A stretch of 64,000 nt of DNA from Devosia sp. FJ2-5-3 (lineage in GTDB: Bacteria > Pseudomonadota > Alphaproteobacteria > Rhizobiales > Devosiaceae), in the NCBI RefSeq assembly GCF_029201545.1, contig NZ_CP104007.1, positions 1,646,501 to 1,710,500 on the forward strand, given 5' to 3'. Within the stretch, counting starts at the first letter, position 1; every line of letters starts with the position of its first letter. A program made the translations under genes and the position numbers. Below, in pieces: positions 1 through 64,000 of the stretch. The notes under the pieces were generated by a model. That model made no database searches and was not told where the DNA came from. It saw only the letters and a program-made list of their open reading frames with translations.

Positions 1-551
1 GGATTGCGGCCGACACCTTCAACGCCGAACTCGGCGATGGCCTTTGGCGAAATGATCATGCCGCCGCGATCCATAAGGAGCGAGGTGAGCACGGAGTACG
101 GCCGGTCGACATGCAGTGCGACGGTGAACTCGTCTACCACCTCGACCTCGGTGACCGGGTTGAGGTCGGCCTGCTTGCCCGAGCTTTGATAAAACTCGAT
201 GCTCGTCTTGACCGCCTCGGCATTGAAGGGCTCGCCGTCGTGGAATGTCACACCCTGGCGCAGCTTGAGGACGAGAGTCCTGTTTTCGTCCGCCCATTCG
301 AAAGACTCCGCAAGCATTGGGCGCGGTTCGAGCGTTGCGGGGTCGAAATCCAGCAGGCGATCATAGACGGTGTAAAGGAAATGGATATCGCCGCCCGACA
401 GGCCGTTTGCTGGGTCAAGGGTCGTGGGCTCCTCTCCCACGCCGATGACGGCAATGTTGGTGTCAGGCCCGGCATATGCCGCCGGGGCTGACACTATCGT
501 GGCGAAAGTGGCTGCAAGTAACAGACTTGCAGTAATTTGCTTCAGTCTCAT
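1..551 (-). CDS. ABC transporter substrate-binding protein, dipeptide/oligopeptide type (SBP family 5), partial
   Basis: This is the N-terminal 183 codons of a periplasmic solute-binding protein; the gene runs off the left edge of the window. The first ~28 residues form a Sec signal peptide (MRLKQ, hydrophobic core, then APAAYA). The mature start contains the family 5 hallmark EEPTTLDPANG, followed by YDRLLDFDP, LRQGVTFHDGEPFNAE and DRGGMIISPKA, as in DppA/OppA/NikA-like proteins. The ATG at 551 is preceded by GGGAGGAAG and forms an ATGA overlap with the oppF stop, so the binding protein is translated last in the visible operon. Permease genes are not in the window and may lie further left. 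The ligand cannot be read from this fragment. Confidence 0.93.
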   Translation of the reverse strand, partial: MRLKQITASLLLAATFATIVSAPAAYAGPDTNIAVIGVGEEPTTLDPANGLSGGDIHFLYTVYDRLLDFDPATLEPRPMLAESFEWADENRTLVLKLRQGVTFHDGEPFNAEAVKTSIEFYQSSGKQADLNPVTEVEVVDEFTVALHVDRPYSVLTSLLMDRGGMIISPKAIAEFGVEGVGRN

Positions 552-1543
552 GTTCTTCCTCCCTCAGAAAGTAGATCGTCGATTTCTTGGATGCGGTGGC
601 AAGCGACTTGCCGACCGGAATAGGCGGTTAGCTCGGGCACCGTTGTGCGGCAGACATCGGCCACGAATGGGCACCGCCGATGGAAACGGCAGCCTGGTGG
701 CGGGGCCCCGGCATCATCAGCCTCGCCCTGCGCAACCACCGTCGCCGCGCGGGGTTTGCCGATAGTGGGTACCGCGCCGACCAGGGCCCTGGTGTAGGGG
801 TGCTTGGGCTGCTGGACGACCTCCCGCACGGGGCCATTTTCGACCAGTTTTCCGAGGTACAGCACGGCAACATGGGTGGCGATCTGCACCACCGCACCCA
901 TGTCGTGGGTGATGAAAAGATAAGTCAGTTCCCGGCTCTGCTTCAGGCGGCTCAACAGCCCCAGGATCTCGTTGCGGACCGACAGATCGAGTGCGGACAC
1001 CGCTTCATCGAGCGCGATGATGGTCGGCTCGGCCGCGAGCGCCCGGGCTATGTTGACACGTTGGCGCTGTCCGCCAGAGAGCTGATGGGGGTAGCGGTCC
1101 AGAAACTCTGCAGGCAGGCCGATGTCATCAAGGATTTTGGCAGCCAGGGTCCGGAGTTCCGTGCCGCGACGCTTCTGCATCAGGCGATAGGGCTCGCTGA
1201 TAATGCGCCAGATGGGCCAACGCGGATTGAGCGCTCCGCCAGAGTCCTGGACGACCATCTGGATACCGGCGGCGCCCGCGTCCCTTGCCGTCATGCCGCC
1301 TTGCTGGAGTTCCACGCCCGCAACCTGCACGCGGCCCATGGTCGATGGGACCAGCCCGCAAACCGCACGGGCGAAGGTCGATTTGCCAGAGCCCGACTCG
1401 CCGATGAGCGCCAGGGTCGACCGCGCCGGCAGGCTTATGCTGACATTGCTGATGGCCTGGACATCAGAAGCGCGCGGCCGCTTGAAACGAACGACGAGGT
1501 CGTCGACGGACAGGGCGATTGACCCGTGGGCTTCGCTGGTCAT
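548..1543 (-). CDS. oppF: Oligopeptide/dipeptide ABC transporter ATP-binding protein (OppF/DppF type)
   Basis: Cytoplasmic ATPase subunit, about 331 residues, energising uptake of a peptide-like solute. Visible motifs are Walker A GESGSGKSTF, the ABC signature LSGGQRQRVNIARAL, Walker B TIIALDEAVSALD and the switch histidine in FITHD. The C-terminal oligopeptide-transporter extension has the cysteine-containing GCRFHRRCPF segment. The start is placed at the ATG at 1543 because it makes an ATGA overlap with the upstream oppD stop; an upstream in-frame start at 1576 would lie inside oppD. It overlaps the binding-protein gene in the same way, so three genes are translationally coupled. Substrate is unknown. 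Confidence 0.93.
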   Translation of the reverse strand: MTSEAHGSIALSVDDLVVRFKRPRASDVQAISNVSISLPARSTLALIGESGSGKSTFARAVCGLVPSTMGRVQVAGVELQQGGMTARDAGAAGIQMVVQDSGGALNPRWPIWRIISEPYRLMQKRRGTELRTLAAKILDDIGLPAEFLDRYPHQLSGGQRQRVNIARALAAEPTIIALDEAVSALDLSVRNEILGLLSRLKQSRELTYLFITHDMGAVVQIATHVAVLYLGKLVENGPVREVVQQPKHPYTRALVGAVPTIGKPRAATVVAQGEADDAGAPPPGCRFHRRCPFVADVCRTTVPELTAYSGRQVACHRIQEIDDLLSEGGRT

Positions 1544-2502
1544 TGGATAACTCCCACATCGTCGACGAGGACACATCGGACGCCGCGCCCGTTATCCACC
1601 TCTCGAAGGGCCTGTGGCTCGACGCATCGGTCGTGTGCATGCGGGCAGCGGTTCCGGAACCGGCACCCATCCGGCCATCGACCTGCGAGCGGCGGCTGGC
1701 CCGGTATGCCTTGAAGCAGAACGCCGACTTCCGACATGTCCGGCGTGGCCCCCACAAGAGCGGCGGTGTAGGGATGACGCGGGCGATAGATGATGTCTGC
1801 GGCCGTGCCCACTTCGACGACCTGCCCAGCATAGAAGACGGCGATGCGATCGCATGTCTCGGCAATCAGTCCCAGATCGTGGGATACGAAGATGACGGTA
1901 AGGTTTTCTTCCGCCGCGAGCTTGAGCAGCAGGTCGACGATCTGCGCCTGGATCGTCACGTCCAGGGCGGTGGTGGGTTCGTCGGCAATCAGCAGGCGTG
2001 CCCCCGAAGCCAGGGCCATCGCGATCATGACCCGCTGGCACATGCCGCCGGAGAATTGATGGGGATAGGCGCGGGAGCGTTGCTCGGGGTCGGGAATTCC
2101 GACTCGACGCAGGAGCTCAAGCATACGGTCCTTCAGGGCCTGGCCCCGCAATTGCGTATTCGCGCGAACGACTGCTTCGATCTGTTCACCGACGGTGAAG
2201 ACCGGGTTCAGGGCGCTGGCCGGCTCCTGAAAGATCACCGTCACCAGCCGACCGCGCACCTGGCGCATTTCGTGTTCGGTGAGGACAGTAAGTTCCTGCC
2301 CATCCAGAGCGATTTGACCGCTGATGGACAATTGTCGCGGCAGCAGGCGTGGAATTGCCAGGCCCGTCAACGTCTTGCCACTACCGCTCTCGCCGACGAT
2401 CCCGAAGATCTCCCCGGCCTTCACCTCGAACGAAATCGGGCCCACCAGATGTTGGGCGGCATATTTGGTTGAGATGCACACTCCCTCGAGTTTGAGCACC
2501 AT
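1540..2502 (-). CDS. oppD: Oligopeptide/dipeptide ABC transporter ATP-binding protein (OppD/DppD type)
   Basis: Partner ATPase of the OppF-like subunit, about 320 residues. Motifs are Walker A GESGSGKTLT, signature FSGGMCQRVMIAMAL, Walker B RLLIADEPTTALD and switch FVSHD, ending in the peptide-transporter C-terminal domain (GCRFRNRCPH). It is the first gene of the operon inside the window. ATG 2502 is preceded by GGGGGAGG only two bases away, so GTG 2499 or GTG 2520 could be the true start. A palindrome at 2564-2577 lies about 60 bp upstream and may be the operator for the whole operon. Confidence 0.92.
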   Translation of the reverse strand: MVLKLEGVCISTKYAAQHLVGPISFEVKAGEIFGIVGESGSGKTLTGLAIPRLLPRQLSISGQIALDGQELTVLTEHEMRQVRGRLVTVIFQEPASALNPVFTVGEQIEAVVRANTQLRGQALKDRMLELLRRVGIPDPEQRSRAYPHQFSGGMCQRVMIAMALASGARLLIADEPTTALDVTIQAQIVDLLLKLAAEENLTVIFVSHDLGLIAETCDRIAVFYAGQVVEVGTAADIIYRPRHPYTAALVGATPDMSEVGVLLQGIPGQPPLAGRWPDGCRFRNRCPHAHDRCVEPQALREVDNGRGVRCVLVDDVGVIQ

Positions 2503-2986
2503 GTCCTCCCCCTGACGCACGTGCTTTTCGCATCTTGGCGCCCGCTCGCGGCAATCGCGAATAATGTTCTACAACATAACAATTATACGAAGGCGCGCAA
2601 GCGCCAACCCGTAGCCGGAGCTAGTTATTTAGTCGATGGTCCTGTCGAAGAAAAAATGTGTCGTGTGAATAGTTTAACGTTCCATCGGCCGAGGCCCGCA
2701 CGCAGCCCTTGCAAAGATAAGTTCTTCGATGTGATGACTGTCAGCCACTGCGATGTCAGCCGGGACTCACAGGTGGTCGCTTATGTCGGGCTGCCGACGA
2801 TCGCGAAATCTGGCTGCCGGGCCTGGCGGCGCGCGCGTCTGTCAGGCCGATAGGAGGTCGATCGATCGCCTTTGTGGCCAATCTGCGCCTTATGAGCCCC
2901 CACCGGTTCAAAACATTACCCAAACGATTGCGTTGCTCTGCGTAATTGTGCCTAATCTGTGGCGGGGACTAGTGGGGCAGATCCGA
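2503..2986. other. Intergenic region upstream of the opp-like operon
   Basis: About 480 bases without a convincing gene. The part next to oppD is AT-rich and holds the palindrome at 2564-2577. Open frames crossing this stretch have poor composition and no ribosome binding sites. The plus-strand frame becomes protein-like only from 2987 onward. Confidence 0.5.
2564..2577. promoter_or_regulatory. Candidate operator: 14-bp palindrome upstream of oppD
   Basis: ATGTT-ctac-AACAT is a perfect inverted repeat about 60 bp upstream of oppD. On the minus strand it reads ATGTTGTAGAACAT. Short palindromes of this look are bound by FCD-type GntR repressors. No regulator gene is adjacent, so the protein is unknown. 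Confidence 0.4.
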
Positions 2987-3301
2987 ATGATCGCAAACTT
3001 CCGTTTTTCCGAAAGACCGCCGTCTGAGCACATCGTTCTGGATTTGGCCTGGTCTGAAGATGGGCCAGTGGGCAGGGTGAGAACACCTCAGCACCTGTTT
3101 GGCATGCTTGAACACATGGGCATGTCGCCCAAAAAGAATGACGAATATATGCGTCTGCCTATCGCCTTGGGTTATGGGGTCATGGTGGCAGGCGTGACCG
3201 CAGCATCGCTGGTGGTGTCGGGGGACGCGACGGCATGGCCACCCAAATGGGGCGATCTGGTCGGTGCCGAGCAAAACAAAAGACAAGTTTATCACGCCTG
3301 A
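2987..3301 (+). CDS. Hypothetical protein with one hydrophobic segment
   Basis: A 104-residue frame beginning MIANFRFSERP. I do not recognise a family. It looks protein-like from this ATG onward: a charged N-terminal part (IVLDLAWSEDGPVGRV), an amphipathic stretch, one hydrophobic segment (LPIALGYGVMVAGVTAAS) and a polar tail. Upstream in the same frame the composition turns random, so the start is placed here. The ribosome binding site is weak (GGGGCAG). It sits between the opp-like operon and the TerC gene and is not clearly in an operon. Confidence 0.4.
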   Translation: MIANFRFSERPPSEHIVLDLAWSEDGPVGRVRTPQHLFGMLEHMGMSPKKNDEYMRLPIALGYGVMVAGVTAASLVVSGDATAWPPKWGDLVGAEQNKRQVYHA

Positions 3302-3432
3302 TCGGTAATCGACCGCGCCGATCGGTACGGACGCTCAAATTTCGGGCGTGATGCGACAATTTGCTTTTTTGCGCCTATTCTGAGGCGTATAGGCGAGCGC
3401 GTGCTTTGCACCCTCCTGAAAGTGAAATCTCC

Positions 3433-4131
3433 ATGTTCGGAATTGATCCGAGTTTCTTTAGCTCGCTCGCGCAGGTGATCCTGATTGATCTGGTCCTTGC
3501 TGGCGATAACGCCGTCGTTATCGGCCTTGCTGCCGCAGGCCTGGCCTCGGATGTGCGCAAGCGCGCCATCCTCATCGGCATTCTGGCGGCAACTGTACTG
3601 CGCATATTCTTTGCGCTGATCACAACCCAACTGCTCTCTCTGGGGGGCGGCCTCCTGGTGGCCGGCGGCATTCTGCTGCTCTGGGTCTGCTGGAAGATGT
3701 ATCGTGAACTCACGGTCTCGTTCGAGGAGGAGCACGAGGCGACAGAGGCCCTGTCTGACGCCGATTACAATTCGGACGGCAGCGTTGCTGGCAAGGCTCC
3801 GCGCAAGACCCTGCGCCAGGCCGTCATCCAGATCATCATTGCCGACGTTTCAATGTCGCTGGACAATGTTCTGGCGGTCGCTGGTGCTGCCCAGCACCAT
3901 TTCGAAGCCCTGATCTTCGGCCTGGCGCTGTCTGTGATCCTGATGGGTGTGGCGGCAAGCTATATCGCCCGCCTGCTTCATCGGTTCCACTGGATCGCCT
4001 GGGTCGGCCTGGCCATCATCCTGTTTGTCGCGGTGCGCATGGTGCTCGAAGGGGCAGGGGCGTTTATCGCCATCCCCGAAATCCCGCTGCTCTATACGCC
4101 GCATGCGGCCGGCGCGGCGGTTGCGCATTAG
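3433..4131 (+). CDS. TerC/YjbE family integral membrane protein
   Basis: A 232-residue polytopic inner-membrane protein of the TerC superfamily, YjbE branch. The diagnostic acidic membrane motifs are LIDLVLAGDNAVVIGLA near residue 20 and DVSMSLDNVLAVAGAA in the second half. These are the paired Asp/Asn motifs thought to carry metal ions; several members export manganese. Seven or so hydrophobic segments are visible, with an acidic cytoplasmic loop in the middle (EEEHEATEALSDADYNSD). The in-frame sequence before ATG 3433 is not membrane-like, so the longer frame was trimmed. Metal specificity is inferred from the family only. I looked for a yybP-ykoY manganese riboswitch upstream and could not support one. 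Confidence 0.85.
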   Translation: MFGIDPSFFSSLAQVILIDLVLAGDNAVVIGLAAAGLASDVRKRAILIGILAATVLRIFFALITTQLLSLGGGLLVAGGILLLWVCWKMYRELTVSFEEEHEATEALSDADYNSDGSVAGKAPRKTLRQAVIQIIIADVSMSLDNVLAVAGAAQHHFEALIFGLALSVILMGVAASYIARLLHRFHWIAWVGLAIILFVAVRMVLEGAGAFIAIPEIPLLYTPHAAGAAVAH

Positions 4132-4243
4132 GCTCTGCTAAACCAAAGGGGCAATTTGGGCGCATTTGTATGCGGCCAATAGCAATTTGCTCATTCCAGC
4201 CCACTAGACTTCCCCGCATCATACTCATGGTGCGGGGATTTTC

Positions 4244-5419
4244 ATGTCCGTCATTGCCGATCGCCTGAGCGCATCCGATGCCGGGCCCAAGCGTGCCGCG
4301 TCCCCGGTCGTGCTGCCCAAGTTGAAAGTTGAGCGCATTTCCGGCGCCGATTGGGACGAGATCATTTCCGGCTTCGACGAAGTCTGCCAGGAGCAGATGT
4401 TCGCCTTTTCGGCCGTGCACTGGCCAGGGGTGACCCTCGAGCCGACGCTGTTCTCGCTCGACGGTACAATCGTCGGCGGCGCCCTCATCATGGTGCAGCC
4501 CTTGCCCCTGCGCCTCGCAAACATGGCCGTGCTGAAATGGGCGCCCATGCTGGCCGATGCGACCCGAGTGGATGCGGAAGCCATTCGCCAGGCGATGGTA
4601 GAGGCCGTCATCGCTGAATATTCGGCGGCCCGCCGCATGATGGTGTCGGTCCTGCTCGCGGCATCTACCCACGAGATGCACCCGGCGTATCAGGCGCTTC
4701 GACACAATGGGTTTCGTCGCGGATCAACCCTGCTTTTTCCGAACCGGTATCTGGTCCGCCTGCGGCTTTCGGACGCCGAGCAGCGCAAGAGCCTGCACCA
4801 GAAGTGGCGGTATCACCTCAACAAGGCGGAAAAGGCCGGTCTGAGGTTCGAGCGGGTCGGCACGGAACATCTCGATATGTTCAAACAGCTGTACGCGGCC
4901 ATGACCGACCGCAAGCAGTTTCCAGATCATTCCGCCTATGAAACGCTCGACGCCTTGATGGGTGTCGACGAAAAGCTCCGACCGGAGCTGTTTCTCGTCT
5001 CTCTGGGCGAGGAGTGCGTGGCTGGGGCGCTGATCTTCAAGGCCGGCAAGCGCGCCGTCTATCTCTATGGCGCGACCAATGAAAAGGCGCTGCCCGTGCG
5101 CGCTGGTTATTTCATGCATTGGCACATCATTCGCTGGCTCCGCGACAATACCACCGCGGATTGGTACGACCTTGGCGGCACCGACGGCTTTCTCGGATTG
5201 CATCAGTTCAAAAAGGGCATGGTTGGGGAGGCCGGGCTCATTCGGCCCGTGCCGCCCGTCGTCAACTATGCCGACAGCAGACGCGCGCTGCTCTTCGGCA
5301 CGCTAGCGTTCCGGGGCCGGGACATGCTGCAGCATCTTCTCCGACATATCCGAAAACTCAGAAGCCCCAAGGCACAACCGGATCAGCCGCCGCACCGTCC
5401 GGAGGTCGATTTCCAATGA
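4244..5419 (+). CDS. FemAB-like / GNAT-fold acyltransferase
   Basis: A 391-residue cytoplasmic protein with the double-GNAT layout of FemAB-related proteins. The second half is most typical: KWRYHLNKAEKAGL, then ELFLVSLGEECVAGALIFKAGKRAVYLYGAT, YFMHWHIIRWLRD and YDLGGTDGFLGLHQFKKGMVG. Relatives add amino acids to peptidoglycan or act in polysaccharide and exosortase clusters. The gene overlaps the downstream flippase by ATGA, so the pair is probably translated together. That suggests modification of an envelope glycan or lipid-linked intermediate, which is an inference. The acceptor substrate is not identifiable. Confidence 0.75.
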   Translation: MSVIADRLSASDAGPKRAASPVVLPKLKVERISGADWDEIISGFDEVCQEQMFAFSAVHWPGVTLEPTLFSLDGTIVGGALIMVQPLPLRLANMAVLKWAPMLADATRVDAEAIRQAMVEAVIAEYSAARRMMVSVLLAASTHEMHPAYQALRHNGFRRGSTLLFPNRYLVRLRLSDAEQRKSLHQKWRYHLNKAEKAGLRFERVGTEHLDMFKQLYAAMTDRKQFPDHSAYETLDALMGVDEKLRPELFLVSLGEECVAGALIFKAGKRAVYLYGATNEKALPVRAGYFMHWHIIRWLRDNTTADWYDLGGTDGFLGLHQFKKGMVGEAGLIRPVPPVVNYADSRRALLFGTLAFRGRDMLQHLLRHIRKLRSPKAQPDQPPHRPEVDFQ

Positions 5420-6732
5420 GTCTGGGGCGGAAACTGGCGTCCCAATCGAGCGTCATCTTCGGGGCGCGACTATTCGGAGCGGGATTGATCTTCCTCGTCC
5501 AGGCGCTGATCGCCCGGATGTGGGGGGCGCCCCTGCTTGGCGAGTTCCTCATCGTCGTCGCCAGCGTCAATCTCATCTCGGTGGCAATGCCGCTGGGCTT
5601 CCACACTGTGGGGACTTACTTCGCCGCAGAATACCGGGCGCGCGGAGACCGGCGCCAGCTCGCCGCCTTTCTGACCAGGGCCTATCTGCACGTGGTGGTC
5701 GCTTTCGCCCTTCTCGTCCTTCTGGGGCCATGGATTCTTGACCGTGTGGGCCAAGGGCAGGGCACTGTCGCTCGCCACTTTATCCCCGTGGCCATGCTGA
5801 CGCTGGGCACGGCGATCGTCTACGTCAACAGTGCCCTCCTCATAGGATTGAAGCGTCCCTTTGCAGGGTTCTTCGCCGATACGCTGCTCCGTCCCATGAT
5901 CGTGATGGCGGCCTTTCTGTCCGTTATGTCCGCCAGTGTGGCCGAAAGTGGCTTCACCACCATGCTTTGGATCATTGGTGCGGGCTATGTGGCTGTCTCC
6001 ATCGTGCAATTCGTCTTCGTCATGACGAGCCTCAAGCGAATTCCGAGCGAGGCGCCCCTACGGCCGCTGGAGAGCGCCCGGTGGTGGCGATTTGCCTTGC
6101 CCTGGGTGTTGATCAGCATTGCCACCGATTTCTTCTTCGATATCGACCTGTTGCTGCTCAGCCACAGCCTCAGCCACGAGGACCTCGCCATATTCGGCGT
6201 TTGTGCACGCATCTTCTCCCTGGCCTCATTCGGGGTTGCCGCCGTCTACGCGGTGACCTTGCCGGACATGTTCGAGAGTGAGGCGCGCGCCGATCGAGCC
6301 GATTTTCATCGCAAGGTGGGTGAGGCCAACATGGTGGCAAGTCTGATCGCCCTGGCGCTTTTTGCCGTGCTGCTGGTTCTTGCGCCGTTCGCACTGCAGC
6401 TTTTCGGACCTGCCTTCACGGCTGGCGCCGTCCCACTGGCAATACTCTGCCTTGGCTTGATCGTCCGCTCGGCGTTCGGCCCGGCCTCGCTGGTCCTGTC
6501 GATTCATGACAGGCCATGGGCCAGCCTGCCCGCCATCGGCATTGGCCTCGCCTGCCTTGTTGTCGGCAACCTGCTTCTGGTCCCTGGTTTTGGCCTTATG
6601 GGCGCCGCCTGTTCGGCTTTGATCGCCATCACGATCTGGTCGTTTGCCCTGTGGCTGACGGTGCGTTGGACAGCCGGGGTCGATGTATCGATCATGCAGT
6701 GGTTCCGCACGCGGCGCGCGGCAACTGCCTGA
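5416..6732 (+). CDS. Polysaccharide flippase, Wzx-like (MOP superfamily)
   Basis: A 438-residue membrane protein with about 12-14 hydrophobic segments and few charged residues. It opens SQSSVIFGARLFGAG and contains the regularly spaced helices of oligosaccharide flippases in the MATE/MOP superfamily. Members move lipid-linked saccharides across the inner membrane. The start is the ATG overlapping the preceding stop codon (ATGA). The pairing with a FemAB-like transferase suggests an envelope polysaccharide or glycolipid pathway, but no glycosyltransferase genes are nearby. Confidence 0.82.
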   Translation: MSLGRKLASQSSVIFGARLFGAGLIFLVQALIARMWGAPLLGEFLIVVASVNLISVAMPLGFHTVGTYFAAEYRARGDRRQLAAFLTRAYLHVVVAFALLVLLGPWILDRVGQGQGTVARHFIPVAMLTLGTAIVYVNSALLIGLKRPFAGFFADTLLRPMIVMAAFLSVMSASVAESGFTTMLWIIGAGYVAVSIVQFVFVMTSLKRIPSEAPLRPLESARWWRFALPWVLISIATDFFFDIDLLLLSHSLSHEDLAIFGVCARIFSLASFGVAAVYAVTLPDMFESEARADRADFHRKVGEANMVASLIALALFAVLLVLAPFALQLFGPAFTAGAVPLAILCLGLIVRSAFGPASLVLSIHDRPWASLPAIGIGLACLVVGNLLLVPGFGLMGAACSALIAITIWSFALWLTVRWTAGVDVSIMQWFRTRRAATA

Positions 6733-6742
6733 CCCCTGCCAC

Positions 6743-7315
6743 TTATGCGGAGGCGCCAACCAGCCTCTTCATCTGCTGCTTCAGTCGACCCAGGCGCCCG
6801 ATATTGACCCCGCTGTCATACTCCCCGGGCTGGCGCGAGTAGAACTTCTCGATCAGCAGATAGTCCTCGCCGAAGATGTGCTGCTCGAGCAGCGCGGTTT
6901 CCCGGTAGCCATAGCGCTTGAGCAACATGCGGGCGACCTCGTTCTCGGGGCGCACGAAGGTGAAGGCTTTGTGGAAGCGCTGATTGTCCCAATGGCCGTC
7001 GAAGGCCCGCATCCCGAACATGCCCAGTTTGGTCTGGCGGTGCGATGGGAAGACCCAGCTCCAGTACCGAAAGACCGCGCCGCATTCGGGGCCGGAGATC
7101 ATGGCTCCCCCGGGCACGCCGTCAGCGCACATAATCATGATGTGCCAGGGGTCTATGGCAAGAAGGTTGTGGAGAAAATTCTTGTTCAGGCGAGCAGTTT
7201 CATGCGCCTTGAAGCGCTCGCTGTAGTGCGGTGAACTGCCGATGACGTCCACGAGTTCCTTGTGGATCAAGGCGATATCGGACGGCCCAGCGGCCCTGAT
7301 AGTCATTTCTGCCAT
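6743..7315 (-). CDS. GNAT family N-acetyltransferase-like protein
   Basis: A 190-residue protein with GNAT-like architecture: N-terminal [17 protein letters not shown], central strands, and a late segment [38 protein letters not shown] that matches the usual RYGF-type end of the fold. The acetyl-CoA pyrophosphate loop (Q/RxxGxG/A) is not obvious, so activity is uncertain. Its stop is only about 10 bp from the convergent flippase stop. ATG 7315 and ATG 7306 are both possible starts. It is divergent from acsA. Confidence 0.6.
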
Positions 7316-7495
7316 GGTCGAGCCCCCATTACTTGTGTGCGCAGCTTAAGCCCTGTCGTGTTCAAGATTTCTGAACCGCGCAGGTTAAAAGAGCGTCGCG
7401 AAGTCGGGGCACCCTGCCTTTGTCTCATGTGGCAGGGCTTGCCGGGGGAGGGCGGGCTGATTAGAACGGTCACGGGAGAGACTAGGAGGATGACA

Positions 7496-9451
7496 ATGAG
7501 CGAACAGCTCTTGTTCCAGCCAAGTGCAGAAGCGCTCGCGCATACTCACACGACGGCCGAGAAGTACGATCAACTTTATGCCCGCTCGGTCACCGACCCG
7601 GATGGTTTCTGGGCAGAACAGGCCAAACGCCTGGACTGGATGACCTTTCCCACCAAGATCAAGAACACCACGTTCGAATATCCGGACGTCTCGATCAAGT
7701 GGTTCGAGGACGGCGTTCTCAACGTTGCGGCCAATTGCATTGACCGTCATCTGCTGGAGCGTGGCGATGATATCGCCATCATCTGGGAGCCGGACAATCC
7801 GGCGGACAAGGCCGAGTATATCAGCTACCGCACGCTGCACGAAAAAGTGTGCCGCTGCGCCAATGTTCTGAAGTCACTCGGCGTGAAGAAGGGTGACCGC
7901 GTCACCATCTACCTGCCGATGATTCCGCAGGCGGCGTACGCCATGCTGGCCTGTGCCCGCATTGGCGCGGTCCATTCCGTCGTGTTTGGCGGATTTTCCC
8001 CAGATTCGCTGGCCGGCCGCATCAATGACTGCGACAGCGCCGTGGTAATCACCGCCGACGAAGGTCGTCGTGGCGGCAAGACCGTGCCGCTCAAGGCCAA
8101 TGTCGACAAGGCACTCGAGGATTGCCCGGGCGTGCAGAAGGTTCTGGTCGTGCACAACACCGGTGCCGACGTGCCGATGAAGGGCAGCCGCGATGTGTGG
8201 TGGCATGAAGCCGCCGCTGGCGTCGAGCCCTTCCACGATCCTGAGCCGATGAATGCGGAAGATCCGCTCTTCATCCTCTACACCTCCGGTTCGACGGGTA
8301 AGCCCAAGGGCGTGATGCACACCCAGGGCGGGTATCTCACCTATACCTCGCTGACCCATGAGCTGAGCTTCGACTATAAGCGCGGCGAGGTGTTCTGGTG
8401 CACCGCTGACGTTGGCTGGATCACCGGCCACAGCTATATCGTCTATGGCCCCCTGGCCAATGGTGCGACGACGGTGATGTTCGAGGGCATTCCTTCGTGG
8501 CCCGACGCAAGCCGCTTCTGGCAGGTGGTAGAGCGTCACAAGGTCAATATTTTCCACACCGCGCCGACAGCCATTCGCTCGCTGATGGGTGCAGGGTCGG
8601 AGTTCGTGGACAAGCACGACATGCCCAGCCTGCGTCTCCTCGGCACAGTGGGCGAGCCGATCAACCCGGAAGCCTGGCTCTGGTACAACAACAAGGTTGG
8701 CAAGGGCCGCTGCACCATCGTCGATGCGTGGTGGCAGACGGAGACTGGCGGCCACATGATTGCGCCTTTCCCGGGCGCCACGCCGACCAAGCCGGGTTCG
8801 GCCACGGTGCCCTTCTATGGCATCCAGCCAGTCGTGCTCTCGCCCGAGGGCAAGCTGCAGGACCAGACCAAGGCCGAAGGCGTTCTGGCCATCAAGGATA
8901 GCTGGCCGGCACAGGCCCGCACCATCTGGGGCGATCATGGCCGGTTCGTTTCGACCTATTTCGAGACCTACAAGGGCTATTACTTCACCGGTGACGGCTG
9001 CCGCCGCGACGAGGACGGCTATTACTGGATCACCGGCCGCGTCGACGACGTGCTCAACGTCTCGGGCCACCGCCTGGGTACGGCCGAAGTGGAAAGCGCC
9101 CTGGTGGCGCATCCCAAAGTGTCCGAAGCGGCCGTCGTCGGCTTCCCGCACGATATCAAGGGGCAGGGCATATATTGCTACGTCACCCTGATGGCGGGCG
9201 AGGAATATGACGACGCCCTGCGTGGCGAGTTGCGCAACTGGGTTCGCAAGGAAATCGGCCCGATTGCGTCGCCGGACTTCATCCAGTGGGCTCCGGGCCT
9301 GCCGAAAACCCGGTCTGGCAAGATCATGCGCCGTATTCTGCGCAAGGTCGCCGAGAACGATTTTGGCGCGCTGGGAGACACGTCCACCCTTGCCGATCCC
9401 GGCGTGGTGGATGATCTGATCGCCAACCGGCAGAACCGTCCCGCCACCTAA
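7496..9451 (+). CDS. acsA: Acetyl-CoA synthetase (AMP-forming)
   Basis: Converts acetate, ATP and CoA to acetyl-CoA, AMP and pyrophosphate in the cytoplasm. The 651-residue length matches classical Acs. Adenylate-forming motifs are present: [50 protein letters not shown] and the C-terminal [10 protein letters not shown]. Lys609 in that last motif is the residue that protein acetylation silences in other bacteria, so post-translational control is likely conserved. ATG 7496 is chosen over ATG 7490 and longer frames because TAGGAGG ends six bases before it. A terminator follows at 9477-9513; it appears to be a single-gene unit. Confidence 0.97.
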
Positions 9452-9476
9452 GGCGGCTCGTTACCACAAACAATGC

Positions 9477-9513
9477 GGGCGGCTCCCTTTAGGGAAGCCG
9501 CCCGATTTCGTTT
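9477..9513 (+). terminator. Rho-independent terminator after acsA
   Basis: Near-perfect stem GGGCGGCTCCC / GGGAAGCCGCCC with a small loop and one bulge, followed by a T-rich tail about 26 bp after the acsA stop. Confidence 0.75.
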
Positions 9514-9672
9514 TAGTGCCGGCCGATCGGGGGGGGAACTATCGACCGAATGTTCGCCCGGGGATCATTGATCAACCGGCGCTCTGCCGCCACCCCTCTT
9601 TGGGGGCGGGATCATTGTCTTGCCGCGTTTATGCATTCACTGTCGGCCCATCGATTCCCCCGGAGTTCGCCC

Positions 9673-10755
9673 GTGCGCCGCTTATTGTCAGTCGCCATTG
9701 CTTTCGCCGCGCTTATCGGAGGCGCTCATGCGGCGACCCTCGAAGAGATGGCGGGACAGATGATCGTCGTTGGTTTCGAGGGCAGTAGTGTAGACACCGG
9801 CAGCGTCAAGGCGATCGCGGCGGAACTGGAAGCCGGGCATCTCGGCGGCGTCATGTATCTCAAGAAGAACGTGAAAAGCCTCGGCGCGGTGCGAGAAATG
9901 AACGCGCTCTTCCGCGCCTCGTCGCCAAATCTCCCCCCCTTGATCACGCTCGACCAGGAAGGCGGCGCCGTCGAGCGACTGACAAAGGATGTGGGCTTTA
10001 CCGAAATCGCCAACGCCAGGGCGATTGCCGCGCGCAACACGCCTGAAGAGGCAGAGGCGGTCTATGCCCGCATGGCCGCGGGGATTGCCGAGCTGGGTTT
10101 CTCCGTCAATTTCGGTCCGGTCGCCGATCTCGATACCAATCCCGACAACCAGGTCATTTCCCGTTTTGGCCGTGCCTATTCTGCCGACGCGGCCATTGTC
10201 ACCGCCTATGACGCCGCCTTCGTGAAGGCACATCATGCCGCTGGGCTGGTGACATCGCTGAAACATTTCCCCGGCCACGGTTCGTCGACTGCTGACAGCC
10301 ATGAGGGGTTCGTCGATATCACCGAGACCTGGTCCGTCGATGAGCTTGAGCCCTACCGCGCCCTGATCGCCGATGGGCTGGCAGATATGGTCATGGTGGG
10401 CCACCTCTATCACGCCGACTATGCCGAAGGGGACGGGCAGAGCCCGTCATCCCTCTCGCCGCGCTGGATCGATGGGGTTCTTCGCGACGAGTTGAAATTC
10501 GACGGCGTCGTCATCAGCGATGATCTCGAAATGGGCGCAATCCGCGATCACTTCACGCTTGAACAGACGGTCGTGAAAGCGGTGCGTGCTGGCATGGATG
10601 TGCTGCTCTTTTCCAATACGGCCTATCAGCGGCCCGGGCTCGGCCAGGAGGTTCTGGACATCCTGCTGCGCGAAGCGGCAGCCGATCCCGCCTTTGCCGC
10701 CCGTATCGAGCAAAGCTATGGGCGAATTGCCGCCCTCAAGTCCCGGATCAACTAG
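9673..10755 (+). CDS. Glycoside hydrolase family 3 protein, beta-N-acetylhexosaminidase-like
   Basis: A family 3 glycosidase related to NagZ and secreted beta-hexosaminidases, which cleave terminal N-acetylglucosamine. Family motifs are LDQEGGAVERL, the KHFPGHG loop carrying the catalytic Asp-His type dyad (LKHFPGHGSSTADSH) and GVVISDDLEMGAI. The GTG start at 9673 is preferred: CGGAG lies seven bases upstream, and the product then begins MRRLLSVAIAFAALIGGAHA, a clean signal peptide. An ATG at 9631 is possible but lacks a ribosome binding site. A signal peptide makes a periplasmic cell-wall role more likely than the cytoplasmic recycling role of true NagZ. Confidence 0.85.
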   Translation: MRRLLSVAIAFAALIGGAHAATLEEMAGQMIVVGFEGSSVDTGSVKAIAAELEAGHLGGVMYLKKNVKSLGAVREMNALFRASSPNLPPLITLDQEGGAVERLTKDVGFTEIANARAIAARNTPEEAEAVYARMAAGIAELGFSVNFGPVADLDTNPDNQVISRFGRAYSADAAIVTAYDAAFVKAHHAAGLVTSLKHFPGHGSSTADSHEGFVDITETWSVDELEPYRALIADGLADMVMVGHLYHADYAEGDGQSPSSLSPRWIDGVLRDELKFDGVVISDDLEMGAIRDHFTLEQTVVKAVRAGMDVLLFSNTAYQRPGLGQEVLDILLREAAADPAFAARIEQSYGRIAALKSRIN

Positions 10756-10847
10756 CCGCGCTGTTTCCCCGGCTTTCTCTGTCAGGCGGTTTTCTTGGCC
10801 GGTGAGCGAAGATAAGGTGCTCGCCAGCAACCGGAGATAAAACGGCA

Positions 10848-11648
10848 ATGACGGATGACCGCCAGGTTCGGCAAGCCCGGGCATTGTTCCTGTCCGATGT
10901 GCATCTGGGCATGAAGCCCATCAGGACCAGGCAACTCATCGAGTTCCTGCGGTTGCACGATGCAGACACCATCTATCTTGTCGGCGATATTCTGGATGGC
11001 TGGCGCCTGGCAAAGACCTGGCGGTGGCCCGAAGAGTACAACGAGTTGGCCCAGATCCTGTTGGACAAGGCCGAATCCGGCGTCCGTATCGTCTACCTGC
11101 CCGGCAATCATGACGAATTCCTGCGCGAATATCTCGGCACATATTTCGGCAAGATCGAGCTTGTCGACCGCACGGTTCACACCTCGGCGACGGGCAAGAC
11201 CTATCTTGTCATTCATGGCGATCAGTTCGACGTCGTCGTCATGAATGCCAAATGGCTCGCCCATGTCGGGGACTGGGCCTATAATTTTGCCCTGAGGGTG
11301 AACAGCGTCATCAACTGGGTTCGCCGCAAGCTCGGGCTGCAATATTGGTCGCTCAGCGCCTGGGCCAAGCAGAAGGTGAAGAACGCCGTCTCGGTCATTG
11401 GCCGCTTTGAAGAAGCGCTGGTGCATGAGGCCAAGCAGAGCGGTGTGGATGGCGTCATTTGCGGGCATATCCATTTCGCCGACATGCATGAACGGCTGGG
11501 CATCCACTACATCAATACTGGCGATTGGGTGGAGAGCTGCACCGCGGTGGTGGAAAACCAGGACGGCAATTTTGAACTGGTCAAATGGACCGAAATGGTG
11601 ACCGGTGAGCCGCGGCGCATGAAAAATCGAAGCGTAGGCGACGTCTAG
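10848..11648 (+). CDS. Metallophosphoesterase, UDP-2,3-diacylglucosamine diphosphatase-like (LpxH-like)
   Basis: A 266-residue calcineurin-type phosphoesterase. All metal motifs are in order: SDVHLG, GDILDGW, PGNHDE, IHGDQFD and GHIHFA. This set and the length match LpxH-related proteins, which remove UMP from UDP-2,3-diacylglucosamine in lipid A synthesis. The long helical insertion WAYNFALRVNSVINWVRRKLGLQYWSLS, rich in aromatic and basic residues, is the sort that docks on the membrane to reach a lipid substrate. Whether this is the genuine LpxH step cannot be settled here, because many alphaproteobacteria use LpxI. Confidence 0.78.
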   Translation: MTDDRQVRQARALFLSDVHLGMKPIRTRQLIEFLRLHDADTIYLVGDILDGWRLAKTWRWPEEYNELAQILLDKAESGVRIVYLPGNHDEFLREYLGTYFGKIELVDRTVHTSATGKTYLVIHGDQFDVVVMNAKWLAHVGDWAYNFALRVNSVINWVRRKLGLQYWSLSAWAKQKVKNAVSVIGRFEEALVHEAKQSGVDGVICGHIHFADMHERLGIHYINTGDWVESCTAVVENQDGNFELVKWTEMVTGEPRRMKNRSVGDV

Positions 11649-11777
11649 GGGCCGCCCAACAACATCGGCCGGCGACACGCATTTGCGCGCTTTTGAACTT
11701 GCTTGCCTCTTGCATTGTTTGTGCAACCGATGCACCAAGACGAACGGGGCGCAGCCCTTGCGCCCGGAGTCTTTTCC

Positions 11778-12980
11778 ATGCCGCCGGCCCTTTCGCGCTT
11801 GGGTAGTCCCGAAGCGCGCACGTCAATTTATCAATTCACCGTCTATCTCCCTGGCGCTGTCGCCACTGTGTTTCTGGGCCTCTGGATCAGCCAACACGGC
11901 ATTCCGGCTGACCAGATCGGGATCATCAACGCCTTGCCCATGCTGGGCTTGCTGCTGCTCAATGTGGTGGTCGGCAGGCTTGCCGATCGGGCCGATGACT
12001 GGCGAACGGCTATCATCATCATCTCGGTGGCTTCGGCGCTGGCGCCGATAGGTCTCTATTTCGTCAGCGAGTTCTGGGGGATTTTGCTGGTCTGGAGCCT
12101 GTGCTCGATCAGTAATGGCCTGGTGCCGCCCATTATCGATGCCGCCACGGTGCGGATGGCCCGGCGCAATGGCACGGATTTCGGCGCCATCAGGGTCTGG
12201 GCGACGGTCGGCTACGTCGTCGGCGTTGCGGCAATCGGCGTCGCATTGACCCAGATGGGACCCGGTTCCTTCATCACCCTTTATGTCGTCATGACTTTGG
12301 GTCGAGCGCTGCTCGGCCTTGGCCTGCCGCGGTTCCGGGCTCCATCTGCCAAGACCACACTGGCCGAGCCGAATTTGCAGGCCGTGACCGGCACGCGCCT
12401 GCGGGATTCGCTGCAGCTTTGGTTTGTGCTGCCGCTTGTCGCCTTTGCGCTGGTCAATTCCAGCAATGCGCTGATTGGTGGCTTTGCCGCGCTGCTTTGG
12501 CATGAAAGCGGCATCGCCGACTATTACATCGGGCCATTGCTGGCTGCGGCGGCGGCGGCCGAAGCGTTGGCCATGTTCCTGTGGCGACGGTTCGGTGGGC
12601 GTTTTACCGCCCGAAACATGATCCTTGCCGCGGCCATAGCGGGGCTAATCCGCTTCACCGTCATGGCGTTCAATCCTCCGGTCGAGCTTTTGTTCTTCGT
12701 CCAGACCCTGCACGCTTTCAGCTTCGGCATCGGCTATCTGGGGGTGGTCCATTTCATCGCCAACTGGACCAACGAAGCCAATGCTGCCGAGGCGCAGGGC
12801 TTTGCCAACATGCTGCAGCAGGGTGCGTCCATGTTCGCACTGGTGGCCTTCGGCTTCCTTGTCGAGCTGTTCGGGGCAGGGGCCTTCTTCTACTCCACCC
12901 TCACCAGCAGCATCGCGATTGTTTGTGTGCTGCTCTCGTTGAAGCTGCGGCCCCCAAAGGATGCAGTGCTTCCCCGCTGA
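11778..12980 (+). CDS. MFS transporter, phenylpropionate-permease-like (MFS_1_like)
   Basis: A 400-residue, 12-helix inner-membrane transporter. The pattern LGLWISQHGIPADQIGIINALPMLGLLLLN, then GRLADRADDWR and the second-helix set NGLVPPIIDAATVRMARRNGTDFGAIRVWATVGYV is that of the HcaT / LacY-like MFS branch. ATG 11778 is chosen because GGAG lies eight bases upstream and the protein then enters its first helix directly; the longer frame from 11703 adds a non-membrane tail. Substrate is unknown. A bidirectional terminator separates it from the giant convergent gene. Confidence 0.85.
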   Translation: MPPALSRLGSPEARTSIYQFTVYLPGAVATVFLGLWISQHGIPADQIGIINALPMLGLLLLNVVVGRLADRADDWRTAIIIISVASALAPIGLYFVSEFWGILLVWSLCSISNGLVPPIIDAATVRMARRNGTDFGAIRVWATVGYVVGVAAIGVALTQMGPGSFITLYVVMTLGRALLGLGLPRFRAPSAKTTLAEPNLQAVTGTRLRDSLQLWFVLPLVAFALVNSSNALIGGFAALLWHESGIADYYIGPLLAAAAAAEALAMFLWRRFGGRFTARNMILAAAIAGLIRFTVMAFNPPVELLFFVQTLHAFSFGIGYLGVVHFIANWTNEANAAEAQGFANMLQQGASMFALVAFGFLVELFGAGAFFYSTLTSSIAIVCVLLSLKLRPPKDAVLPR

Positions 12981-13043
12981 CAGGGGACGGGGGACGGCGC
13001 GATCCCCGTCTCAGCCTGTTCCCAGCGACGCCTCCGGCCATAA

Positions 13044-13074
13044 AAAAAAGCCCCGGTCTCTACCGGGGCTTTTT
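13044..13074. terminator. Bidirectional terminator between the MFS gene and gpr
   Basis: AAAAAAGCCCCGG-tctcta-CCGGGGCTTTTT is symmetrical, with A and T tracts on both sides. It can serve the MFS gene on the plus strand and the giant gene ending at 13096 on the minus strand. Confidence 0.88.
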
Positions 13075-13095
13075 CGTTCGTTCCGTTGGCTAGGC

Positions 13096-16000
13096 TTAGC
13101 TGAGCCGGCCGCTTGCATGGGCGAGAGTGGTGTAGACCTTGCCGCGATCCGACAGCAGATATTCGCGGGTCTCGGCGGCAGGACGCGGGCCGGCAGCGGC
13201 GCGCTTCAGCAATTGCTCGAAGTCGCTCATATAGGCCTGTGCCGTCCGCATGAAGTCGGCGTCGCGCTGCAGGCGCTTGCGAACTTCGTCATACGTACCC
13301 TGGCCAGTCAGCGTGTAGATGCGGCGCGAAAACACGTTGGACTCGCCGGCCTGGTAGCGGCCCCAGGCCTCGGCGAGGGCACCGTCGTCGATGGCACGGG
13401 CAATTTCCTCGGTCAGGGTCGAGAGGCCCTGGGGTGCCTGGGCGCCGGCCTGCTTGGCCGAAGCATTGCGCAGCACGTCGCGGAGCCATCCACCTTCACC
13501 GGCCTGCGCCTGAGCTTCTGCCCGTGGAGCAGGTGCGGCCTGGGGGGCAGCAGGGGCGGGGGCAGGCGCTGGTGCCTGTGCCGGAGCTTGGGCCACAGCG
13601 GCCGGCTGCTCGGCAGGGCGTGCACGGATCGGGTCGACGAGCGGCTGGGCCGCCTGTGCCGGTTCGGGCTGACGCGGTGCCGGGTCGGGCTGGCGCAGGG
13701 CCGCACGCGAGCTGGCGCGACGATCGGTGACGTCGTGGGTTGCCGGCTGGTTGCGGACGATGGCGTTGAGTTCGGAGAGTGCCTCGATCTGCTCGGCAAC
13801 GACACGGCGCATGGCCGCGGCGCTGGCGCGGGTTTCTTCCGGCAGCTCGTTGACGCCACGAGCCAGTTCGGCGCGCGTGGCTTCCAGTTCGCCGCCAACT
13901 TCGCGGGCCGTTTCGCGCATGGCGCGGGCGGTCTCGCCGAAGCGATGGGTGGCGTCTTCGATGGCCTGCTGCATTTCTGCGATCAGGCGGCGCTGAGCAT
14001 CCTGGAGCGCAGCATTGGTGCGGCGGCTTTCGCCATCCGCGGTTTCGCGGAAATCGCCAAGGCGACCGGTGACTTCCTCTGTGGTTTCGTCCAGCGCCTT
14101 GCGAACGATGTCGGTCGACTGGTCGACCGCCTGGCGCAATTGGCCGGTGTTCGAGGCGATGGCGCCGCGCACGGACTGGGTCGAGTCGGCGATCGTGTCG
14201 GCCAGCGTGCTGGTCGTGGTCGTGAGCACGTCGGTAACACTGCCGGCGGTCGAGGAGAGGAGGTCGCTGACCTTGTTGGCGTTCTCTTCCAGGGCAGCAT
14301 TGACCTGATTGGCCTGGCCGGCGAGAGCCGAGCGGACCGCGGTCGAGGTCTGGCTGAGAGCGGCGGCAGCGGCTTCGGCAGCGCGCTGGACAGCGCCATC
14401 GACCTGTGCGGCGTTGTTGCCCAGGGTCTGGGTGAAACGCTCATTGGTCGAGTAGAGCGCATCATTGACGCTGGTGGTTGCCGTTTCGAGCGCCTGGGTG
14501 ATGGCCTGGGTGCTCTGGCCGAGTGTGTCGGTGACCTGGAAGCTGGTCGCCTGCAGGGCCTCATCCATGGCCCGGCGTGCGCTGATGAGGCGACGCTCGG
14601 TTTCCTGGACGGTATCGGCGATCGACTGGGCGAACATGCGCATGCGGCCGTCGATGTCGTCGGCGCGCGAGGCAAAGCTCTCGGCGAGGGCTTCCATGGC
14701 GCCGCGACGCTCCTCGAGGGTTTCGAGGGCGGAGCCGCTGGTCGATTCGAGAGCCCGCGAGGCCTGGTTCATGCTCACCACTTCGACGTCGAGACGGCCG
14801 AGGATGGAGGCAAATTCGTCGACCATGGAGCGGATGGTCTGCTGCAGGGCGCCGACATGCTGGCCGACGAGGATGCCGGCTTCCTCGGTCTGGCCCATGG
14901 CTTCGCGCATCGTGCCGGCATAATTGGCGGTCTGCTGGGCGATGCTGGTTTCGAGCGTTGCCAGATTGGTGGTCGAGGCGTCGAGCACGTGCTGCAGCAT
15001 CAAATTGGAATCGTTGAGCTTGCTGAGCGCGGTCGTGACGTCGTTGAGAATGCGGGACGTCGAGGTCGCCATGACCTCTTCGGCCTCGCGTGCGTTCTCA
15101 GAGAGGGCATCGCGCAGGATATTGCCATGGCCGCGCAGGGCGTTCTGCAGTTCGGCGGAGCGTTCATTGACCAGCGCCGCGAAGGCGGCGGTATGGTTGG
15201 AAACCGAGCGATTGACCTCGCCCAGGCGCTCTTCGATCGAGGTCACGCTGTCGACTGCCTTAACCGTCACGATCTCGTCGATATTGTGCGCGGCCATGCG
15301 GAACTGGTCGAGGGCGGAGCGCACCGCGATGTCCATGCGGGTGGCGGTGTTCTCGACATCGGCAGCGATCGTGTGCGTCGCGGCGGTGATGCGCGTCGCG
15401 ATCGTCTCCTCGATGCGGTCGGCCCCGGCTTCGAGATCGGCCATGGACTGGGTGATCGAGGTATTGATCGAGGAGTTGAGCGAAGCCAGACGCTCGGCCG
15501 TGATGTCGGCCCGCGCCGTGATGGCCTCGGGCAGGGTGCCAAGACGCTGGTCGACAAGGTCGATCATGGACTGGCGCGCGGCATTGACGCCGGCTTCGAC
15601 GATGTCGGTGGCCTTGCGCACATTCTCGTGGAAATTGACGCTGGCGGCATCCATGCGGCTCGTCACATTGCGTTCGCTCTCGTCCACGCGGGCGAGGGCG
15701 GTGTCGATACCGGCAGTGAGCGCACCGCTGATTTCGTTGACGCGACCCGAGACCGTCGAAGACATGTCTTCAAGACGGGTGGTCATGGTCTCGGTGGCGG
15801 TGCGCAGCGAGGCGTCGATGGATTGGCGGGCGACGACACTGTGCTGGTCGAGCGTCTGGGCCATTTCTGCGGTGTGCAGGCCGATCGTCTCGCCCATGGA
15901 GTTGGTGTGGTTGGTCAGCGTGTCGGACAGGGCCTGCGTGCGGGCGGCAAGGGCACTGCTCAATTGGTGCGTGCGCGTGCCGACCGTGGTTGCCAGCTCC

Positions 16001-19000
16001 TGGGTGCGGCTGTCGATGGCTTCGGCGAACTCGGTTGCGCGGTTTTCGAGCGCGCTGTTGAGAGCGGCTGTCCGGCTGTCGAGCGTTGCGGTGATGTCAG
16101 CCGAATGGCTGCCGAGCGTTGAATCCAGTTCGGCGGTCCGGGTGGCCAGATTGGTGTTCAGCTCCTGCGCATGCGCATCGAGGGCTTCGGTCATCAGCGT
16201 TGTGCGGGCGCTGACGTCTTCCACGAGCTGGGTGGCGCGATAATCGATGGCGCTGGTCAGGCGGCCACGGCCTTCCTCGAGCTTTGCGCCCAGGGCGAGG
16301 GTGCGGCTGTCCAGTTCTTCGGCGAGGCGATCGACGCGGGCATCGATGGTATTGCCAAGCGCCTGGGTGCGAACGTCGATGCTGGCCGAAAAGATGTCGG
16401 CGCGTGCATCAAGTCCGGAGGTCAGCGCATTGGTGCGCTCATCGAGGCCTTCGGTGAGGGCGGATGTCCGCTCGTCAAGGCCAGCCGTCAGCGCGGCAGC
16501 GCGCTCATCGAGACCAGCATTGAGGGCATTGGTGCGCTCATCAATGCCTGCCTTGAGTGCGGCACTGCGCATGTCCAGACTTGCCCTGAGGGCGAGGGTG
16601 CGCTCATCGAGACCGGCATTGAGGGTGCTGGTGCGCTCGTCGATCCCTGTGGTCAGGGCGTTGGCGCGTTCATCCAGGCCGGCAGTGAGGGCAGATGCGC
16701 GCTGGTCGAGGCCGGCGTTGAACGCCGCTGTGCGGGCATACAGCCCCGATGTCAGCGCGGCGGTCCGCTCATCCAGACCAGTCGTGAGCGCGGTCGTCTG
16801 CTCGTCAAGACCGGTAGTGAACGCGGCTGCGCGTTCTTCGAGGAGCGAAGCACGTTCTTCGAGGCCCGCCGTCAGGGCGGCAGTGCGCTCGTCGAGACCT
16901 GTGGTCAAAGCCGCGGACTTCTCCTCGATGATCGTGTGAAGAGCATTGGCGCGCAGGGTGATGCCCGAGGTCAGAGCGCCTGTGCGGGCGTCGATGCCGC
17001 TGGTCAGCGCATGGGCCTGCTCGGCGATGTCGCTGGTGAGGGCAGCGCTGCGGGCCGCAAGCGCTTCGTTGAGCGCGGTGGCCTTCTCGTCCAGGGCGCC
17101 GGTCAGGGCGCTGGTGCGCTCGTCCATGGTGTGGCCGAGAACTTCGGTGCGGATGTCGAGGGCGCTGGCAAGGGCCTCGGTCCGGATATCGAGGCCGCTG
17201 GTCAGTTCGTCGGTACGCTGATCGAGGCGCGAAGTCAGCAGATTGGTGCGTTCGTCGAGCTGGCTGGTGAGGGCGCCGGTACGGCTTTCGAGCTCCAGCG
17301 ACAGGGCGTTCGAGCGCTCGGACAGCGTGTCCGCGAGATCCCGGGTCCGGCCGGTAATGGCCTGCTCGAAACCCTGCGTGCTGATGGTGAGGGTCTCGCC
17401 CAGCTGCTGGGCCTGCTGGCGAATGGCTTCGCCCATTTCGTGACCGCGACCGCTCAGGGTTGTTTCGAGGGCCTCAGCGCCAGACGCGATTGCGCCGGCA
17501 ATGTCGCTTGTCCGGGTGGTGAGGATATCGTCGATGCGGCCGGTGCGGCTGTCGATCGTCTCGCTCAGGGCGGCGGTGTAGGTGTCGAGCGTGCTCGAGA
17601 TTTCCTGGGCACTGCTGATCAGGCTTTCGGCAATGGCCTTGGTCTTGGCGCCGATGACCTCGTTCATCTCGCGGGTGCGCTCGGTGACGACGTCGTTGAA
17701 GCGGCCGGATTCCTTGTCGAGCGCCATTTCAAGAACATTGGCGCGGGTCGCAAAGCTGCTGCCATGCTCGTCGAGGCGGGACAGCAGGCGGTCGCCCTTG
17801 TCGCCGATGACATTGTCGAGCGCGTGCAGGCGATCATCGAGAACGCCGGTGATTTCGTTCAGGCGGGCGTCGAAGAGACCAAGCGAATCCTGGCCGGCCG
17901 AGGACAGCGTGATGCGCGCGCGTTCGGACGTATCGTCCAGTGCGCCATTGATTTCGATCAGCGCGGACTGGAGGCGGCTTTCCATGGCGTTGAGCTGGAT
18001 GGAGACGGATTCGTCGAGCTGGCGCGACAGCGCGGACAGCAGGCTCTCGGCCTCGTGCGAGCGGCCGGAGATGTCTTCGGAAACGCGTTGGCCAATCTGT
18101 TCGAGGGCCGCGCTGACAAGATCGCCGCGTTCACGCAGCTGATCGACCAGCTTGGTGCCGCCGATGGCCAGCAGATTTGCAAGGGCGTCGGTCTGGTCCT
18201 GATAGGCGGAGGTAAAGGACGCGGTGTGCGATTCCAACGTGCCGCCGATCGTACTGGCGCGGCTGTCGAGTGCTTCGATCAGCGCCTGGATTTGCCCTTC
18301 GACCACGGCTGCCATCTCGGCGGAGCGGGATTCGATATTGACGCTGAGGGAGTTGGACTGGTCTTCCAGCGTCCGCTGAACGCGAGAAGCGCTGTCATCC
18401 AGCGCCGAGAGGAAGTCGGTGGTGCGGTTGTCGACCAGCTGGGCGAAGTCGGTCGATCGCTCGGAGAATGTCGTGTTCAGGACATTGCCCGTGGTCTCGA
18501 GCGCACGGGTGAGATTGCCGCCGCTTTCGACGATGGTGCCGGCGATGCGCTGGCTGATCATGTCGAGGTCGAAGACGAGGCCGGTGTGGCTCTCAGTGAT
18601 GGCTTCGCGGACACGCTCGGTATTGGTGAGGACGCTTTCACGCTGGCTGGCCAGTTCGGCGATCAGCGCGCGCATGCGCGATTCATTGTCCGAATAGGTG
18701 CGCTCGAGGGCCGTGACCTCGTTGTGGATCATCACTTCGAGTTCGCCGGCGCGGGTGAGGGCGCGTTCGAGCCCGTCGCCCAGGGCGTTTACTTCGCGGC
18801 GCACGGCCTGGCCCACGGAAGCGACCTTGTCGGCAGCGGTCACTTCGGGTTCGGCGAGGCGGATGGCGGCCTGGGTGATGGAGGATGCGGCATTGCGCAA
18901 ATCCTGGGCGCGGCGAATGAGCGTCGCCACGGCGAAGAAGCCGAGAACCGGCAGCACGATGATGGCGAGGATGGCAATGAATTCGATGGTGCCGGCGAAT

Positions 19001-19353
19001 TGTCCGAAATTGGCCATTTCCGGACCGTAGCGCAGCACGGCAACGGTTACGCCTGCGGTGACCCAGAGTGCGGAGAGGACAATGGCAAGCCAGGTCGGCG
19101 TCGAGGACGACCGGTTCTGAAGGCCGTAGAGCAAGCGCGACGTAGAGGCGCGATCGTCATTGGCAACGGCGCCGGCCTGCTGGGCGATCTTGTCGGCCGT
19201 GCGCAGCCGTTCGGACTTGCTGGGCTCGCTTGGCTTGCGCTCCGACTGGCGGTTGGCGGGATCGAGGCTGAACACCGATTCCTTGAGGGCGTCTTCCACT
19301 GCTGAAAACGCCAGCGCGGCAGGATCGTTCTGGGGCGTCGGGTTCTTGGCCAT
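13096..19353 (-). CDS. Giant coiled-coil membrane protein, GPR (growth pole ring) homologue with apolipoprotein-like repeats
   Basis: About 2085 residues. Two hydrophobic segments near the N-terminus (roughly residues 87-108 and 122-146) anchor it in the inner membrane. They are followed by ~1700 residues of alanine-, leucine- and charge-rich helix. Residues ~690-1190 are dominated by an 11-residue repeat of the form LDERTxALTxG. A Pro/Ala linker lies near residues 1885-1950 and a globular C-terminal domain ends the protein (WGRYQAGESNVFSRRIYTLTGQ). Size, N-terminal anchor and apolipoprotein-type repeats match the Agrobacterium GPR protein, which forms a ring at the growth pole and is needed for polar elongation. 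The homology is assigned from memory of that family. The start is ATG 19353 (MAKNPTPQND); the extra upstream frame has no protein character. It is transcribed divergently from an Hpt gene. Confidence 0.8.
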   Translation of the reverse strand: MAKNPTPQNDPAALAFSAVEDALKESVFSLDPANRQSERKPSEPSKSERLRTADKIAQQAGAVANDDRASTSRLLYGLQNRSSSTPTWLAIVLSALWVTAGVTVAVLRYGPEMANFGQFAGTIEFIAILAIIVLPVLGFFAVATLIRRAQDLRNAASSITQAAIRLAEPEVTAADKVASVGQAVRREVNALGDGLERALTRAGELEVMIHNEVTALERTYSDNESRMRALIAELASQRESVLTNTERVREAITESHTGLVFDLDMISQRIAGTIVESGGNLTRALETTGNVLNTTFSERSTDFAQLVDNRTTDFLSALDDSASRVQRTLEDQSNSLSVNIESRSAEMAAVVEGQIQALIEALDSRASTIGGTLESHTASFTSAYQDQTDALANLLAIGGTKLVDQLRERGDLVSAALEQIGQRVSEDISGRSHEAESLLSALSRQLDESVSIQLNAMESRLQSALIEINGALDDTSERARITLSSAGQDSLGLFDARLNEITGVLDDRLHALDNVIGDKGDRLLSRLDEHGSSFATRANVLEMALDKESGRFNDVVTERTREMNEVIGAKTKAIAESLISSAQEISSTLDTYTAALSETIDSRTGRIDDILTTRTSDIAGAIASGAEALETTLSGRGHEMGEAIRQQAQQLGETLTISTQGFEQAITGRTRDLADTLSERSNALSLELESRTGALTSQLDERTNLLTSRLDQRTDELTSGLDIRTEALASALDIRTEVLGHTMDERTSALTGALDEKATALNEALAARSAALTSDIAEQAHALTSGIDARTGALTSGITLRANALHTIIEEKSAALTTGLDERTAALTAGLEERASLLEERAAAFTTGLDEQTTALTTGLDERTAALTSGLYARTAAFNAGLDQRASALTAGLDERANALTTGIDERTSTLNAGLDERTLALRASLDMRSAALKAGIDERTNALNAGLDERAAALTAGLDERTSALTEGLDERTNALTSGLDARADIFSASIDVRTQALGNTIDARVDRLAEELDSRTLALGAKLEEGRGRLTSAIDYRATQLVEDVSARTTLMTEALDAHAQELNTNLATRTAELDSTLGSHSADITATLDSRTAALNSALENRATEFAEAIDSRTQELATTVGTRTHQLSSALAARTQALSDTLTNHTNSMGETIGLHTAEMAQTLDQHSVVARQSIDASLRTATETMTTRLEDMSSTVSGRVNEISGALTAGIDTALARVDESERNVTSRMDAASVNFHENVRKATDIVEAGVNAARQSMIDLVDQRLGTLPEAITARADITAERLASLNSSINTSITQSMADLEAGADRIEETIATRITAATHTIAADVENTATRMDIAVRSALDQFRMAAHNIDEIVTVKAVDSVTSIEERLGEVNRSVSNHTAAFAALVNERSAELQNALRGHGNILRDALSENAREAEEVMATSTSRILNDVTTALSKLNDSNLMLQHVLDASTTNLATLETSIAQQTANYAGTMREAMGQTEEAGILVGQHVGALQQTIRSMVDEFASILGRLDVEVVSMNQASRALESTSGSALETLEERRGAMEALAESFASRADDIDGRMRMFAQSIADTVQETERRLISARRAMDEALQATSFQVTDTLGQSTQAITQALETATTSVNDALYSTNERFTQTLGNNAAQVDGAVQRAAEAAAAALSQTSTAVRSALAGQANQVNAALEENANKVSDLLSSTAGSVTDVLTTTTSTLADTIADSTQSVRGAIASNTGQLRQAVDQSTDIVRKALDETTEEVTGRLGDFRETADGESRRTNAALQDAQRRLIAEMQQAIEDATHRFGETARAMRETAREVGGELEATRAELARGVNELPEETRASAAAMRRVVAEQIEALSELNAIVRNQPATHDVTDRRASSRAALRQPDPAPRQPEPAQAAQPLVDPIRARPAEQPAAVAQAPAQAPAPAPAPAAPQAAPAPRAEAQAQAGEGGWLRDVLRNASAKQAGAQAPQGLSTLTEEIARAIDDGALAEAWGRYQAGESNVFSRRIYTLTGQGTYDEVRKRLQRDADFMRTAQAYMSDFEQLLKRAAAGPRPAAETREYLLSDRGKVYTTLAHASGRLS
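15800..17360 (-). repeat. Degenerate 33-bp tandem repeats encoding 11-residue units
   Basis: Within the giant gene, dozens of consecutive 33-bp units encode variants of LDERTxALTxG. Units such as LDERTNALTSG and LDARADIFSAS follow one another without gaps. A shorter 7-residue unit (LEERASL) breaks the register near 16826-16866. The periodic codons also keep both opposite-strand frames open over long distances. Confidence 0.85.
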
Positions 19354-19709
19354 ACTCTCTACAACTCTCGCGTCGGCACTACAGCGACATGGCGGACTGA
19401 AGGAGCAGTCTTTAACCCCGGTCCCCTTTCGGAGCACGTGGTCAAACCGGAACAATTCGATGCAAATGCCCCGCACCGTTCCGAACCTTCGCCGCCGCGC
19501 GCTGGCTCATCGTTCACTATTACATTCAATTTGATGCAAACCGAACTTTTTCCTAGCGAAAGGTTAATTTTCGCGTGGAAACGGGCGGAGAGGAACGGCA
19601 AACAAAGGCAAAGATGTGGCTTAAGAAGCTGTTCATGGGTGCAATCTAGGCTGGGTGGCGCGAGGCGGTCCAATTGTCTGCCGGCTTCGCATTGGCGAGG
19701 AGTTGGACC
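19354..19709. promoter_or_regulatory. Divergent promoter region between gpr and the hpt gene
   Basis: A 356-base gap without a gene, holding the upstream sequences of two divergent genes. It is clearly more AT-rich than its surroundings around 19515-19575. An inverted repeat GCGAAA-ggttaat-TTTCGC lies at 19556-19574. No sigma consensus could be called with confidence. Confidence 0.45.
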
Positions 19710-20105
19710 ATGGCGCGTAACACAGCTGCTGCAAAGCCGGAGGCGGCCCCGCAGGTCCGCTCGCGCACGATGCGCCCGATCGATCTCGTACACCTGGCCA
19801 AGCAATGTCTTGGTGATGAAGGGCTGGAGCTGGAAATCCTGCGGCTCTTCGATACCACCATCGCCACTTATTATGCGCGGCTGCGTGCCGCGGCCACGCC
19901 CGAGCAGATCGCGATGAACCTTCACGCCATCAAGGGAGCCGCCTCGGGGGTTGGCGCCTGGACAATCGCCGACATGGCGGTTGCACTCGAAGCGGATATT
20001 CGCGGCGGACAGCCAATGGTGGCGGAGCGCGTCGACGATCTGGGTCTTGCTGTCGAAGATGTGCGCGGCTACATCGCCCGCCTGCTGGTCGGCGCGCCCG
20101 AATAA
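19710..20105 (+). CDS. Hpt domain phosphotransfer protein
   Basis: A 131-residue single-domain histidine phosphotransfer protein. The phosphorylation motif is NLHAIKGAASGVG, with His72 as the likely phospho-accepting residue, set in a helical bundle (LARQ-type helices before it, IADMAVALEADIRGG after it). Such proteins shuttle phosphate between hybrid kinases and response regulators. No kinase or receiver gene is adjacent, so the partners are unknown. ATG 19710 is preceded by GAGGAG; the longer frame from 19674 is not supported. Confidence 0.85.
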   Translation: MARNTAAAKPEAAPQVRSRTMRPIDLVHLAKQCLGDEGLELEILRLFDTTIATYYARLRAAATPEQIAMNLHAIKGAASGVGAWTIADMAVALEADIRGGQPMVAERVDDLGLAVEDVRGYIARLLVGAPE

Positions 20106-20217
20106 GGCGATCACGCGGCTGGTGTTTGACCGCGCTTGCGGCTTCTTTTATAGAGCCCGCACAGTTTAGTCGTTCGCGCCGGCCCTGGTCTGGCGCCCAC
20201 GAGGCCCGGTCGCTTCC

Positions 20218-21822
20218 ATGTCCCTATCGCCTTCCGTCGCCGAGGCCTCCCCTCGTGCCGCCCTTGAACCTTTCCGCACCCGCCGTACCTTTGCGATCAT
20301 TTCGCATCCGGACGCCGGCAAGACCACGCTGACCGAGCGCCTGTTGGCGGCGGCCGGCGCGATCCAGTCTGCCGGCGCCGTGCGCGGCAAGGCCGGGCAG
20401 CGTTCGACGCGCTCGGACTGGATGGAGATGGAGCAGCAGCGCGGCATTTCCATCACTTCGTCGGTGATGACCTTCGACTATGACGGGCTGACGCTCAATC
20501 TGCTCGATACGCCGGGCCACTCGGACTTTTCCGAGGACACCTACCGCACCCTCACGGCTGTCGATGCGGCCATCATGGTCATCGACGCCGCCAAGGGTAT
20601 CGAAGCCCAGACGCAAAAACTCTTTGAAGTGTGCCGCCTCCGCGACATCCCGATCATCACCTTCATCAACAAGGTGGACCGCGAGGGTATCGCGCCGCTC
20701 GATCTCATCGACGAAATCCAGAGCAAGCTCGCTCTCGATCTGACGCCGATACTCTGGCCGATCGGCATGGGTGTCGATTTCTTCGGCTATATCGATTTGC
20801 TGGAGAAGCGTGTCGTCAACCCGCAGGGCAAGCCGATCGCCGAATATGAGCAGCTCGAAGATTTGCTCGACGTATCGGCATTGGCGGACAACCCCGTGTT
20901 CATGACGGCGATCGAGACGCTGGAAATGGCACAGGCCATGCTGCCCAAGTTCGATCTCGAAACCTTCCATGCCGGCCATTTGAGCCCGGTCCTGTTCGGT
21001 TCGGCGCTGCGGGGCATCTCGGTGGCCGAACTCCTGCGCACATTGGGCGAGTGGGGTCCCGAGCCGCGGCCGCAGCCGGCATTGCCGGCCCCGATCCCGC
21101 CCTCGGACAAGAAGGTCACCGGTTTCGTATTCAAGGTGCAGGCGAACATGGACGCCAACCACCGCGACCGCATCGCCTTCGTGCGCCTTTGCTCGGGCAC
21201 CTTCACCCGCGGCATGCGCCTCAAGAATGTGCGCTCGGGCAAGGACATGGCCGTGTCCAACCCGATGTTCTTTTTCGGCAATAACCGCGAGCTGGCAGAA
21301 GAGGCCGTGGCCGGCGATATTGTGGGTATCCCCAATCACGGTACGCTCTCGGTCGGCGACACGCTGACCGAAGGCGCCAATATCAATGTGACGGGTATTC
21401 CGAACTTCGCGCCGGAAATCATCCGCCGCGTGCGCCTGACCGATCACATGAAGACCAAGCAGATGGCCAAGGCCCTCTCGGATCTGGCCGAGGAGGGTGT
21501 AACCCAGGTCTTCCGCCGCATGGTCGGTGCGGACTGGATCGTGGGCGTGGTCGGCCAGCTACAGCTCGAAGTGCTCGCCAGTCGCGTGGGCAAGGAATAT
21601 GGCGTGCCGATCACTTTCGAGCCCATGGGGTTCGAAGTGGCGCGTTGGGTCGAAAGCGACGATCCGGCCGAACTCAACCGCTTCATCACCGCCCAGAAGG
21701 TCAATATGGCCGAGGATCGCTCGGGCGCGCCGGTATTTCTCGCGCAGAACGCCTGGTGGGCCGATCGCGCCAAGCAGGATTGGCCCAAGATCCGCTTCCT
21801 CACCACCAAGGAACGGCATTGA
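20218..21822 (+). CDS. prfC: Peptide chain release factor 3
   Basis: A 534-residue translational GTPase that recycles RF1 and RF2 from the ribosome after termination. G motifs are SHPDAGKTTLTE (G1), the switch region QRGISITSSVM (G2), DTPGHSDFSEDT (G3) and FINKVDREG (G4, NKxD). The C-terminal domains and the LQLEVLASRV segment are typical of RF3 rather than EF-G. Length agrees with E. coli RF3. Its TGA overlaps the TTG start of the downstream methyltransferase gene. Confidence 0.97.
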   Translation: MSLSPSVAEASPRAALEPFRTRRTFAIISHPDAGKTTLTERLLAAAGAIQSAGAVRGKAGQRSTRSDWMEMEQQRGISITSSVMTFDYDGLTLNLLDTPGHSDFSEDTYRTLTAVDAAIMVIDAAKGIEAQTQKLFEVCRLRDIPIITFINKVDREGIAPLDLIDEIQSKLALDLTPILWPIGMGVDFFGYIDLLEKRVVNPQGKPIAEYEQLEDLLDVSALADNPVFMTAIETLEMAQAMLPKFDLETFHAGHLSPVLFGSALRGISVAELLRTLGEWGPEPRPQPALPAPIPPSDKKVTGFVFKVQANMDANHRDRIAFVRLCSGTFTRGMRLKNVRSGKDMAVSNPMFFFGNNRELAEEAVAGDIVGIPNHGTLSVGDTLTEGANINVTGIPNFAPEIIRRVRLTDHMKTKQMAKALSDLAEEGVTQVFRRMVGADWIVGVVGQLQLEVLASRVGKEYGVPITFEPMGFEVARWVESDDPAELNRFITAQKVNMAEDRSGAPVFLAQNAWWADRAKQDWPKIRFLTTKERH

Positions 21823-22991
21823 GCGCCCCCGACCGCATCGCCGAGTTCCTCGAGGCCGTCTCCGCGTCCTTCGCGGACGGCTCTTTGCTGAAACTCAAAT
21901 GCGGCGGCTACAACGGTCCGGAAGCCGAACTCAAATCGTTCGAGGCGCGAAAAGTCTCGATCAAGGCCGGCGAGCGCCTAAGCTTTGTGTTTCGCTACAA
22001 GACGCGCGACATCACCAAGAATTTCTCCATCGAGGAGGCGCGCGCCTTTCTGGGTGAGGCCCTCGGAACGATCTGGCGCAGCGCGCAGCTTGAGACGACA
22101 AATTTCGACATCAAGTTCGAGATCCAGGGCGACAAAATCCATTTCAAACGCCGGGCCGTGAGCGGCCGCGAGGCCGCGACGGCGAGCCACGACCGCACCA
22201 AGAACCGCCCCCTGACTGAAACCGACAAACCGTGGCTGCACGCCCTCGGCATCACCGGCAAGGACGGCGCCGTGCGCGCCGATGCGCAGGATAAATTCCG
22301 CCAGATCAACAAGATGGTTGAAATCTTTGCGCCCCTGATTCAGGGCCTTAAAGCAGAGAATCCGCGCATTCTCGATATGGGCGCGGGCAAGGGCTATCTC
22401 GATTTCGCGCTCTACGACTATCTCTCGGGCCAGGGCAAGAGCGCGGAGATCATCGGTGTCGAGCTGCGGCCCCAATTGGTCAGCGACGGCAACGCGACTG
22501 CCAAGGCGTCTGGCTTTGCCGGGTTGCGGTTCGAAGCCGGAAGCATTCTCGACTATGACGCCAGCGGCGCTGACGCGGTCATTGCGCTCCATGCCTGCGA
22601 CACGGCGACGGACGATGCCATTTTCCAGGGCATCAGGGCAGGGGCCGATCTCATCGCCGTGGCGCCCTGCTGCCACAAGCAGATCCGCCGCGAGATTGAG
22701 CGCGGACAGAGCGACGACCGCCTCGAGTTCCTCCTTCGCCACGGCACTTTCCTCGAAAAGCAGTCCGAGATGGTGACCGATGGTCTGCGCTCGCTGCTGC
22801 TCGAGGCCAGTGGCTATCGCACCAAGGTGTTCGAGTTCGTGTCCGATGCCCACACGCCCAAGAACAATCTGATCGTCGCGCAAAAGGGCAAGGCGCCCTC
22901 GCGTGAAGCGACACTGTCACGCATTGCCGAAGTGAAGGCGATGTTTGGTATAAGCCGGCACTACCTCGAAGGCCTGCTCGGCCTTTCCTGA
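21819..22991 (+). CDS. Class I SAM-dependent methyltransferase
   Basis: About 390 residues. The N-terminal ~150 residues are a separate domain (LKCGGYNGPEAELKSFEARKV, then FKRRAVSGREAATASHDRTKNRP). The C-terminal half carries the SAM-binding motif I ILDMGAGKGYLDFAL and later VIALHACDTATDDAI and APCCHKQIRREIE. The HACDTATDDA and PCCHKQ motifs recall the METTL25-like / DUF2431-neighbour methyltransferases, whose substrates are mostly undefined. The best start is TTG 21819, which overlaps the prfC stop as TTGA and has AAGGAA upstream. An ATG start would lie far inside the domain. Translational coupling with prfC hints at a ribosome- or RNA-related role, as an inference only. Confidence 0.8.
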   Translation: MSAPDRIAEFLEAVSASFADGSLLKLKCGGYNGPEAELKSFEARKVSIKAGERLSFVFRYKTRDITKNFSIEEARAFLGEALGTIWRSAQLETTNFDIKFEIQGDKIHFKRRAVSGREAATASHDRTKNRPLTETDKPWLHALGITGKDGAVRADAQDKFRQINKMVEIFAPLIQGLKAENPRILDMGAGKGYLDFALYDYLSGQGKSAEIIGVELRPQLVSDGNATAKASGFAGLRFEAGSILDYDASGADAVIALHACDTATDDAIFQGIRAGADLIAVAPCCHKQIRREIERGQSDDRLEFLLRHGTFLEKQSEMVTDGLRSLLLEASGYRTKVFEFVSDAHTPKNNLIVAQKGKAPSREATLSRIAEVKAMFGISRHYLEGLLGLS

Positions 22992-23040
22992 GCCGCTCCG
23001 AGCCCCTATATGGCTTGAGAACAGCAAGATCCTGAGACCC

Positions 23041-23361
23041 ATGACCAAAATCACTTTTGTTACCGCCAATGGCGAGCGCATCGAGACGGAAGCTGAAAAC
23101 GGCGCGACCGTCATGGAAACTGCCATCATGAATGCCGTTCCCGGCATCGTTGCCGAGTGCGGCGGCGCCTGCACCTGCGCGACGTGCCATGTCTATGTCG
23201 ACGATGCCTGGCGCGAGACAGTCGGCGGCCCGTCCTCGATGGAAGAGGACATGCTCGACTTTGCCTTCGACGTCCGCGACGAGAGCCGTCTCTCGTGCCA
23301 GATCAAGGTGCGCGACACTCTTGACGGGCTCGTCGTCCACGTGCCGACCCGCCAGGGCTGA
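23041..23361 (+). CDS. [2Fe-2S] ferredoxin, adrenodoxin/ISC type
   Basis: A 106-residue electron carrier. The cluster ligands are in ECGGACTCATCHVYV, spacing C-x5-C-x2-C, with the fourth cysteine in RLSCQIKV. The acidic helix SMEEDMLDFAFDV between them is the usual docking surface of vertebrate-type ferredoxins. It lies just upstream of the sulfur-assimilation genes and is paralogous to the ferredoxin at 29707, with the same length and layout. Its partner could be CysI, Fe-S assembly enzymes or a P450. Confidence 0.93.
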   Translation: MTKITFVTANGERIETEAENGATVMETAIMNAVPGIVAECGGACTCATCHVYVDDAWRETVGGPSSMEEDMLDFAFDVRDESRLSCQIKVRDTLDGLVVHVPTRQG

Positions 23362-23412
23362 GCCCCTTTTAAAGCAAAATTTTCTCTCGATGGGCCGGTC
23401 GAGGATTCATTT

Positions 23413-23440
23413 GGCGGCGCACCGGGTCTGGTGCGCCGCC
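23413..23440. promoter_or_regulatory. Perfect 11-bp inverted repeat upstream of cysG
   Basis: GGCGGCGCACC-gggtct-GGTGCGCCGCC is an uninterrupted hairpin about 50 bp after the ferredoxin stop and 107 bp before cysG. No T tract follows it on either strand. It may be a Rho-dependent or structural 3' end for the ferredoxin transcript, or a leader element for the cys operon. Confidence 0.5.
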
Positions 23441-23546
23441 CATTCCAATCCCTGTCGTGGCAGAGAAATATAAAAGCTATTGAATTTCAAAGTCTTGTGG
23501 CGAGGAGTGCGTTTGGATTAGTTTCCAGCATCTTTCGAACAGGATC

Positions 23547-24944
23547 ATGATGGGCAGTCTCAACACATTTCCGTTGAGTTTTAAGGTCAAGGGCAAGCGC
23601 ATAATCATCGTCGGCGGTGACGATGAGGCCCTCAACAAGGTCAGGTTGGTTTCTAAGACTACTGCTTCGATAGAGATTTACTCCCAGCACATCGAAGCTG
23701 ACTTCTCCCAGTTTCCTGCCAGCATTTTCGAGCGCGCCATCACCGCTGCCGACATCTTTGGCGCAGCTTTGGTCTTCGTTGCCGAAGAGAGTGCCGACGC
23801 AGAGCTGGCCAAGGCCGAAGCGCGGCGCCGCGGCATTCCGCTCAATGTCGTCGACGTCCCCGCCGAGTGCGATTTCTACACCCCGTCCATTGTCGATCGC
23901 GCGCCGCTGACCGTCGCCATCTCCACCGAAGGCGATGCCCCGGTGCTGGCGCGGCTGGTACGGGCGCAGATCGAAGCCTTGCTGTCTCCGGGCATCGGCA
24001 AAATCGCGAGTCTCGCCGGTGGGTTACGCCACAAGGTTGAGAGCCTGATTCAGGACGGTGCAGCCCGTCGTCGCTTCTACGAGGACCTCGTCACCTCGCC
24101 CGCCATCGAGCGCGCCAGACTTGCCGGCGAAGGCAATGCAGAGGCCGAAAAGCTTCTGGCCGCCCATGCGGCTGGGGGCAGGGGCGCGGGCGTCGTCTGG
24201 CTGATTGGCGCGGGCCCGGGCTCCGAAGACCTCCTCACCCTGCGTGCCCAGCGCCTGCTGCAGCAGGCAGACGTCATCGTTCACGATCAGCTTGTCCCTG
24301 CCGCCGTCGTCGAGATGGGCCGCCGCGACGCAGAGCAGATTTCCGTCGGCAAGGCCAAGGGGCACCATTCCTTCAGCCAGGCCCAGATCAACACGCTGCT
24401 CGTGCGCCTTGCCGGCGAAGGCAAGAAAGTCGCCCGGCTAAAATCCGGCGATCCGATGATCTTCGGTCGGGCCGGCGAAGAGATCGCTGCACTGCGCAAG
24501 GCAGGCTTTGCCTACGAGATCGTGCCGGGCGTCAGCGCTGCTCTGGCCGCCGCCTCCGACACGGCTACGCCGGTCACCCTCCGAAAAGTCTCGAGCGGTT
24601 TTGTCATGGCAACGGCCCATGGCGCCGACGACGGCGATCTCGCCCATTGGGCGGCGCTGGCGCAGTCCGGGCTGACGCTGGCGCTCTACATGGGCAAGTC
24701 CATCGCGGCCGAGACCGCCGGCCGCCTCATCGCCCATGGTGCGGAAGCCGATCTTCCGATTGGCATCGTGGTCAATGCGGGGCGTGCCGACAGCCGCAAT
24801 TATTCCGGCACGCTTGGCGCTGTGGCGCAGGGTGTCGTCGATTTTCCCGATGGTCCGGCGGTGATCCTCATCGGCCGTGCGATCGCGTCGGGTGACTGGT
24901 CCGCGACAGCGGCCGCCGCCCAAAATAGTTTCAAGGTAGCGTGA
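23547..24944 (+). CDS. cysG: Siroheme synthase: precorrin-2 dehydrogenase/ferrochelatase plus uroporphyrinogen-III C-methyltransferase
   Basis: A 465-residue bifunctional enzyme that makes siroheme, the cofactor of CysI. Residues ~1-150 form the NAD-binding dehydrogenase/chelatase part (FKVKGKRIIIVGGDDEALNKVRLV, then TPSIVDRAPLTVAISTEG). Residues ~215-455 are the SAM-dependent methyltransferase (VVWLIGAGPGSEDLLTLRAQRLL, IVHDQLV, RLKSGDPMIFGRAGEE, YEIVPGVSAALAA, ALYMGK). It starts ATGATG at 23547/23550 after AGGA; either could be used. The DUF2849 gene follows after three bases, so this is the first gene of the cys operon. Confidence 0.95.
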   Translation: MMGSLNTFPLSFKVKGKRIIIVGGDDEALNKVRLVSKTTASIEIYSQHIEADFSQFPASIFERAITAADIFGAALVFVAEESADAELAKAEARRRGIPLNVVDVPAECDFYTPSIVDRAPLTVAISTEGDAPVLARLVRAQIEALLSPGIGKIASLAGGLRHKVESLIQDGAARRRFYEDLVTSPAIERARLAGEGNAEAEKLLAAHAAGGRGAGVVWLIGAGPGSEDLLTLRAQRLLQQADVIVHDQLVPAAVVEMGRRDAEQISVGKAKGHHSFSQAQINTLLVRLAGEGKKVARLKSGDPMIFGRAGEEIAALRKAGFAYEIVPGVSAALAAASDTATPVTLRKVSSGFVMATAHGADDGDLAHWAALAQSGLTLALYMGKSIAAETAGRLIAHGAEADLPIGIVVNAGRADSRNYSGTLGAVAQGVVDFPDGPAVILIGRAIASGDWSATAAAAQNSFKVA

Positions 24945-24947
24945 CAT

Positions 24948-25271
24948 ATGGAAATCCTGACCGGTAACGAATTGGTTTCGGGCGCTGCGGTCTATCTCCG
25001 CGCCGATGGCGTCTGGGGCGAGGAGCTGCAGGCTTCCCGCCTCTTCGACAAGGACCAGACCGCCGAGCGCGACGCCGCCATTGCCGCCACCAAGGCGACG
25101 GGCCGCATCGTCAGTCTAGAAATCGAAGAAATCGACCAGGTCGACGGGGTGATCGTGCCCCGCCGCCTGCGCGAACGCATCCGGGCTGCGGGCCCCACCG
25201 CACCCCTCACTCTCAACGGGCAGGCTTACGACCGCCAGCATCTGGATCAGGACGGTCATGTATCGATATGA
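24948..25271 (+). CDS. DUF2849 domain protein of the sulfite reductase operon
   Basis: A 107-residue protein of the DUF2849 family, found almost always between cysG and cysI in alphaproteobacteria. It has no signal peptide or cysteine. Visible segments are ELVSGAAVYLRADGVWGEEL and DGVIVPRRLRERIRAAGP. It overlaps the start of cysI by 14 bases, implying coupled translation. Its molecular role is not established; a helper of the sulfite reductase is the natural inference. Confidence 0.88.
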   Translation: MEILTGNELVSGAAVYLRADGVWGEELQASRLFDKDQTAERDAAIAATKATGRIVSLEIEEIDQVDGVIVPRRLRERIRAAGPTAPLTLNGQAYDRQHLDQDGHVSI

Positions 25272-26916
25272 CGAATTCGACGCGGCCTTTGTCATGGGCC
25301 GCACCGCGCAGTTTGCCGATCAGGTAAAGCGCCGCCTCTCTGGCGAACTCAGCGAGGACCAGTTCCGGCCGCTGCGGCTGATGAACGGGCTCTATCTGCA
25401 GCTGCACGCCTATATGCTGCGCATCGCCGTGCCCTATGGCACGATGAACTCGCGCCAGATGCGCAAGCTGGCCTACATCGCGCGCACCTATGACCGCGGC
25501 TATGGCCACTTCACCACGCGGCAGAACATCCAGTTCAACTGGCCCAAGCTCAAGGACATTCCTGCGATCCTCGAGGAACTGGCATCGGTCGAGATGCACG
25601 CCATCCAGACCTCGGGCAATTGCATCCGCAATGTCACGACGGACCAGTTCGCCGGTGCCGCCGCCGACGAGATCATCGATCCGCGTCCAATCGCCGAAAT
25701 CCTGCGCCAGTGGTCGAGCCTCCACCCGGAGTTCTCCTACCTGCCGCGCAAATTCAAGATCGCCATCACAGGCTCGCCCAATGACCGCGCCGCCATTCGC
25801 TTCCACGATATCGGCCTCCAGGCCGCTGTGAACGGGGCAGGCGAGATCGGCTGGGAAGTCTGGGTTGGCGGTGGCCTTGGCCGCACGCCGATGATCGCCA
25901 AGCTGATCAATGCCTTCGTGCCCAACGAGCATCTGCTCGCCTATCTCGAAAGCATCATGCGGGTCTACAACCGCTATGGTCGCCGGGATAACAAGTACAA
26001 GGCGCGCATCAAGATTCTCGTCCATGAAGAGGGTCTTGAAAGCATCAAGGGGCAGGTGGAAGCCGAGTTTGCCGAAGTGCGCGGTGGCGTTCTGACCCTG
26101 CCGCAGGAAGAACTCGACCGGATCACCGCCTATTTCGCGCCACCCGATTTCGCCGACCGCTCCGGCGACAAAATCGACGTGGCCTATCAGTCGATCATCG
26201 ACCCCGCCTATGGCCGGTGGCTCGATAATAATCTCCATCCGCACCGCGTGACCGGCTACGCATCGGTTACGGTTTCACTCAAGCCCATCGGCGGTGCACC
26301 GGGCGACGCCACCGACGTCCAGATGGACGTGGTTGCGGACCTCGCGGAAAAATACTCCCACGACGAGCTGCGCGTCACCCACGAGCAGAACCTCGTTCTG
26401 CCGCATGTCGCCATCGCCGATCTGCGGGCGGTGTATGACGTTCTGGTTGCCAATGGCTTGGCCGAGGGCAACAACAATCTCATCACCGACATGATCTGCT
26501 GCCCAGGTCTGGACTTCTGCGCTCTGGCCAATGCCCGCTCGATCCCGATCGCGCAGGAAATCTCCAAGGCCTTTGCCGCGCCCGAACGGCAGAAGGAAAT
26601 CGGCGATCTCAAGATCAAGATTTCCGGCTGCATCAATGCCTGCGGCCACCACCATGTCGGCCATATCGGCATTCTGGGCGTCGAGAAGAAGGGCGGCGAG
26701 CTCTATCAGATCACGCTCGGCGGAGACGCCACCGAGAACGCTGCCGTGGGCAAGATCATCGGCCCCGGCTTCGAGGCTGAGCGCGTACCTGCCGCGATCG
26801 AAAAGCTCGTTGATTTCTACATCGCCAATCGGACGAGTGCCGAAGAACCCTTCCTCGCCGCCTATCGCCGCCTCGGCGAAGCCCCGTTCAAGGAGGCACT
26901 GTATGGTGCAGCCTGA
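25258..26916 (+). CDS. cysI: Sulfite reductase hemoprotein (siroheme / [4Fe-4S])
   Basis: A 552-residue assimilatory enzyme reducing sulfite to sulfide with six electrons. The siroheme-bridged cluster ligands are Cys415 and Cys421 in CCPGLDFCALAN and Cys458 and Cys462 in SGCINACGHHH. The two ferrodoxin-like repeats (LYLQLHAYMLRIAVPYG and the second near LAEKYSHDELRVTHEQN) are recognisable. RQNIQFNWPKL and QTSGNCIRNVTTDQFAG place it with sulfite rather than nitrite reductases, though the two are close. There is no CysJ flavoprotein in the window, so reduced ferredoxin is the likely electron donor. Confidence 0.93.
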   Translation: MYRYDEFDAAFVMGRTAQFADQVKRRLSGELSEDQFRPLRLMNGLYLQLHAYMLRIAVPYGTMNSRQMRKLAYIARTYDRGYGHFTTRQNIQFNWPKLKDIPAILEELASVEMHAIQTSGNCIRNVTTDQFAGAAADEIIDPRPIAEILRQWSSLHPEFSYLPRKFKIAITGSPNDRAAIRFHDIGLQAAVNGAGEIGWEVWVGGGLGRTPMIAKLINAFVPNEHLLAYLESIMRVYNRYGRRDNKYKARIKILVHEEGLESIKGQVEAEFAEVRGGVLTLPQEELDRITAYFAPPDFADRSGDKIDVAYQSIIDPAYGRWLDNNLHPHRVTGYASVTVSLKPIGGAPGDATDVQMDVVADLAEKYSHDELRVTHEQNLVLPHVAIADLRAVYDVLVANGLAEGNNNLITDMICCPGLDFCALANARSIPIAQEISKAFAAPERQKEIGDLKIKISGCINACGHHHVGHIGILGVEKKGGELYQITLGGDATENAAVGKIIGPGFEAERVPAAIEKLVDFYIANRTSAEEPFLAAYRRLGEAPFKEALYGAA

Positions 26917-26927
26917 TGCCTCTTTCA

Positions 26928-27060
26928 CCTCTCCCCTGAGGGGAGAGGTCGACGCTCTTGCGTCGGGTGAGGGGTTCAGCGCTGTCCTGTGCGCGGTGCT
27001 CTTCCCCGACACCGAACCCCTCACCCCGACCCTCTCCCTTCAGGGGCGAGGGGGCGATAG
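26928..27060. repeat. REP/BIME-like palindromic element between cysI and cysH
   Basis: Two inward-facing arms: GGGTGAGGGGTTC at 26965-26977 and its exact reverse complement at 27014-27026. Each is flanked by a smaller hairpin (CTCTCCCCTGAGGGGAGAG on the left). This is the usual build of intergenic REP pairs in alphaproteobacteria. It may act as an mRNA-stabilising or attenuating element inside the cys operon. Confidence 0.75.
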
Positions 27061-27095
27061 ATTCGCTCGTTCCGCTCCTCTTTGGGAGACTCTCC

Positions 27096-28370
27096 ATGGC
27101 CTTGCCTAAACTCGCCCCCGTGCCGGTGGCCAATGACAAGCTCCGTGCGCTTGGCATCCTGGCGCTCAACGGCATGTTCGACGAAATGGACGCTGTCGGC
27201 GTGCTGCGCTATGCGGTGGCCGAAGTCTTGCCGGGCGATCTGGCCATCGTGTCGTCCTTCGGCGCTGACTCGGCGGTGCTGCTGCACATGGTCGCCCAGG
27301 TCGATCCGTCCATGCCGGTCTATTTCCTCGAGACGGGCAAGCATTTCGCCGAGACGCTGGACTATGTCGAGACGCTGAAAAAGCAGTTCGGCCTCATCAA
27401 TGTCCACGGCATCCATCCCGATCCGGCCGATATCAAGCGCTTCGATCCGCATGGCGATCTGTGGGAAACGGATCCCGACAGCTGCTGCCATATCCGCAAG
27501 ACCGAGCCGCTGGAGCCGATCACCGAGCAATATGGTGGCTGGGTGACGGGCCGGAAGCGCTACCAGACCAAGGAGCGCGGCGTGCTGCCGCATTTCGAAT
27601 TGACCAGCGATGATCGCATCAAGGTCAATCCGCTGGCCTATTTCTCCGATGCCGACGTCGTCGAATATCGGCAGAAGCACAACTTGCCCGAGCACCCGCT
27701 CTATGCCAAAGGCTACAAGTCCATTGGCTGCGCCCCCTGCACCTCGATCGTTGCCGAGGGCGAGGATCCGCGCGCCGGACGGTGGCGCGGCCTCAACAAG
27801 AAGGAATGCGGCATCCATTATGATTTCAGTGGAGCGATCGCCAATCCGATGACTGCCGCAAACCGCCATACGCTGTGGAAAGATGGCGCCTTCATCGCCG
27901 ATCCATTCAAGGATTGGGAAGAGGGCACCAACCCGTCGGAAGCGCGCTACGTGCACGTGCCCCTGGCCGTGTTCCTTGCCAATCACGCCGAATTCCTCGC
28001 CAATCCCCACCCGCTGGGGCTTGTTGTCGCGCCGGGCGAGAAGATCGAGGACGCTGCCGACGACCTCTCCCGCTTTGTCTCGATCGCCATCAAATTCCCG
28101 GCCTTCAGTGATGGCAGAGGTTATTCGACGGCGCGCCTGCTCGCTGAACGGCTGAAATATGCCGGAGAAATCAGGGCTGTAGGCGATGTCCTTCAGGATC
28201 AGATTCCGCTGATGCGGCGCTGCGGCATCAATGCGCTGGTGGTCACCCACGAGCCCACGCGGCAGGCATTGATCGAAAACCGATTGCCAGAAGTGGCCGT
28301 ATTCTATCAGCCGGTTGGCGTGACGGAAATTCCGTTGGGGACCCGCCCCTTCCTTCGTCGTGTTTCCTAG
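27096..28370 (+). CDS. cysH: Adenylyl-sulfate reductase CysH fused to a C-terminal DUF934 domain
   Basis: A 424-residue two-domain protein. Residues 1-241 are a thioredoxin-dependent APS reductase that makes sulfite. They hold the PP-loop-like SSFGADSAVLLHM, the [4Fe-4S] ligand pairs Cys130-Cys131 (SCCHIRKTEP) and Cys212-x2-Cys215 (IGCAPCTS), and the catalytic Cys238 in ECGIH where CysH normally ends. Residues ~256-424 continue as DUF934, usually a separate protein encoded next to cysH: WKDGAFIADPF, FPAFSDGRGYSTARLLAERL, EIRAVGDVLQDQIPLMRRCGINAL. The two cluster pairs argue for APS rather than PAPS as substrate. ATG 27096 has GGGAG upstream. It follows cysI after the REP element. Confidence 0.92.
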   Translation: MALPKLAPVPVANDKLRALGILALNGMFDEMDAVGVLRYAVAEVLPGDLAIVSSFGADSAVLLHMVAQVDPSMPVYFLETGKHFAETLDYVETLKKQFGLINVHGIHPDPADIKRFDPHGDLWETDPDSCCHIRKTEPLEPITEQYGGWVTGRKRYQTKERGVLPHFELTSDDRIKVNPLAYFSDADVVEYRQKHNLPEHPLYAKGYKSIGCAPCTSIVAEGEDPRAGRWRGLNKKECGIHYDFSGAIANPMTAANRHTLWKDGAFIADPFKDWEEGTNPSEARYVHVPLAVFLANHAEFLANPHPLGLVVAPGEKIEDAADDLSRFVSIAIKFPAFSDGRGYSTARLLAERLKYAGEIRAVGDVLQDQIPLMRRCGINALVVTHEPTRQALIENRLPEVAVFYQPVGVTEIPLGTRPFLRRVS

Positions 28371-28399
28371 GCTAAGTGGATAGCACACATCATATTAGT

Positions 28400-28472
28400 G
28401 CCGTGATATCCCGCGTCCGCGGGAACACGCGGTTTCCCTAAACACATATTCCCCTTCTCGCGGGAATGATGC
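28400..28472. repeat. Degenerate REP-like palindromic element
   Basis: Contains CCCGCGTCCGCGGG and, 45 bp on, CTCGCGGGAATGAT, resembling the better preserved element at 29558-29626. Lies between cysH and the reductase gene. Confidence 0.5.
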
Positions 28473-28498
28473 CGGGGCAGTCAGGGCGCCTCGGTTAG

Positions 28499-29539
<1,041 letters not shown>

Positions 29540-29557
29540 GGGCTGATACAATCACGG

Positions 29558-29626
29558 TGTCATCCCCGCGCAAGCGGGGACCTCCGTTTCCATAAAACAG
29601 GGGGTTCCCGCCTGCGCGGGAATGAC
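29558..29626. repeat. REP/BIME-like palindromic element
   Basis: Begins GTCATCCCCGCGCAAGCGGGG and ends in the mirror arm (TTCCCGCCTGCGCGGGAA then TGAC). The outer ends GTCAT/ATGAC are also complementary. Typical alphaproteobacterial intergenic repeat, about 20 bp after the reductase stop. Confidence 0.8.
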
Positions 29627-29683
29627 CTGGCGTGTGGGGCTGTGCTGCGCTCTTGCGCGGCTGGCCCATTGGGCGTTATTCAC

Positions 29684-29703
29684 GGCCCGCTGTTGAGGAG
29701 CGA
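29684..29703 (+). promoter_or_regulatory. 20-base leader shared with the phoX-like gene, including the ribosome binding site
   Basis: The 20 bases immediately before this ferredoxin gene (GGCCCGCTGTTGAGGAGCGA) recur exactly at 33467-33486, each three bases before an ATG. The GAGGAG is the ribosome binding site; the upstream CCCGCTGTT half is not explained by it. Confidence 0.6.
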
Positions 29704-29706
29704 CCC

Positions 29707-30027
29707 ATGAAAATTACCGTTACCGACCAGGCAGGCGAAGTGCACGAGCTCGAAGGGCTCGAGGGCTGGCGCGTCATGGAGGTCATTCGCGACTGGGGCC
29801 TCAACATCAAGGCCGAATGCGGCGGGGCGCTGAGCTGCGCCACCTGCCATTGCTATGTGGATAGCGACTGGCTCGACGCGGTGGGCGCCCCCAGCGACGA
29901 AGAAGAGGACATGCTCGACAGCGTCGGCGACGTGAAGCCGAACTCGCGCCTCTCCTGCCAGATACTCTGCTCGGATGCTCTCGACGGCCTCAGGCTGACC
30001 CTCGCCCCCAGCGCCGCCAAGGACTGA
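29707..30027 (+). CDS. [2Fe-2S] ferredoxin, adrenodoxin type (second copy)
   Basis: A 106-residue ferredoxin with ligands in ECGGALSCATCHCYV (C-x5-C-x2-C) and RLSCQIL. An extra cysteine follows the third ligand (CHCYV) and another comes after the fourth (QILC), neither present in the paralogue at 23041. EEEDMLDSVGDV is the acidic recognition helix. ATG 29707 is well placed after GAGGAG. It follows the ferredoxin-NADP reductase and is its most obvious redox partner. Confidence 0.93.
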   Translation: MKITVTDQAGEVHELEGLEGWRVMEVIRDWGLNIKAECGGALSCATCHCYVDSDWLDAVGAPSDEEEDMLDSVGDVKPNSRLSCQILCSDALDGLRLTLAPSAAKD

Positions 30028-30107
30028 CGCCAGCGTTGGCGATGCTTTAAGGCCTATGCGGCAGGATAGGGAAGTTTCCCTTATACTTCCGTAACATAGG
30101 TTAGTCC

Positions 30108-30869
30108 ATGAGTGCCGTTTCGTGCCAAGGCTGCAAAGATGCGGCGCCGTTTCCGATTGCCTTCACCATGGCGTTTCATCCCATAGTGGATGTGGTCCAG
30201 GGCGAAATCTGGGGCTACGAGGCGTTGGTTCGGGGCGTGGACGGGCAGGGCGCTGGCGCGGTGCTTGCCGCCGTCACCGAAGCGAACCGCTATGTGTTCG
30301 ACCAGGCCTGCCGGGTCAAGGCGATCGAACTGGCCGGCGCGCATCTGCCGGCCTCATCCACCGCTCGCCTGTCGATAAATTTCATGCCCAATGCGGTCTA
30401 TGAGCCCAAGGCATGCATTCGCGCCACCCTGGCGGCAGCGGCGCGCACCCAGTTCAATCCGCAGCGCCTGATGTTCGAGTTCACCGAGAACGAGCGCATG
30501 GCGGATGTGGCTCATGTCGCCAATATCGTGGCTGAATACAAGCGCATGGGCTTCCTCACCGCGCTCGATGATTTCGGCGCCGGCTATGCCGGGCTCGGCC
30601 TGCTGGCCAAATTCCAGCCCGACCTCATCAAGATCGACATGGAATTGCTGCGCGGCATCGACACCTCCGCGGCGCGTCGGCACATCATCGGCGCCATCGT
30701 CACCATGGCGCGGGAAATGGGCGTGGTCGTGCTGGCCGAAGGCGTCGAGACGGAAGCAGAGCTGACCGCGCTCCGCCAGGCCGATATTTCGCTGTTCCAG
30801 GGCTATTATTTTGCCCGGCCCCGGGTCGAAACCTTCGACAAATTCGAAGGGCTCAGCCAGGCAGCCTGA
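30108..30869 (+). CDS. EAL domain cyclic-di-GMP phosphodiesterase
   Basis: A 253-residue protein that is essentially one EAL domain, hydrolysing c-di-GMP. Catalytic residues appear intact: EALVRG at 38-43, Asn91 in NFMPN, Glu124 in FEFTENE, the metal-binding LDDFGAGY at 153-160, Lys175 in LIKID, Glu211 in EGVET and Gln231 in FQGYYFARP. A short N-terminal extension carries Cys6-x2-Cys9, which could bind metal or sense redox state (inference). There is no transmembrane or sensory domain. Its stop codon abuts that of the convergent ycjF-like gene with no gap. Being in a flagellated cell, it may influence motility. Confidence 0.9.
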   Translation: MSAVSCQGCKDAAPFPIAFTMAFHPIVDVVQGEIWGYEALVRGVDGQGAGAVLAAVTEANRYVFDQACRVKAIELAGAHLPASSTARLSINFMPNAVYEPKACIRATLAAAARTQFNPQRLMFEFTENERMADVAHVANIVAEYKRMGFLTALDDFGAGYAGLGLLAKFQPDLIKIDMELLRGIDTSAARRHIIGAIVTMAREMGVVVLAEGVETEAELTALRQADISLFQGYYFARPRVETFDKFEGLSQAA

Positions 30870-31880
30870 TCATTTGGCGACGTCCTGTGTCACCTTGACC
30901 AGTTCGGGAATAAAATCCCGGACGGTCGGTTGGGGGAGCGCGTCGAAGGGCAGGGGACGGACGACGCGCATGGCGGCAATGCCGACGCGAACCGTCATCA
31001 GGCCATTGACGACGCCCTCGCCCAATCGCGCGGAGAGCTTTGCCGCCAAGCCCTGGCCCACGAGCTGCTCCACGACGCCATCGGTGAGCACGAGGCCGCC
31101 TGTGACGGCCAGATGCGTCAGCACGGACCCAGCGAGCCTCCAGAACCCGAAAAAGCCTGGGCGGGCTCCGTAGAGGGCCGCAATCGCCCCCGCAAGCCGT
31201 ACGCTTTCGTAGATGACGAAGGCAATGTCGATGAGAGCCCGGGGCGAGACGGCCGTCACCAGGGCCACGCGGCGCGCCGAGGCCGCCGTCAGCGATTTGG
31301 CGCGGGCGTCCAGCTGGGCCATGAGATTGCGCTCGGCGAGGGTAATGACTTCGGTCCCGTCGAAGAGATTGGGGAGGTGCCGGTTCACCTCGTCCCGGGC
31401 GCGGGCAAGATCGGCGCGGCCGGCATAGACGCCATCGAGATGGCTCACCACCGCTCCGGCCAATTTGCGGTCATTCTCGAGGCTGGCCTTGGTGGCGTCA
31501 GCCTTGAGCGCATCGAGCACGCGCAGGCGGCGCAGCGCCAGGAATTCTCGAAACACGAGCGCCGCCACGGCGACGACGAATGCGCCAAGCACACCAAGGC
31601 CGATCCAGCCGAGATATTCATTGCTGGCAAAGAGGTCCCGGATCAGCCGGTCCGCGGCAAGGCCCAGCCCGGCGGAAACGAGAATGCCACCCGTCGTCCA
31701 GGCGATCCTGCCGATCCAGCTCATACGCCGGGGTGGTGGAGTGATCAGTTGGGGATCGAGTTCGGGCTCGAACGCCGTCTCGACGATTTCTGCGCGGTCG
31801 GGCGTGAAGGCGCGGGGAGCGCGCATCGGTTCGGCGGATTGCGCGCTCGGGGTAATGGTGTGGGCAACAGGGCGCTTCAT
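30870..31880 (-). CDS. YcjF/UPF0283 family membrane protein (DUF697, TIGR01620)
   Basis: A 336-residue protein with a Pro-rich cytoplasmic N-terminus, a paired transmembrane segment at roughly residues 60-115 (IAWTTGGILVSAGLGLAA, YLGWIGLGVLGAFVVAVAALVF) and the DUF697 C-terminal half (ALIDIAFVIYESVRLAGAIAALYGARPG, TDGVVEQLVGQGLAAKLSARLGEGVVNGL). It is the usual partner of YcjX, and its start overlaps the ycjX stop as ATGA. The pair is stress-linked in enterobacteria; function is not settled. Confidence 0.88.
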   Translation of the reverse strand: MKRPVAHTITPSAQSAEPMRAPRAFTPDRAEIVETAFEPELDPQLITPPPRRMSWIGRIAWTTGGILVSAGLGLAADRLIRDLFASNEYLGWIGLGVLGAFVVAVAALVFREFLALRRLRVLDALKADATKASLENDRKLAGAVVSHLDGVYAGRADLARARDEVNRHLPNLFDGTEVITLAERNLMAQLDARAKSLTAASARRVALVTAVSPRALIDIAFVIYESVRLAGAIAALYGARPGFFGFWRLAGSVLTHLAVTGGLVLTDGVVEQLVGQGLAAKLSARLGEGVVNGLMTVRVGIAAMRVVRPLPFDALPQPTVRDFIPELVKVTQDVAK

Positions 31881-33430
31881 GCCATCCAGTCTCCGATGAG
31901 ATAGTCGAGCGCCCGGTCGAGCCTGATATGGGGCAGGACAGGGTCGCCGGAAGCGTTGCGCTCGAGCTTTTGCGGCGGCGCGAAGCGCAAGAAATTCAGC
32001 TCGACGGGGCTGCCATCCTCGAACAATGAATCCGGCCTTGCCGGCAAGTCACCGGGAAACAAGGCAATTTCGGTCTTGCCGTCATAAGTGGTGTCGCCCA
32101 ATTCCTCTCCGGCGATCGGCGTGCCGATCAGGGTTGCCAGCGTCTCGCCGCCCTCGCGGATCGTGCCCTCGCTGGTCGCCCTTATGCCGGCCATGGCGAT
32201 GGATTTGGTCTCGGTTCCCGCAAAGCGGGCGCGCTTGGTTGCATCGGCAACGAGGCGATTGAGAATGGCTTCGAGCTTGTCGTGGCTCGTGTGATGGACG
32301 TGATCGGCCTTGGTGGCGGCAAAGAGTATCCGGTCGATCCGTCGCGTGAAGGGCCGCAGCAGCGGATTGGCCTCCCCCTGACGGAAGCAGGCGAGCACGG
32401 CGGTCAGCGCGGTTTCGAGATCGCTGACGGCGCCGGGACCGGCATTGAGCGCCCGCAACGTATCCACCAGCACCACCTGCCGGTCGAGCCGGGCGAAATG
32501 GTCACGGAAGAAGGGGCGGACGATCCGGTCCTTATAGGCCTCGTAGCGCTGTTCCAGCATACGATAGAGGCTGTTGCGCGGGATGTCACCAGCTGGCAGA
32601 GGCAGGGGCGCGAAGGTCAGCGCCGGCGAGCCCTCGAGGTCTCCCGGCAGCAGGAACCGACCCGGCGGCAGGGTTTCGAGTGCTCCGTGCTCGCGGCTGC
32701 GGCGGAGATAGGTGGTGAACGCCCCGGCCAGATGCTCGGCCAGAATGTCGGTGGCCTGGCCCTTCACATCGGTCTTGTCGAGTTCGCCCAGAAAATCAGC
32801 CGCTTCGGACAGATGGCTGGGCAGATTGGCGCGGGCGAGCGCGTCCTTGCTCCATTCGGCAAAGGTGAGGCCGAGCAGGGGCAGGTCGAGCAGCCATTCG
32901 CCGGGATAGTCGACGATGTCGAGATTGAGCGTTGTCGGTCCGCGCATGCCCGACCACCATTTGGCCGACTGGAATTTGAGGACGAGGCGCAATTGGGAAA
33001 TGCGTCGCGTGCCCTCCGGCCACTCGGGCGGGTTGCCGGTCAGCGTCGCAAGATGCTGCTCATAGGCAAAGCGGGGAATGGTAGCGTCGGGATATTCGGC
33101 CAGCCGCGCCCCGATGAAGCGCCCCTCGGCCAGGGGCGTAAAGCCGGGCAGGCGGCCCTGGGTCAGCAGATTGTGCACCAGCGCGGTGATGAAGATGGTC
33201 TTGCCGGCCCGGCTCAGCCCCGTCACGCCGAGGCGCAGCGTGGGCGTGAACACTCCCGTGGCGCTGTCGGCAAGATTGGAGAGGGCAATGCCCAGTTCGT
33301 CGGTCAGGGTGGTCGGCGGCTGTGGCAAGGCATTGTCCCCATTCGTCCCTGCAAGGTAGGGAGCGGGGCGCGGTTTGCAAAGAGGTGTCAAGTTCATACA
33401 ATTGTCGCGTCCCTGTAGTGGAGGCGTCAT
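31877..33430 (-). CDS. YcjX family P-loop protein (DUF463)
   Basis: A GTPase-like protein of about 500 residues. The P-loop GLSRAGKTIF sits near residue 70, followed by family segments ISQLRLVLKF, LDIVDYPGEWLLDLPLL, RQVVLVDTLRALNAG and KADHVHH. DYPGEW corresponds to the DxxG switch motif. The start is uncertain: ATG 33430 has AAGGGGAGG almost touching it, while ATG 33397 lacks a clear site. It is the first gene of a two-gene operon with ycjF and diverges from the phoX-like gene only about 60 bp away, so the promoters must be compact or overlapping. Confidence 0.88.
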   Translation of the reverse strand: MTPPLQGRDNCMNLTPLCKPRPAPYLAGTNGDNALPQPPTTLTDELGIALSNLADSATGVFTPTLRLGVTGLSRAGKTIFITALVHNLLTQGRLPGFTPLAEGRFIGARLAEYPDATIPRFAYEQHLATLTGNPPEWPEGTRRISQLRLVLKFQSAKWWSGMRGPTTLNLDIVDYPGEWLLDLPLLGLTFAEWSKDALARANLPSHLSEAADFLGELDKTDVKGQATDILAEHLAGAFTTYLRRSREHGALETLPPGRFLLPGDLEGSPALTFAPLPLPAGDIPRNSLYRMLEQRYEAYKDRIVRPFFRDHFARLDRQVVLVDTLRALNAGPGAVSDLETALTAVLACFRQGEANPLLRPFTRRIDRILFAATKADHVHHTSHDKLEAILNRLVADATKRARFAGTETKSIAMAGIRATSEGTIREGGETLATLIGTPIAGEELGDTTYDGKTEIALFPGDLPARPDSLFEDGSPVELNFLRFAPPQKLERNASGDPVLPHIRLDRALDYLIGDWMA

Positions 33431-33466
33431 CCTCCCCTTCTATTCCCGCTCCGACCGGCCCTCCCG

Positions 33467-33486
33467 GGCCCGCTGTTGAGGAGCGA
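33467..33486 (+). promoter_or_regulatory. 20-base leader shared with the ferredoxin gene at 29707
   Basis: Exact repeat of 29684-29703, again three bases before the ATG (33490). It contains the GAGGAG ribosome binding site of the phoX-like gene. Confidence 0.6.
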
Positions 33487-33489
33487 TCG

Positions 33490-35472
33490 ATGAACGACCA
33501 GACCCCCATCTTCAAGACGTCACAGCTCGAGGCCGCCGATGCCGAGCCGCGCAATCTGTCGGGCAACCCGACCATGGGCGAGCTGATCAGTGTCCGTTTC
33601 TCGCGCCGCGGTTTCCTCAAGGGCTCGCTGGCGGTTTCTGCCATTGCCGCCACGGTCAGCCCGCTGGCGCTCCTGACGGCGGGCGAAGCGAAGGCGGCGG
33701 GTGCTTCGGCCTTTTCGTTCACTGAAGTCGAGGCCGGGGTCGACGCGACCCATCACGTGGCCGAGGGCTATGACGCCGATATTCTGCTGCGCTGGGGCGA
33801 CGGGCTGTTCGCCGACGCGCCAGAGTTCGACCCCGCCAACCAGACCGCTGCCGCCCAGGCCCGACAGTTCGGCTACAACAATGACTATGTCGGCTATATC
33901 CCCCTCGATGGCTCGAGCGAACATGGCCTGCTTGTGGTCAACCACGAATACACCAATCCGCACCTGATGTTCCCGGGCCTCGTCACGCTGGCCGAGGGCA
34001 CGATCACCATGAACCCGCTCAGCAAGGAGCAGGTCGATATCGAGCTCATGGCCCATGGCGGCACGATCGTCGAAATCCGCAAGGACCAGGGCAAGTGGCA
34101 GGTGGTCAGGGACGGCCAGTATAATCGCCGCATCACCGCCGAAACGGAGATGGAAGTGCGCGGTCCGGCGGCCGGGCACGACCGGCTCAAGACCAATGCG
34201 GATCCGACCGGCACCAGGGTTTTCGGCACGCTGAACAATTGTGCCGGCGGCGTCACGCCTTGGGGCACCTACATCATGGCCGAGGAGAATTTTCACGGCT
34301 ATTTCGGCGGCGAATTGCCTGCCGACCATCCCGAAGCGGCCAATTACGAGCGCCTTGGCCTGCCCGAAGGGTCCTATGAATGGGCGGCCTTCTATGACCG
34401 GTTCGACGTTTCCAAGGAGCCCAACGAGCCCAACCGTTTCGGCTATATCGTCGAAGTCGACCCGATGGATCCCAACTCGGTTCCGAAAAAGCGCACGGCG
34501 CTGGGCCGTTTCAAGCATGAGGGCGCCGAGTCCATCGTCAGCAAGGATGGCCGCGTGGTCTTCTATCTCGGCGACGACGAACGCTTCGACTATGTCTACA
34601 AATTCGTGACGGCCGGGACCTTCAACCCCGACAACCGCGCCGCCAATATGGACCTGCTCGATGACGGCACGCTCTATGTCGCAAAGTTCGACGCGGATGG
34701 CTCCATGGAATGGCTGCCGCTCGTCCACGGCGAGGGACCGCTGACGGAAGCGAACGGCTTTGCCAGCCAGGCCGATATCGTCATCGAGACACGCCGCGCC
34801 GCCGATCTCCTCGGCGCCACAAAGATGGACCGCCCTGAAGACGTCGAGCCGAACGCCAGCAATGGCAAGGTCTATGTCATGCTGACCAACAATACCCGTC
34901 GCGAGGCGGATCAGGTCGATGCGGCCAACCCGACGGCCAAGAACGCCTTCGGCCATATCATCGAGATCGCCGAGCGCGATGGTGACTTTGCCGCCACGAG
35001 CGGCAGCTGGGAAATCCTGCTCAAATGCGGAGATCCCTCGATTGCCGAAGTCGGGGCAAGTTTTTCGACCGATACGACCGCCAATGGCTGGTTCGGCATG
35101 CCGGACAATTGCGCGGTCGACAGCGATGGCCGCCTCTGGGTCTCAACCGATGGCAACAACCCCTCGGCCACCGGCCGCACGGATGGTCTGTGGGCGGTGG
35201 ATACGGAAGGGGAGGCACGTGCAACCTCCAAGCTCTTCTTCCGCGTGCCGGTTGGCGCTGAAATGTGCGGCCCGGTCTTTACCGATGATGGGGAGACCTT
35301 GTTCCTCGCCGTGCAGCATCCAGGCGATGGCGGCGACGATTGGGAAGGGTTCGGGCGTCCGTCCTATTACGAAGACCTCTCCACCCGCTGGCCGGATTTC
35401 GATCCCGCCATGCCGGTTCGCCCCTCCGTGGTCGTGGTGACCAGGCAGGGTGGCGGCAAGATCGCCGTCTGA
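33490..35472 (+). CDS. PhoX-family alkaline phosphatase-like protein, Tat-exported (DUF839)
   Basis: A 660-residue secreted protein. The twin-arginine signal SRRGFLKGSLAVSAIAATV starts about 37 residues in, consistent with export of a folded metalloenzyme. The body is the DUF839/PhoX beta-propeller: LLVVNHEYTNPHLMF, GTLNNCAGGVTPWGTYIMAEENFHGYF, KRTALGRFKHEGAES, VYMLTNN-like segments and DGRLWVSTDGNN. PhoX enzymes release phosphate from organic phosphoesters using calcium and iron. Phosphate-starvation control is expected, but no Pho box could be recognised in the short upstream gap. It ends at a strong terminator shared with convergent metA. Confidence 0.88.
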   Translation: MNDQTPIFKTSQLEAADAEPRNLSGNPTMGELISVRFSRRGFLKGSLAVSAIAATVSPLALLTAGEAKAAGASAFSFTEVEAGVDATHHVAEGYDADILLRWGDGLFADAPEFDPANQTAAAQARQFGYNNDYVGYIPLDGSSEHGLLVVNHEYTNPHLMFPGLVTLAEGTITMNPLSKEQVDIELMAHGGTIVEIRKDQGKWQVVRDGQYNRRITAETEMEVRGPAAGHDRLKTNADPTGTRVFGTLNNCAGGVTPWGTYIMAEENFHGYFGGELPADHPEAANYERLGLPEGSYEWAAFYDRFDVSKEPNEPNRFGYIVEVDPMDPNSVPKKRTALGRFKHEGAESIVSKDGRVVFYLGDDERFDYVYKFVTAGTFNPDNRAANMDLLDDGTLYVAKFDADGSMEWLPLVHGEGPLTEANGFASQADIVIETRRAADLLGATKMDRPEDVEPNASNGKVYVMLTNNTRREADQVDAANPTAKNAFGHIIEIAERDGDFAATSGSWEILLKCGDPSIAEVGASFSTDTTANGWFGMPDNCAVDSDGRLWVSTDGNNPSATGRTDGLWAVDTEGEARATSKLFFRVPVGAEMCGPVFTDDGETLFLAVQHPGDGGDDWEGFGRPSYYEDLSTRWPDFDPAMPVRPSVVVVTRQGGGKIAV

Positions 35473-35492
35473 GCCTTTGGCTGAAAAGCGAA

Positions 35493-35518
35493 GGGGCCGC
35501 TGCAGCGGCCCCTTTTTT
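35493..35518. terminator. Terminator between the phoX-like gene and metA
   Basis: GGGGCCGCTGCAGCGGCCCC is a perfect 20-base palindrome followed by six T. The T tract overlaps the metA stop codon, so it terminates the plus-strand transcript. Confidence 0.85.
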
Positions 35519-36425
35519 ATTGCCCGATCTCGTTCAGATCGTATGGCGTCGTCTGGTAGATCTCGTTGATCCAGTTCTGGAACAACAGATGCGCGTGGCT
35601 GCGCCAGCGATTTTCCGGCTCGACGGCGGGGTTGTCGCCCGGGAACAGATTGACCGGCAGCTTGGGGCTGAGGCCCGCCTGGACGTCGCGGTCATATTCG
35701 TCGGCGAGCGAGCGGTTGTCATATTCGAGATGGTTGAGAAAATAGACGGCCTTGCCCGCCCGGTCGCCCAGCATGCAGAGCCCGATATCGCTGTCGACCA
35801 AAACGTCGAGATCATCACCCACGCTCGTGCGGTCGATGTCGTTATAGCGCGAGACCGGGATCATCGGGCTGTCGGACATGCCGCGCAGGAATGGCGAGCG
35901 CGAATTGACGATGCGGTGGCGGAAGACGCCGAAGGCCTTTTCCTCCATGCGGTGGCGCCGGACGCCGTGGAAATGGTGCAGTGCGGCCTGGGCGCCCCAG
36001 CAGATGAACATGGTGTGGTGCACATTGGTGCGCGTCCACGCCATGATTTCGAGCATCTCGTTCCAGTAGCGAACGTCCTCGAAGGGGATATGCGCAATGG
36101 GCGCGCCGGTGACGATAAAGCCGTCGAACTTGCGTTCGCGCACCTCTTCCCAGGTCTGGTAGAAGGAGTTGAGATACTCCTCAGAGGTGTGCTTGGACTG
36201 GTGCTCGGTGATCCGCACGAGGCTGAGATTGACCTGTAGCGGGGTGGCGCCAATCAGCCGCGAAAACTGCGTCTCGGTCCGCTCCTTATTGGGCATCAGG
36301 TTCAGCAGGCCGATTTCGAGCGGGCGGATGTCCTGCCGCGAAGCGCGGCTGGAATCCATGACATTGACGCCCTCTTCTTCGAGCGTCTTGCGGGCAGGCA
36401 GATTGTCGGGAATGCGAATAGGCAT
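35517..36425 (-). CDS. metA: Homoserine O-acyltransferase, MetA family
   Basis: A 302-residue enzyme that acylates L-homoserine for methionine synthesis. The acyl-accepting Cys142 lies in [13 protein letters not shown], exactly at the E. coli position. The catalytic His232 and Glu234 are in NHLEYDN, and the opening [20 protein letters not shown] is invariant in the family. Position 111, which separates succinyl (Gly) from acetyl (Glu) enzymes, is Ala here ([13 protein letters not shown]), so the acyl donor is unclear. ATG 36425 is used; the longer frame adds a non-conserved tail. No SAM riboswitch is visible in the 67-bp upstream gap. Confidence 0.95.
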
Positions 36426-36490
36426 GTTGGCCTCACAAACGGGCAACGAAAAAACCGAATAGCGAACAGGCGCGTCCCCAATGGGGCGCG

Positions 36491-37357
36491 CTAACGCATT
36501 CGCTTCTCGATGGCCGACGCGACCAGGTCGGTGAACTCGTCGCCATCGCGGACCGTCGCCAGATCCGACGCGTCTATCGTATAGCCGAAATTGTCGGCCA
36601 GCGCCTGGTAGCGGGGCAGGCGGTTGTGCAACAGGGCCTCAAACCCCCAGGCGCCGAACTTTGCCGGGTCCACGTCGTCGTCCTCGTGGATGCCTTCGAT
36701 GTGCTTGAACTCGGCCCATTTCTCGACCAGGAATTCGGGCCGATAATACATGGGCTTGGGACTCTGCTTGAAGCGCCGAACCAGCTCGGAGGCGTCCTTG
36801 TCGGTGCCGCGGATGTAGAGCAGCAGACTATTGCCGGTCAGCGCCTTGACCACCGGATCTTCCGGATCGGTGTGGTCGATGACCTCGATCAGCGACCCGC
36901 CCGTGTCCGCGATGAAATCTCTGTAGCCATAGAGTTGCTTGGCCCGGTCGATGAAGTGCGGCACGTCCAGCAGGGCCGAAATTTCGGCCACGCGATGCTG
37001 CTCCTGGCGGCGCTGATATTCGGCCAGCGGCAGCCCGCCCAGCTTGGGATTGCCCGGCGTGCCCAGATAAGTCGAGAGCGGGTCGAGATTGTCGAAGGTG
37101 ATGTTGGACGAGATGTAGATCGAGTCCGAGCGCAGCAATTCCGCCAGGAACGGCACTTTCATCGCTTCGGCCTTGAAATTGTCGACGATGAACTCGCCCA
37201 TGTGCCGCGTGCCGATGCGGTAGTCCACCGAGTAGTGGAACCAGCGGTTCTTTCGCAGCAGATTGGACAAGCGCGTTTTGCCGACCCCCGCCATGCCGAA
37301 AACGGTCACGGCACGGCGTGGAGCATTGATGAACTCGTCGGGATTTTCAAACAGCAT
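36491..37357 (-). CDS. P-loop ATPase of unknown function
   Basis: A 288-residue soluble protein. The Walker A motif is [10 protein letters not shown] (Lys27), right after a short N-terminal strand (RRAVTVFG). Later features are [14 protein letters not shown] (candidate Walker B with acidic end), [11 protein letters not shown] and a histidine/acidic segment [13 protein letters not shown]. The fold looks like a nucleoside-kinase-type P-loop protein; I recall such unnamed ATPases in many alphaproteobacteria but know no defined function. ATG 37357 begins MLFENPDEF. It is upstream of metA on the same strand with a 65-bp gap containing a GC-rich hairpin, so joint transcription is uncertain. Confidence 0.75.
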
Positions 37358-37530
37358 GACAGGCTTTTCGTGGTTCCCGCTGCGTTTAGAACAATCGTGA
37401 TGGCGGCACAAGTACGGACACCTGGCCGCCCGGAATGACGCGCTGGGTGGAGTGCCAGCAAACAAGGCCCTGTCATGGGGAAAGGAAGTGTGGTGCCAAA
37501 CTCACGACCCCGCCGGGAGCCACACTCAGA

Positions 37531-37545
37531 CGGCAGTTTTTGCCA
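37531..37545. promoter_or_regulatory. FlbD-like enhancer palindrome upstream of flgE
   Basis: CGGCA-gtttt-TGCCA. Same architecture as sites at 50279 and 57246-57274. It lies about 100 bp upstream of the sigma-54 promoter at 37633, the normal distance for an NtrC-type activator. Assignment to FlbD is inferred. Confidence 0.55.
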
Positions 37546-37632
37546 TGTTGTCGCCCCAAACTTGCCGGGTTGCCTGGTCCCTGCCGCCCTCCGCTCCAGC
37601 AAAAACATAGTTAATTCAGTTGGTTAACAAGT

Positions 37633-37648
37633 TGGCACTGTGCTTGCA
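37633..37648 (+). promoter_or_regulatory. Sigma-54 promoter of flgE
   Basis: TGGCAC-tgtgc-TTGCA has the full -24/-12 consensus with GG and GC exactly ten bases apart. The predicted start lies near 37660, about 40 bp before flgE. This is the best promoter match in the window. Confidence 0.88.
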
Positions 37649-37701
37649 TTGCAGGAGCCAAAACAGGCGTTTGCCTCGAATTTGGGGAACTGGAGTTATA
37701 G

Positions 37702-39447
37702 ATGGGTATTTTTGGCGCTCTTCAAAGTGCGGTATCGGGTCTCAAGGCGCAGTCGCACGCCATGGAGAACATTTCCGGCAATATCGCCAACTCTCAGACC
37801 ATCGGCTACAAGCGGATTGATACCAGCTTCGTCGACATGATCGCCGACGCCCCGGTCAAAAGCCAGGTGGCAGGCGCTGTCTCGGCTTTCTCGCGCTCGA
37901 TGAACACGCTGCGCGGCGACATCCAGAATGCCGACACCCAGACCTATATGGCCCTCAACGGCAATGGCTTCTTCGTCACCGAGAAGGCCGATGGCAGCGC
38001 CGGCACATTCTACACCCGCCGTGGCGATTTCGACGTCGACCGCAATGGTTATCTGGTCAACGGCGCGGGCTATCGCCTGACCGGTCTTGATATGAGCAAT
38101 GGGGTTGTTACCGGTTCCGTCGCCAAGGCCATCCAGATCGACAATTCCTTCCTGCCGGCGAAGAAGTCGACCACAATCAACTATCAACTAAACCTTCCGC
38201 AAAACCCCAAGACGGCGGCTTATGTGTCCACCACGCCGGGTAGCGAATTGCTCAAGCCATGGGGCTACAAGGCTTCGCTCCTCGATCCGGCTGCGGTGAA
38301 TAGCCCCTCTTTTGAAGGGAATGCTGCAGATGCTACCGATTCAGCAGATACGCTGGTGGCGACAGATGATGTCATCAAGGTCCAAATTGGTACCATCGTG
38401 CGTGAATATGTTCTGGACACAGACAATACAGCGTCAGTGACTGCGCCTCAGATCAAGGTCAATGCTGGTGGTACGCTCGGAGAGATGCTGAGTGCTATCC
38501 AGGCTGATCTGCGCGCCAATGGTGGGCCCGATGCGAGCGGGGTTGTTGTCGGCATCAATGATGATGGCAATGTGAGTGTTGATTTTGTTGGTAACTATCG
38601 CACCGGTGTTGAAATCTCGGGCACGGGTGCTGCCAAGCTGGGAATAGTGGACGACCAAGAGGCCGCGGCCGGTGAGGTTGTCGATATCGCGGGCTCGGAC
38701 TCTGAACTGTTCATCAAGGAGTCTATTTCGGGCGGCGGGGTTACCGTCTACTCGCAGACCGGGGAGCCCATCAACATTCAAATGCGCTGGGCGAAGACCA
38801 GCAATGCCGCCGGCGCGGAAGCTTGGAGCCTCTACTACGCTTCCGATTCCAGCCCTGGTGCCGCGAAGGCCTGGAGCAAGATCGCCGACTACACTTTCAA
38901 CGAGGGTCAGCTAGCCAAAGTTACCGGCGCCCCGGGTGTGGAAGTCAATGGCAATGAGCGCGTGACCATTGGCAATGTCACAGTGAATGGCCGTAACTTT
39001 ACCGATCTGTCTATTGACCACGGCCTCAAGGGCATGACTCAGTTCGCCGACAATAGCGGCATGGCCACCACCACGACCCTCAAGCAGGACGGTTATGGTG
39101 CGGGCGAGTTCATCTCGGTGGGCATCTCCGACGATGGCCGCGTGGTGGCTTCCTACACCAATGGCGAGAACCGCGAAGTGGCGCAGATCATCACCGCCAG
39201 CTTCTCCAATGCCAACGCCCTCAAGCGTGGCGATGGCGGTGCCTACACCATCACCTCCGAGTCCGGCGAGCCCATCATCGACCAGACGGGCCAGGGCATT
39301 GTCGGTTCTTCGACCGAAGCCTCCAACACCGATATTTCTGAAGAATTCACCAAGCTGATCGTCACCCAGCAGGCCTATTCGGCCAACACCAAGATCGTGA
39401 CCGCAGCCGATGAGATGCTTCAGGAAGCCCTCAACATGATCCGCTGA
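37702..39447 (+). CDS. flgE: Flagellar hook protein FlgE
   Basis: A 581-residue hook subunit secreted by the flagellar type III apparatus. The N-terminal rod motif GIFGALQSAVSGLKAQSHAMENISGNIANSQTIGYKR and the C-terminal coiled part (FTKLIVTQQAYSANTKIVTAADEMLQEALNMIR) form the conserved core. TSFVDMIAD and the FVTEKADG segment are typical of FlgE rather than FlgG. The central domain is larger than in the 400-residue enteric protein. The stretch 38290-38760 has visibly lower GC and different codon use, which marks a variable surface module. It is preceded by a sigma-54 promoter. Confidence 0.95.
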   Translation: MGIFGALQSAVSGLKAQSHAMENISGNIANSQTIGYKRIDTSFVDMIADAPVKSQVAGAVSAFSRSMNTLRGDIQNADTQTYMALNGNGFFVTEKADGSAGTFYTRRGDFDVDRNGYLVNGAGYRLTGLDMSNGVVTGSVAKAIQIDNSFLPAKKSTTINYQLNLPQNPKTAAYVSTTPGSELLKPWGYKASLLDPAAVNSPSFEGNAADATDSADTLVATDDVIKVQIGTIVREYVLDTDNTASVTAPQIKVNAGGTLGEMLSAIQADLRANGGPDASGVVVGINDDGNVSVDFVGNYRTGVEISGTGAAKLGIVDDQEAAAGEVVDIAGSDSELFIKESISGGGVTVYSQTGEPINIQMRWAKTSNAAGAEAWSLYYASDSSPGAAKAWSKIADYTFNEGQLAKVTGAPGVEVNGNERVTIGNVTVNGRNFTDLSIDHGLKGMTQFADNSGMATTTTLKQDGYGAGEFISVGISDDGRVVASYTNGENREVAQIITASFSNANALKRGDGGAYTITSESGEPIIDQTGQGIVGSSTEASNTDISEEFTKLIVTQQAYSANTKIVTAADEMLQEALNMIR

Positions 39448-39509
39448 GGTCACATGACTTTGGAATGCTGCATCGATCCCTACCGGTCATTCGGGCTGTC
39501 TGACCGGTT

Positions 39510-39592
39510 CATGCCCCGCCTGGGCGGGGAGAGGTGCGGCATTTCATTTTTCTTCCCGGTCCCGGCGCTTGCGTCGGGACTCACTGTTTCGA
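39510..39592. repeat. Hairpin-rich, REP-like sequence between flgE and flgK
   Basis: Contains GCCCCGCCTGGGCGGGG and, downstream, CCGGCGCTTGCGTCGGG, wording similar to the REP arms near 26950. The 212-base gap 39448-39659 has no gene and no clear promoter; the element may dampen readthrough from flgE into flgK. Confidence 0.45.
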
Positions 39593-39659
39593 ATTTCCCT
39601 CGTATCTGCCGCAGCGTCCTTTTTAGCGTGCGGTCGCTGTGTTCCAAAGGAGACCCGTT

Positions 39660-41549
39660 ATGGGTTTGACGGTCGCTATCGGGAATGCGCTTTCGGGCCT
39701 GAAGGCCAGCCAGTCGGCGCTGGAAGTTATTTCCCGCAATATTTCCAACGCCGGTACGCCCGGCTACCACAAGCAGACGCTCAACGTCATCGAAGTGGGC
39801 CGAGGCGACAATTCCTATGTCCGCGCCGGACAGGTCAATCGCGCCTTCGACTCCATCCTGCAGAATTACTACACCAAGCAGGTGCCGGAGACCGCCTATT
39901 CGGCGACGCGCGGGACCTTCCTCGACCGCATGCAGAATGCCATGGGCAAGCCCGGCAGCGCAGGCTCGCTCGATACCATGCTCGGCCATCTGCAGAACGC
40001 CATGGACGCCCTGGCGACCAGCCCGGACAATTATGCGACGCGTGCCGATGCCGTTTCCAAGGCATCGGACATGGCGTCCACGCTCAATCGGCTGTCGCTC
40101 GAAGTGCAGTCCATGCGCCGCGAAACCGAAACGCGCATGGCGACCAGCGTCGACCAGGTCAATTCGATGCTGGGCTCGCTGCGTGACGTGAACCTGGTCC
40201 TTGCCGACTACGGCGTCGACCAGAACACGCGCAACAGCCTGCTCGACCAGCGCGACCGTCTGGTGTCCGGCATATCCGAAATCATGGATCTGCGGGTCGA
40301 CTATAATCCTGACGGCACGGTGCGTCTCGCAACGCGCGCCGGCACCTCCCTGCTGGACGTCAAGCCATCCATGCTTGCCTTCGAGCAGGCAGGTTCGCTG
40401 ACCCCCACCTCCCAGTTCAACACCGACGACAAGCGCAGCAGCGTCGGCAAGCTGATCATCGAAACGCCCAATGGCACGCGCGTCGATCTTATCAAGGAAG
40501 GCGCCATCCGCTCCGGCTCGCTGGGTGCGTTGATCGAACTGCGCGATACCACGCTCCAGGACGCCCAGAGGCAGCTCGACGATATCGCCTCCGCGCTTGC
40601 GCAGGTGTTTTCGACCGTGCAGACCCCGGGCGAACCCACTGCTGCCGGCGTCGATCCTGCAGGCTATGACATCGACCTGTCCAAGCTGCAGGACGGCAAT
40701 GATTTCGTTCTCAAATATCGCGGCACGGATGGCGTCGAACGCTCGGCCAAGGTCGTGCGTGTCGATGACCCCACGAAACTGCCCCTCGCCAGCCCCGACA
40801 GCAATGGCATGCAGGTGGTCGGGATCGATTTCTTCAATCGTGCCGGCGGCGGCGTCGCCGGCACGATCGACATGGCTCACATCGCCAATACGCTGAACAT
40901 CTCGCTCGCCGTCGGGCCGAGTTTTTCCAGCACGGGTGTCGCCGGCGACACGGATCTGCAGATCCGCAACAATGGCAATGCCACGACGGTCGGCGCGACA
41001 TCGCGCTGGACGGCGACAGGCCTGACCGATGGCGATCTGGGCGTGCCGCTCTTCCTCGATGCGGACGGCAAGCCCTTTACCAACGCACTGGGCGGGGAGG
41101 GGCAGCGCCTCGGCTTTGCCGCGCGCATCACCATCAACCCGGCGGTGGTGCAGGACAATACGCTCCTCGTCAAATACGAGGCCGGCACGGCGGCGGGCGA
41201 CAGCAAGCGCGTTGAATATCTGGTTGATCAGTTCAAGAACCTGCGCTTCGGCTCGAACACGGCCGTAGGCGCCAATGGCGGTGGTTTCCGCATGAGCGGC
41301 TCACTGACCGACATGGTCAACCAGATGGTCGAATACCAGGGCAGCACCATCCAGACCGCCCTGTCGGCCGACCAGACCAACAGACAGACACTCGAGGCCA
41401 TCAGCTCCCGCATGGAGGAGAATTATGGCGTCGACATCAACGAGGAAGTGGCCCGGCTGATGGAGCTGCAGAACGCCTATGCCGCCAATGCCCGCGTGGC
41501 GTCGGTGGTGCAGGAACTGCTCGACACCCTCATGCAGTCCTTCCGGTAA
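39660..41549 (+). CDS. flgK: Flagellar hook-associated protein 1 FlgK
   Basis: A 629-residue junction protein joining hook and filament. The conserved N-terminus GLTVAIGNALSGLKASQSALEVISRNISNAGTPGY carries the rod motif, and the C-terminus INEEVARLMELQNAYAANARVASVVQELLDTLMQ the matching helix. Middle helices with QVNSMLGSLRDVN and NSLLDQRDRLVSGISEIMDLRV are FlgK-specific. ATG 39660 follows AAGGAG; an in-frame earlier start at 39639 lacks one. flgL starts 16 bp after the stop, so the two form an operon. Confidence 0.95.
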   Translation: MGLTVAIGNALSGLKASQSALEVISRNISNAGTPGYHKQTLNVIEVGRGDNSYVRAGQVNRAFDSILQNYYTKQVPETAYSATRGTFLDRMQNAMGKPGSAGSLDTMLGHLQNAMDALATSPDNYATRADAVSKASDMASTLNRLSLEVQSMRRETETRMATSVDQVNSMLGSLRDVNLVLADYGVDQNTRNSLLDQRDRLVSGISEIMDLRVDYNPDGTVRLATRAGTSLLDVKPSMLAFEQAGSLTPTSQFNTDDKRSSVGKLIIETPNGTRVDLIKEGAIRSGSLGALIELRDTTLQDAQRQLDDIASALAQVFSTVQTPGEPTAAGVDPAGYDIDLSKLQDGNDFVLKYRGTDGVERSAKVVRVDDPTKLPLASPDSNGMQVVGIDFFNRAGGGVAGTIDMAHIANTLNISLAVGPSFSSTGVAGDTDLQIRNNGNATTVGATSRWTATGLTDGDLGVPLFLDADGKPFTNALGGEGQRLGFAARITINPAVVQDNTLLVKYEAGTAAGDSKRVEYLVDQFKNLRFGSNTAVGANGGGFRMSGSLTDMVNQMVEYQGSTIQTALSADQTNRQTLEAISSRMEENYGVDINEEVARLMELQNAYAANARVASVVQELLDTLMQSFR

Positions 41550-41564
41550 GAGGAGATAGCGAAC

Positions 41565-43730
41565 ATGCTCGTCAATAAATCCATGTATCCGGTCAAGGCC
41601 GGATATAGCGCGATCTCCACCATGCAGGGCCAGCTCGGCAAGCTGCAGACCCAGCTCGGCAGCGGCCAGAAGGCCCAGACCCTGGCCGAGATGGGGAGCG
41701 ATCGCACCGTGTCGCTCGCCACGCGCGGTCGCCTCACCAAGCTCGAATCCTTCTCGGCCAATATCGACACCGTCAATCTGCGCCTCGGTTTCCTCGACCA
41801 GGCGTTCACCGCCCTCAACGGGCTGAAGTCCGAAACGCGCAATTCGGCCACGCCGACCAGCTTTGGCGAAAATGGCCTCGTCATGGCCAGCCTGCAGAAG
41901 GACAGCGAAAACCGTCTGTCGCAGTTGCTGGAAACGCTCAATCTCAGCGTTGCCGGCCGCTACCTGATGGGCGGGAACAAGACCGACAGCGCTCCCGTCC
42001 AGCCCATGGACCGGATCATGAACGGCGAGGGCCAGTTCGCCGGCTACAAGACCGTCGTCAATGAACGCAACCGGGCCGATCTCGGCGCCGATCAGACGAT
42101 TACCCTGGGCGGGGTCGGCCTGCCCAATACCCGCATCAGCGGGCCGCATGGCAATTACCTGTCCGTGTCCTCGAACATGTTCGATGCGTTCGGCTATAAG
42201 CTGGCCTCGGTGTCGTCCAATACCGACAGCATCAAGACGGTCGGCCCCACGTCCAACCCGATCAACCAGACCGCCTATTTCAGCCAGAACCCGGTCGATC
42301 AGGACGCGGTCAGCGTCACGCTCAAGCGCCAGGACGGCACCTCGCAGACGCATATTCTCAAGGCCGTCGATACGCTTTCCGTTCCGCCGGTGGCCACCGA
42401 ATATGAGATCGTCCCCGGCGATACCAGCGCGACTGCCGCAAAATTCCAGGCGGCGCTGGAAAATTTGACCGGCGGCGATCTCGACAGTTTTTCGGCGATC
42501 ACCACGAACAATGCCAATATCAAGGTATCGGGCGATGCGGACGGCACCGACAATCTGAGCATCAAGCTTGCACAGAACCCGGCCCCGGGCGAAACGCTCA
42601 GCGTCACCCTCAAGAAGCCGGATGGGACTTTCGAGACCATTTCCCTGACCGCGCGCGATCCCTTGGCGGGGCCGCTTGGCGCCAATGATTTCGCGATCGG
42701 CGCGGATCGGCGCGAAACCATGGAGTCGCTTGAGGCCGCTCTCAAGGCCAGGATCGGCGGGATGGAGGCCAATGTAAAAACCGGCCGCCTCGAAATCGAG
42801 CGCAATGGTGCAACCGTCGGCATCTCCAAGGATTCGACGAACCCATTCGGTTTTGGCGATATCACCTCGATTGCCACGACAGTCGGCAAGGCGACCGTAA
42901 CCCCGGCTCCAAACCCCACCATTACTCTGCCCGACGACGTGCGCCCGGGCGAGTCCGTCAGCTTCGGCGTCAAGATGCCCGATGGCACGACGGCGACGAT
43001 CAAATTGTCGGCGGTGGACCGGAACCCCGGCGTCGGCCAGTTCCGCATCACGCCCGATGCGGCTGAGACGGCCAAGAACTTCGAGGCCGCGCTCCGCCTT
43101 CAGCTCGACACCGTCGCCAAGAGCGAATTGGTGGCGGCATCGACCTTCGCGGCTGCCGACGACTTCTTCAGCGCCGATGGCATTCCGATGCGCGTCGATG
43201 GCAATCCCGAGACTGCCACCGCCCTGGTCGATGGCCGGAGCAATACCGTCGTCTGGTACACCGGCGAGATTGCCTCGAACAATCCGCGCCTGTCCGCCAC
43301 GGCCCAGGTCGATGACTCGACCAAGGTCGGCTATGGCGTGCGAGCCAATGAACAGGGCCTGCTCGACATGGTCCGCACGCTCGCCTCGATGAGTGTGCAG
43401 GAATATCGCACCAGCGATCCGACCTCGAAGGGTCGGTTCAGCGCCATGGTCGAACGGCAGATGGACAATATGTCCACGGACACTGCCACGGATGACGGCT
43501 CGGTGGAGCGCATTGCCCTCGAGCTGGGCGTCACCAAGGCCACGGTCGGCCGCGCCGCGCAGCGCAACGTCGCCTTTTCGGGCCAGTTGCAGAGCCTGCT
43601 CAGCGAGGTCGAAACGGTGAGCATGGAAGAGACCGTGATGCAGCTGCTTGCACTCAAGACCCGTCTTGAGGCCAGCTACCAGACCACGGCCCAGGTCGCA
43701 AATCTGAGCCTCGTCAACTATCTCAAATAG
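41565..43730 (+). CDS. flgL: Flagellar hook-filament junction protein FlgL, enlarged by three repeated modules
   Basis: A 721-residue flagellin-related protein, far longer than the ~300-residue enteric FlgL. The ends are conserved: N-terminal KSMYPVKAGYSAISTMQGQLGKLQTQLGSGQKAQTLAEMG and C-terminal SEVETVSMEETVMQLLALKTRLEASYQTTAQVANLSLVNYL. Between residues ~245 and 515 a module appears three times: DAVSVTLKRQDGTSQTHIL, ETLSVTLKKPDGTFETISL and ESVSFGVKMPDGTTATIKL, each followed by a helix of the type AAKFQAALENL. It resembles flagellin IN-type inserts. The ribosome binding site is AGAGGAG. It is the last gene of the flgK-flgL unit; a terminator follows. Confidence 0.9.
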   Translation: MLVNKSMYPVKAGYSAISTMQGQLGKLQTQLGSGQKAQTLAEMGSDRTVSLATRGRLTKLESFSANIDTVNLRLGFLDQAFTALNGLKSETRNSATPTSFGENGLVMASLQKDSENRLSQLLETLNLSVAGRYLMGGNKTDSAPVQPMDRIMNGEGQFAGYKTVVNERNRADLGADQTITLGGVGLPNTRISGPHGNYLSVSSNMFDAFGYKLASVSSNTDSIKTVGPTSNPINQTAYFSQNPVDQDAVSVTLKRQDGTSQTHILKAVDTLSVPPVATEYEIVPGDTSATAAKFQAALENLTGGDLDSFSAITTNNANIKVSGDADGTDNLSIKLAQNPAPGETLSVTLKKPDGTFETISLTARDPLAGPLGANDFAIGADRRETMESLEAALKARIGGMEANVKTGRLEIERNGATVGISKDSTNPFGFGDITSIATTVGKATVTPAPNPTITLPDDVRPGESVSFGVKMPDGTTATIKLSAVDRNPGVGQFRITPDAAETAKNFEAALRLQLDTVAKSELVAASTFAAADDFFSADGIPMRVDGNPETATALVDGRSNTVVWYTGEIASNNPRLSATAQVDDSTKVGYGVRANEQGLLDMVRTLASMSVQEYRTSDPTSKGRFSAMVERQMDNMSTDTATDDGSVERIALELGVTKATVGRAAQRNVAFSGQLQSLLSEVETVSMEETVMQLLALKTRLEASYQTTAQVANLSLVNYLK

Positions 43731-43780
43731 CCGATTGGCGGCGCCAGGAGGCGCTTGATCGGCCAGGATGGCCAATAGGA

Positions 43781-43808
43781 AGCGGGGTGGAAACGCCCCG
43801 CTTTTTTT
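43781..43808 (+). terminator. Rho-independent terminator after flgL
   Basis: AGCGGGG-tggaaacg-CCCCGCT followed by a run of T. Confidence 0.85.
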
Positions 43809-43847
43809 GTGTCCGGCGTCTGGGGGCAGGGCGGTGGTGCATCGTCC

Positions 43848-43881
43848 AAAAAAAAGGCCCCCGGTTGGATCCGGGGGCTTT
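43848..43881 (-). terminator. Rho-independent terminator after flaF
   Basis: Stem GCCCCCGG-ttggat-CCGGGGGC at 43857-43878. On the minus strand it is followed by an eight-base T tract, about 40 bp after the flaF stop. Confidence 0.85.
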
Positions 43882-43917
43882 GAATATCGCGTCGAGGCGA
43901 TCCTGGAGCGGAAGAGA

Positions 43918-44292
43918 TTACTCTTCGCCGGCGCCGCGCAGGCCTGCGGCCAGCTGACGATTGATATTGATCAGCGGCAGGAGCTTGGCCTGGCTGGGTT
44001 CCATGTGCAGTTCGCGTGTCTCGTTCATGACGAACAGACCGAGATTGGCGATATTCTGGCGCACGGCCGCGGGGAGCGGGTTGTCTTCGCGGGTCACCGA
44101 GGTCAGGAAAATGTTCCAGATGCGGCGATTGAAGAGCAGGGCCTCATTCAGGCTGTCCTGCTTGAGCTCCCACGCGTCGTGAATGAGCTGGAGATTGGCA
44201 GCTGCCCGCGACAGCAGATTGGCTTCGCGGTCACGCGGGGCTTCCGTCTTGCGGGCCACCTGTTGGTAGGCCTGCGCTCCCTGATGATACAT
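43918..44292 (-). CDS. flaF: Flagellar biosynthesis regulator FlaF
   Basis: A 124-residue helical protein. YHQGAQAYQQVARKTEAPRDREANLL at the start and HDAWELKQDSLNEALLFNRRIWNIFLTSVTREDNPLP in the middle are the FlaF family pattern. In Caulobacter FlaF is needed for flagellin production and secretion and acts against FlbT. ATG 44292 gives the family-typical start; a TTG two codons earlier is also open. The gene overlaps the end of flbT by about 62 bases, an unusually long overlap that couples the two antagonists. Confidence 0.92.
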   Translation of the reverse strand: MYHQGAQAYQQVARKTEAPRDREANLLSRAAANLQLIHDAWELKQDSLNEALLFNRRIWNIFLTSVTREDNPLPAAVRQNIANLGLFVMNETRELHMEPSQAKLLPLININRQLAAGLRGAGEE

Positions 44293-44668
44293 TTGCAAGA
44301 AGGTCCTGTTCGTACTGGATTAGTTTCCGGGCTGCCTTGAGAGCTTTGTACAGCTCGCCGGTTAAAATCTCGTTGTTGATGCCATTAATCAGCGAGATCA
44401 TTGAAGGCGCCGCGGTGATTATCTCATTGACAAGATGGAAGTATTCTTCTCGCAGACGGGCTGTGTCGTCCTCAAGATACATGAGTTGCACGGCCAGGTA
44501 GATGCGCTTGGCCGGCGTGTCCGCCGTGGACACGGTAAGGATGTCCTTTTCGCGCAGGATCGGGGCCTTGCCGTCGATGAAGAGCCGGGTGCGCTGGTCT
44601 GAATTGGTAATGATGCACTGACCGATGATCAGGCGCTCACCAGGCTTGAGCTCGACTTTGAGGGACAT
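44231..44668 (-). CDS. flbT: Flagellin mRNA regulator FlbT
   Basis: A 145-residue protein of the FlbT family: MSLKVELKPGERLIIGQCIITNSDQRTRLFIDGKAPILREKDI, then IYLAVQLMYLEDD and ALKAARKLIQYEQDLL. In Caulobacter FlbT binds the 5' leader of flagellin mRNA and promotes its decay until the hook is finished. The two flagellin genes immediately to the right share a conserved leader that is the natural target. The start ATG 44668 follows AGGAAG. The tail after LANVSS is Gly/Pro-rich and is where flaF overlaps. Confidence 0.93.
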   Translation of the reverse strand: MSLKVELKPGERLIIGQCIITNSDQRTRLFIDGKAPILREKDILTVSTADTPAKRIYLAVQLMYLEDDTARLREEYFHLVNEIITAAPSMISLINGINNEILTGELYKALKAARKLIQYEQDLLANVSSGSAGLPTGGPQDGSPA

Positions 44669-44926
44669 GGCTTGTTCTTCCTATTCTGGGAATGCCGCCG
44701 GTCGATTGACGGACTTGATAAGCGGTAACAGCAGAAATCGCAGGACACCAGAGAGTTGGCGGGCCGATGTCGGGTTGGTTATGGCAGAATCTGCTTAATA
44801 TGAGCTTCACGCTGGAAAGTGGCCGCCATGTGGCCTGTCTCGATGATTGCCCTTTCATCCCCGCTTTATAGAGACCCTTTCCAGCGGCCCGGTTTCCGGT
44901 GGTCAGTCCCCCGCATCGGGCTCTCG
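44669..44926. promoter_or_regulatory. Non-coding region upstream of flbT and the first flagellin gene
   Basis: No gene here. TGGCA-gaatc-TGCTT at 44782-44796 is a weak version of the FlbD-like palindrome. TGGTCAGTCCCCCGCA at 44900-44915 keeps the GG-N10-GC spacing of sigma-54 promoters but with poor flanks. Neither is strong enough to name the flagellin promoter. Confidence 0.3.
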
Positions 44927-45023
44927 GGAATTCGATAAAACTTGAACTAAATTGCGCGTTTTCGCGAGAGGGGGCCGCAGCTTTTGATCCCTAAACCTGT
45001 TCTCGCCGGCAAGGAAGCCGGAA
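44927..45023 (+). promoter_or_regulatory. Conserved structured leader of flagellin gene 1
   Basis: A 97-base block almost identical (about five differences by eye) to 46243-46339 before the second flagellin. It contains complementary GCGAGA and TCTCGC arms 30 bases apart and a small hairpin CCGGC-aagga-AGCCGG near the 3' end, ahead of AGGAAG. Conservation with structure suggests an RNA element, plausibly the FlbT target. Confidence 0.65.
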
Positions 45024-45054
45024 GAAAAAATCTCTGGAACAGGAAGTCCAAACA

Positions 45055-46167
45055 ATGAGCGCAGTAAATCTCTCGTCGAACGCCCGCACCGGTCTCACCG
45101 TCCTGCGTAACGTCGCAGAACAGATGGCCACGACCCAGAACCGTCTGGTTACCGGCAAGGCCGTCAACAGCCCGCTCGACAATGTCTCCAAGTTCTTTAC
45201 TGCAGCCTCGATGGACTCTCGTGCTGCTTCCATTGACTCGCTGATGGACAATATCAACGCGGCGCAGTCCTCGATGAAGGCCGCCAGCGAAGGTATCAAG
45301 GGCATTCAGGGCCTGATCAAGGAAGCCCGCAGCCTCACCAGCCAGGCGCTGACCGCGTCGGCAAACAATGTCTCGGTCGCCGGCACCAACACCGTAACCG
45401 ACACGACGGCAATCACTGCCGCTGATACGCTGACTCTGACCACCGACAGCGGCACCTACACCTACACCGCTCCTGGTGGTGGCGGCACAGTTCAGGGCCT
45501 GATCGACGGCATCAATGGTGACGCAGATGTGGGCGTGAAAGCCTCGCTCGTTGACGGCAAGCTGACGCTGACCGGCTCGAAGGGTGAGAATGTCACCATT
45601 GCAGGCACCGGCACCGGCCTTTCCGCTGCTGGCCTGACCGCAGGCGTCGAGAAGCCCGCCAATAACGCCACCCGCGAGGGCCTGGCCAAGCAGTTCGACG
45701 CCCTGCGCTCCGAAATCACCCGCATCGCCAAGGATGCAGGCATCAATGGCACCAATCTTCTGAACGGTGACAAGATCCGCCTGGCACTGAACGAGGATGG
45801 TTCTTCGTCGACCACAATCGAGGGCACAGCAGTGAGCGCAGACACCTTGAAGATCGACGCCGCCGAAGGCGACTGGCAGTCCGACACCGCCGTGAATGAG
45901 GCGCTCGACGCCCTGATCGCAGCCGGCGACTCGCTCCAGGCAACTGCAGCCTCGTTCAGCTCGAACCAGTCCATCATTGCCGCCCGCAAGGATTTCAATG
46001 CGTCGCTGTCCGACATCCTCAAGGCCAGCTCGACCAATCTGACGGCCGCCGACATGGATCAGGAAGCCGCCAATCTGGTTGCGCTCCAGACCCGTCAGCA
46101 GATGGCAACCACGGCGCTGTCGATCATGCAGTCCTCGGAATCGACCGCTCTGAGCCTGCTGCGCTAA
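45055..46167 (+). CDS. Flagellin (copy 1)
   Basis: A 370-residue filament subunit. The conserved N-terminus SAVNLSSNARTGLTVLRNVAEQMATTQNRLVTGKAVNSP and C-terminus ALSIMQSSESTALSLLR form the D0/D1 helices. The centre (residues ~105-205) is a beta-rich variable insert with DTLTLTTDSGTYTY and SLVDGKLTLTG. It is paralogous to the gene at 46371 and nearly identical to it outside this insert. The start follows AGGAAG. A terminator 22 bp after the stop suggests a monocistronic unit. Confidence 0.95.
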   Translation: MSAVNLSSNARTGLTVLRNVAEQMATTQNRLVTGKAVNSPLDNVSKFFTAASMDSRAASIDSLMDNINAAQSSMKAASEGIKGIQGLIKEARSLTSQALTASANNVSVAGTNTVTDTTAITAADTLTLTTDSGTYTYTAPGGGGTVQGLIDGINGDADVGVKASLVDGKLTLTGSKGENVTIAGTGTGLSAAGLTAGVEKPANNATREGLAKQFDALRSEITRIAKDAGINGTNLLNGDKIRLALNEDGSSSTTIEGTAVSADTLKIDAAEGDWQSDTAVNEALDALIAAGDSLQATAASFSSNQSIIAARKDFNASLSDILKASSTNLTAADMDQEAANLVALQTRQQMATTALSIMQSSESTALSLLR

Positions 46168-46188
46168 TACCAAACGCCTTCGCGAACT

Positions 46189-46214
46189 GGCCCACCGTCA
46201 TGGTGGGCCTTTTT
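46189..46214 (+). terminator. Rho-independent terminator after flagellin 1
   Basis: GGCCCACC-gtcat-GGTGGGCC followed by TTTTT. Confidence 0.88.
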
Positions 46215-46242
46215 GCGTTTCCGGCCCGTCAGACGGCCCGCA

Positions 46243-46339
46243 GGAATTAGATAAAATTTGAAATAAATTGCGCGTTTTGGCGAGAGGGGGCCGCAGCTTT
46301 TGACCCCTAAACCTGTTCTCGCCGGCAAGGAAGCCGGAA
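46243..46339 (+). promoter_or_regulatory. Conserved structured leader of flagellin gene 2
   Basis: Second copy of the 97-base block described at 44927-45023. The arms GGCGAGA and TCTCGCC pair one base better than in copy 1. Sequence before position 46243 is unrelated to copy 1, so the conservation starts sharply. Confidence 0.65.
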
Positions 46340-46370
46340 CAACAAATCCCAGGAACAGGAAGTCAATAAA

Positions 46371-47498
46371 ATGAGCGCAGTAAATCTTTCGTCGAACGCC
46401 CGCACTGGTCTTACCGTTCTGCGTAACGTTGCAGAACAGATGTCCACCACGCAGAGCCGTCTGGTTACCGGCAAGGCCGTAAACAGCCCGCTCGACAATG
46501 TCGCTAAGTTCTTTACTGCCGCTTCGATGGATACACGCGCTGCTTCCATTGACTCCCTGATGGACAATATCAACGCCGCACAGTCCTCCATGAAGGCCGC
46601 GAGCGAAGGCATCAAGGGTATCCAGGGCCTGATCAAGGAAGCCCGCAGCCTCACAAGCCAGGCGCTGACCGCCACGGCCTCCGAGAAGGCAAATGTTGCC
46701 GGCACAGCAGACGTGACTGCCGCAACTGTTGTGACGGCTGCATCCCCTGCACCGGCAATGACCGCCGGTCAGACCATCACGGTTGGTAACGGCACCACGA
46801 CGGCCACTTACACTGTGGTGGCCGGTGACACGGTCCAGGACGTGATGGATGAAATCAACGGCACAGCCGATCTCAATATCACCGCGTCGATCAAGGACGG
46901 CAAGCTGGCCTTCGAATCTGCCGGCAACATCACGATCGGTGGCACGGGCGTTGCCGGTCTCGGCCTGACAGCTGGTACAACCGAGTTCAAGCCAAACGCT
47001 GCCCGCGAAGCTCTTGCCAAGCAGTTCGACGCTCTGCGGTCGGAAATCACCCGCATCGCCAAGGATGCCGGCATTAACGGCACCAATCTCCTGGCCGGTG
47101 ACAAGATCAAGCTTGCCCTCAACGAAGACGGCACGTCCTCGACGACGATCGAAGGGACCGCGGTGAGTGCAGAAACCCTCAATATCGCCGAGGCTGGCGC
47201 CAGCTGGCAGACCGATGAAGCAGTCAACGACGCACTGACTTCTCTGATTGCCGCCGGCGACTCCCTCCAGGCGACCGCTGCTTCGTTCAGCTCAAACCAG
47301 TCGATCATCTCGGCCCGTAAGGAGTTCAACACTTCGCTGTCCGACATTCTCAAGGCTAGTTCGACCAATCTGACCGCTGCAGACCTGGATCAGGAAGCCG
47401 CCAATATGGTTGCGCTCCAGACCCGCCAGCAGATGGCAACTACGGCGCTGTCGATCATGCAGTCCTCGGAAACCACCGCTCTGAGCCTGCTGCGCTAA
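46371..47498 (+). CDS. Flagellin (copy 2)
   Basis: A 375-residue flagellin, almost the same as the gene at 45055 in its N- and C-terminal helices (SAVNLSSNARTGLTVLRNVAE, MQSSETTALSLLR). It differs in the central insert: SPAPAMTAGQTITVGNGTTT and SIKDGKLAFESAGN replace the copy 1 sequence. This pattern fits duplication followed by divergence of the surface-exposed domain. It has its own leader and terminator. Confidence 0.95.
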   Translation: MSAVNLSSNARTGLTVLRNVAEQMSTTQSRLVTGKAVNSPLDNVAKFFTAASMDTRAASIDSLMDNINAAQSSMKAASEGIKGIQGLIKEARSLTSQALTATASEKANVAGTADVTAATVVTAASPAPAMTAGQTITVGNGTTTATYTVVAGDTVQDVMDEINGTADLNITASIKDGKLAFESAGNITIGGTGVAGLGLTAGTTEFKPNAAREALAKQFDALRSEITRIAKDAGINGTNLLAGDKIKLALNEDGTSSTTIEGTAVSAETLNIAEAGASWQTDEAVNDALTSLIAAGDSLQATAASFSSNQSIISARKEFNTSLSDILKASSTNLTAADLDQEAANMVALQTRQQMATTALSIMQSSETTALSLLR

Positions 47499-47522
47499 GA
47501 CGCAAACCGCATTCACTGAACT

Positions 47523-47550
47523 GGCCCGCCGTATGGCGGGCCTTTTTTTT
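47523..47550 (+). terminator. Rho-independent terminator after flagellin 2
   Basis: GGCCCGCC-gtat-GGCGGGCC followed by eight T. Confidence 0.9.
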
Positions 47551-47573
47551 GGCCGGTGAGAACCGGTGCAACG

Positions 47574-47607
47574 AAAAGCCCCGGAGCAAATCTGCTCCGG
47601 GGCTTTT
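47574..47607. terminator. Bidirectional terminator, serving mainly the minus-strand gene at 47623
   Basis: AAAAGCCCCGGAGCA-aatc-TGCTCCGGGGCTTTT, with a T tract on both strands, 20 bp beyond the stop of the minus-strand gene. Confidence 0.85.
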
Positions 47608-47622
47608 GTGTCGTCCAAATCG

Positions 47623-47934
47623 TCAGATCGTCTTGTCGGTCAGCGGGAACGATGAGGCCGGCGGGGCCCAGTCGCGGCTCAGCCGCTGGGCGATTTCGTA
47701 AGGGGAGAGGGGCCTGTTGTCGCTCAGCAGCGCTGCCTCGAACAAGGTTTCGGGCGGCAGACCTTCCAGTTGATCGCCGTCGACCAGCATTGTCTCCGGG
47801 CTATCGGAGTGCTGCGGTGCCGGCTTGTCACTGGCGGTCTCGTCGGGGCGCCGATATTGGCGCAGATGTCTGGGATGATGCGGCGAAAAGCCGATACGCA
47901 TCGTATCGGGCCTCGGCGCTATTCTGGCGCTCAT
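47623..47934 (-). CDS. Hypothetical protein in the flagellar locus
   Basis: A 103-residue protein, no family recognised. It begins MSARIAPRPDTMRIGFSPHHPRHLRQY, a basic, His/Arg/Pro-rich start, and ends with a more ordered acidic segment, LPPETLFEAALLSDNRPLSPYEIAQRLSRDW. It has no signal peptide or membrane segment. AGGA precedes ATG 47934 closely, and its own terminator follows, both of which argue for a real gene. It may be a lineage-specific flagellar accessory protein; this rests on position only. Confidence 0.6.
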   Translation of the reverse strand: MSARIAPRPDTMRIGFSPHHPRHLRQYRRPDETASDKPAPQHSDSPETMLVDGDQLEGLPPETLFEAALLSDNRPLSPYEIAQRLSRDWAPPASSFPLTDKTI

Positions 47935-48065
47935 TTTTCCTGTCCTGGAGCCACAATTGGCCAAGGGCAGGCTAGCGGCTGAAGTTTTGTCGTCTCCTTT
48001 GTGCGGGTGCTCGCTTTTTAGGAAAATCTTAAATGTCTCCGTCCGCTGGCCGTCACGGCAATTAA

Positions 48066-48096
48066 AAAGGGTCCCCGCTTCTGCGGAGACCCTTTT
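48066..48096. terminator. Terminator downstream of the flgI operon
   Basis: AAGGGTCCCCGC-ttct-GCGGAGACCCTTTT, one mismatch, about 75 bp past the stop of the flgN-like gene on the minus strand; A and T tracts on both sides. Confidence 0.8.
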
Positions 48097-48168
48097 GGCC
48101 GGCTGGAAAGATCAGCGCTCCTTCTGGAGGGCTTCGCCCATGGCGCAAGCGCAGCGGCGATTTGAATG

Positions 48169-48639
48169 TCAGAGCGCGCGGTTTACCGCGATCCCGCGGG
48201 CGGATGCGGCGCGCGGCGCCCGGACTTCGCCATTGCGATTATAGGTCCGGGTGCGGTCCTTGTGCCCGACTGTCTCGGCGACATCGGTCAACAGGTCCTC
48301 GGCCAGGTGCTTGGCCGTGGCGATAACGCGAAGGTTCTCGGCCATCTGGGTGGCGAGGCTGTCGTGATTGCTGTGCAGGCGGTCGAGCGCCTCGGGGGCT
48401 TCGGAGAGGAGCCGCTCGGTCTGGCGCTGCACGGCGCGCGCGAACACCACGTAATCCTGGGCCAGCTGCGTCTTCTGTGCGGTCAGTCCGCCGGCTTCGC
48501 GGAAATGACCGGCGCGCAAGAGGGTGGTCTCTTCGTTCATCATGGTGACGAGCGCCTGCAACGCGGTCTCGGCCTGCTGGCAGAGATCAAGGGCAGGCAG
48601 GCTGTCGAGCGACGCAATACGATCGGCTGCGGCAGACAT
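48169..48639 (-). CDS. FlgN-like / FlbY-like flagellar chaperone candidate
   Basis: A 156-residue helical protein: LDLCQQAETALQALVTMMNEETTLLRAGHFREAGGLTAQKTQLAQDY. The pattern of an LL..G.. segment followed by K..L...Y is that of FlgN-type export chaperones for FlgK and FlgL. It is the third gene of the flgI operon, a position where I recall flbY in Caulobacter. ATG 48639 overlaps the flgJ stop by one base (TGATG). The basic, disordered tail (RTYNRNGEVRAPRAASARG) is not part of the family core. Confidence 0.65.
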   Translation of the reverse strand: MSAAADRIASLDSLPALDLCQQAETALQALVTMMNEETTLLRAGHFREAGGLTAQKTQLAQDYVVFARAVQRQTERLLSEAPEALDRLHSNHDSLATQMAENLRVIATAKHLAEDLLTDVAETVGHKDRTRTYNRNGEVRAPRAASARGIAVNRAL

Positions 48640-48953
48640 CAACGGTATACTCCTGTAGCACGCGATTGGGTTTTCTGGGCGGCTTCCTGCATGGCGATCA
48701 TGTCGCCAAGCAGCTGGTCGGCAATGCCGAGGCCGCCATTTTGAGCCATTGTGTTGGCCAGTTGTTCGGCCTGCATGGAGCGCCAGGTCTCCTCGCCGAA
48801 GCCACCACCAAAGCCGTTTTCGGATTTGACGGTCGCGAACATTTCCTTGGTCAGCAGGTTGAGGAACACGCCCTCGAGGTCTTCTGCCTGCTTCTTCAGC
48901 CGGTTGAGCTGCGCCGGCTCGAGGGTGGTCTGGATAGGGGAGGTGATATTCAT
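48639..48953 (-). CDS. flgJ: Rod-binding protein FlgJ, short alphaproteobacterial form (CheL-like)
   Basis: A 104-residue protein equal to the N-terminal rod-binding domain of FlgJ: LKKQAEDLEGVFLNLLTKEMFATV, GFGGGFGEETWRSMQAEQLANTMAQNGGLGIADQLLGDM. The C-terminal muramidase domain of enteric FlgJ is absent, as is normal in alphaproteobacteria, where the gene has been called cheL. A separate enzyme must open the peptidoglycan for the rod. It overlaps flgI and the flgN-like gene by one base each (TGATG). Confidence 0.92.
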   Translation of the reverse strand: MNITSPIQTTLEPAQLNRLKKQAEDLEGVFLNLLTKEMFATVKSENGFGGGFGEETWRSMQAEQLANTMAQNGGLGIADQLLGDMIAMQEAAQKTQSRATGVYR

Positions 48954-50077
48954 CAGAGCACCTCGATTTCGGCCTGCAGGGCGCCGGTGGCCTTGATGGC
49001 CTGGAGGATGGCGATCAGATCGCGGGGCGACAGGCCGAGGGCGTTTAGGCCATCGACGAGTTGCTGCAAGGTGACGCTTTCCGGCACCGTCTGCAGCGCC
49101 GTGTCGGTCTGGGTGACGTTGAGATCGGTGTTCGGCACCACTTCGGTCTGGCCCATCGAGAAGGGATTGGGCTGCGAGACTTCCGGGTTCTCGGCAATGG
49201 AGACCGTGAGGTTGGACTGGGCAACGGCAACGCTCGACACGCGCACATCCTTGCCCATGACGATGATGCCGCTGTTTTCGTCGATCACGATCTTGGCGGA
49301 CTGGTCGGTCTGGACGATCAGCTGCTCGATATCGGTCAGGAGGTCGACGATATTGCCGTTGAAATTGGCCGGCAGGGTCAGGCGGACGGTTGCCGGATCC
49401 TCGGGCACGGCCGTCGGCGCACCGATGAAATCATTGATCACCATGGCGATGCGGCGGGCCGTGGTGAGGTCGGCATTGCGCAGCGACAGGCGCAGGGAGT
49501 GCATGGACCCCAGTTCGAAGCCGATTTCGCGTTCGATAAGGGCGCCCGAGGAAATGCGGCCTGTCGTCGGCACGCCGGAGACGATGCTGGCGGCGTCGCC
49601 TTGGGCCTTGAAGCCGTTGATCGCAACCGGACCCTGGGCGATCGCGTAGACTTCACCGTCGGCGCCGACCAGCGGGGTCACCAGCAACATGCCGCCCTGG
49701 AGGCTGTCCGCATCGCCGAGTGCCGAAACGGCCACGTCCATGCGCGAGCCCTGGGTGGCGAAGGCCGGCAAATTGGCCGTCACCATCACGGCGGCGACAT
49801 TGGCGGTGCGGACGTTTTCGCCATTGGTGTTCACGCCAAGCCGCTCGAGCATGGATTGCAGCGACTGGCGCGTGAAGGGGGAATTGTTGAGGCTGTCGCC
49901 CGTGCCGTCGAGACCGACCACGAGGCCGTAGCCTACCAGCTGATTCTCGCGAATGCCTTCGACATCCACGATGTCCTTGATCCGCGCAGGGGCAGCATTT
50001 GCCTGGCTGACGGGTGTCAGGACCATGGCGGCGCTGAGTGCGGCGGCTAGGACGGTACGAAGGAAGCGATATTGCAT
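48953..50077 (-). CDS. flgI: Flagellar P-ring protein FlgI
   Basis: A 374-residue periplasmic protein forming the P-ring around the rod. Signal peptide MQYRFLRTVLAAALSAAM ending at NAAPA, then the invariant RIKDIVDVEGIRENQLVGYGLVVGLDGTGDS and near the C-terminus SVTLQQLVDGLNALGLSPRDLIAILQAIKATGAL. First gene of the flgI-flgJ-flgN-like operon, with a sigma-54 promoter about 60 bp upstream at 50135-50150. Confidence 0.96.
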   Translation of the reverse strand: MQYRFLRTVLAAALSAAMVLTPVSQANAAPARIKDIVDVEGIRENQLVGYGLVVGLDGTGDSLNNSPFTRQSLQSMLERLGVNTNGENVRTANVAAVMVTANLPAFATQGSRMDVAVSALGDADSLQGGMLLVTPLVGADGEVYAIAQGPVAINGFKAQGDAASIVSGVPTTGRISSGALIEREIGFELGSMHSLRLSLRNADLTTARRIAMVINDFIGAPTAVPEDPATVRLTLPANFNGNIVDLLTDIEQLIVQTDQSAKIVIDENSGIIVMGKDVRVSSVAVAQSNLTVSIAENPEVSQPNPFSMGQTEVVPNTDLNVTQTDTALQTVPESVTLQQLVDGLNALGLSPRDLIAILQAIKATGALQAEIEVL

Positions 50078-50134
50078 TTCAATCCCCGGATCGGCGTTGC
50101 GTCATCCCCATGGCGCAACCTTTGCCCACAGCAA

Positions 50135-50150
50135 TGCGAGAACCGTGCCA
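50135..50150 (-). promoter_or_regulatory. Sigma-54 promoter of the flgI operon
   Basis: On the minus strand TGGCAC-ggttc-TCGCA keeps GG-N10-GC spacing with one deviation from TTGCA. Start of transcription would fall near 50124, some 45 bp before flgI. Confidence 0.78.
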
Positions 50151-50256
50151 GTTTGCTGAAATTTCTTTAAGCCGCTGAAAAATATAAGCAAATGGCGTGT
50201 GATGGGGCTCCGCGTGCCCTAAATGTCTGGCTGCCAAGCAATTCTTGCCGCCTTCA

Positions 50257-50272
50257 TTAAGCGGGTATTAAC
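50257..50272 (+). promoter_or_regulatory. CtrA box upstream of fliX
   Basis: TTAA-gcgggta-TTAAC is a perfect match to the TTAA-N7-TTAAC consensus, about 45 bp before the fliX ATG, where CtrA activates class II flagellar genes in Caulobacter. Confidence 0.75.
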
Positions 50273-50278
50273 CATGTC

Positions 50279-50293
50279 GGGCAGATTTTGCCG
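50279..50293. promoter_or_regulatory. FlbD-like palindrome between flgI and fliX
   Basis: GGGCA-gattt-TGCCG, with a weaker AAGCA-attct-TGCCG at 50236-50250. They lie about 90-145 bp upstream of the flgI sigma-54 promoter and overlap the fliX promoter region, so one site could activate flgI and repress fliX. Confidence 0.55.
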
Positions 50294-50315
50294 GTGTCGG
50301 TTTTTTGTGAGGGTT

Positions 50316-50744
50316 ATGCAGGCCGTGCGTATCGAGTCCGCCAATCGCCTGTCGAGTGTAGCAAGTCGCGGTGCCGTAGGCCGCTATTCTGGGGGGCAGG
50401 CGTTCGCGCTTGCCGGAGTAAGCGCCCCGGCGCGTCCGTCGGCGGCCTCTCCGGTGATGCCGCTGGCCGCCCTCGATGCCATTTTGGCGCTGCAGGGAGT
50501 GGGTGACGCCCTGACGGGGCGCCGCCGGGCCGTCAAGCGCGGAGCATCGATGCTCGATGTGCTCGAGGAGGTCAAAGCCGATCTCCTGGTTGGGCGGATC
50601 ACACCCGAGCGCCTCGACATTCTGGCTGAACAGCTGCAGTCGATGCGGGACAGGGTCGACCCGGGCCTCGATGGGGTCATCGACGAAATCGAGCTTCGGG
50701 TCCGGATCGAACTGGCCAAGCTTGGTCGCTTTCCGCCGCTTTAG
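50316..50744 (+). CDS. fliX: Flagellar assembly regulator FliX
   Basis: A 142-residue protein, the length of Caulobacter FliX. The N-terminal third is low-complexity and Ala/Ser-rich. The conserved part is MPLAALDAILALQGV, RRRAVKRGASMLDVLEEVKADLLVGR and the ending DPGLDGVIDEIELRVRIELAKLGRF. FliX couples early basal-body assembly to FlbD, the sigma-54 activator. Its presence makes an FlbD-type circuit likely, although flbD itself is not in the window. The start at ATG 50316 gives the family-typical N-terminus; GAGGG lies two bases upstream. A CtrA box precedes it. Confidence 0.88.
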   Translation: MQAVRIESANRLSSVASRGAVGRYSGGQAFALAGVSAPARPSAASPVMPLAALDAILALQGVGDALTGRRRAVKRGASMLDVLEEVKADLLVGRITPERLDILAEQLQSMRDRVDPGLDGVIDEIELRVRIELAKLGRFPPL

Positions 50745-50922
50745 GCCAAAGCTGGGGCCGCCCGAGCGGGCGCAAAGTCAATCAATTTCTTGTCAGAATT
50801 CGCTAGCTACTTGAAATTAAGTCCTTTTTTGAAAATCAGCCTGCGTAATATCGACGCTTGCCGGGAAAACAGCAGCAGCTTATATAGGCCGCCTAAGGGG
50901 CGCATTGGAGTTGAGTCTGCTG

Positions 50923-51339
50923 ATGTCTTCGGTTGATGTCTTGGAATACCGGCCCAGTGAAGACGAGCCGTTCATGAACCCGCGCATGCGGGAATACTTC
51001 CGAAACAAGCTTTTCGCGTGGAAAGAGGAAATTCTTCGCGAAAGCCGGGAGACTCTGGAGAACCTCCAGGAGGAAAGCCAGAATCATCCTGATATGGCAG
51101 ATCGCGCCAGCTCGGAGAGCGATCGTTCGCTCGAGCTGCGCACCCGGGATCGGCAGCGCAAGCTGATCGCCAAGATCGATTCTGCCATCAAGCGCATTGA
51201 CGAGGGCACTTATGGCTTTTGTGAGGAAACCGGCGACCCGATCGGTGTCGCCCGCCTCGATGCCCGTCCCATCGCCACGTTGAGCCTGGAAGCCCAGGAA
51301 CTGCACGAACGCCGCGAAAAGGTGTATCGCGACGAATAA
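50923..51339 (+). CDS. dksA: DksA/TraR family transcription factor without zinc-finger cysteines
   Basis: A 138-residue RNA polymerase secondary-channel protein acting with ppGpp. The coiled coil FRNKLFAWKEEILRESRETLENLQEESQNHPDMADRASSESDRSLELRTRDRQRKLIAKID contains the tip DxxDxA-like motif. The C-terminal globule YGFCEETGDPIGVARLDARPIATLSLEAQE has one Cys; the other three ligand places are Thr, Ser and Ala, so it cannot bind zinc in the usual way. ATG 50923 fits homologues; TTG 50905 with AAGGGG upstream is an alternative. It is monocistronic with a terminator. Confidence 0.9.
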   Translation: MSSVDVLEYRPSEDEPFMNPRMREYFRNKLFAWKEEILRESRETLENLQEESQNHPDMADRASSESDRSLELRTRDRQRKLIAKIDSAIKRIDEGTYGFCEETGDPIGVARLDARPIATLSLEAQELHERREKVYRDE

Positions 51340-51361
51340 TCGGAATTCATAGCCTCAAAAA

Positions 51362-51388
51362 GCCCGCAGTGATGCGGGCTCTTTTTTT
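51362..51388 (+). terminator. Rho-independent terminator after dksA
   Basis: GCCCGCA-gtga-TGCGGGC followed by TCTTTTTTT. Confidence 0.88.
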
Positions 51389-51397
51389 GCCCGTGGT

Positions 51398-51814
51398 TCA
51401 GCGGACCCTGTCGGCATTGCCCTCGTGGAGCGCCTTGGACTCGGGCGTCATGATATCGGCAAAATCTGCCATCTCATAAACCGGGCGGATTTCGATCTCG
51501 CTATCGGTGAACATCGGGTTGGGGCAGCGTTTGACCCATTCGACGGCCTCATCCATGTCGCGCACCTGCCAGAGCCAATAGCCGGCGACCAGTTCCTTGG
51601 TCTCGGCAAAGGGGCCGTCATAGACGCTGCGATTGGCGCCGCTGAACACCACGCGCTTGCCTCGGGATGAGGGTTTCAGGCCGTCGCCGGCGAGCAGGAT
51701 ACCGGCATTGATCAGCTGCTCATTGTACCGGCCCATGGCCTCGAACATTTCCGGTGTTCCACTCACTTCGGCTTCGCTATCCGCAGTCGCTTTCACAAAT
51801 ACCATTACACGCAT
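51398..51814 (-). CDS. YCII-related (DGPF domain) protein
   Basis: A 138-residue protein of the YciI-like ferredoxin-fold family. The diagnostic DGPFAETKELVAGYWLWQV and KRCPNPMFTDSEIEIRPVYE are complete. It opens MRVMVFVKATADSEAE. Such proteins often sit beside ECF sigma factors, but none is here. ATG 51814 follows AAGGAA; the longer upstream frame is not conserved. Function is undefined, possibly a small-molecule enzyme or sensor. Confidence 0.85.
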   Translation of the reverse strand: MRVMVFVKATADSEAEVSGTPEMFEAMGRYNEQLINAGILLAGDGLKPSSRGKRVVFSGANRSVYDGPFAETKELVAGYWLWQVRDMDEAVEWVKRCPNPMFTDSEIEIRPVYEMADFADIMTPESKALHEGNADRVR

Positions 51815-51911
51815 GGTTCGTTCCTTTCCGTGAGGACATGAGCGTCCCTCATCATCGCGACGAGCCGATCTTGGCATTTCGACATTTTCGCTGCAATTCA
51901 GGCGCGGGTCG

Positions 51912-53411
51912 TCAGACCCGGCCGTATCGGCGCCTGAGATGGGCCTTGAAGTGGTCGGCATTGAGCGGTTCGCCGGTGGCTGCCGTAATCAAATCCGGCG
52001 TCGACAGGCGCGAAGCCTGCGTCCAGATATTGTCAGCGCGCCACTGGTTGATGGCCGAAAAATCGCCCTGGCGCACCATGTCCGGCGCGGCGGGAAGCGC
52101 CCGCTCCATCGCCGCCCATTGTTGGGCCGCGATCATCGCGCCCAGTGTGTAGCTGGGGAAATAGCCAAAGGCGCCCGAGGGCCAGTGCACGTCCTGCATC
52201 GGGCCATCCTTGGGGTCGTTGATGGTGGAGATGCCGAGATATTCGGTCATCTTGGCGTCCCATGCCTCGGGGATCTGGCTGGCCTCGAGCTTTCCGCCCA
52301 CCAGATCCTGCTCGAGTTCGTAGCGCAGGATGACGTGGAGCGGGTAGGTCACCTCGTCGGCATCGACGCGGATATAGCCGCGCTCGACATGGTTCACCTC
52401 ATTGAGGATATCGGCGATATCCCAGCCGGGGATGGCATCCTCGCCCAGATGCTGGTGCACCAGCGGCAGCATGAATTCCCAGAATTCGGGGCTGCGCGAG
52501 AGCTGCATTTCGACGAACAGGCTCTGGCTTTCATGCATTCCCATGCCGCGCGCCTTGCCCAATGGCCAGTGCGACCATTCCTTGGGCAGGCCCTGTTCGT
52601 AAAGCGCGTGCCCGGTCTCGTGCAGCACGCCCATCAGCGAGGGCAGGAACTGGTCGGTGCGATAGCGCGTGGTCATGCGCACATCGGTCGGCACGCCGCC
52701 GCAGAAGGGGTGATGGGAGACCGCCAGCGAGCCATGGGTGAAATCGAAGCCCACGGCGCGCATCGCCGCCAGCCCCAGCTCGCGCTGCTTTTCGATGGGG
52801 TAGGGCGCATTGAGCTCCTTGCGCGGATGCCTGGAGCGCCGCGCCTCCTGAACATCCAGCGCCTCGGGCAGGAAATCCTTCAGGAAATTCTTGAGGTCGG
52901 TGAAGACCGGATCGATATCGGCGACCCGGTTGCCGGGATCATATTGGTCCATCAGCGCGTCATAAGGGGCAAGGCCGAGGGCGTGCGCCCGCAATTGCGC
53001 CTCTTCGCGCGCCAGTGCCACGACACCCTCGAACGAGGGCAGGAAACTGTCCCAGTCGCCCTTCGCCCGCAGATCGCGCCAGAGCTGCTCGGAGCGCATT
53101 GTGGTCGCCGTGCGACGCTCGACGAATTCGGTCGGCAGGCAGGTGGCGTTGACATAGCCGCGCTCGAACTCGGCAATCGCCAGGGACTGGTCGGGCGTGA
53201 GTTCCTCGGCCTTGGCGGCCTCTATCCAGTCGCGGATTTCGGGCGCCGTGGCCTGGGCGTGATACATGCCCGCCAGGTTCGACATGGCCTCGGCGCGCTT
53301 GTCGCCGCCGCCCACCGCCATATGGGTCGCCTCGTCGGCGCCGAGGATGGACAGCGCATGTTCAAGCGCCTCGAGCCTGCGGCCGAGATCATCGAGTTTC
53401 TGAAAGGACAT
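51912..53411 (-). CDS. Carboxypeptidase M32 (carboxypeptidase Taq family)
   Basis: A 499-residue zinc metallocarboxypeptidase removing C-terminal residues from peptides in the cytoplasm. The metal site is HETGHALYEQG (HExxH), with the M32-specific DVRMTTRY before it and MHESQSLFVEMQLSRSPEFW after it. IRVDADEVTYPLHVILRYELEQDL is a further family marker. The length is standard for M32. Start ATG 53411 (MSFQKLDDLGRRLEAL). It separates the dksA region from the flgH operon and has no flagellar role that I know of. Confidence 0.95.
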   Translation of the reverse strand: MSFQKLDDLGRRLEALEHALSILGADEATHMAVGGGDKRAEAMSNLAGMYHAQATAPEIRDWIEAAKAEELTPDQSLAIAEFERGYVNATCLPTEFVERRTATTMRSEQLWRDLRAKGDWDSFLPSFEGVVALAREEAQLRAHALGLAPYDALMDQYDPGNRVADIDPVFTDLKNFLKDFLPEALDVQEARRSRHPRKELNAPYPIEKQRELGLAAMRAVGFDFTHGSLAVSHHPFCGGVPTDVRMTTRYRTDQFLPSLMGVLHETGHALYEQGLPKEWSHWPLGKARGMGMHESQSLFVEMQLSRSPEFWEFMLPLVHQHLGEDAIPGWDIADILNEVNHVERGYIRVDADEVTYPLHVILRYELEQDLVGGKLEASQIPEAWDAKMTEYLGISTINDPKDGPMQDVHWPSGAFGYFPSYTLGAMIAAQQWAAMERALPAAPDMVRQGDFSAINQWRADNIWTQASRLSTPDLITAATGEPLNADHFKAHLRRRYGRV

Positions 53412-53471
53412 GTCTGGCTCCTTGAATGTGCCAGAGATGTTTCACAGCCTTTTGGCGCGGGCAAGGGGCTG

Positions 53472-53621
53472 CTAGTTGCGACTGCTGCCTTTGTTGAACG
53501 CCGCCGCCAGCGCAATCCCCAGCGCCACGCCGATGGCGATGCCCACCCCGATATTGTCCATGAACGCCCCGATCGCCACGCCCAGCGCGACACCAATGGC
53601 AATCCCCACACCCATGTTCAT
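53472..53621 (-). CDS. Small glycine-zipper membrane peptide
   Basis: A 49-residue peptide made of two near-identical hydrophobic halves: GVGIAIGVALGVAIGAF, a short MDN turn, then GVGIAIGVALGIALAAAF, ending in a polar NKGSSRN tail. The G-x3-G spacing is the glycine-zipper pattern that packs helices in membranes. ATG 53621 is preceded by AGGAGG at eight bases, an excellent site, which argues that it is expressed. The halves look like a tandem duplication. Function is unknown; toxin-like, pore-forming or membrane-structuring roles are all possible. Confidence 0.7.
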   Translation of the reverse strand: MNMGVGIAIGVALGVAIGAFMDNIGVGIAIGVALGIALAAAFNKGSSRN

Positions 53622-53832
53622 CCGGCCATCCTCCTTCTTCCAACGGCAATCTTTTCCGCGGCCCGCCGGTTCCGCATGACAGCAAGCATAGCTCACAAAT
53701 GGGCAGAGGCGCAGCCGGGGAGCTGCGCCTCATGAGTTGGCCGATTGGCTTCTGCCTGACCTGAACCATCCTTCTGGATGGCTTGGGGACACGGCGGCGC
53801 AATGGGGACGGCGCCGCCGGATGGGAGCTGCC

Positions 53833-54570
53833 TTAGAAAGGCAGGATGGCGTCCAGGACCTGCTGGCCGTAGCGCGGCTGCTGCACGTCGGTGATCTGGC
53901 CGCGGCCACCGTAGGAAATACGGGCTTCGGCGATCTTGGTGGACGGGATGGTGTTGTTGGCCTGGATGTCCGAGGGGCGGACGATGCCGGTGACGATGAG
54001 GTCGCGCACTTCGAAGTTCACGCGCACTTCCTGGCGGCCTTCGATCACGAGATTGCCGTTGGGAAGGACCTGGGTGACGACTGCGGCAACCGAGGTCTCG
54101 AGGCTTTCCGAGCGGTTGACCGAGCCGGCGCCGGCATCGTTGATGCCCGAGGTCAGGTCGATGGCCGCTGCCGGATCGATATTGCCGCCGGAAAGATGGG
54201 TCACGGCCGAACCGAAAATGCCGCCCATGCCGGCCGAATTGGTCGAGGCGCGGCTGCGCTGGGTGGAGTTGTCGATCTGGGCGCTGTCATCGATGGTGAC
54301 GACGATGGTCAGGATGTCGCCGACGCGGTGGGCGCGCTCGTCCTTGAAGAAGCCCTTGGCCGAAGTGCGGTAGAGCGAGTTCGACTGGTAGGTGTCGGCG
54401 ATCGGCTCGGGCATCGGCATGCGCACGGGCTGGTAGCCGGCCATCGCGGTCGGATCCTGGATGGCGGTGAGGCTCGGGGCCCGGCCGACATCGGCGAGGC
54501 GATCCATGGTGTTGCAGGCTGCAAGCGAGCCGGCCAGGGTGATGATGGCAGCGATCTTGAAAAAGTTCAT
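53833..54570 (-). CDS. flgH: Flagellar L-ring lipoprotein FlgH
   Basis: A 245-residue outer-membrane lipoprotein. The lipobox LAAC follows a short signal peptide (MNFFKIAAIITLAGSLAAC). FlgH markers are SLYRTSAKGFFKDERAHRVGDILTIVVTIDDSAQIDNST, LPNGNLVIEGRQEVRVNFE and GIVRPSDIQANNTIPSTKIAEARISYGGRG. ATG 54579 is an alternative start three codons upstream; GGGA is better spaced for 54570. It is the last gene of the flgF-flgG-flgA-flgH operon, six bases or so after flgA. Confidence 0.96.
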   Translation of the reverse strand: MNFFKIAAIITLAGSLAACNTMDRLADVGRAPSLTAIQDPTAMAGYQPVRMPMPEPIADTYQSNSLYRTSAKGFFKDERAHRVGDILTIVVTIDDSAQIDNSTQRSRASTNSAGMGGIFGSAVTHLSGGNIDPAAAIDLTSGINDAGAGSVNRSESLETSVAAVVTQVLPNGNLVIEGRQEVRVNFEVRDLIVTGIVRPSDIQANNTIPSTKIAEARISYGGRGQITDVQQPRYGQQVLDAILPF

Positions 54571-54585
54571 AGCGGGCATTCCCGA

Positions 54586-55533
54586 TTAGAGGCCGGCCAG
54601 CGCCAGCGGGGCAGAGGTCACCTGGACCGTGCCGGGCGCGATGGCGGTAGCGCTGATGATGCGCTTGGACATGAGGTTGATGACTTGCAGGGGCGAGCCC
54701 TTGGCGGCGCTGGTGACGGCCTGACCCTTGACGGTCAAGGTCATCGGACCCTGGCGGAAGACGATGGTGACGAGTTCGTTCTTGGTGACGGCCAGCGGCT
54801 CGGTGATATCGGCTGCGCGCAGGACGACGCCGTCGCGGCTCTGGCGACGAAGCGCCATGCCCACCAATTTCTCCACCGGCACGATGCCAAGGCTATCGGC
54901 GTCGCGCAGCGGGATCGGCCGCATGACGATATGCTCGGGCATCAGCACCGTGCCTGCCGCCAGCGTGGCCGCCAGGTGCGGGGCGTCGACGGACATCATG
55001 ATATTGCCCGAGACGTCGAGCGGACGGCTCATGCCCGACAGCGTGAAGCGGGCCGAGAAGTCGTTGCGGCTCGGGTGATAGCGCAGATTGTCCAGGCGGG
55101 CGGGCTCGGCATCGGCCGCGACCTGCACCGGCGAGAACCCCGGCGAGAGCATGATATCGGCATGCATTCCCTGGCCGATTATGCCCCGGGCCTTGAGATC
55201 GGCAAAGATCATGTCCTTGAGGAAGGTTTCGTCCACCAGAATTGCTGCACGCGAGACGCGGACCCGATCGAGGCCATTATTGCCGAAAGTGTTGATGCCG
55301 ATGCGCGCCGCCGCCGCCTTGATGGCGCCGAGATCGACAAGACCGGACGTGCCCGGAGCGGGTGCTCCGAAGATCGGGGTGTCGGCGAGGGCGCCGGCAT
55401 CCTCGAACATGTCCCCCGCCGTCACGACGGGGTTGATGACGATGATGTCGCCGCGCAGGACGGGTGCTGCAAGAGCGGAGCCGGCCATGAGCGACAGGGC
55501 AATTGCGGCGGTCAGTGTGCGGAAATGCGCCAT
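54586..55533 (-). CDS. flgA: Flagellar P-ring assembly chaperone FlgA
   Basis: A 315-residue periplasmic chaperone for FlgI. The signal peptide ends at SALAAPVL. The SAF domain shows AAGTVLMPEHIVMRPIPL and GMALRRQSRDGVVLRAADITEP, followed by LVTIVFRQGPMTLTVKGQA and SPLQVINLMSKRIISATA, which are the FlgA core. The N-terminal part is longer than in the ~220-residue enteric protein, as in many alphaproteobacteria. ATG 55533 follows AGGAGG; GTG 55536 is adjacent and less likely. Confidence 0.93.
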   Translation of the reverse strand: MAHFRTLTAAIALSLMAGSALAAPVLRGDIIVINPVVTAGDMFEDAGALADTPIFGAPAPGTSGLVDLGAIKAAAARIGINTFGNNGLDRVRVSRAAILVDETFLKDMIFADLKARGIIGQGMHADIMLSPGFSPVQVAADAEPARLDNLRYHPSRNDFSARFTLSGMSRPLDVSGNIMMSVDAPHLAATLAAGTVLMPEHIVMRPIPLRDADSLGIVPVEKLVGMALRRQSRDGVVLRAADITEPLAVTKNELVTIVFRQGPMTLTVKGQAVTSAAKGSPLQVINLMSKRIISATAIAPGTVQVTSAPLALAGL

Positions 55534-55545
55534 CACGGCCTCCTA

Positions 55546-56331
55546 TCAGCGCAGCTGGCTGGTTGCCTGCATCATCTGGTCGGCACCGGAGATGACACGG
55601 GCATTCATTTCATAGGCACGCTGGGCGGCGATCAGATCGGCGATTTCGGTCACCGAATTGACGTTGGCCATTTCCAGATAGTTCTGCAGCAGATTGCCAT
55701 TGCTGTCGGCGTTGGGCAGGCCAATTTGGGCCGGGCCGCTGGCGCCGGTCTCGAGGAACATGTTGTCCCCCATCGATTCGAGGCCCGACTTGTTGGTGAA
55801 GCGCGCCAGCTGGATCTGGCCGAGATTTTGCGCGTCGGTATTGTTGCCGCGGAAGCCCTGGACTACGCCGCTGGGCGAAATGCTCACCGAAGTGATGTCG
55901 CCGGGAATGGTGATGCCGCCGGTCATCGAAAAGCCGCTGGAATTGACCAGCGTGCCTTCCGGGCTGCGCTCGAACGAGCCGTCGCGGGTATAGGCCGTCC
56001 GCCCATCGGGCAGGTCGATCATGAAGAAGCCTTCGCCGCGGATGGCGACGTCGAGTTCGCGCTCGGTGACGTTGACGCTACCCTGGCTCATAACGCGGGG
56101 CGTTGCCACGGTGCGCACGCCCGAGCCGATCTCGAGGCCCGCAGGCACCAGCGTACCCTGGTCGGAGGTTTCCGAACCGGCGCGGGAAATCTGCTGGTAG
56201 AGCAGATCTTCGAATTCGGCGCGCTGCCGCTTGAAGCCGGCGGTGCGCATGTTGGCGATATTGTTGGAAATGACTTCGACATTGCGTTCCTGCGCGCTCA
56301 TGCCGGTCGATGCGATATAAAGGGCTTTCAT
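55546..56331 (-). CDS. flgG: Distal rod protein FlgG
   Basis: A 261-residue rod subunit, the typical FlgG length. N-terminus MKALYIASTGMSAQERNVEVISNNIANMRTAGFKRQRAEFEDLLYQQ, then VRTVATPRVMSQGS and the C-terminus EMANVNSVTEIADLIAAQRAYEMNARVISGADQMMQATSQL. These are FlgG rather than FlgE or FlgF hallmarks. It lies 15 bp downstream of flgF and 12 bp upstream of flgA in the same operon. Confidence 0.96.
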   Translation of the reverse strand: MKALYIASTGMSAQERNVEVISNNIANMRTAGFKRQRAEFEDLLYQQISRAGSETSDQGTLVPAGLEIGSGVRTVATPRVMSQGSVNVTERELDVAIRGEGFFMIDLPDGRTAYTRDGSFERSPEGTLVNSSGFSMTGGITIPGDITSVSISPSGVVQGFRGNNTDAQNLGQIQLARFTNKSGLESMGDNMFLETGASGPAQIGLPNADSNGNLLQNYLEMANVNSVTEIADLIAAQRAYEMNARVISGADQMMQATSQLR

Positions 56332-56346
56332 CTCGGGTCCTTAAGC

Positions 56347-57084
56347 TCAGGCGTTGGCGTCGCCGAGGCGCTGGATGGCGTTGCGGCGCAACTCATCCTG
56401 CTTCTGGGCCAGCGAGGCGATGGATTCGTAGGTGCGGGTGACGCGGATCATTTCGGACATTTCGGCGACGCCCGAGACATTTGAGCGCTCGACGAAACCC
56501 TGCATGACGCGGGAATTGGCGTTGGCGACGGGCGTGCCGCCGGAGAAAAGGTTGTTGCCCTGGCGGATCAGTTCCTGCGGCTCGTCGAACTCGACGATGC
56601 GCAGCTTGCCCTTGGGGCCTTCGCTGGACGACACGGAGCCGTCTGCGGCAATGGTGATGTCGGTTTCTTCGGGGCCGAACTGGATGGGGCCGCCTTCGCC
56701 GAGAATGGGGTTGCCGGAGAGATCGACCAGCGTGCCGGTATTGTTGAGCTGGAAGGAACCGGCGCGGGACCAGCGCTCGCCGCCCTGCGTCTGCACGGCA
56801 AAGAAGCCGTCGCCCATGATCGCGACGTCGAGCGGGCTACCGGACTGCACCATCGGACCGTTGGCAAAATCCTGGATCGTCGCCCAGTCCTGCACATAGC
56901 GCAGGGACTGGTCTTCACCGGAAAAGCCGCGATGGGACGCGACTGGCATCTTGTATTCCTCGAACAGCATCTGTTCGGCCTTGAAGCCCGTCGTATTCAC
57001 GTTGGCGATATTGTTCGCCAGCATGTCCATCTGCCGCTGCAGCGCCATCTGGCGCGAGAGGTTGATGAGTTGTGCGTTTTCCAT
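56347..57084 (-). CDS. flgF: Proximal rod protein FlgF
   Basis: A 245-residue rod protein. MENAQLINLSRQMALQRQMDMLANNIANVNTTGFKAEQMLFEEYKMPV is the alphaproteobacterial FlgF start. FVERSNVSGVAEMSEMIRVTRTYESIASLAQKQDELRRNAIQRLGDA is the closing helix. ATG 57084 is chosen; the longer frame from 57171 crosses the sigma-54 promoter. First gene of the flgF-flgG-flgA-flgH operon. Confidence 0.95.
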   Translation of the reverse strand: MENAQLINLSRQMALQRQMDMLANNIANVNTTGFKAEQMLFEEYKMPVASHRGFSGEDQSLRYVQDWATIQDFANGPMVQSGSPLDVAIMGDGFFAVQTQGGERWSRAGSFQLNNTGTLVDLSGNPILGEGGPIQFGPEETDITIAADGSVSSSEGPKGKLRIVEFDEPQELIRQGNNLFSGGTPVANANSRVMQGFVERSNVSGVAEMSEMIRVTRTYESIASLAQKQDELRRNAIQRLGDANA

Positions 57085-57154
57085 TCGCCCCGGTCCCCGG
57101 TTAACTGTGCCCGAGAGGCCCGCTTCCCCAAGCTGGTCGCCTCGCTGGTAACAA

Positions 57155-57170
57155 TGCAGAAACCATGCCA
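57155..57170 (-). promoter_or_regulatory. Sigma-54 promoter of the flgF operon
   Basis: On the minus strand TGGCAT-ggttt-CTGCA keeps the GG-N10-GC spacing. It sits about 70 bp before flgF, with two enhancer-like palindromes 75-105 bp further upstream. Confidence 0.75.
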
Positions 57171-57245
57171 AGGCGGAATATTACTATAAATCAGTGAGTT
57201 AGCTTTTTCATCCGCATCCCGGGGTCGGTATGCAAAGCTGCCGGT

Positions 57246-57274
57246 CGGCAATTCCTGCCGGGCAAAATGTGCCC
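57246..57274. promoter_or_regulatory. Two abutting FlbD-like palindromes between flgF and fliL
   Basis: CGGCA-attcc-TGCCG at 57246-57260 and GGGCA-aaatg-TGCCC at 57260-57274 share one base. Both are perfect inverted repeats. Tandem sites are typical for cooperative NtrC-family activators. Confidence 0.6.
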
Positions 57275-57288
57275 AAAAAGTGGCAATA

Positions 57289-57304
57289 GTAACCACTCGT
57301 TAAC
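57289..57304 (+). promoter_or_regulatory. CtrA-like box upstream of fliL
   Basis: GTAA-ccactcg-TTAAC matches TTAA-N7-TTAAC with one change, about 70 bp before the fliL ATG. In Caulobacter fliLM is a CtrA-dependent class II operon. Confidence 0.5.
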
Positions 57305-57371
57305 CAAGATGGCATTAGCTGTGATCAGGCCGGAATCGTCCGGAAACACGCGGCATTTGTTAGGGTTCGTC

Positions 57372-57875
57372 ATGGCGGCAGAAGCAGAAATCGGTGGCGA
57401 AGCGCCCGCCAAAAAAGGCATCAACAAGCTCTTCGTCATAATTGGTGCTGCAGCGGCCGTCGTGATCGTCGGTGGAGCGGGTCTCTTCTTCTTCCTGTCC
57501 TCGGGCAATTCGGCCGACGCGGCCGCCGCTCACGATGGAGCAGGGCATGGCGAGGCCGCCATCGTCACCGATACCTTCATCTTCAATCTCGAACCGATGA
57601 TGGTCAATCTCAACAGCGCCGAAGGCCAGCAGAACTATATGAAGCTGACCGTCGCGCTCGAAGTTGCCGACCAGGAGACGATGACAGCCATCCAGCCGCG
57701 CCTCGCCAAGGTCGTGGATGCATTCCAGGTCTACATGCGCGAGCTGCGCAAGAGCGATCTGGAAGGTTCCGCCGGCATCTATCGCCTCAAGGAAGAGCTG
57801 CTGCGCCGCGTCAACCTGGCCGTTTATCCGGCCCGGGTCGAAAGCGTCCTCTTCAAGGAAATCCTGGTGCAGTAA
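57372..57875 (+). CDS. fliL: Flagellar basal body-associated protein FliL
   Basis: A 167-residue single-pass inner-membrane protein near the stator. The cytoplasmic start (MAAEAEIGGEAPAKKG) is followed by the membrane helix LFVIIGAAAAVVIVGGAGLFFFL. The periplasmic FliL domain shows FIFNLEPMMVNLN, YMKLTVALEVADQETMTAIQPRLAKVVDAFQVYMRELRKSDLEGSAGIYRLKEELLRRVN. The start codon is placed at ATG 57372; earlier frames are in the promoter. Its stop overlaps fliM (TAATG). Confidence 0.95.
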   Translation: MAAEAEIGGEAPAKKGINKLFVIIGAAAAVVIVGGAGLFFFLSSGNSADAAAAHDGAGHGEAAIVTDTFIFNLEPMMVNLNSAEGQQNYMKLTVALEVADQETMTAIQPRLAKVVDAFQVYMRELRKSDLEGSAGIYRLKEELLRRVNLAVYPARVESVLFKEILVQ

Positions 57876-59041
57876 TGGCTGGTCCTTCCGATCAAGACAA
57901 ACTCTCCGAAGACTGGGGCCTTGACGCCCTGACCGGAAGCGGTGGCGGGTTCGATATTCCTGCTGCCGACGATCCGGGCATGGAAGATTGGGCGGCGATG
58001 CTGCAGGCCGGCGATGGCGGCAGCAGCGACGGTATCGACCGTGTGCTCAATCAGGACGAGATCGACAATCTGCTCGGCTTCGATGCCGCGGCCGCCAACA
58101 ATGTCGAGCTGTCGGGCGTTCAGGCGCTCATCAATTCGGCCCTGGTGAGCTATGAGCGCCTGCCGATGCTCGAAATCGTCTTCGACCGCCTCGTGCGGCT
58201 GGCGACGACCTCCCTGCGCAATTTCACCTCCGACAACGTCGAAGTCTCGCTGGACTCGATCTCATCGGTGCGTTTCGGCGACTATCTCAATTCCATTCCG
58301 TTGCCCGCCATCCTTTCGGTCATCAAGGCCGAGGAATGGGGCAATTATGGCCTGCTCACCGTCGACAGCAATCTCATCTATTCGATGATCGACGTGCTGC
58401 TGGGCGGTCGCCGCAGCGGTGGCAATGTCCGCGTCGAGGGGCGTCCCTATACAACCATCGAAATGGCGCTGGCACAGCGCATGATCGAGCTGATCCTCGA
58501 TGATACGCACCGGGCCTTCGAGCCGGTGACCCAGGTCAATTTCAAGCTCGAGCGCATGGAGAGCAATCCGCGCTTTGCCGCGATCTCCCGCCCGAACAAT
58601 GCGGCCATCCTGATCGAACTGCGGATCGAGATGGATGATCGCGGCGGCAAGATCGAAATCCTTCTGCCCTACGCGACGATCGAGCCCATCCGCGACCAGC
58701 TCCTGCAGATGTTCATGGGTGAAAAGTTCGGCCGCGATCCGATCTGGGAAGGCCATCTCGCCACCGAGATCTACCAGGCCGACGTCGAGATCGAGGCAGT
58801 GCTGCACGAGCAGGACCTGCCGCTGGCGCGCCTGATCAACATCAAGCCGGGCGAGACGATCATGTTCGAGCGCGCCCCGACGGATCCGATCCAGCTGCGC
58901 TGCGGCGATGTCGATCTTACCCAGGCGATCATGGGTCATATTGGAAATCATGTTTCGGTGCGTGTTACGCGCCCGCTCAACCCGCCCAAGGTCACGATGG
59001 CGGCGTTTGAAGCGATCGACGAGTCTATGGAAGGGCGATAA
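57875..59041 (+). CDS. fliM: Flagellar motor switch protein FliM
   Basis: A 388-residue C-ring protein that binds phospho-CheY and sets rotation. The N-terminus is longer and acidic (LSEDWGLDALTGSGGG), then DRVLNQDEIDNLLGF, the usual FliM/FliG-binding entry. The middle domain has ALVSYERLPMLEIVFDRLVRLATTSLRNFTSDNVEVSL and GNYGLLTVDSNLIYSMIDVLLGGRR, and the C-terminal SpoA-like domain LARLINIKPGETIMFER. It overlaps fliL by one base and is followed three bases later by the DUF6468 gene. Confidence 0.96.
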   Translation: MAGPSDQDKLSEDWGLDALTGSGGGFDIPAADDPGMEDWAAMLQAGDGGSSDGIDRVLNQDEIDNLLGFDAAAANNVELSGVQALINSALVSYERLPMLEIVFDRLVRLATTSLRNFTSDNVEVSLDSISSVRFGDYLNSIPLPAILSVIKAEEWGNYGLLTVDSNLIYSMIDVLLGGRRSGGNVRVEGRPYTTIEMALAQRMIELILDDTHRAFEPVTQVNFKLERMESNPRFAAISRPNNAAILIELRIEMDDRGGKIEILLPYATIEPIRDQLLQMFMGEKFGRDPIWEGHLATEIYQADVEIEAVLHEQDLPLARLINIKPGETIMFERAPTDPIQLRCGDVDLTQAIMGHIGNHVSVRVTRPLNPPKVTMAAFEAIDESMEGR

Positions 59042-59043
59042 AA

Positions 59044-59508
59044 TTGGGTTTGTCTCTGGGTTTGTTCATTGAAGGTGCCGTTGCTCTGCTGCTGGCACTG
59101 ACCCTTGGTTATTGCATCGTCCTCAACCGTCGCCTGACGCTGCTGCATGCGGACCGCGACGCGCTCCGCCTGATGGTGGGAGATCTGGTTACGGCGACCA
59201 GCCTGGCCAACCAGGCCATCAAGGAGCTCAAGACCACCGCGGTGGAAGCCGATTTGTCGCTGACGTCTCGACTTGAGGAAGCCGAGCGTTTCGGCATCCA
59301 GCTGGCCAATCACATCAATTCGGGCAATGCGCTGATGCAGCGGATCGCCAAGATCACCGCTGCAGGCCGTCGCACGCCGGCTCCCGTCGCCGGGCTCGAC
59401 CTGCTCCCCGGTGCGCCTGCCGCGGCGCCGGCTCACGGCACCAACAAGGTCCGTGCCGCGCTCGAACAATTGTCCACCCGTGTGCATAATCGTGGGGTCG
59501 CAGCGTGA
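59044..59508 (+). CDS. DUF6468 protein of the fliM operon
   Basis: A 154-residue protein with one N-terminal membrane helix (LFIEGAVALLLALTLGYCIVLNRRL), a helical cytoplasmic part (GDLVTATSLANQAIKELKTTAVEADLSL) and a Pro/Ala-rich tail. Proteins of this family follow fliM in alphaproteobacteria and their role is unknown. The frame opens with TTG 59044, directly after the fliM stop; no ATG gives a complete membrane helix, so TTG is preferred. Its end overlaps motE (GTGA). Confidence 0.8.
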   Translation: MGLSLGLFIEGAVALLLALTLGYCIVLNRRLTLLHADRDALRLMVGDLVTATSLANQAIKELKTTAVEADLSLTSRLEEAERFGIQLANHINSGNALMQRIAKITAAGRRTPAPVAGLDLLPGAPAAAPAHGTNKVRAALEQLSTRVHNRGVAA

Positions 59509-60464
59509 CCAATATCCGACTGCTTCCCGTCGTCATCCTGGTGGTGGGCGCGCTTCTCGTGCTCAAGACCACGGGCCTCGTGACCGAGGGGCATTATGTC
59601 CTCTCGGGCGTGGCTCCCGTGGCCGCCGCTGGTGGCGGAGCGGCTCCGGCAAGTCCGGCACCGCAGGAAAGCATCACCCTCCAGCAGCCGACCCTGTCCG
59701 ATGCGGCGCCGCTCATGTCTGACGGTGCGCCGACCATGGGCGCCGATGCTGCCGAAGCCGGCCATGGCGCGGAAACCGACCATTCGGCAACAACCGAAAT
59801 CGCTGCGGATGGTGTGCCACCCGCCGACGATCACGGTTCGACCCCTGCCAATAGCGTGGCCGTGGACAATGCCTGTGCGCCCCGCGAATCGGGTGAGCAG
59901 GAGGGCGGACAGCTCACCATCGTTCCCGGCGGCTGCCCGCCGATTGGCGATGCCATGCCGCAATTGGCGACGCCGGGCGGCGTGGTCGACATGGCCGTCG
60001 GCGATACCTCGCTCACCGGCCAGGTGCTGCTCGACCGCCTTTCCGCCCGTCGCACCGAGCTCGAAGCCTTCGAGCAGGAACTGAGCGTGCGTGCCTCCCT
60101 GGTCGATGCGGCCGAGCGCCGGGTCCAGGATCGGGCCTCGACGCTGGAAGCCCTCGAGGCCCAGATTGCCTCGCTGGTGGATGAGCGCAAGCGCCTCGAG
60201 CAGGAGCAGTTCGCCGGCATCGTCTCCATGTACCAGACGATGAAGCCCAAGGACGCCGCCTCGATCTTCGACGAACTCGACATCGATGTGCTGGTGCGTG
60301 TGGCCAAGATGATGAGCCCGCGCAAGCTGGCGCCGGTCCTGGCTGCCATGACCACGACACGGGCCCAGGAACTGACGATCCGCCTGGCTGCGGAAACCTC
60401 GGAAAATCCCGAGCAGATGCAGCCGGCCGATGTCGCCGCGCTGCCCCAGATCGTCGGCCAGTAA
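59505..60464 (+). CDS. motE: MotE family flagellar motility protein
   Basis: A 319-residue protein with a signal/anchor helix at the start (NIRLLPVVILVVGALLVLKTTGLV), a long Ala/Pro/Gly-rich linker, a coiled coil (LLDRLSARRTELEAFEQELSVRASLVDAAERRVQDRASTLEALEAQIASLVDERKRL) and the MgtE-N-like C-terminal domain (MYQTMKPKDAASIFDELDIDVLVRVAKMMSPRKLAPVLAAMTT). In rhizobia MotE is a chaperone that stabilises the motility protein MotC. GTG 59505 overlaps the previous stop. A terminator follows at 60487. Confidence 0.85.
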   Translation: MTNIRLLPVVILVVGALLVLKTTGLVTEGHYVLSGVAPVAAAGGGAAPASPAPQESITLQQPTLSDAAPLMSDGAPTMGADAAEAGHGAETDHSATTEIAADGVPPADDHGSTPANSVAVDNACAPRESGEQEGGQLTIVPGGCPPIGDAMPQLATPGGVVDMAVGDTSLTGQVLLDRLSARRTELEAFEQELSVRASLVDAAERRVQDRASTLEALEAQIASLVDERKRLEQEQFAGIVSMYQTMKPKDAASIFDELDIDVLVRVAKMMSPRKLAPVLAAMTTTRAQELTIRLAAETSENPEQMQPADVAALPQIVGQ

Positions 60465-60486
60465 ACCGACACCCCCACCTTCTCCG

Positions 60487-60515
60487 ACCGCGGCGTCCCA
60501 GGCGCCGCGGTTTTT
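60487..60515 (+). terminator. Rho-independent terminator after motE
   Basis: ACCGCGGCG-tcccagg-CGCCGCGGT followed by TTTT. The TPR gene beyond it needs its own promoter in 60516-60663, where TAAGC-atgcgc-GCTTA is a notable inverted repeat. Confidence 0.85.
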
Positions 60516-60663
60516 GCTTGTCCGCACTCTACCTCTTCTAGGGCCAGCCATCCTTGACGCCCGTAAGGCCATGTTAAGCATGCGCGCTTAGGGTTGGGCC
60601 CAAGTGAATTTGTGTAACTCGCCGCTCCTCGGCCTGGTCTGGTTCGACCATCGTGGAGCGCGA

Positions 60664-63600
60664 TTGAAAGTGTCGGGCGGGCTCTCACCCTTGAAAATCA
60701 GGACTGGTTCAATCTGGTTGCGGTCTCGAGCCCTTCTGGCTTTGGCAACGCTTTCGGTGAGCATGGCGGCTCTTTCGGCCGCCTGGGCGCAGGAGCAGGG
60801 GCAGTTCTTCGCCACCCAGGAAGACGGCTATGGCCGGCTGATCATCAGCTTCCCGGGCCGGGATACGCTGCCGGGCTATGATCTGCGCATGTCCAACAGC
60901 GTGCTGACGCTGACCTTTGACGAAGAGGTCGCGATCGCCCTTCCGGATGTGGCCGCCACCATGCCGGAATATCTGTCCGTGGCCCGCGTCGACGGCGATG
61001 GCAAGGGCATGCGCCTTGGCCTGCGCACGAGTTTCAACTTCAATCGCACCGAAGCGGGCGACAAGCTCTTCATCGATCTCCTGCCCTCCGACTGGCAGGG
61101 CATGCCTCCCGGGCTTCCGCAGGAGGTCATCGACGAGATGAACCGCAAGGCCGAGCGCGCTGCCCTGCGCGCCGATCAATTGCGCAAGGCGCAGGTCGTT
61201 GCCGAGCAGAACCCGCGCGCCACCGTCCGCATCGGGCGCAACCCGACCTTCCTCCGCGTCCAGTTCGACTGGACCATTCCCACTGGCGGAAAGTTCGATT
61301 TCGAGGACGAGGCGGGCGACATCGCGTTCGAATGGCCTGTTGAAGTCGATCTGCGCGAGGTGATGGTCGATCTGCCGCGCGAAATCGCCGAGCTCAAGAA
61401 TGTCGTCACCCCCGATGGCAGCACGGTCAAACTGAAATTCGCCAAGGGGGTGGAGCCGCGCTTTTATTCCACTTCCGCCACCCAATATGTGCTCGACATC
61501 GATATTGAGGGGGAGGGCCTTCCCGAATTGACGGCCGCCGGTCTCCTGGCCGATCAGGATGCGCCGCAGGTGGCATCGGCCTCGCTCGGCGGAACGCCGG
61601 CATTGCCCGGCGCCGAAACGCGCAAGGCCGCCGCCCCGGAAGCTATTACGCCATTCGTCACCATGCTCGGCAGCACGGTGCGCGTCGTCTTCCCGTTTGA
61701 GCAGGAAACGCCCGCCGCCGTCTTCCGTCGCGGCGATTCGGTGTGGATGGTGTTCGACAGCCAGAGCCATGTGAACAGTCCCGCCGAGATGGGGCAACTC
61801 CAGGCCATAAGCACCGAATTCGTCGCCACGAATTCCGGCTCCGATACGCAGATCGTGCGGATCGACCTCTCCCAGGATCGCCTGGCCACATTGGGCTCGG
61901 AGGGCCTCTCCTGGGTCTTGTCCCTCGGTGATGTCATGATGTCGCCGACAGAGCCGGTGGAGCTGGTCCGTCGCCGCGACATGAAGGGCGCCTTCGAGAT
62001 GGTGGCCAATATCGTCCGGCCCGCCCGCGTCCACGATTTCGTCGATCCGATGGTCGGCGATACGCTCAAGGTCGTCACCGCCTATCCGCCGGCGCGCGGC
62101 CTCACGCGTTCCTTCGACTATGTGGATTTTGCCGCCATGCGCAGCGTCCATGGTCTGGTCGTTCGCCCCAAGGCGGGGGAACTCGATGTCGCCATCGAGA
62201 ATGCGCTCGCCGTCATTTCCAGCGCGGATGGGCTCACGGTCTCGCCGCTCGAGACCCTGCGGCAGGATCAGGCCAGCATCGCGCCTGCCCAGCGCCTCAA
62301 TTTCCTTGATATTGCGCCATTGGTGCAGACCGATCCGGGTATTTTCGGCCAGCAGCGTGATGAATATGAGGCCATCGCCGCTGCCAGTGACGGCAGTTCG
62401 CGCGACACAGCGCGCCTCGATCTCGGGCAGTATTTCCTGGCCAACCGGCTCGCCATCGAGGCGCTGGGCGTGCTCCAGGTGGCCAATTCGGGGCTCCGGG
62501 ACAAGGCGCTCCTGCCGCGGATCGAAATGACGCGGGCGGCTGCCAATGTCGTGGCCGGCCGTCCTGCAGATGCGCTCGCGACGCTAAACGACCGCCGCTT
62601 CGACCAGGATGTCGACGCCATGTTCTGGCGGGCCATTGCGCGCGAGGAGGTCAATGATTTCTCCGGCGCCCTCGCCGACGCCACCCAGGCCTATTCGATC
62701 GCCGACGGTTACCCGTCCTGGGCGCGCGACAAATTCCATCTCGCCGCCATTCGCGCCGCGCTCGAGGAGCACAATCCCGATAAGGCTGCCGCCATGCTCG
62801 AGGATGTGGATTTCGCCTCGCTCGAAACCGATCAGATCGCCGAGTTCAACCTGCTGACGGCCCGGCTGGCAGAAGCCCAGGGACGCCAGCAGGATGCGAT
62901 CGACACCTATGGTCAGGTGATTGCCTCCGAGGTGCGCCCGGCGCGCGCGGAGGCCGTGTTCCGCACCCTCCAGATCCTCGACCAGCAGGGCCGGCTCGAT
63001 CTGGCGCGCGGCACGCAGACGCTCACCGCCGAGGCGATGCTCTGGCGGGGCGACCGGCTGGAAGCGAACATGCAGGCCATGCTGGCGGATCTGCATTTCC
63101 GCAAGGCCGACTATCGGGAAGGCTTCGAGGCGGTGAAGGCCGCTCTCCTCAGCGATCCGGAGAGCCGTGCGGTCCAGCAGCTCAGCGATAACGCCCAGCG
63201 CACCTTTACCGAGCTCTTCCTCAATGGCTTTGCCGACAAGCTCGCCCCGATCGATGCCCTGAGCATCTACTATGATTTCCAGCACCTGACCCCAGCCGGG
63301 GCGCAGGGCGACGAGATGATCCGCAATCTCGCGCGGCGTCTGGTGCGCGTCGATCTTCTGCCGCAGGCCATCGCCCTGTTGCAGTACCAGCTCGACAATC
63401 GCCTGCGCGGCGTTGCGCGCACGCAGGTGGCGACCGATCTCGCCGTGCTCTACCTGGCCAATCACAAGCCCGCCGAGGCAATGCGGGTGCTCAACGATTC
63501 GCGCCTGCCGGACCTGCCGGCCTCGCTGGCCCGCCAGCGTCGCGTCATCGAGGCCCGCGCCATGATCGATGGCGGCCGCGACCAGCTGGCACTGGACCTG

Positions 63601-64000
63601 CTGCGCGATCTCGAAGGCCAGGATGTCGAGCTGATGCGCATCAATGCGCACTGGCAGGCCAAGCGCTACAGCCAGGCAGGGCAGGGGATCGAGGCGCTTT
63701 ATGGCGCGCAGGCCCTGGCTGCGCCGCTCAGCAAGCCGGCCCGTCTCAATATCATCCAGGCCGGCGTCGGCTATGTGCTGACCAGCGATACAACTGCACT
63801 GGCCCGGCTGCGGGCAAAATATTCCGACGCCATGGTCAACTCACCGGAATGGCCGATCTTCGACTTCATCACCGGTCCGATCGAGGTGACGAGCAACGAG
63901 TTCAAGCAGGTGGCGGCCCAGATCGCCTCGCGCGATGGCCTCGATCTGTTCCTCACCGCCTATCGCGAGACCTATGAGGGCCAGGGGGCTTTGGCTCCGG
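60664..64000 (+). CDS. Large TPR-rich exported protein downstream of motE, partial
   Basis: More than 1110 codons are present and the gene continues past the right edge. The start is best placed at TTG 60664: GGAG lies five bases upstream and the product begins MKVSGGLSPLKIRTGSIWLR, then a hydrophobic core and AWA cleavage site, a Sec signal peptide. The first ~450 residues are beta-rich (GRLIISFPGRDTLPGYDLR, TLTFDEEVAIALPD). From about residue 560 on it turns into helical TPR-like pairs (DLGQYFLANRLAIEALGVLQVANS, FWRAIAREEVNDFSGALADATQAYSI, LARGTQTLTAEAMLWRGDRLEANMQAMLADLHFRKADYREGF). It may be a periplasmic motility factor, by position; I do not recognise a named family. Confidence 0.7.
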   Translation, partial: MKVSGGLSPLKIRTGSIWLRSRALLALATLSVSMAALSAAWAQEQGQFFATQEDGYGRLIISFPGRDTLPGYDLRMSNSVLTLTFDEEVAIALPDVAATMPEYLSVARVDGDGKGMRLGLRTSFNFNRTEAGDKLFIDLLPSDWQGMPPGLPQEVIDEMNRKAERAALRADQLRKAQVVAEQNPRATVRIGRNPTFLRVQFDWTIPTGGKFDFEDEAGDIAFEWPVEVDLREVMVDLPREIAELKNVVTPDGSTVKLKFAKGVEPRFYSTSATQYVLDIDIEGEGLPELTAAGLLADQDAPQVASASLGGTPALPGAETRKAAAPEAITPFVTMLGSTVRVVFPFEQETPAAVFRRGDSVWMVFDSQSHVNSPAEMGQLQAISTEFVATNSGSDTQIVRIDLSQDRLATLGSEGLSWVLSLGDVMMSPTEPVELVRRRDMKGAFEMVANIVRPARVHDFVDPMVGDTLKVVTAYPPARGLTRSFDYVDFAAMRSVHGLVVRPKAGELDVAIENALAVISSADGLTVSPLETLRQDQASIAPAQRLNFLDIAPLVQTDPGIFGQQRDEYEAIAAASDGSSRDTARLDLGQYFLANRLAIEALGVLQVANSGLRDKALLPRIEMTRAAANVVAGRPADALATLNDRRFDQDVDAMFWRAIAREEVNDFSGALADATQAYSIADGYPSWARDKFHLAAIRAALEEHNPDKAAAMLEDVDFASLETDQIAEFNLLTARLAEAQGRQQDAIDTYGQVIASEVRPARAEAVFRTLQILDQQGRLDLARGTQTLTAEAMLWRGDRLEANMQAMLADLHFRKADYREGFEAVKAALLSDPESRAVQQLSDNAQRTFTELFLNGFADKLAPIDALSIYYDFQHLTPAGAQGDEMIRNLARRLVRVDLLPQAIALLQYQLDNRLRGVARTQVATDLAVLYLANHKPAEAMRVLNDSRLPDLPASLARQRRVIEARAMIDGGRDQLALDLLRDLEGQDVELMRINAHWQAKRYSQAGQGIEALYGAQALAAPLSKPARLNIIQAGVGYVLTSDTTALARLRAKYSDAMVNSPEWPIFDFITGPIEVTSNEFKQVAAQIASRDGLDLFLTAYRETYEGQGALAP

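Follow-up and report, generated by a model that had tools for sequence, protein, structure and literature searches.

A recurrent palindrome at flagellar promoters of Devosia, a probable operator of FlbD

Flagellar genes and palindromes of the locus

The window, by which we mean the whole stretch of 64,000 nucleotides analyzed from Devosia sp. FJ2-5-3, carries the following flagellar genes around the sites considered here.

37702 to 39447, plus strand: flgE, hook protein (NCBIfam: FlgEFG subfamily passes its cut-off, flgE models do not)
48953 to 50077, minus strand: flgI, P-ring protein (NCBIfam, above cut-off)
50316 to 50744, plus strand: fliX, FlbD partner (matches to FliX families only, 98.5 bits against a cut-off of 153, E 4e-28)
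56347 to 57084, minus strand: flgF, rod protein (start taken from the HMM match)
57372 to 57875, plus strand: fliL (NCBIfam, best model 167.7 bits, under its cut-off of 197)
57875 to 59041, plus strand: fliM (NCBIfam, above cut-off)

The intergenic DNA holds copies of a palindrome of the form (C/G/A)GGCA-N5-TGCC(G/C/T) with an A/T-rich center. On re-reading the sequence, all copies reported in the original prediction, the weak one included, were found where it had placed them.

37531 to 37545: palindrome CGGCA-GTTTT-TGCCA, presumed enhancer of flgE
50236 to 50250: weak palindrome AAGCA-ATTCT-TGCCG, upstream arm of a bracket around the fliX box
50279 to 50293: strong palindrome GGGCA-GATTT-TGCCG, fliX/flgI region
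57246 to 57260: palindrome CGGCA-ATTCC-TGCCG, first of an abutting pair
57260 to 57274: palindrome GGGCA-AAATG-TGCCC, its partner, offset by 14 bp

The members of the abutting pair overlap by one base (57260), giving a 14-bp period. Two more perfect copies lie just past the window (window-equivalent positions 65628 and 65724), upstream of flgB (135 bits against a cut-off of 142), which is accompanied by flgC (153 against 102), fliE, fliR, and flhB. Flagellar genes also lie at 3.62 Mb; that region adds a perfect copy at 3,620,429, upstream of fliK-flgD, and another at 3,623,981, upstream of fliF-fliG-fliH, with flbD and flhA further along. The consensus CT(C/A)GGCAAAWTTTGCC(G/T)AG was derived from 26 sites upstream of fliF in the class.

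The core GGCAN5TGCC occurs 12 times in the window, a count attained by none of 100 shuffles (2.69 expected). Four of these copies are in flagellar intergenic DNA and the remaining eight (7431, 10227, 24500, 45408, 46688, 49991, 51458, and 61094) are inside long reading frames. Genome-wide, on the single contig of 4.19 Mb in which the window occupies positions 1,646,501-1,710,500, there are 166 copies against 90 of the backwards pattern. Six intergenic regions of flagellar genes (flgE, fliX/flgI, flgF/fliL, flgB, fliK, and fliF), spanning by our estimate about 1.25 kb together, contain eight perfect copies; the genome rate predicts 0.05. A motif no commoner at flagellar promoters than elsewhere in the genome, the outcome against which the original prediction was set, is thus not what we found.

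Chance or base composition is left with almost no probability as the source of the pattern. The window and its right neighbor (93.5 kb) have 62% G+C, and copies outside the flagellar clusters are plentiful: among the 22 examined, which are all copies within 20 stretches picked for A/T-leaning centers, 18 sit within long frames whose third positions are rich in G+C. At flagellar promoters, though, shuffled sequences, the reversed pattern, and genomes that lack FlbD all give far lower counts, which refutes chance for the intergenic flagellar copies. None of the 22 off-cluster palindromes has a CtrA box nearby, and the only one near a loose sigma-54 match is in a coding frame. Four off-cluster copies are possibly intergenic (L301:849, L302:849, L306:801, and L308:834, in this genome near 1,305,248; 1,508,248; 2,534,300; and 3,377,733) and have neither CtrA box nor sigma-54 site. 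They are possible candidates for non-flagellar FlbD targets.

Neither a palindrome nor a sigma-54 site was seen upstream of the flagellin genes of the window. The two flagellin genes have near-identical leaders (44930-45055 and 46250-46371) with a CCGGC...GCCGG hairpin-like sequence, possibly an element of post-transcriptional control. Each flagellin coding region also contains one GGCAN5TGCC (45408-45420 and 46688-46700), perhaps by chance from codon use.

Palindromes upstream of sigma-54-type promoters

Three promoters of the sigma-54 type accompany the palindromes in the window.

37633 to 37648, plus strand: sigma-54-type promoter TGGCACTGTGCTTGCA of flgE
50135 to 50150, minus strand: sigma-54-like promoter TGGCACGGTTCTCGCA of flgI (same place in the correctly oriented loci of relatives)
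57155 to 57170, minus strand: sigma-54-like promoter TGGCATGGTTTCTGCA of flgF

The palindromes had been described as lying 75-145 bp upstream of such promoters, and the distances bear this out. Counted as bases between the palindrome core and the sigma-54-like site (TGGCA type), they are 76 and 90 at flgF, 129 at flgI (86 for the weak copy), and 88 at flgE; the fliK copy is 98 bp from a promoter of the TGGCA type. The flgE regions of relatives likewise have a palindrome 72-102 bp before a sigma-54-like site. The composite palindrome-N72-102-TGGCAN8GCA has 176 matches in 60 of 61 genomes (this genome and 60 of the same genus; abutting pairs can count twice) vs. five for the reversed pattern. 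Of the 60 loci (about 3 kb each) extracted for this composite and for the CtrA composite below, 55 contained at least one of the flagellar genes used as queries, as did 15/15 additional loci picked by hand, mostly composite matches. Outside the genus the sigma-54 composite is weak, with 16 matches vs. seven reversed controls in 40 genomes.

With N6 in place of N5 the composite gave 51 matches in the 61 genomes vs. 176, and no exact match in the genome of the window. Read by eye, 34 of the 59 N6 rows from 101 genomes are one recurrent locus, present once per genome in many relatives; the other same-genus N6 matches number 17. Like the Devosia flagellar sites, this locus has palindromes upstream of a sigma-54-like promoter. 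Unlike them, the palindromes are 14 bp long (GGCAAG-NN-CTTGCC type), two of them are separated by 33 bp (four of the five loci read, L104-L108 from G034, G009, G045, G010, and G004), and tctC-tctB lies downstream (in L108, the single locus identified). It is presumably the target of another sigma-54 activator.

Palindromes around CtrA-type boxes

The opposite sides of the fliX/flgI and flgF/fliL intergenic regions carry boxes of a different kind.

50257 to 50273, plus strand: CtrA-type box TTAAGCGGGTATTAACC of fliX
57289 to 57305, plus strand: CtrA-like box GTAACCACTCGTTAACC of fliL, with one mismatch

The motif TTAA-N7-TTAACC is exact at fliX and flgB and has one mismatch at fliF (TTAA-N7-TTTACC) and at fliL (GTAA-N7-TTAACC). 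In this the four promoters resemble CtrA-dependent class II flagellar promoters; unlike in class II promoters alone, the box is joined here to a palindrome at a fixed distance. At fliX, flgB, and fliF the palindrome core begins 6-8 bp behind the box (6 bp at fliX), where the -10 region would by analogy be expected. A consensus scan found no sigma-54-like site between the palindromes and flgB or fliF. The picture of the palindromes as sigma-54 enhancers only is incomplete, since palindromes also flank CtrA-type boxes.

The composite TTAACC-N3-9-palindrome has 96 matches, in 59 of the same 61 genomes, vs. two for its reversed form. Elsewhere in the order it occurs in 17/22 FlbD-bearing and 3/18 FlbD-less genomes (Fisher p = 3e-4; this p-value and that given below for fliF are rough because related genomes are not independent), with 29 matches vs. 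three controls in the former and three vs. four in the latter. In this comparison G099 (739 bits) was placed among the FlbD-bearing genomes, and three of the 18 FlbD-less genomes are below 90% complete. Class-wide, the composite is near background (50 matches in 44/289 genomes vs. 40 reversed controls). This rules it out as a feature of the whole class, and the combination of CtrA box and palindrome appears to characterize the order.

Within the genus the boxes are bracketed by two copies in a regular manner. Among 30 fliX loci, which are the best FliX matches of the 79 genomes with a match and in whose choice the motif played no part, we find, relative to the start of the box, a weak copy 20 bp upstream in 29 and a perfect copy 23 bp downstream in all 30, 43 bp apart. 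Conservation is 100% in the arms of the strong copy and 54% in columns belonging to neither the box nor either copy. At its first base the weak arm has A in 15 loci, T in 14, C in one, and G in none. At fliF, a perfect copy 38-39 bp before the box and an imperfect GGTA-N5-TGCC 25 bp after it are 63-64 bp apart in 26/26 genus loci (20 placed from flbD, four via the palindrome, one beside such a match, and one from this genome). The altered base of the downstream copy is T in all 26, and the two copies are 92 and 100% conserved vs. 71%. Both copies are perfect at flgB, 93-96 bp apart in 20/20 regions; three flgB loci from other genera (L075-L077) were omitted. At flgF/fliL the pair with the 14-bp period is upstream of the box in 17/17 loci (both copies perfect in 14, one of them with a single mismatch in three), and the box reads GTAA-N7-TTAACC in 16/17 and TTAA-N7-TTAACC in 1/17. 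The flgB and flgF/fliL loci, that of this genome apart, were picked via palindrome matches, so that what is observed independently there is limited to the second copy, the box, and the spacing.

The bracket spacings (43, 63-64, and 93-96 bp) are near 4, 6, and 9 helical turns. This phasing is only suggestive: we estimate that three spacing classes would fall so near multiples of 10.5 bp by luck in a few percent of cases, and at 14 bp the abutting pair is out of phase.

A role for the repeats as hairpins in 5′ leader RNA is very unlikely. Their arms could pair into a stem of 4-5 bp with a 5-base loop, and the fliX and flgB copies behind the box are near the expected start of transcription. However, the copies upstream of four sigma-54 promoters are outside the transcripts of those promoters, the weak fliX copies are altered in one arm only (first base A, T, or C in 30/30), and the A/T center is itself symmetric in the consensus, as would suit a dimer on DNA.

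FlbD as the probable binding protein

The genome encodes an FlbD ortholog adjoining fliH (G000:C1:3627877-3629244; NF050807, about 818 bits against a cut-off of 750). It keeps the GAFTGA motif, and most positions of the FlbD recognition region, NRTHAANILGISIRTLRNKLNQY, are at least 95% identical among 31 FlbDs of the class. The sigma-54 activator domain has seven matches in the genome, five of them strong. Besides FlbD, there are four strong NtrC-family matches (GAFTGA in three of the four), of which NtrC and NtrX score above their own cut-offs and two are above none shown.

Before fliF, the palindrome follows FlbD through the class. Within a 410-bp stretch covering the fliF start and the DNA ahead of it, 26 of 40 FlbD-bearing genomes outside the genus have a perfect copy (shuffles: mean 0.47, largest 3/40). 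Spacing N5 alone is enriched in these 40 loci, the other spacings giving three for N3, one for N8, and none for N4, N6, or N7. In an enlarged set, with 460 bp per genome, 38 of 61 usable FlbD-bearing genomes have a perfect copy and 0 of 10 complete FlbD-less genomes do (p = 2e-4, computed with 62 FlbD-bearing genomes, that is, including G146, dropped for a contig end; a second fliF copy of G284 was also dropped). Here N3 occurs three times, N4 and N8 once each, and N6 and N7 not at all. The FlbD-bearing genomes are better-scoring ones rather than a random draw, each having a best FlbD match of at least some 627 bits; 750 bits is exceeded in all of the first 40 and not in several of the other 22. 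Seven genomes with divergent FlbD-like proteins and two incomplete FlbD-less genomes were set apart, and one of each has a perfect site, the FlbD-less one being 69% complete. With one mismatch allowed, the counts are 55/61 FlbD-bearing, 3/10 complete FlbD-less, 4/7 divergent, and 1/2 incomplete FlbD-less genomes. Where a perfect copy is lacking (23/61 FlbD-bearing genomes), a copy with one mismatch is present in 17 (shuffles: mean 4.06, largest nine) and absent in six. Three genomes (G238, G357, and G331) have two one-mismatch copies of the form GGCA-N5-TTCC before fliF, 21 bp, or two helical turns, apart.

A sigma-54 core requires GG and GC ten bases apart. That the palindromes are degenerate or decoy sigma-54 cores, look-alikes of TGGCA...TGC, is exceedingly improbable: the letters GGCA and TGC are indeed common to both, but GG and GC are a fixed eight bases apart in the palindrome, and it is N5 that is found before fliF in 26 of the 40 loci, against the few or no copies at every other spacing.

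FlbD is an NtrC-family activator that works with FliX, and the original prediction had assigned the palindrome to it from FliX and from location. To this are now added the FlbD ortholog, the co-occurrence of motif and FlbD in both the order and the class, and the nearly invariant DNA-binding helix of the 31 class sequences, from which we infer binding. We consider it very probable that the palindrome is an FlbD operator of the kind of the Caulobacter ftr sites, activating sigma-54 genes and repressing early promoters of the CtrA type. The alternative that it belongs to another flagellar regulator (linked to MucR, SciP, or CtrA, or another NtrC-family member), with FlbD acting elsewhere, is unlikely. 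Such a regulator would account for palindromes at CtrA-type promoters that have no sigma-54-like site, and the other strong NtrC-family matches, three with GAFTGA, offer candidates. Against it, the fliF palindrome tracks FlbD in the class (38/61 vs. 0/10), the CtrA composite tracks it in the order (17/22 vs. 3/18), and the N6 spacing marks mainly a separate locus in the genus (34/59 rows). A variant of this alternative, in which the regulator is gained and lost jointly with FlbD, may apply.

According to passages in PMC3930126 and PMC3096577, Caulobacter FlbD activates middle genes and also late genes, and represses fliF via ftr sites (ftr4), with FliX in control; a passage in the latter links IHF to the class III and IV flagellar genes. 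PMC6180460 describes the Rhodobacteraceae that it compares as lacking FlbD. The Devosia arrangement resembles the FlbD/ftr system of Caulobacter crescentus in having FlbD and FliX, sites at enhancer distance from middle sigma-54 promoters, and a site at the early fliF promoter. The likeness to ftr lies in the genes and in the placement of the sites, and the Devosia sites were mapped from sequence alone. A switch of this kind is already known for FlbD; here it is mapped in another bacterial group, with an unusually regular layout. A search of open-access papers that named Devosia listed none that mentions the genus. The bracketed layout of strong and weak copies may be new.

With the palindrome as its predicted operator, FlbD would act as an enhancer-binding protein at flgE, flgI, flgF, and fliK-flgD, turning middle genes on from sites 76-129 bp ahead of their sigma-54-type promoters. 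Repression in addition to activation is suggested by the palindromes that flank the CtrA-type boxes at flgB, fliF, and the fliX and fliL sides. Judging from position and the Caulobacter precedent, FlbD beside the boxes at fliX, flgB, fliF, and perhaps fliL would block early promoters after completion of the basal body; the strong fliX copy behind its box is presumed to be in a repressor position. The fliF site is upstream of the region holding flbD itself. The brackets with their conserved imperfect arms suggest cooperative or looped binding and tuned affinity. A more specific scheme is possible, yet we hold it to be rather doubtful: Devosia FlbD may combine activation with phased, looping repression, its affinity set by the conserved imperfections, and close fliX and flgB before its own operon. 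The CtrA box of each of three early promoters would then lie between a pair of FlbD dimers bound to roughly one face of the DNA, the enhancer copies would meanwhile fire the sigma-54 genes, and the fliF operon, which appears to hold flbD, would be the last to close.

These results give a sharply defined predicted operator for FlbD together with a list of its putative targets. As CtrA-type boxes and presumed FlbD sites stand at fixed spacing in one bacterial order, the order in which early genes are shut off and middle genes switched on would become testable there.
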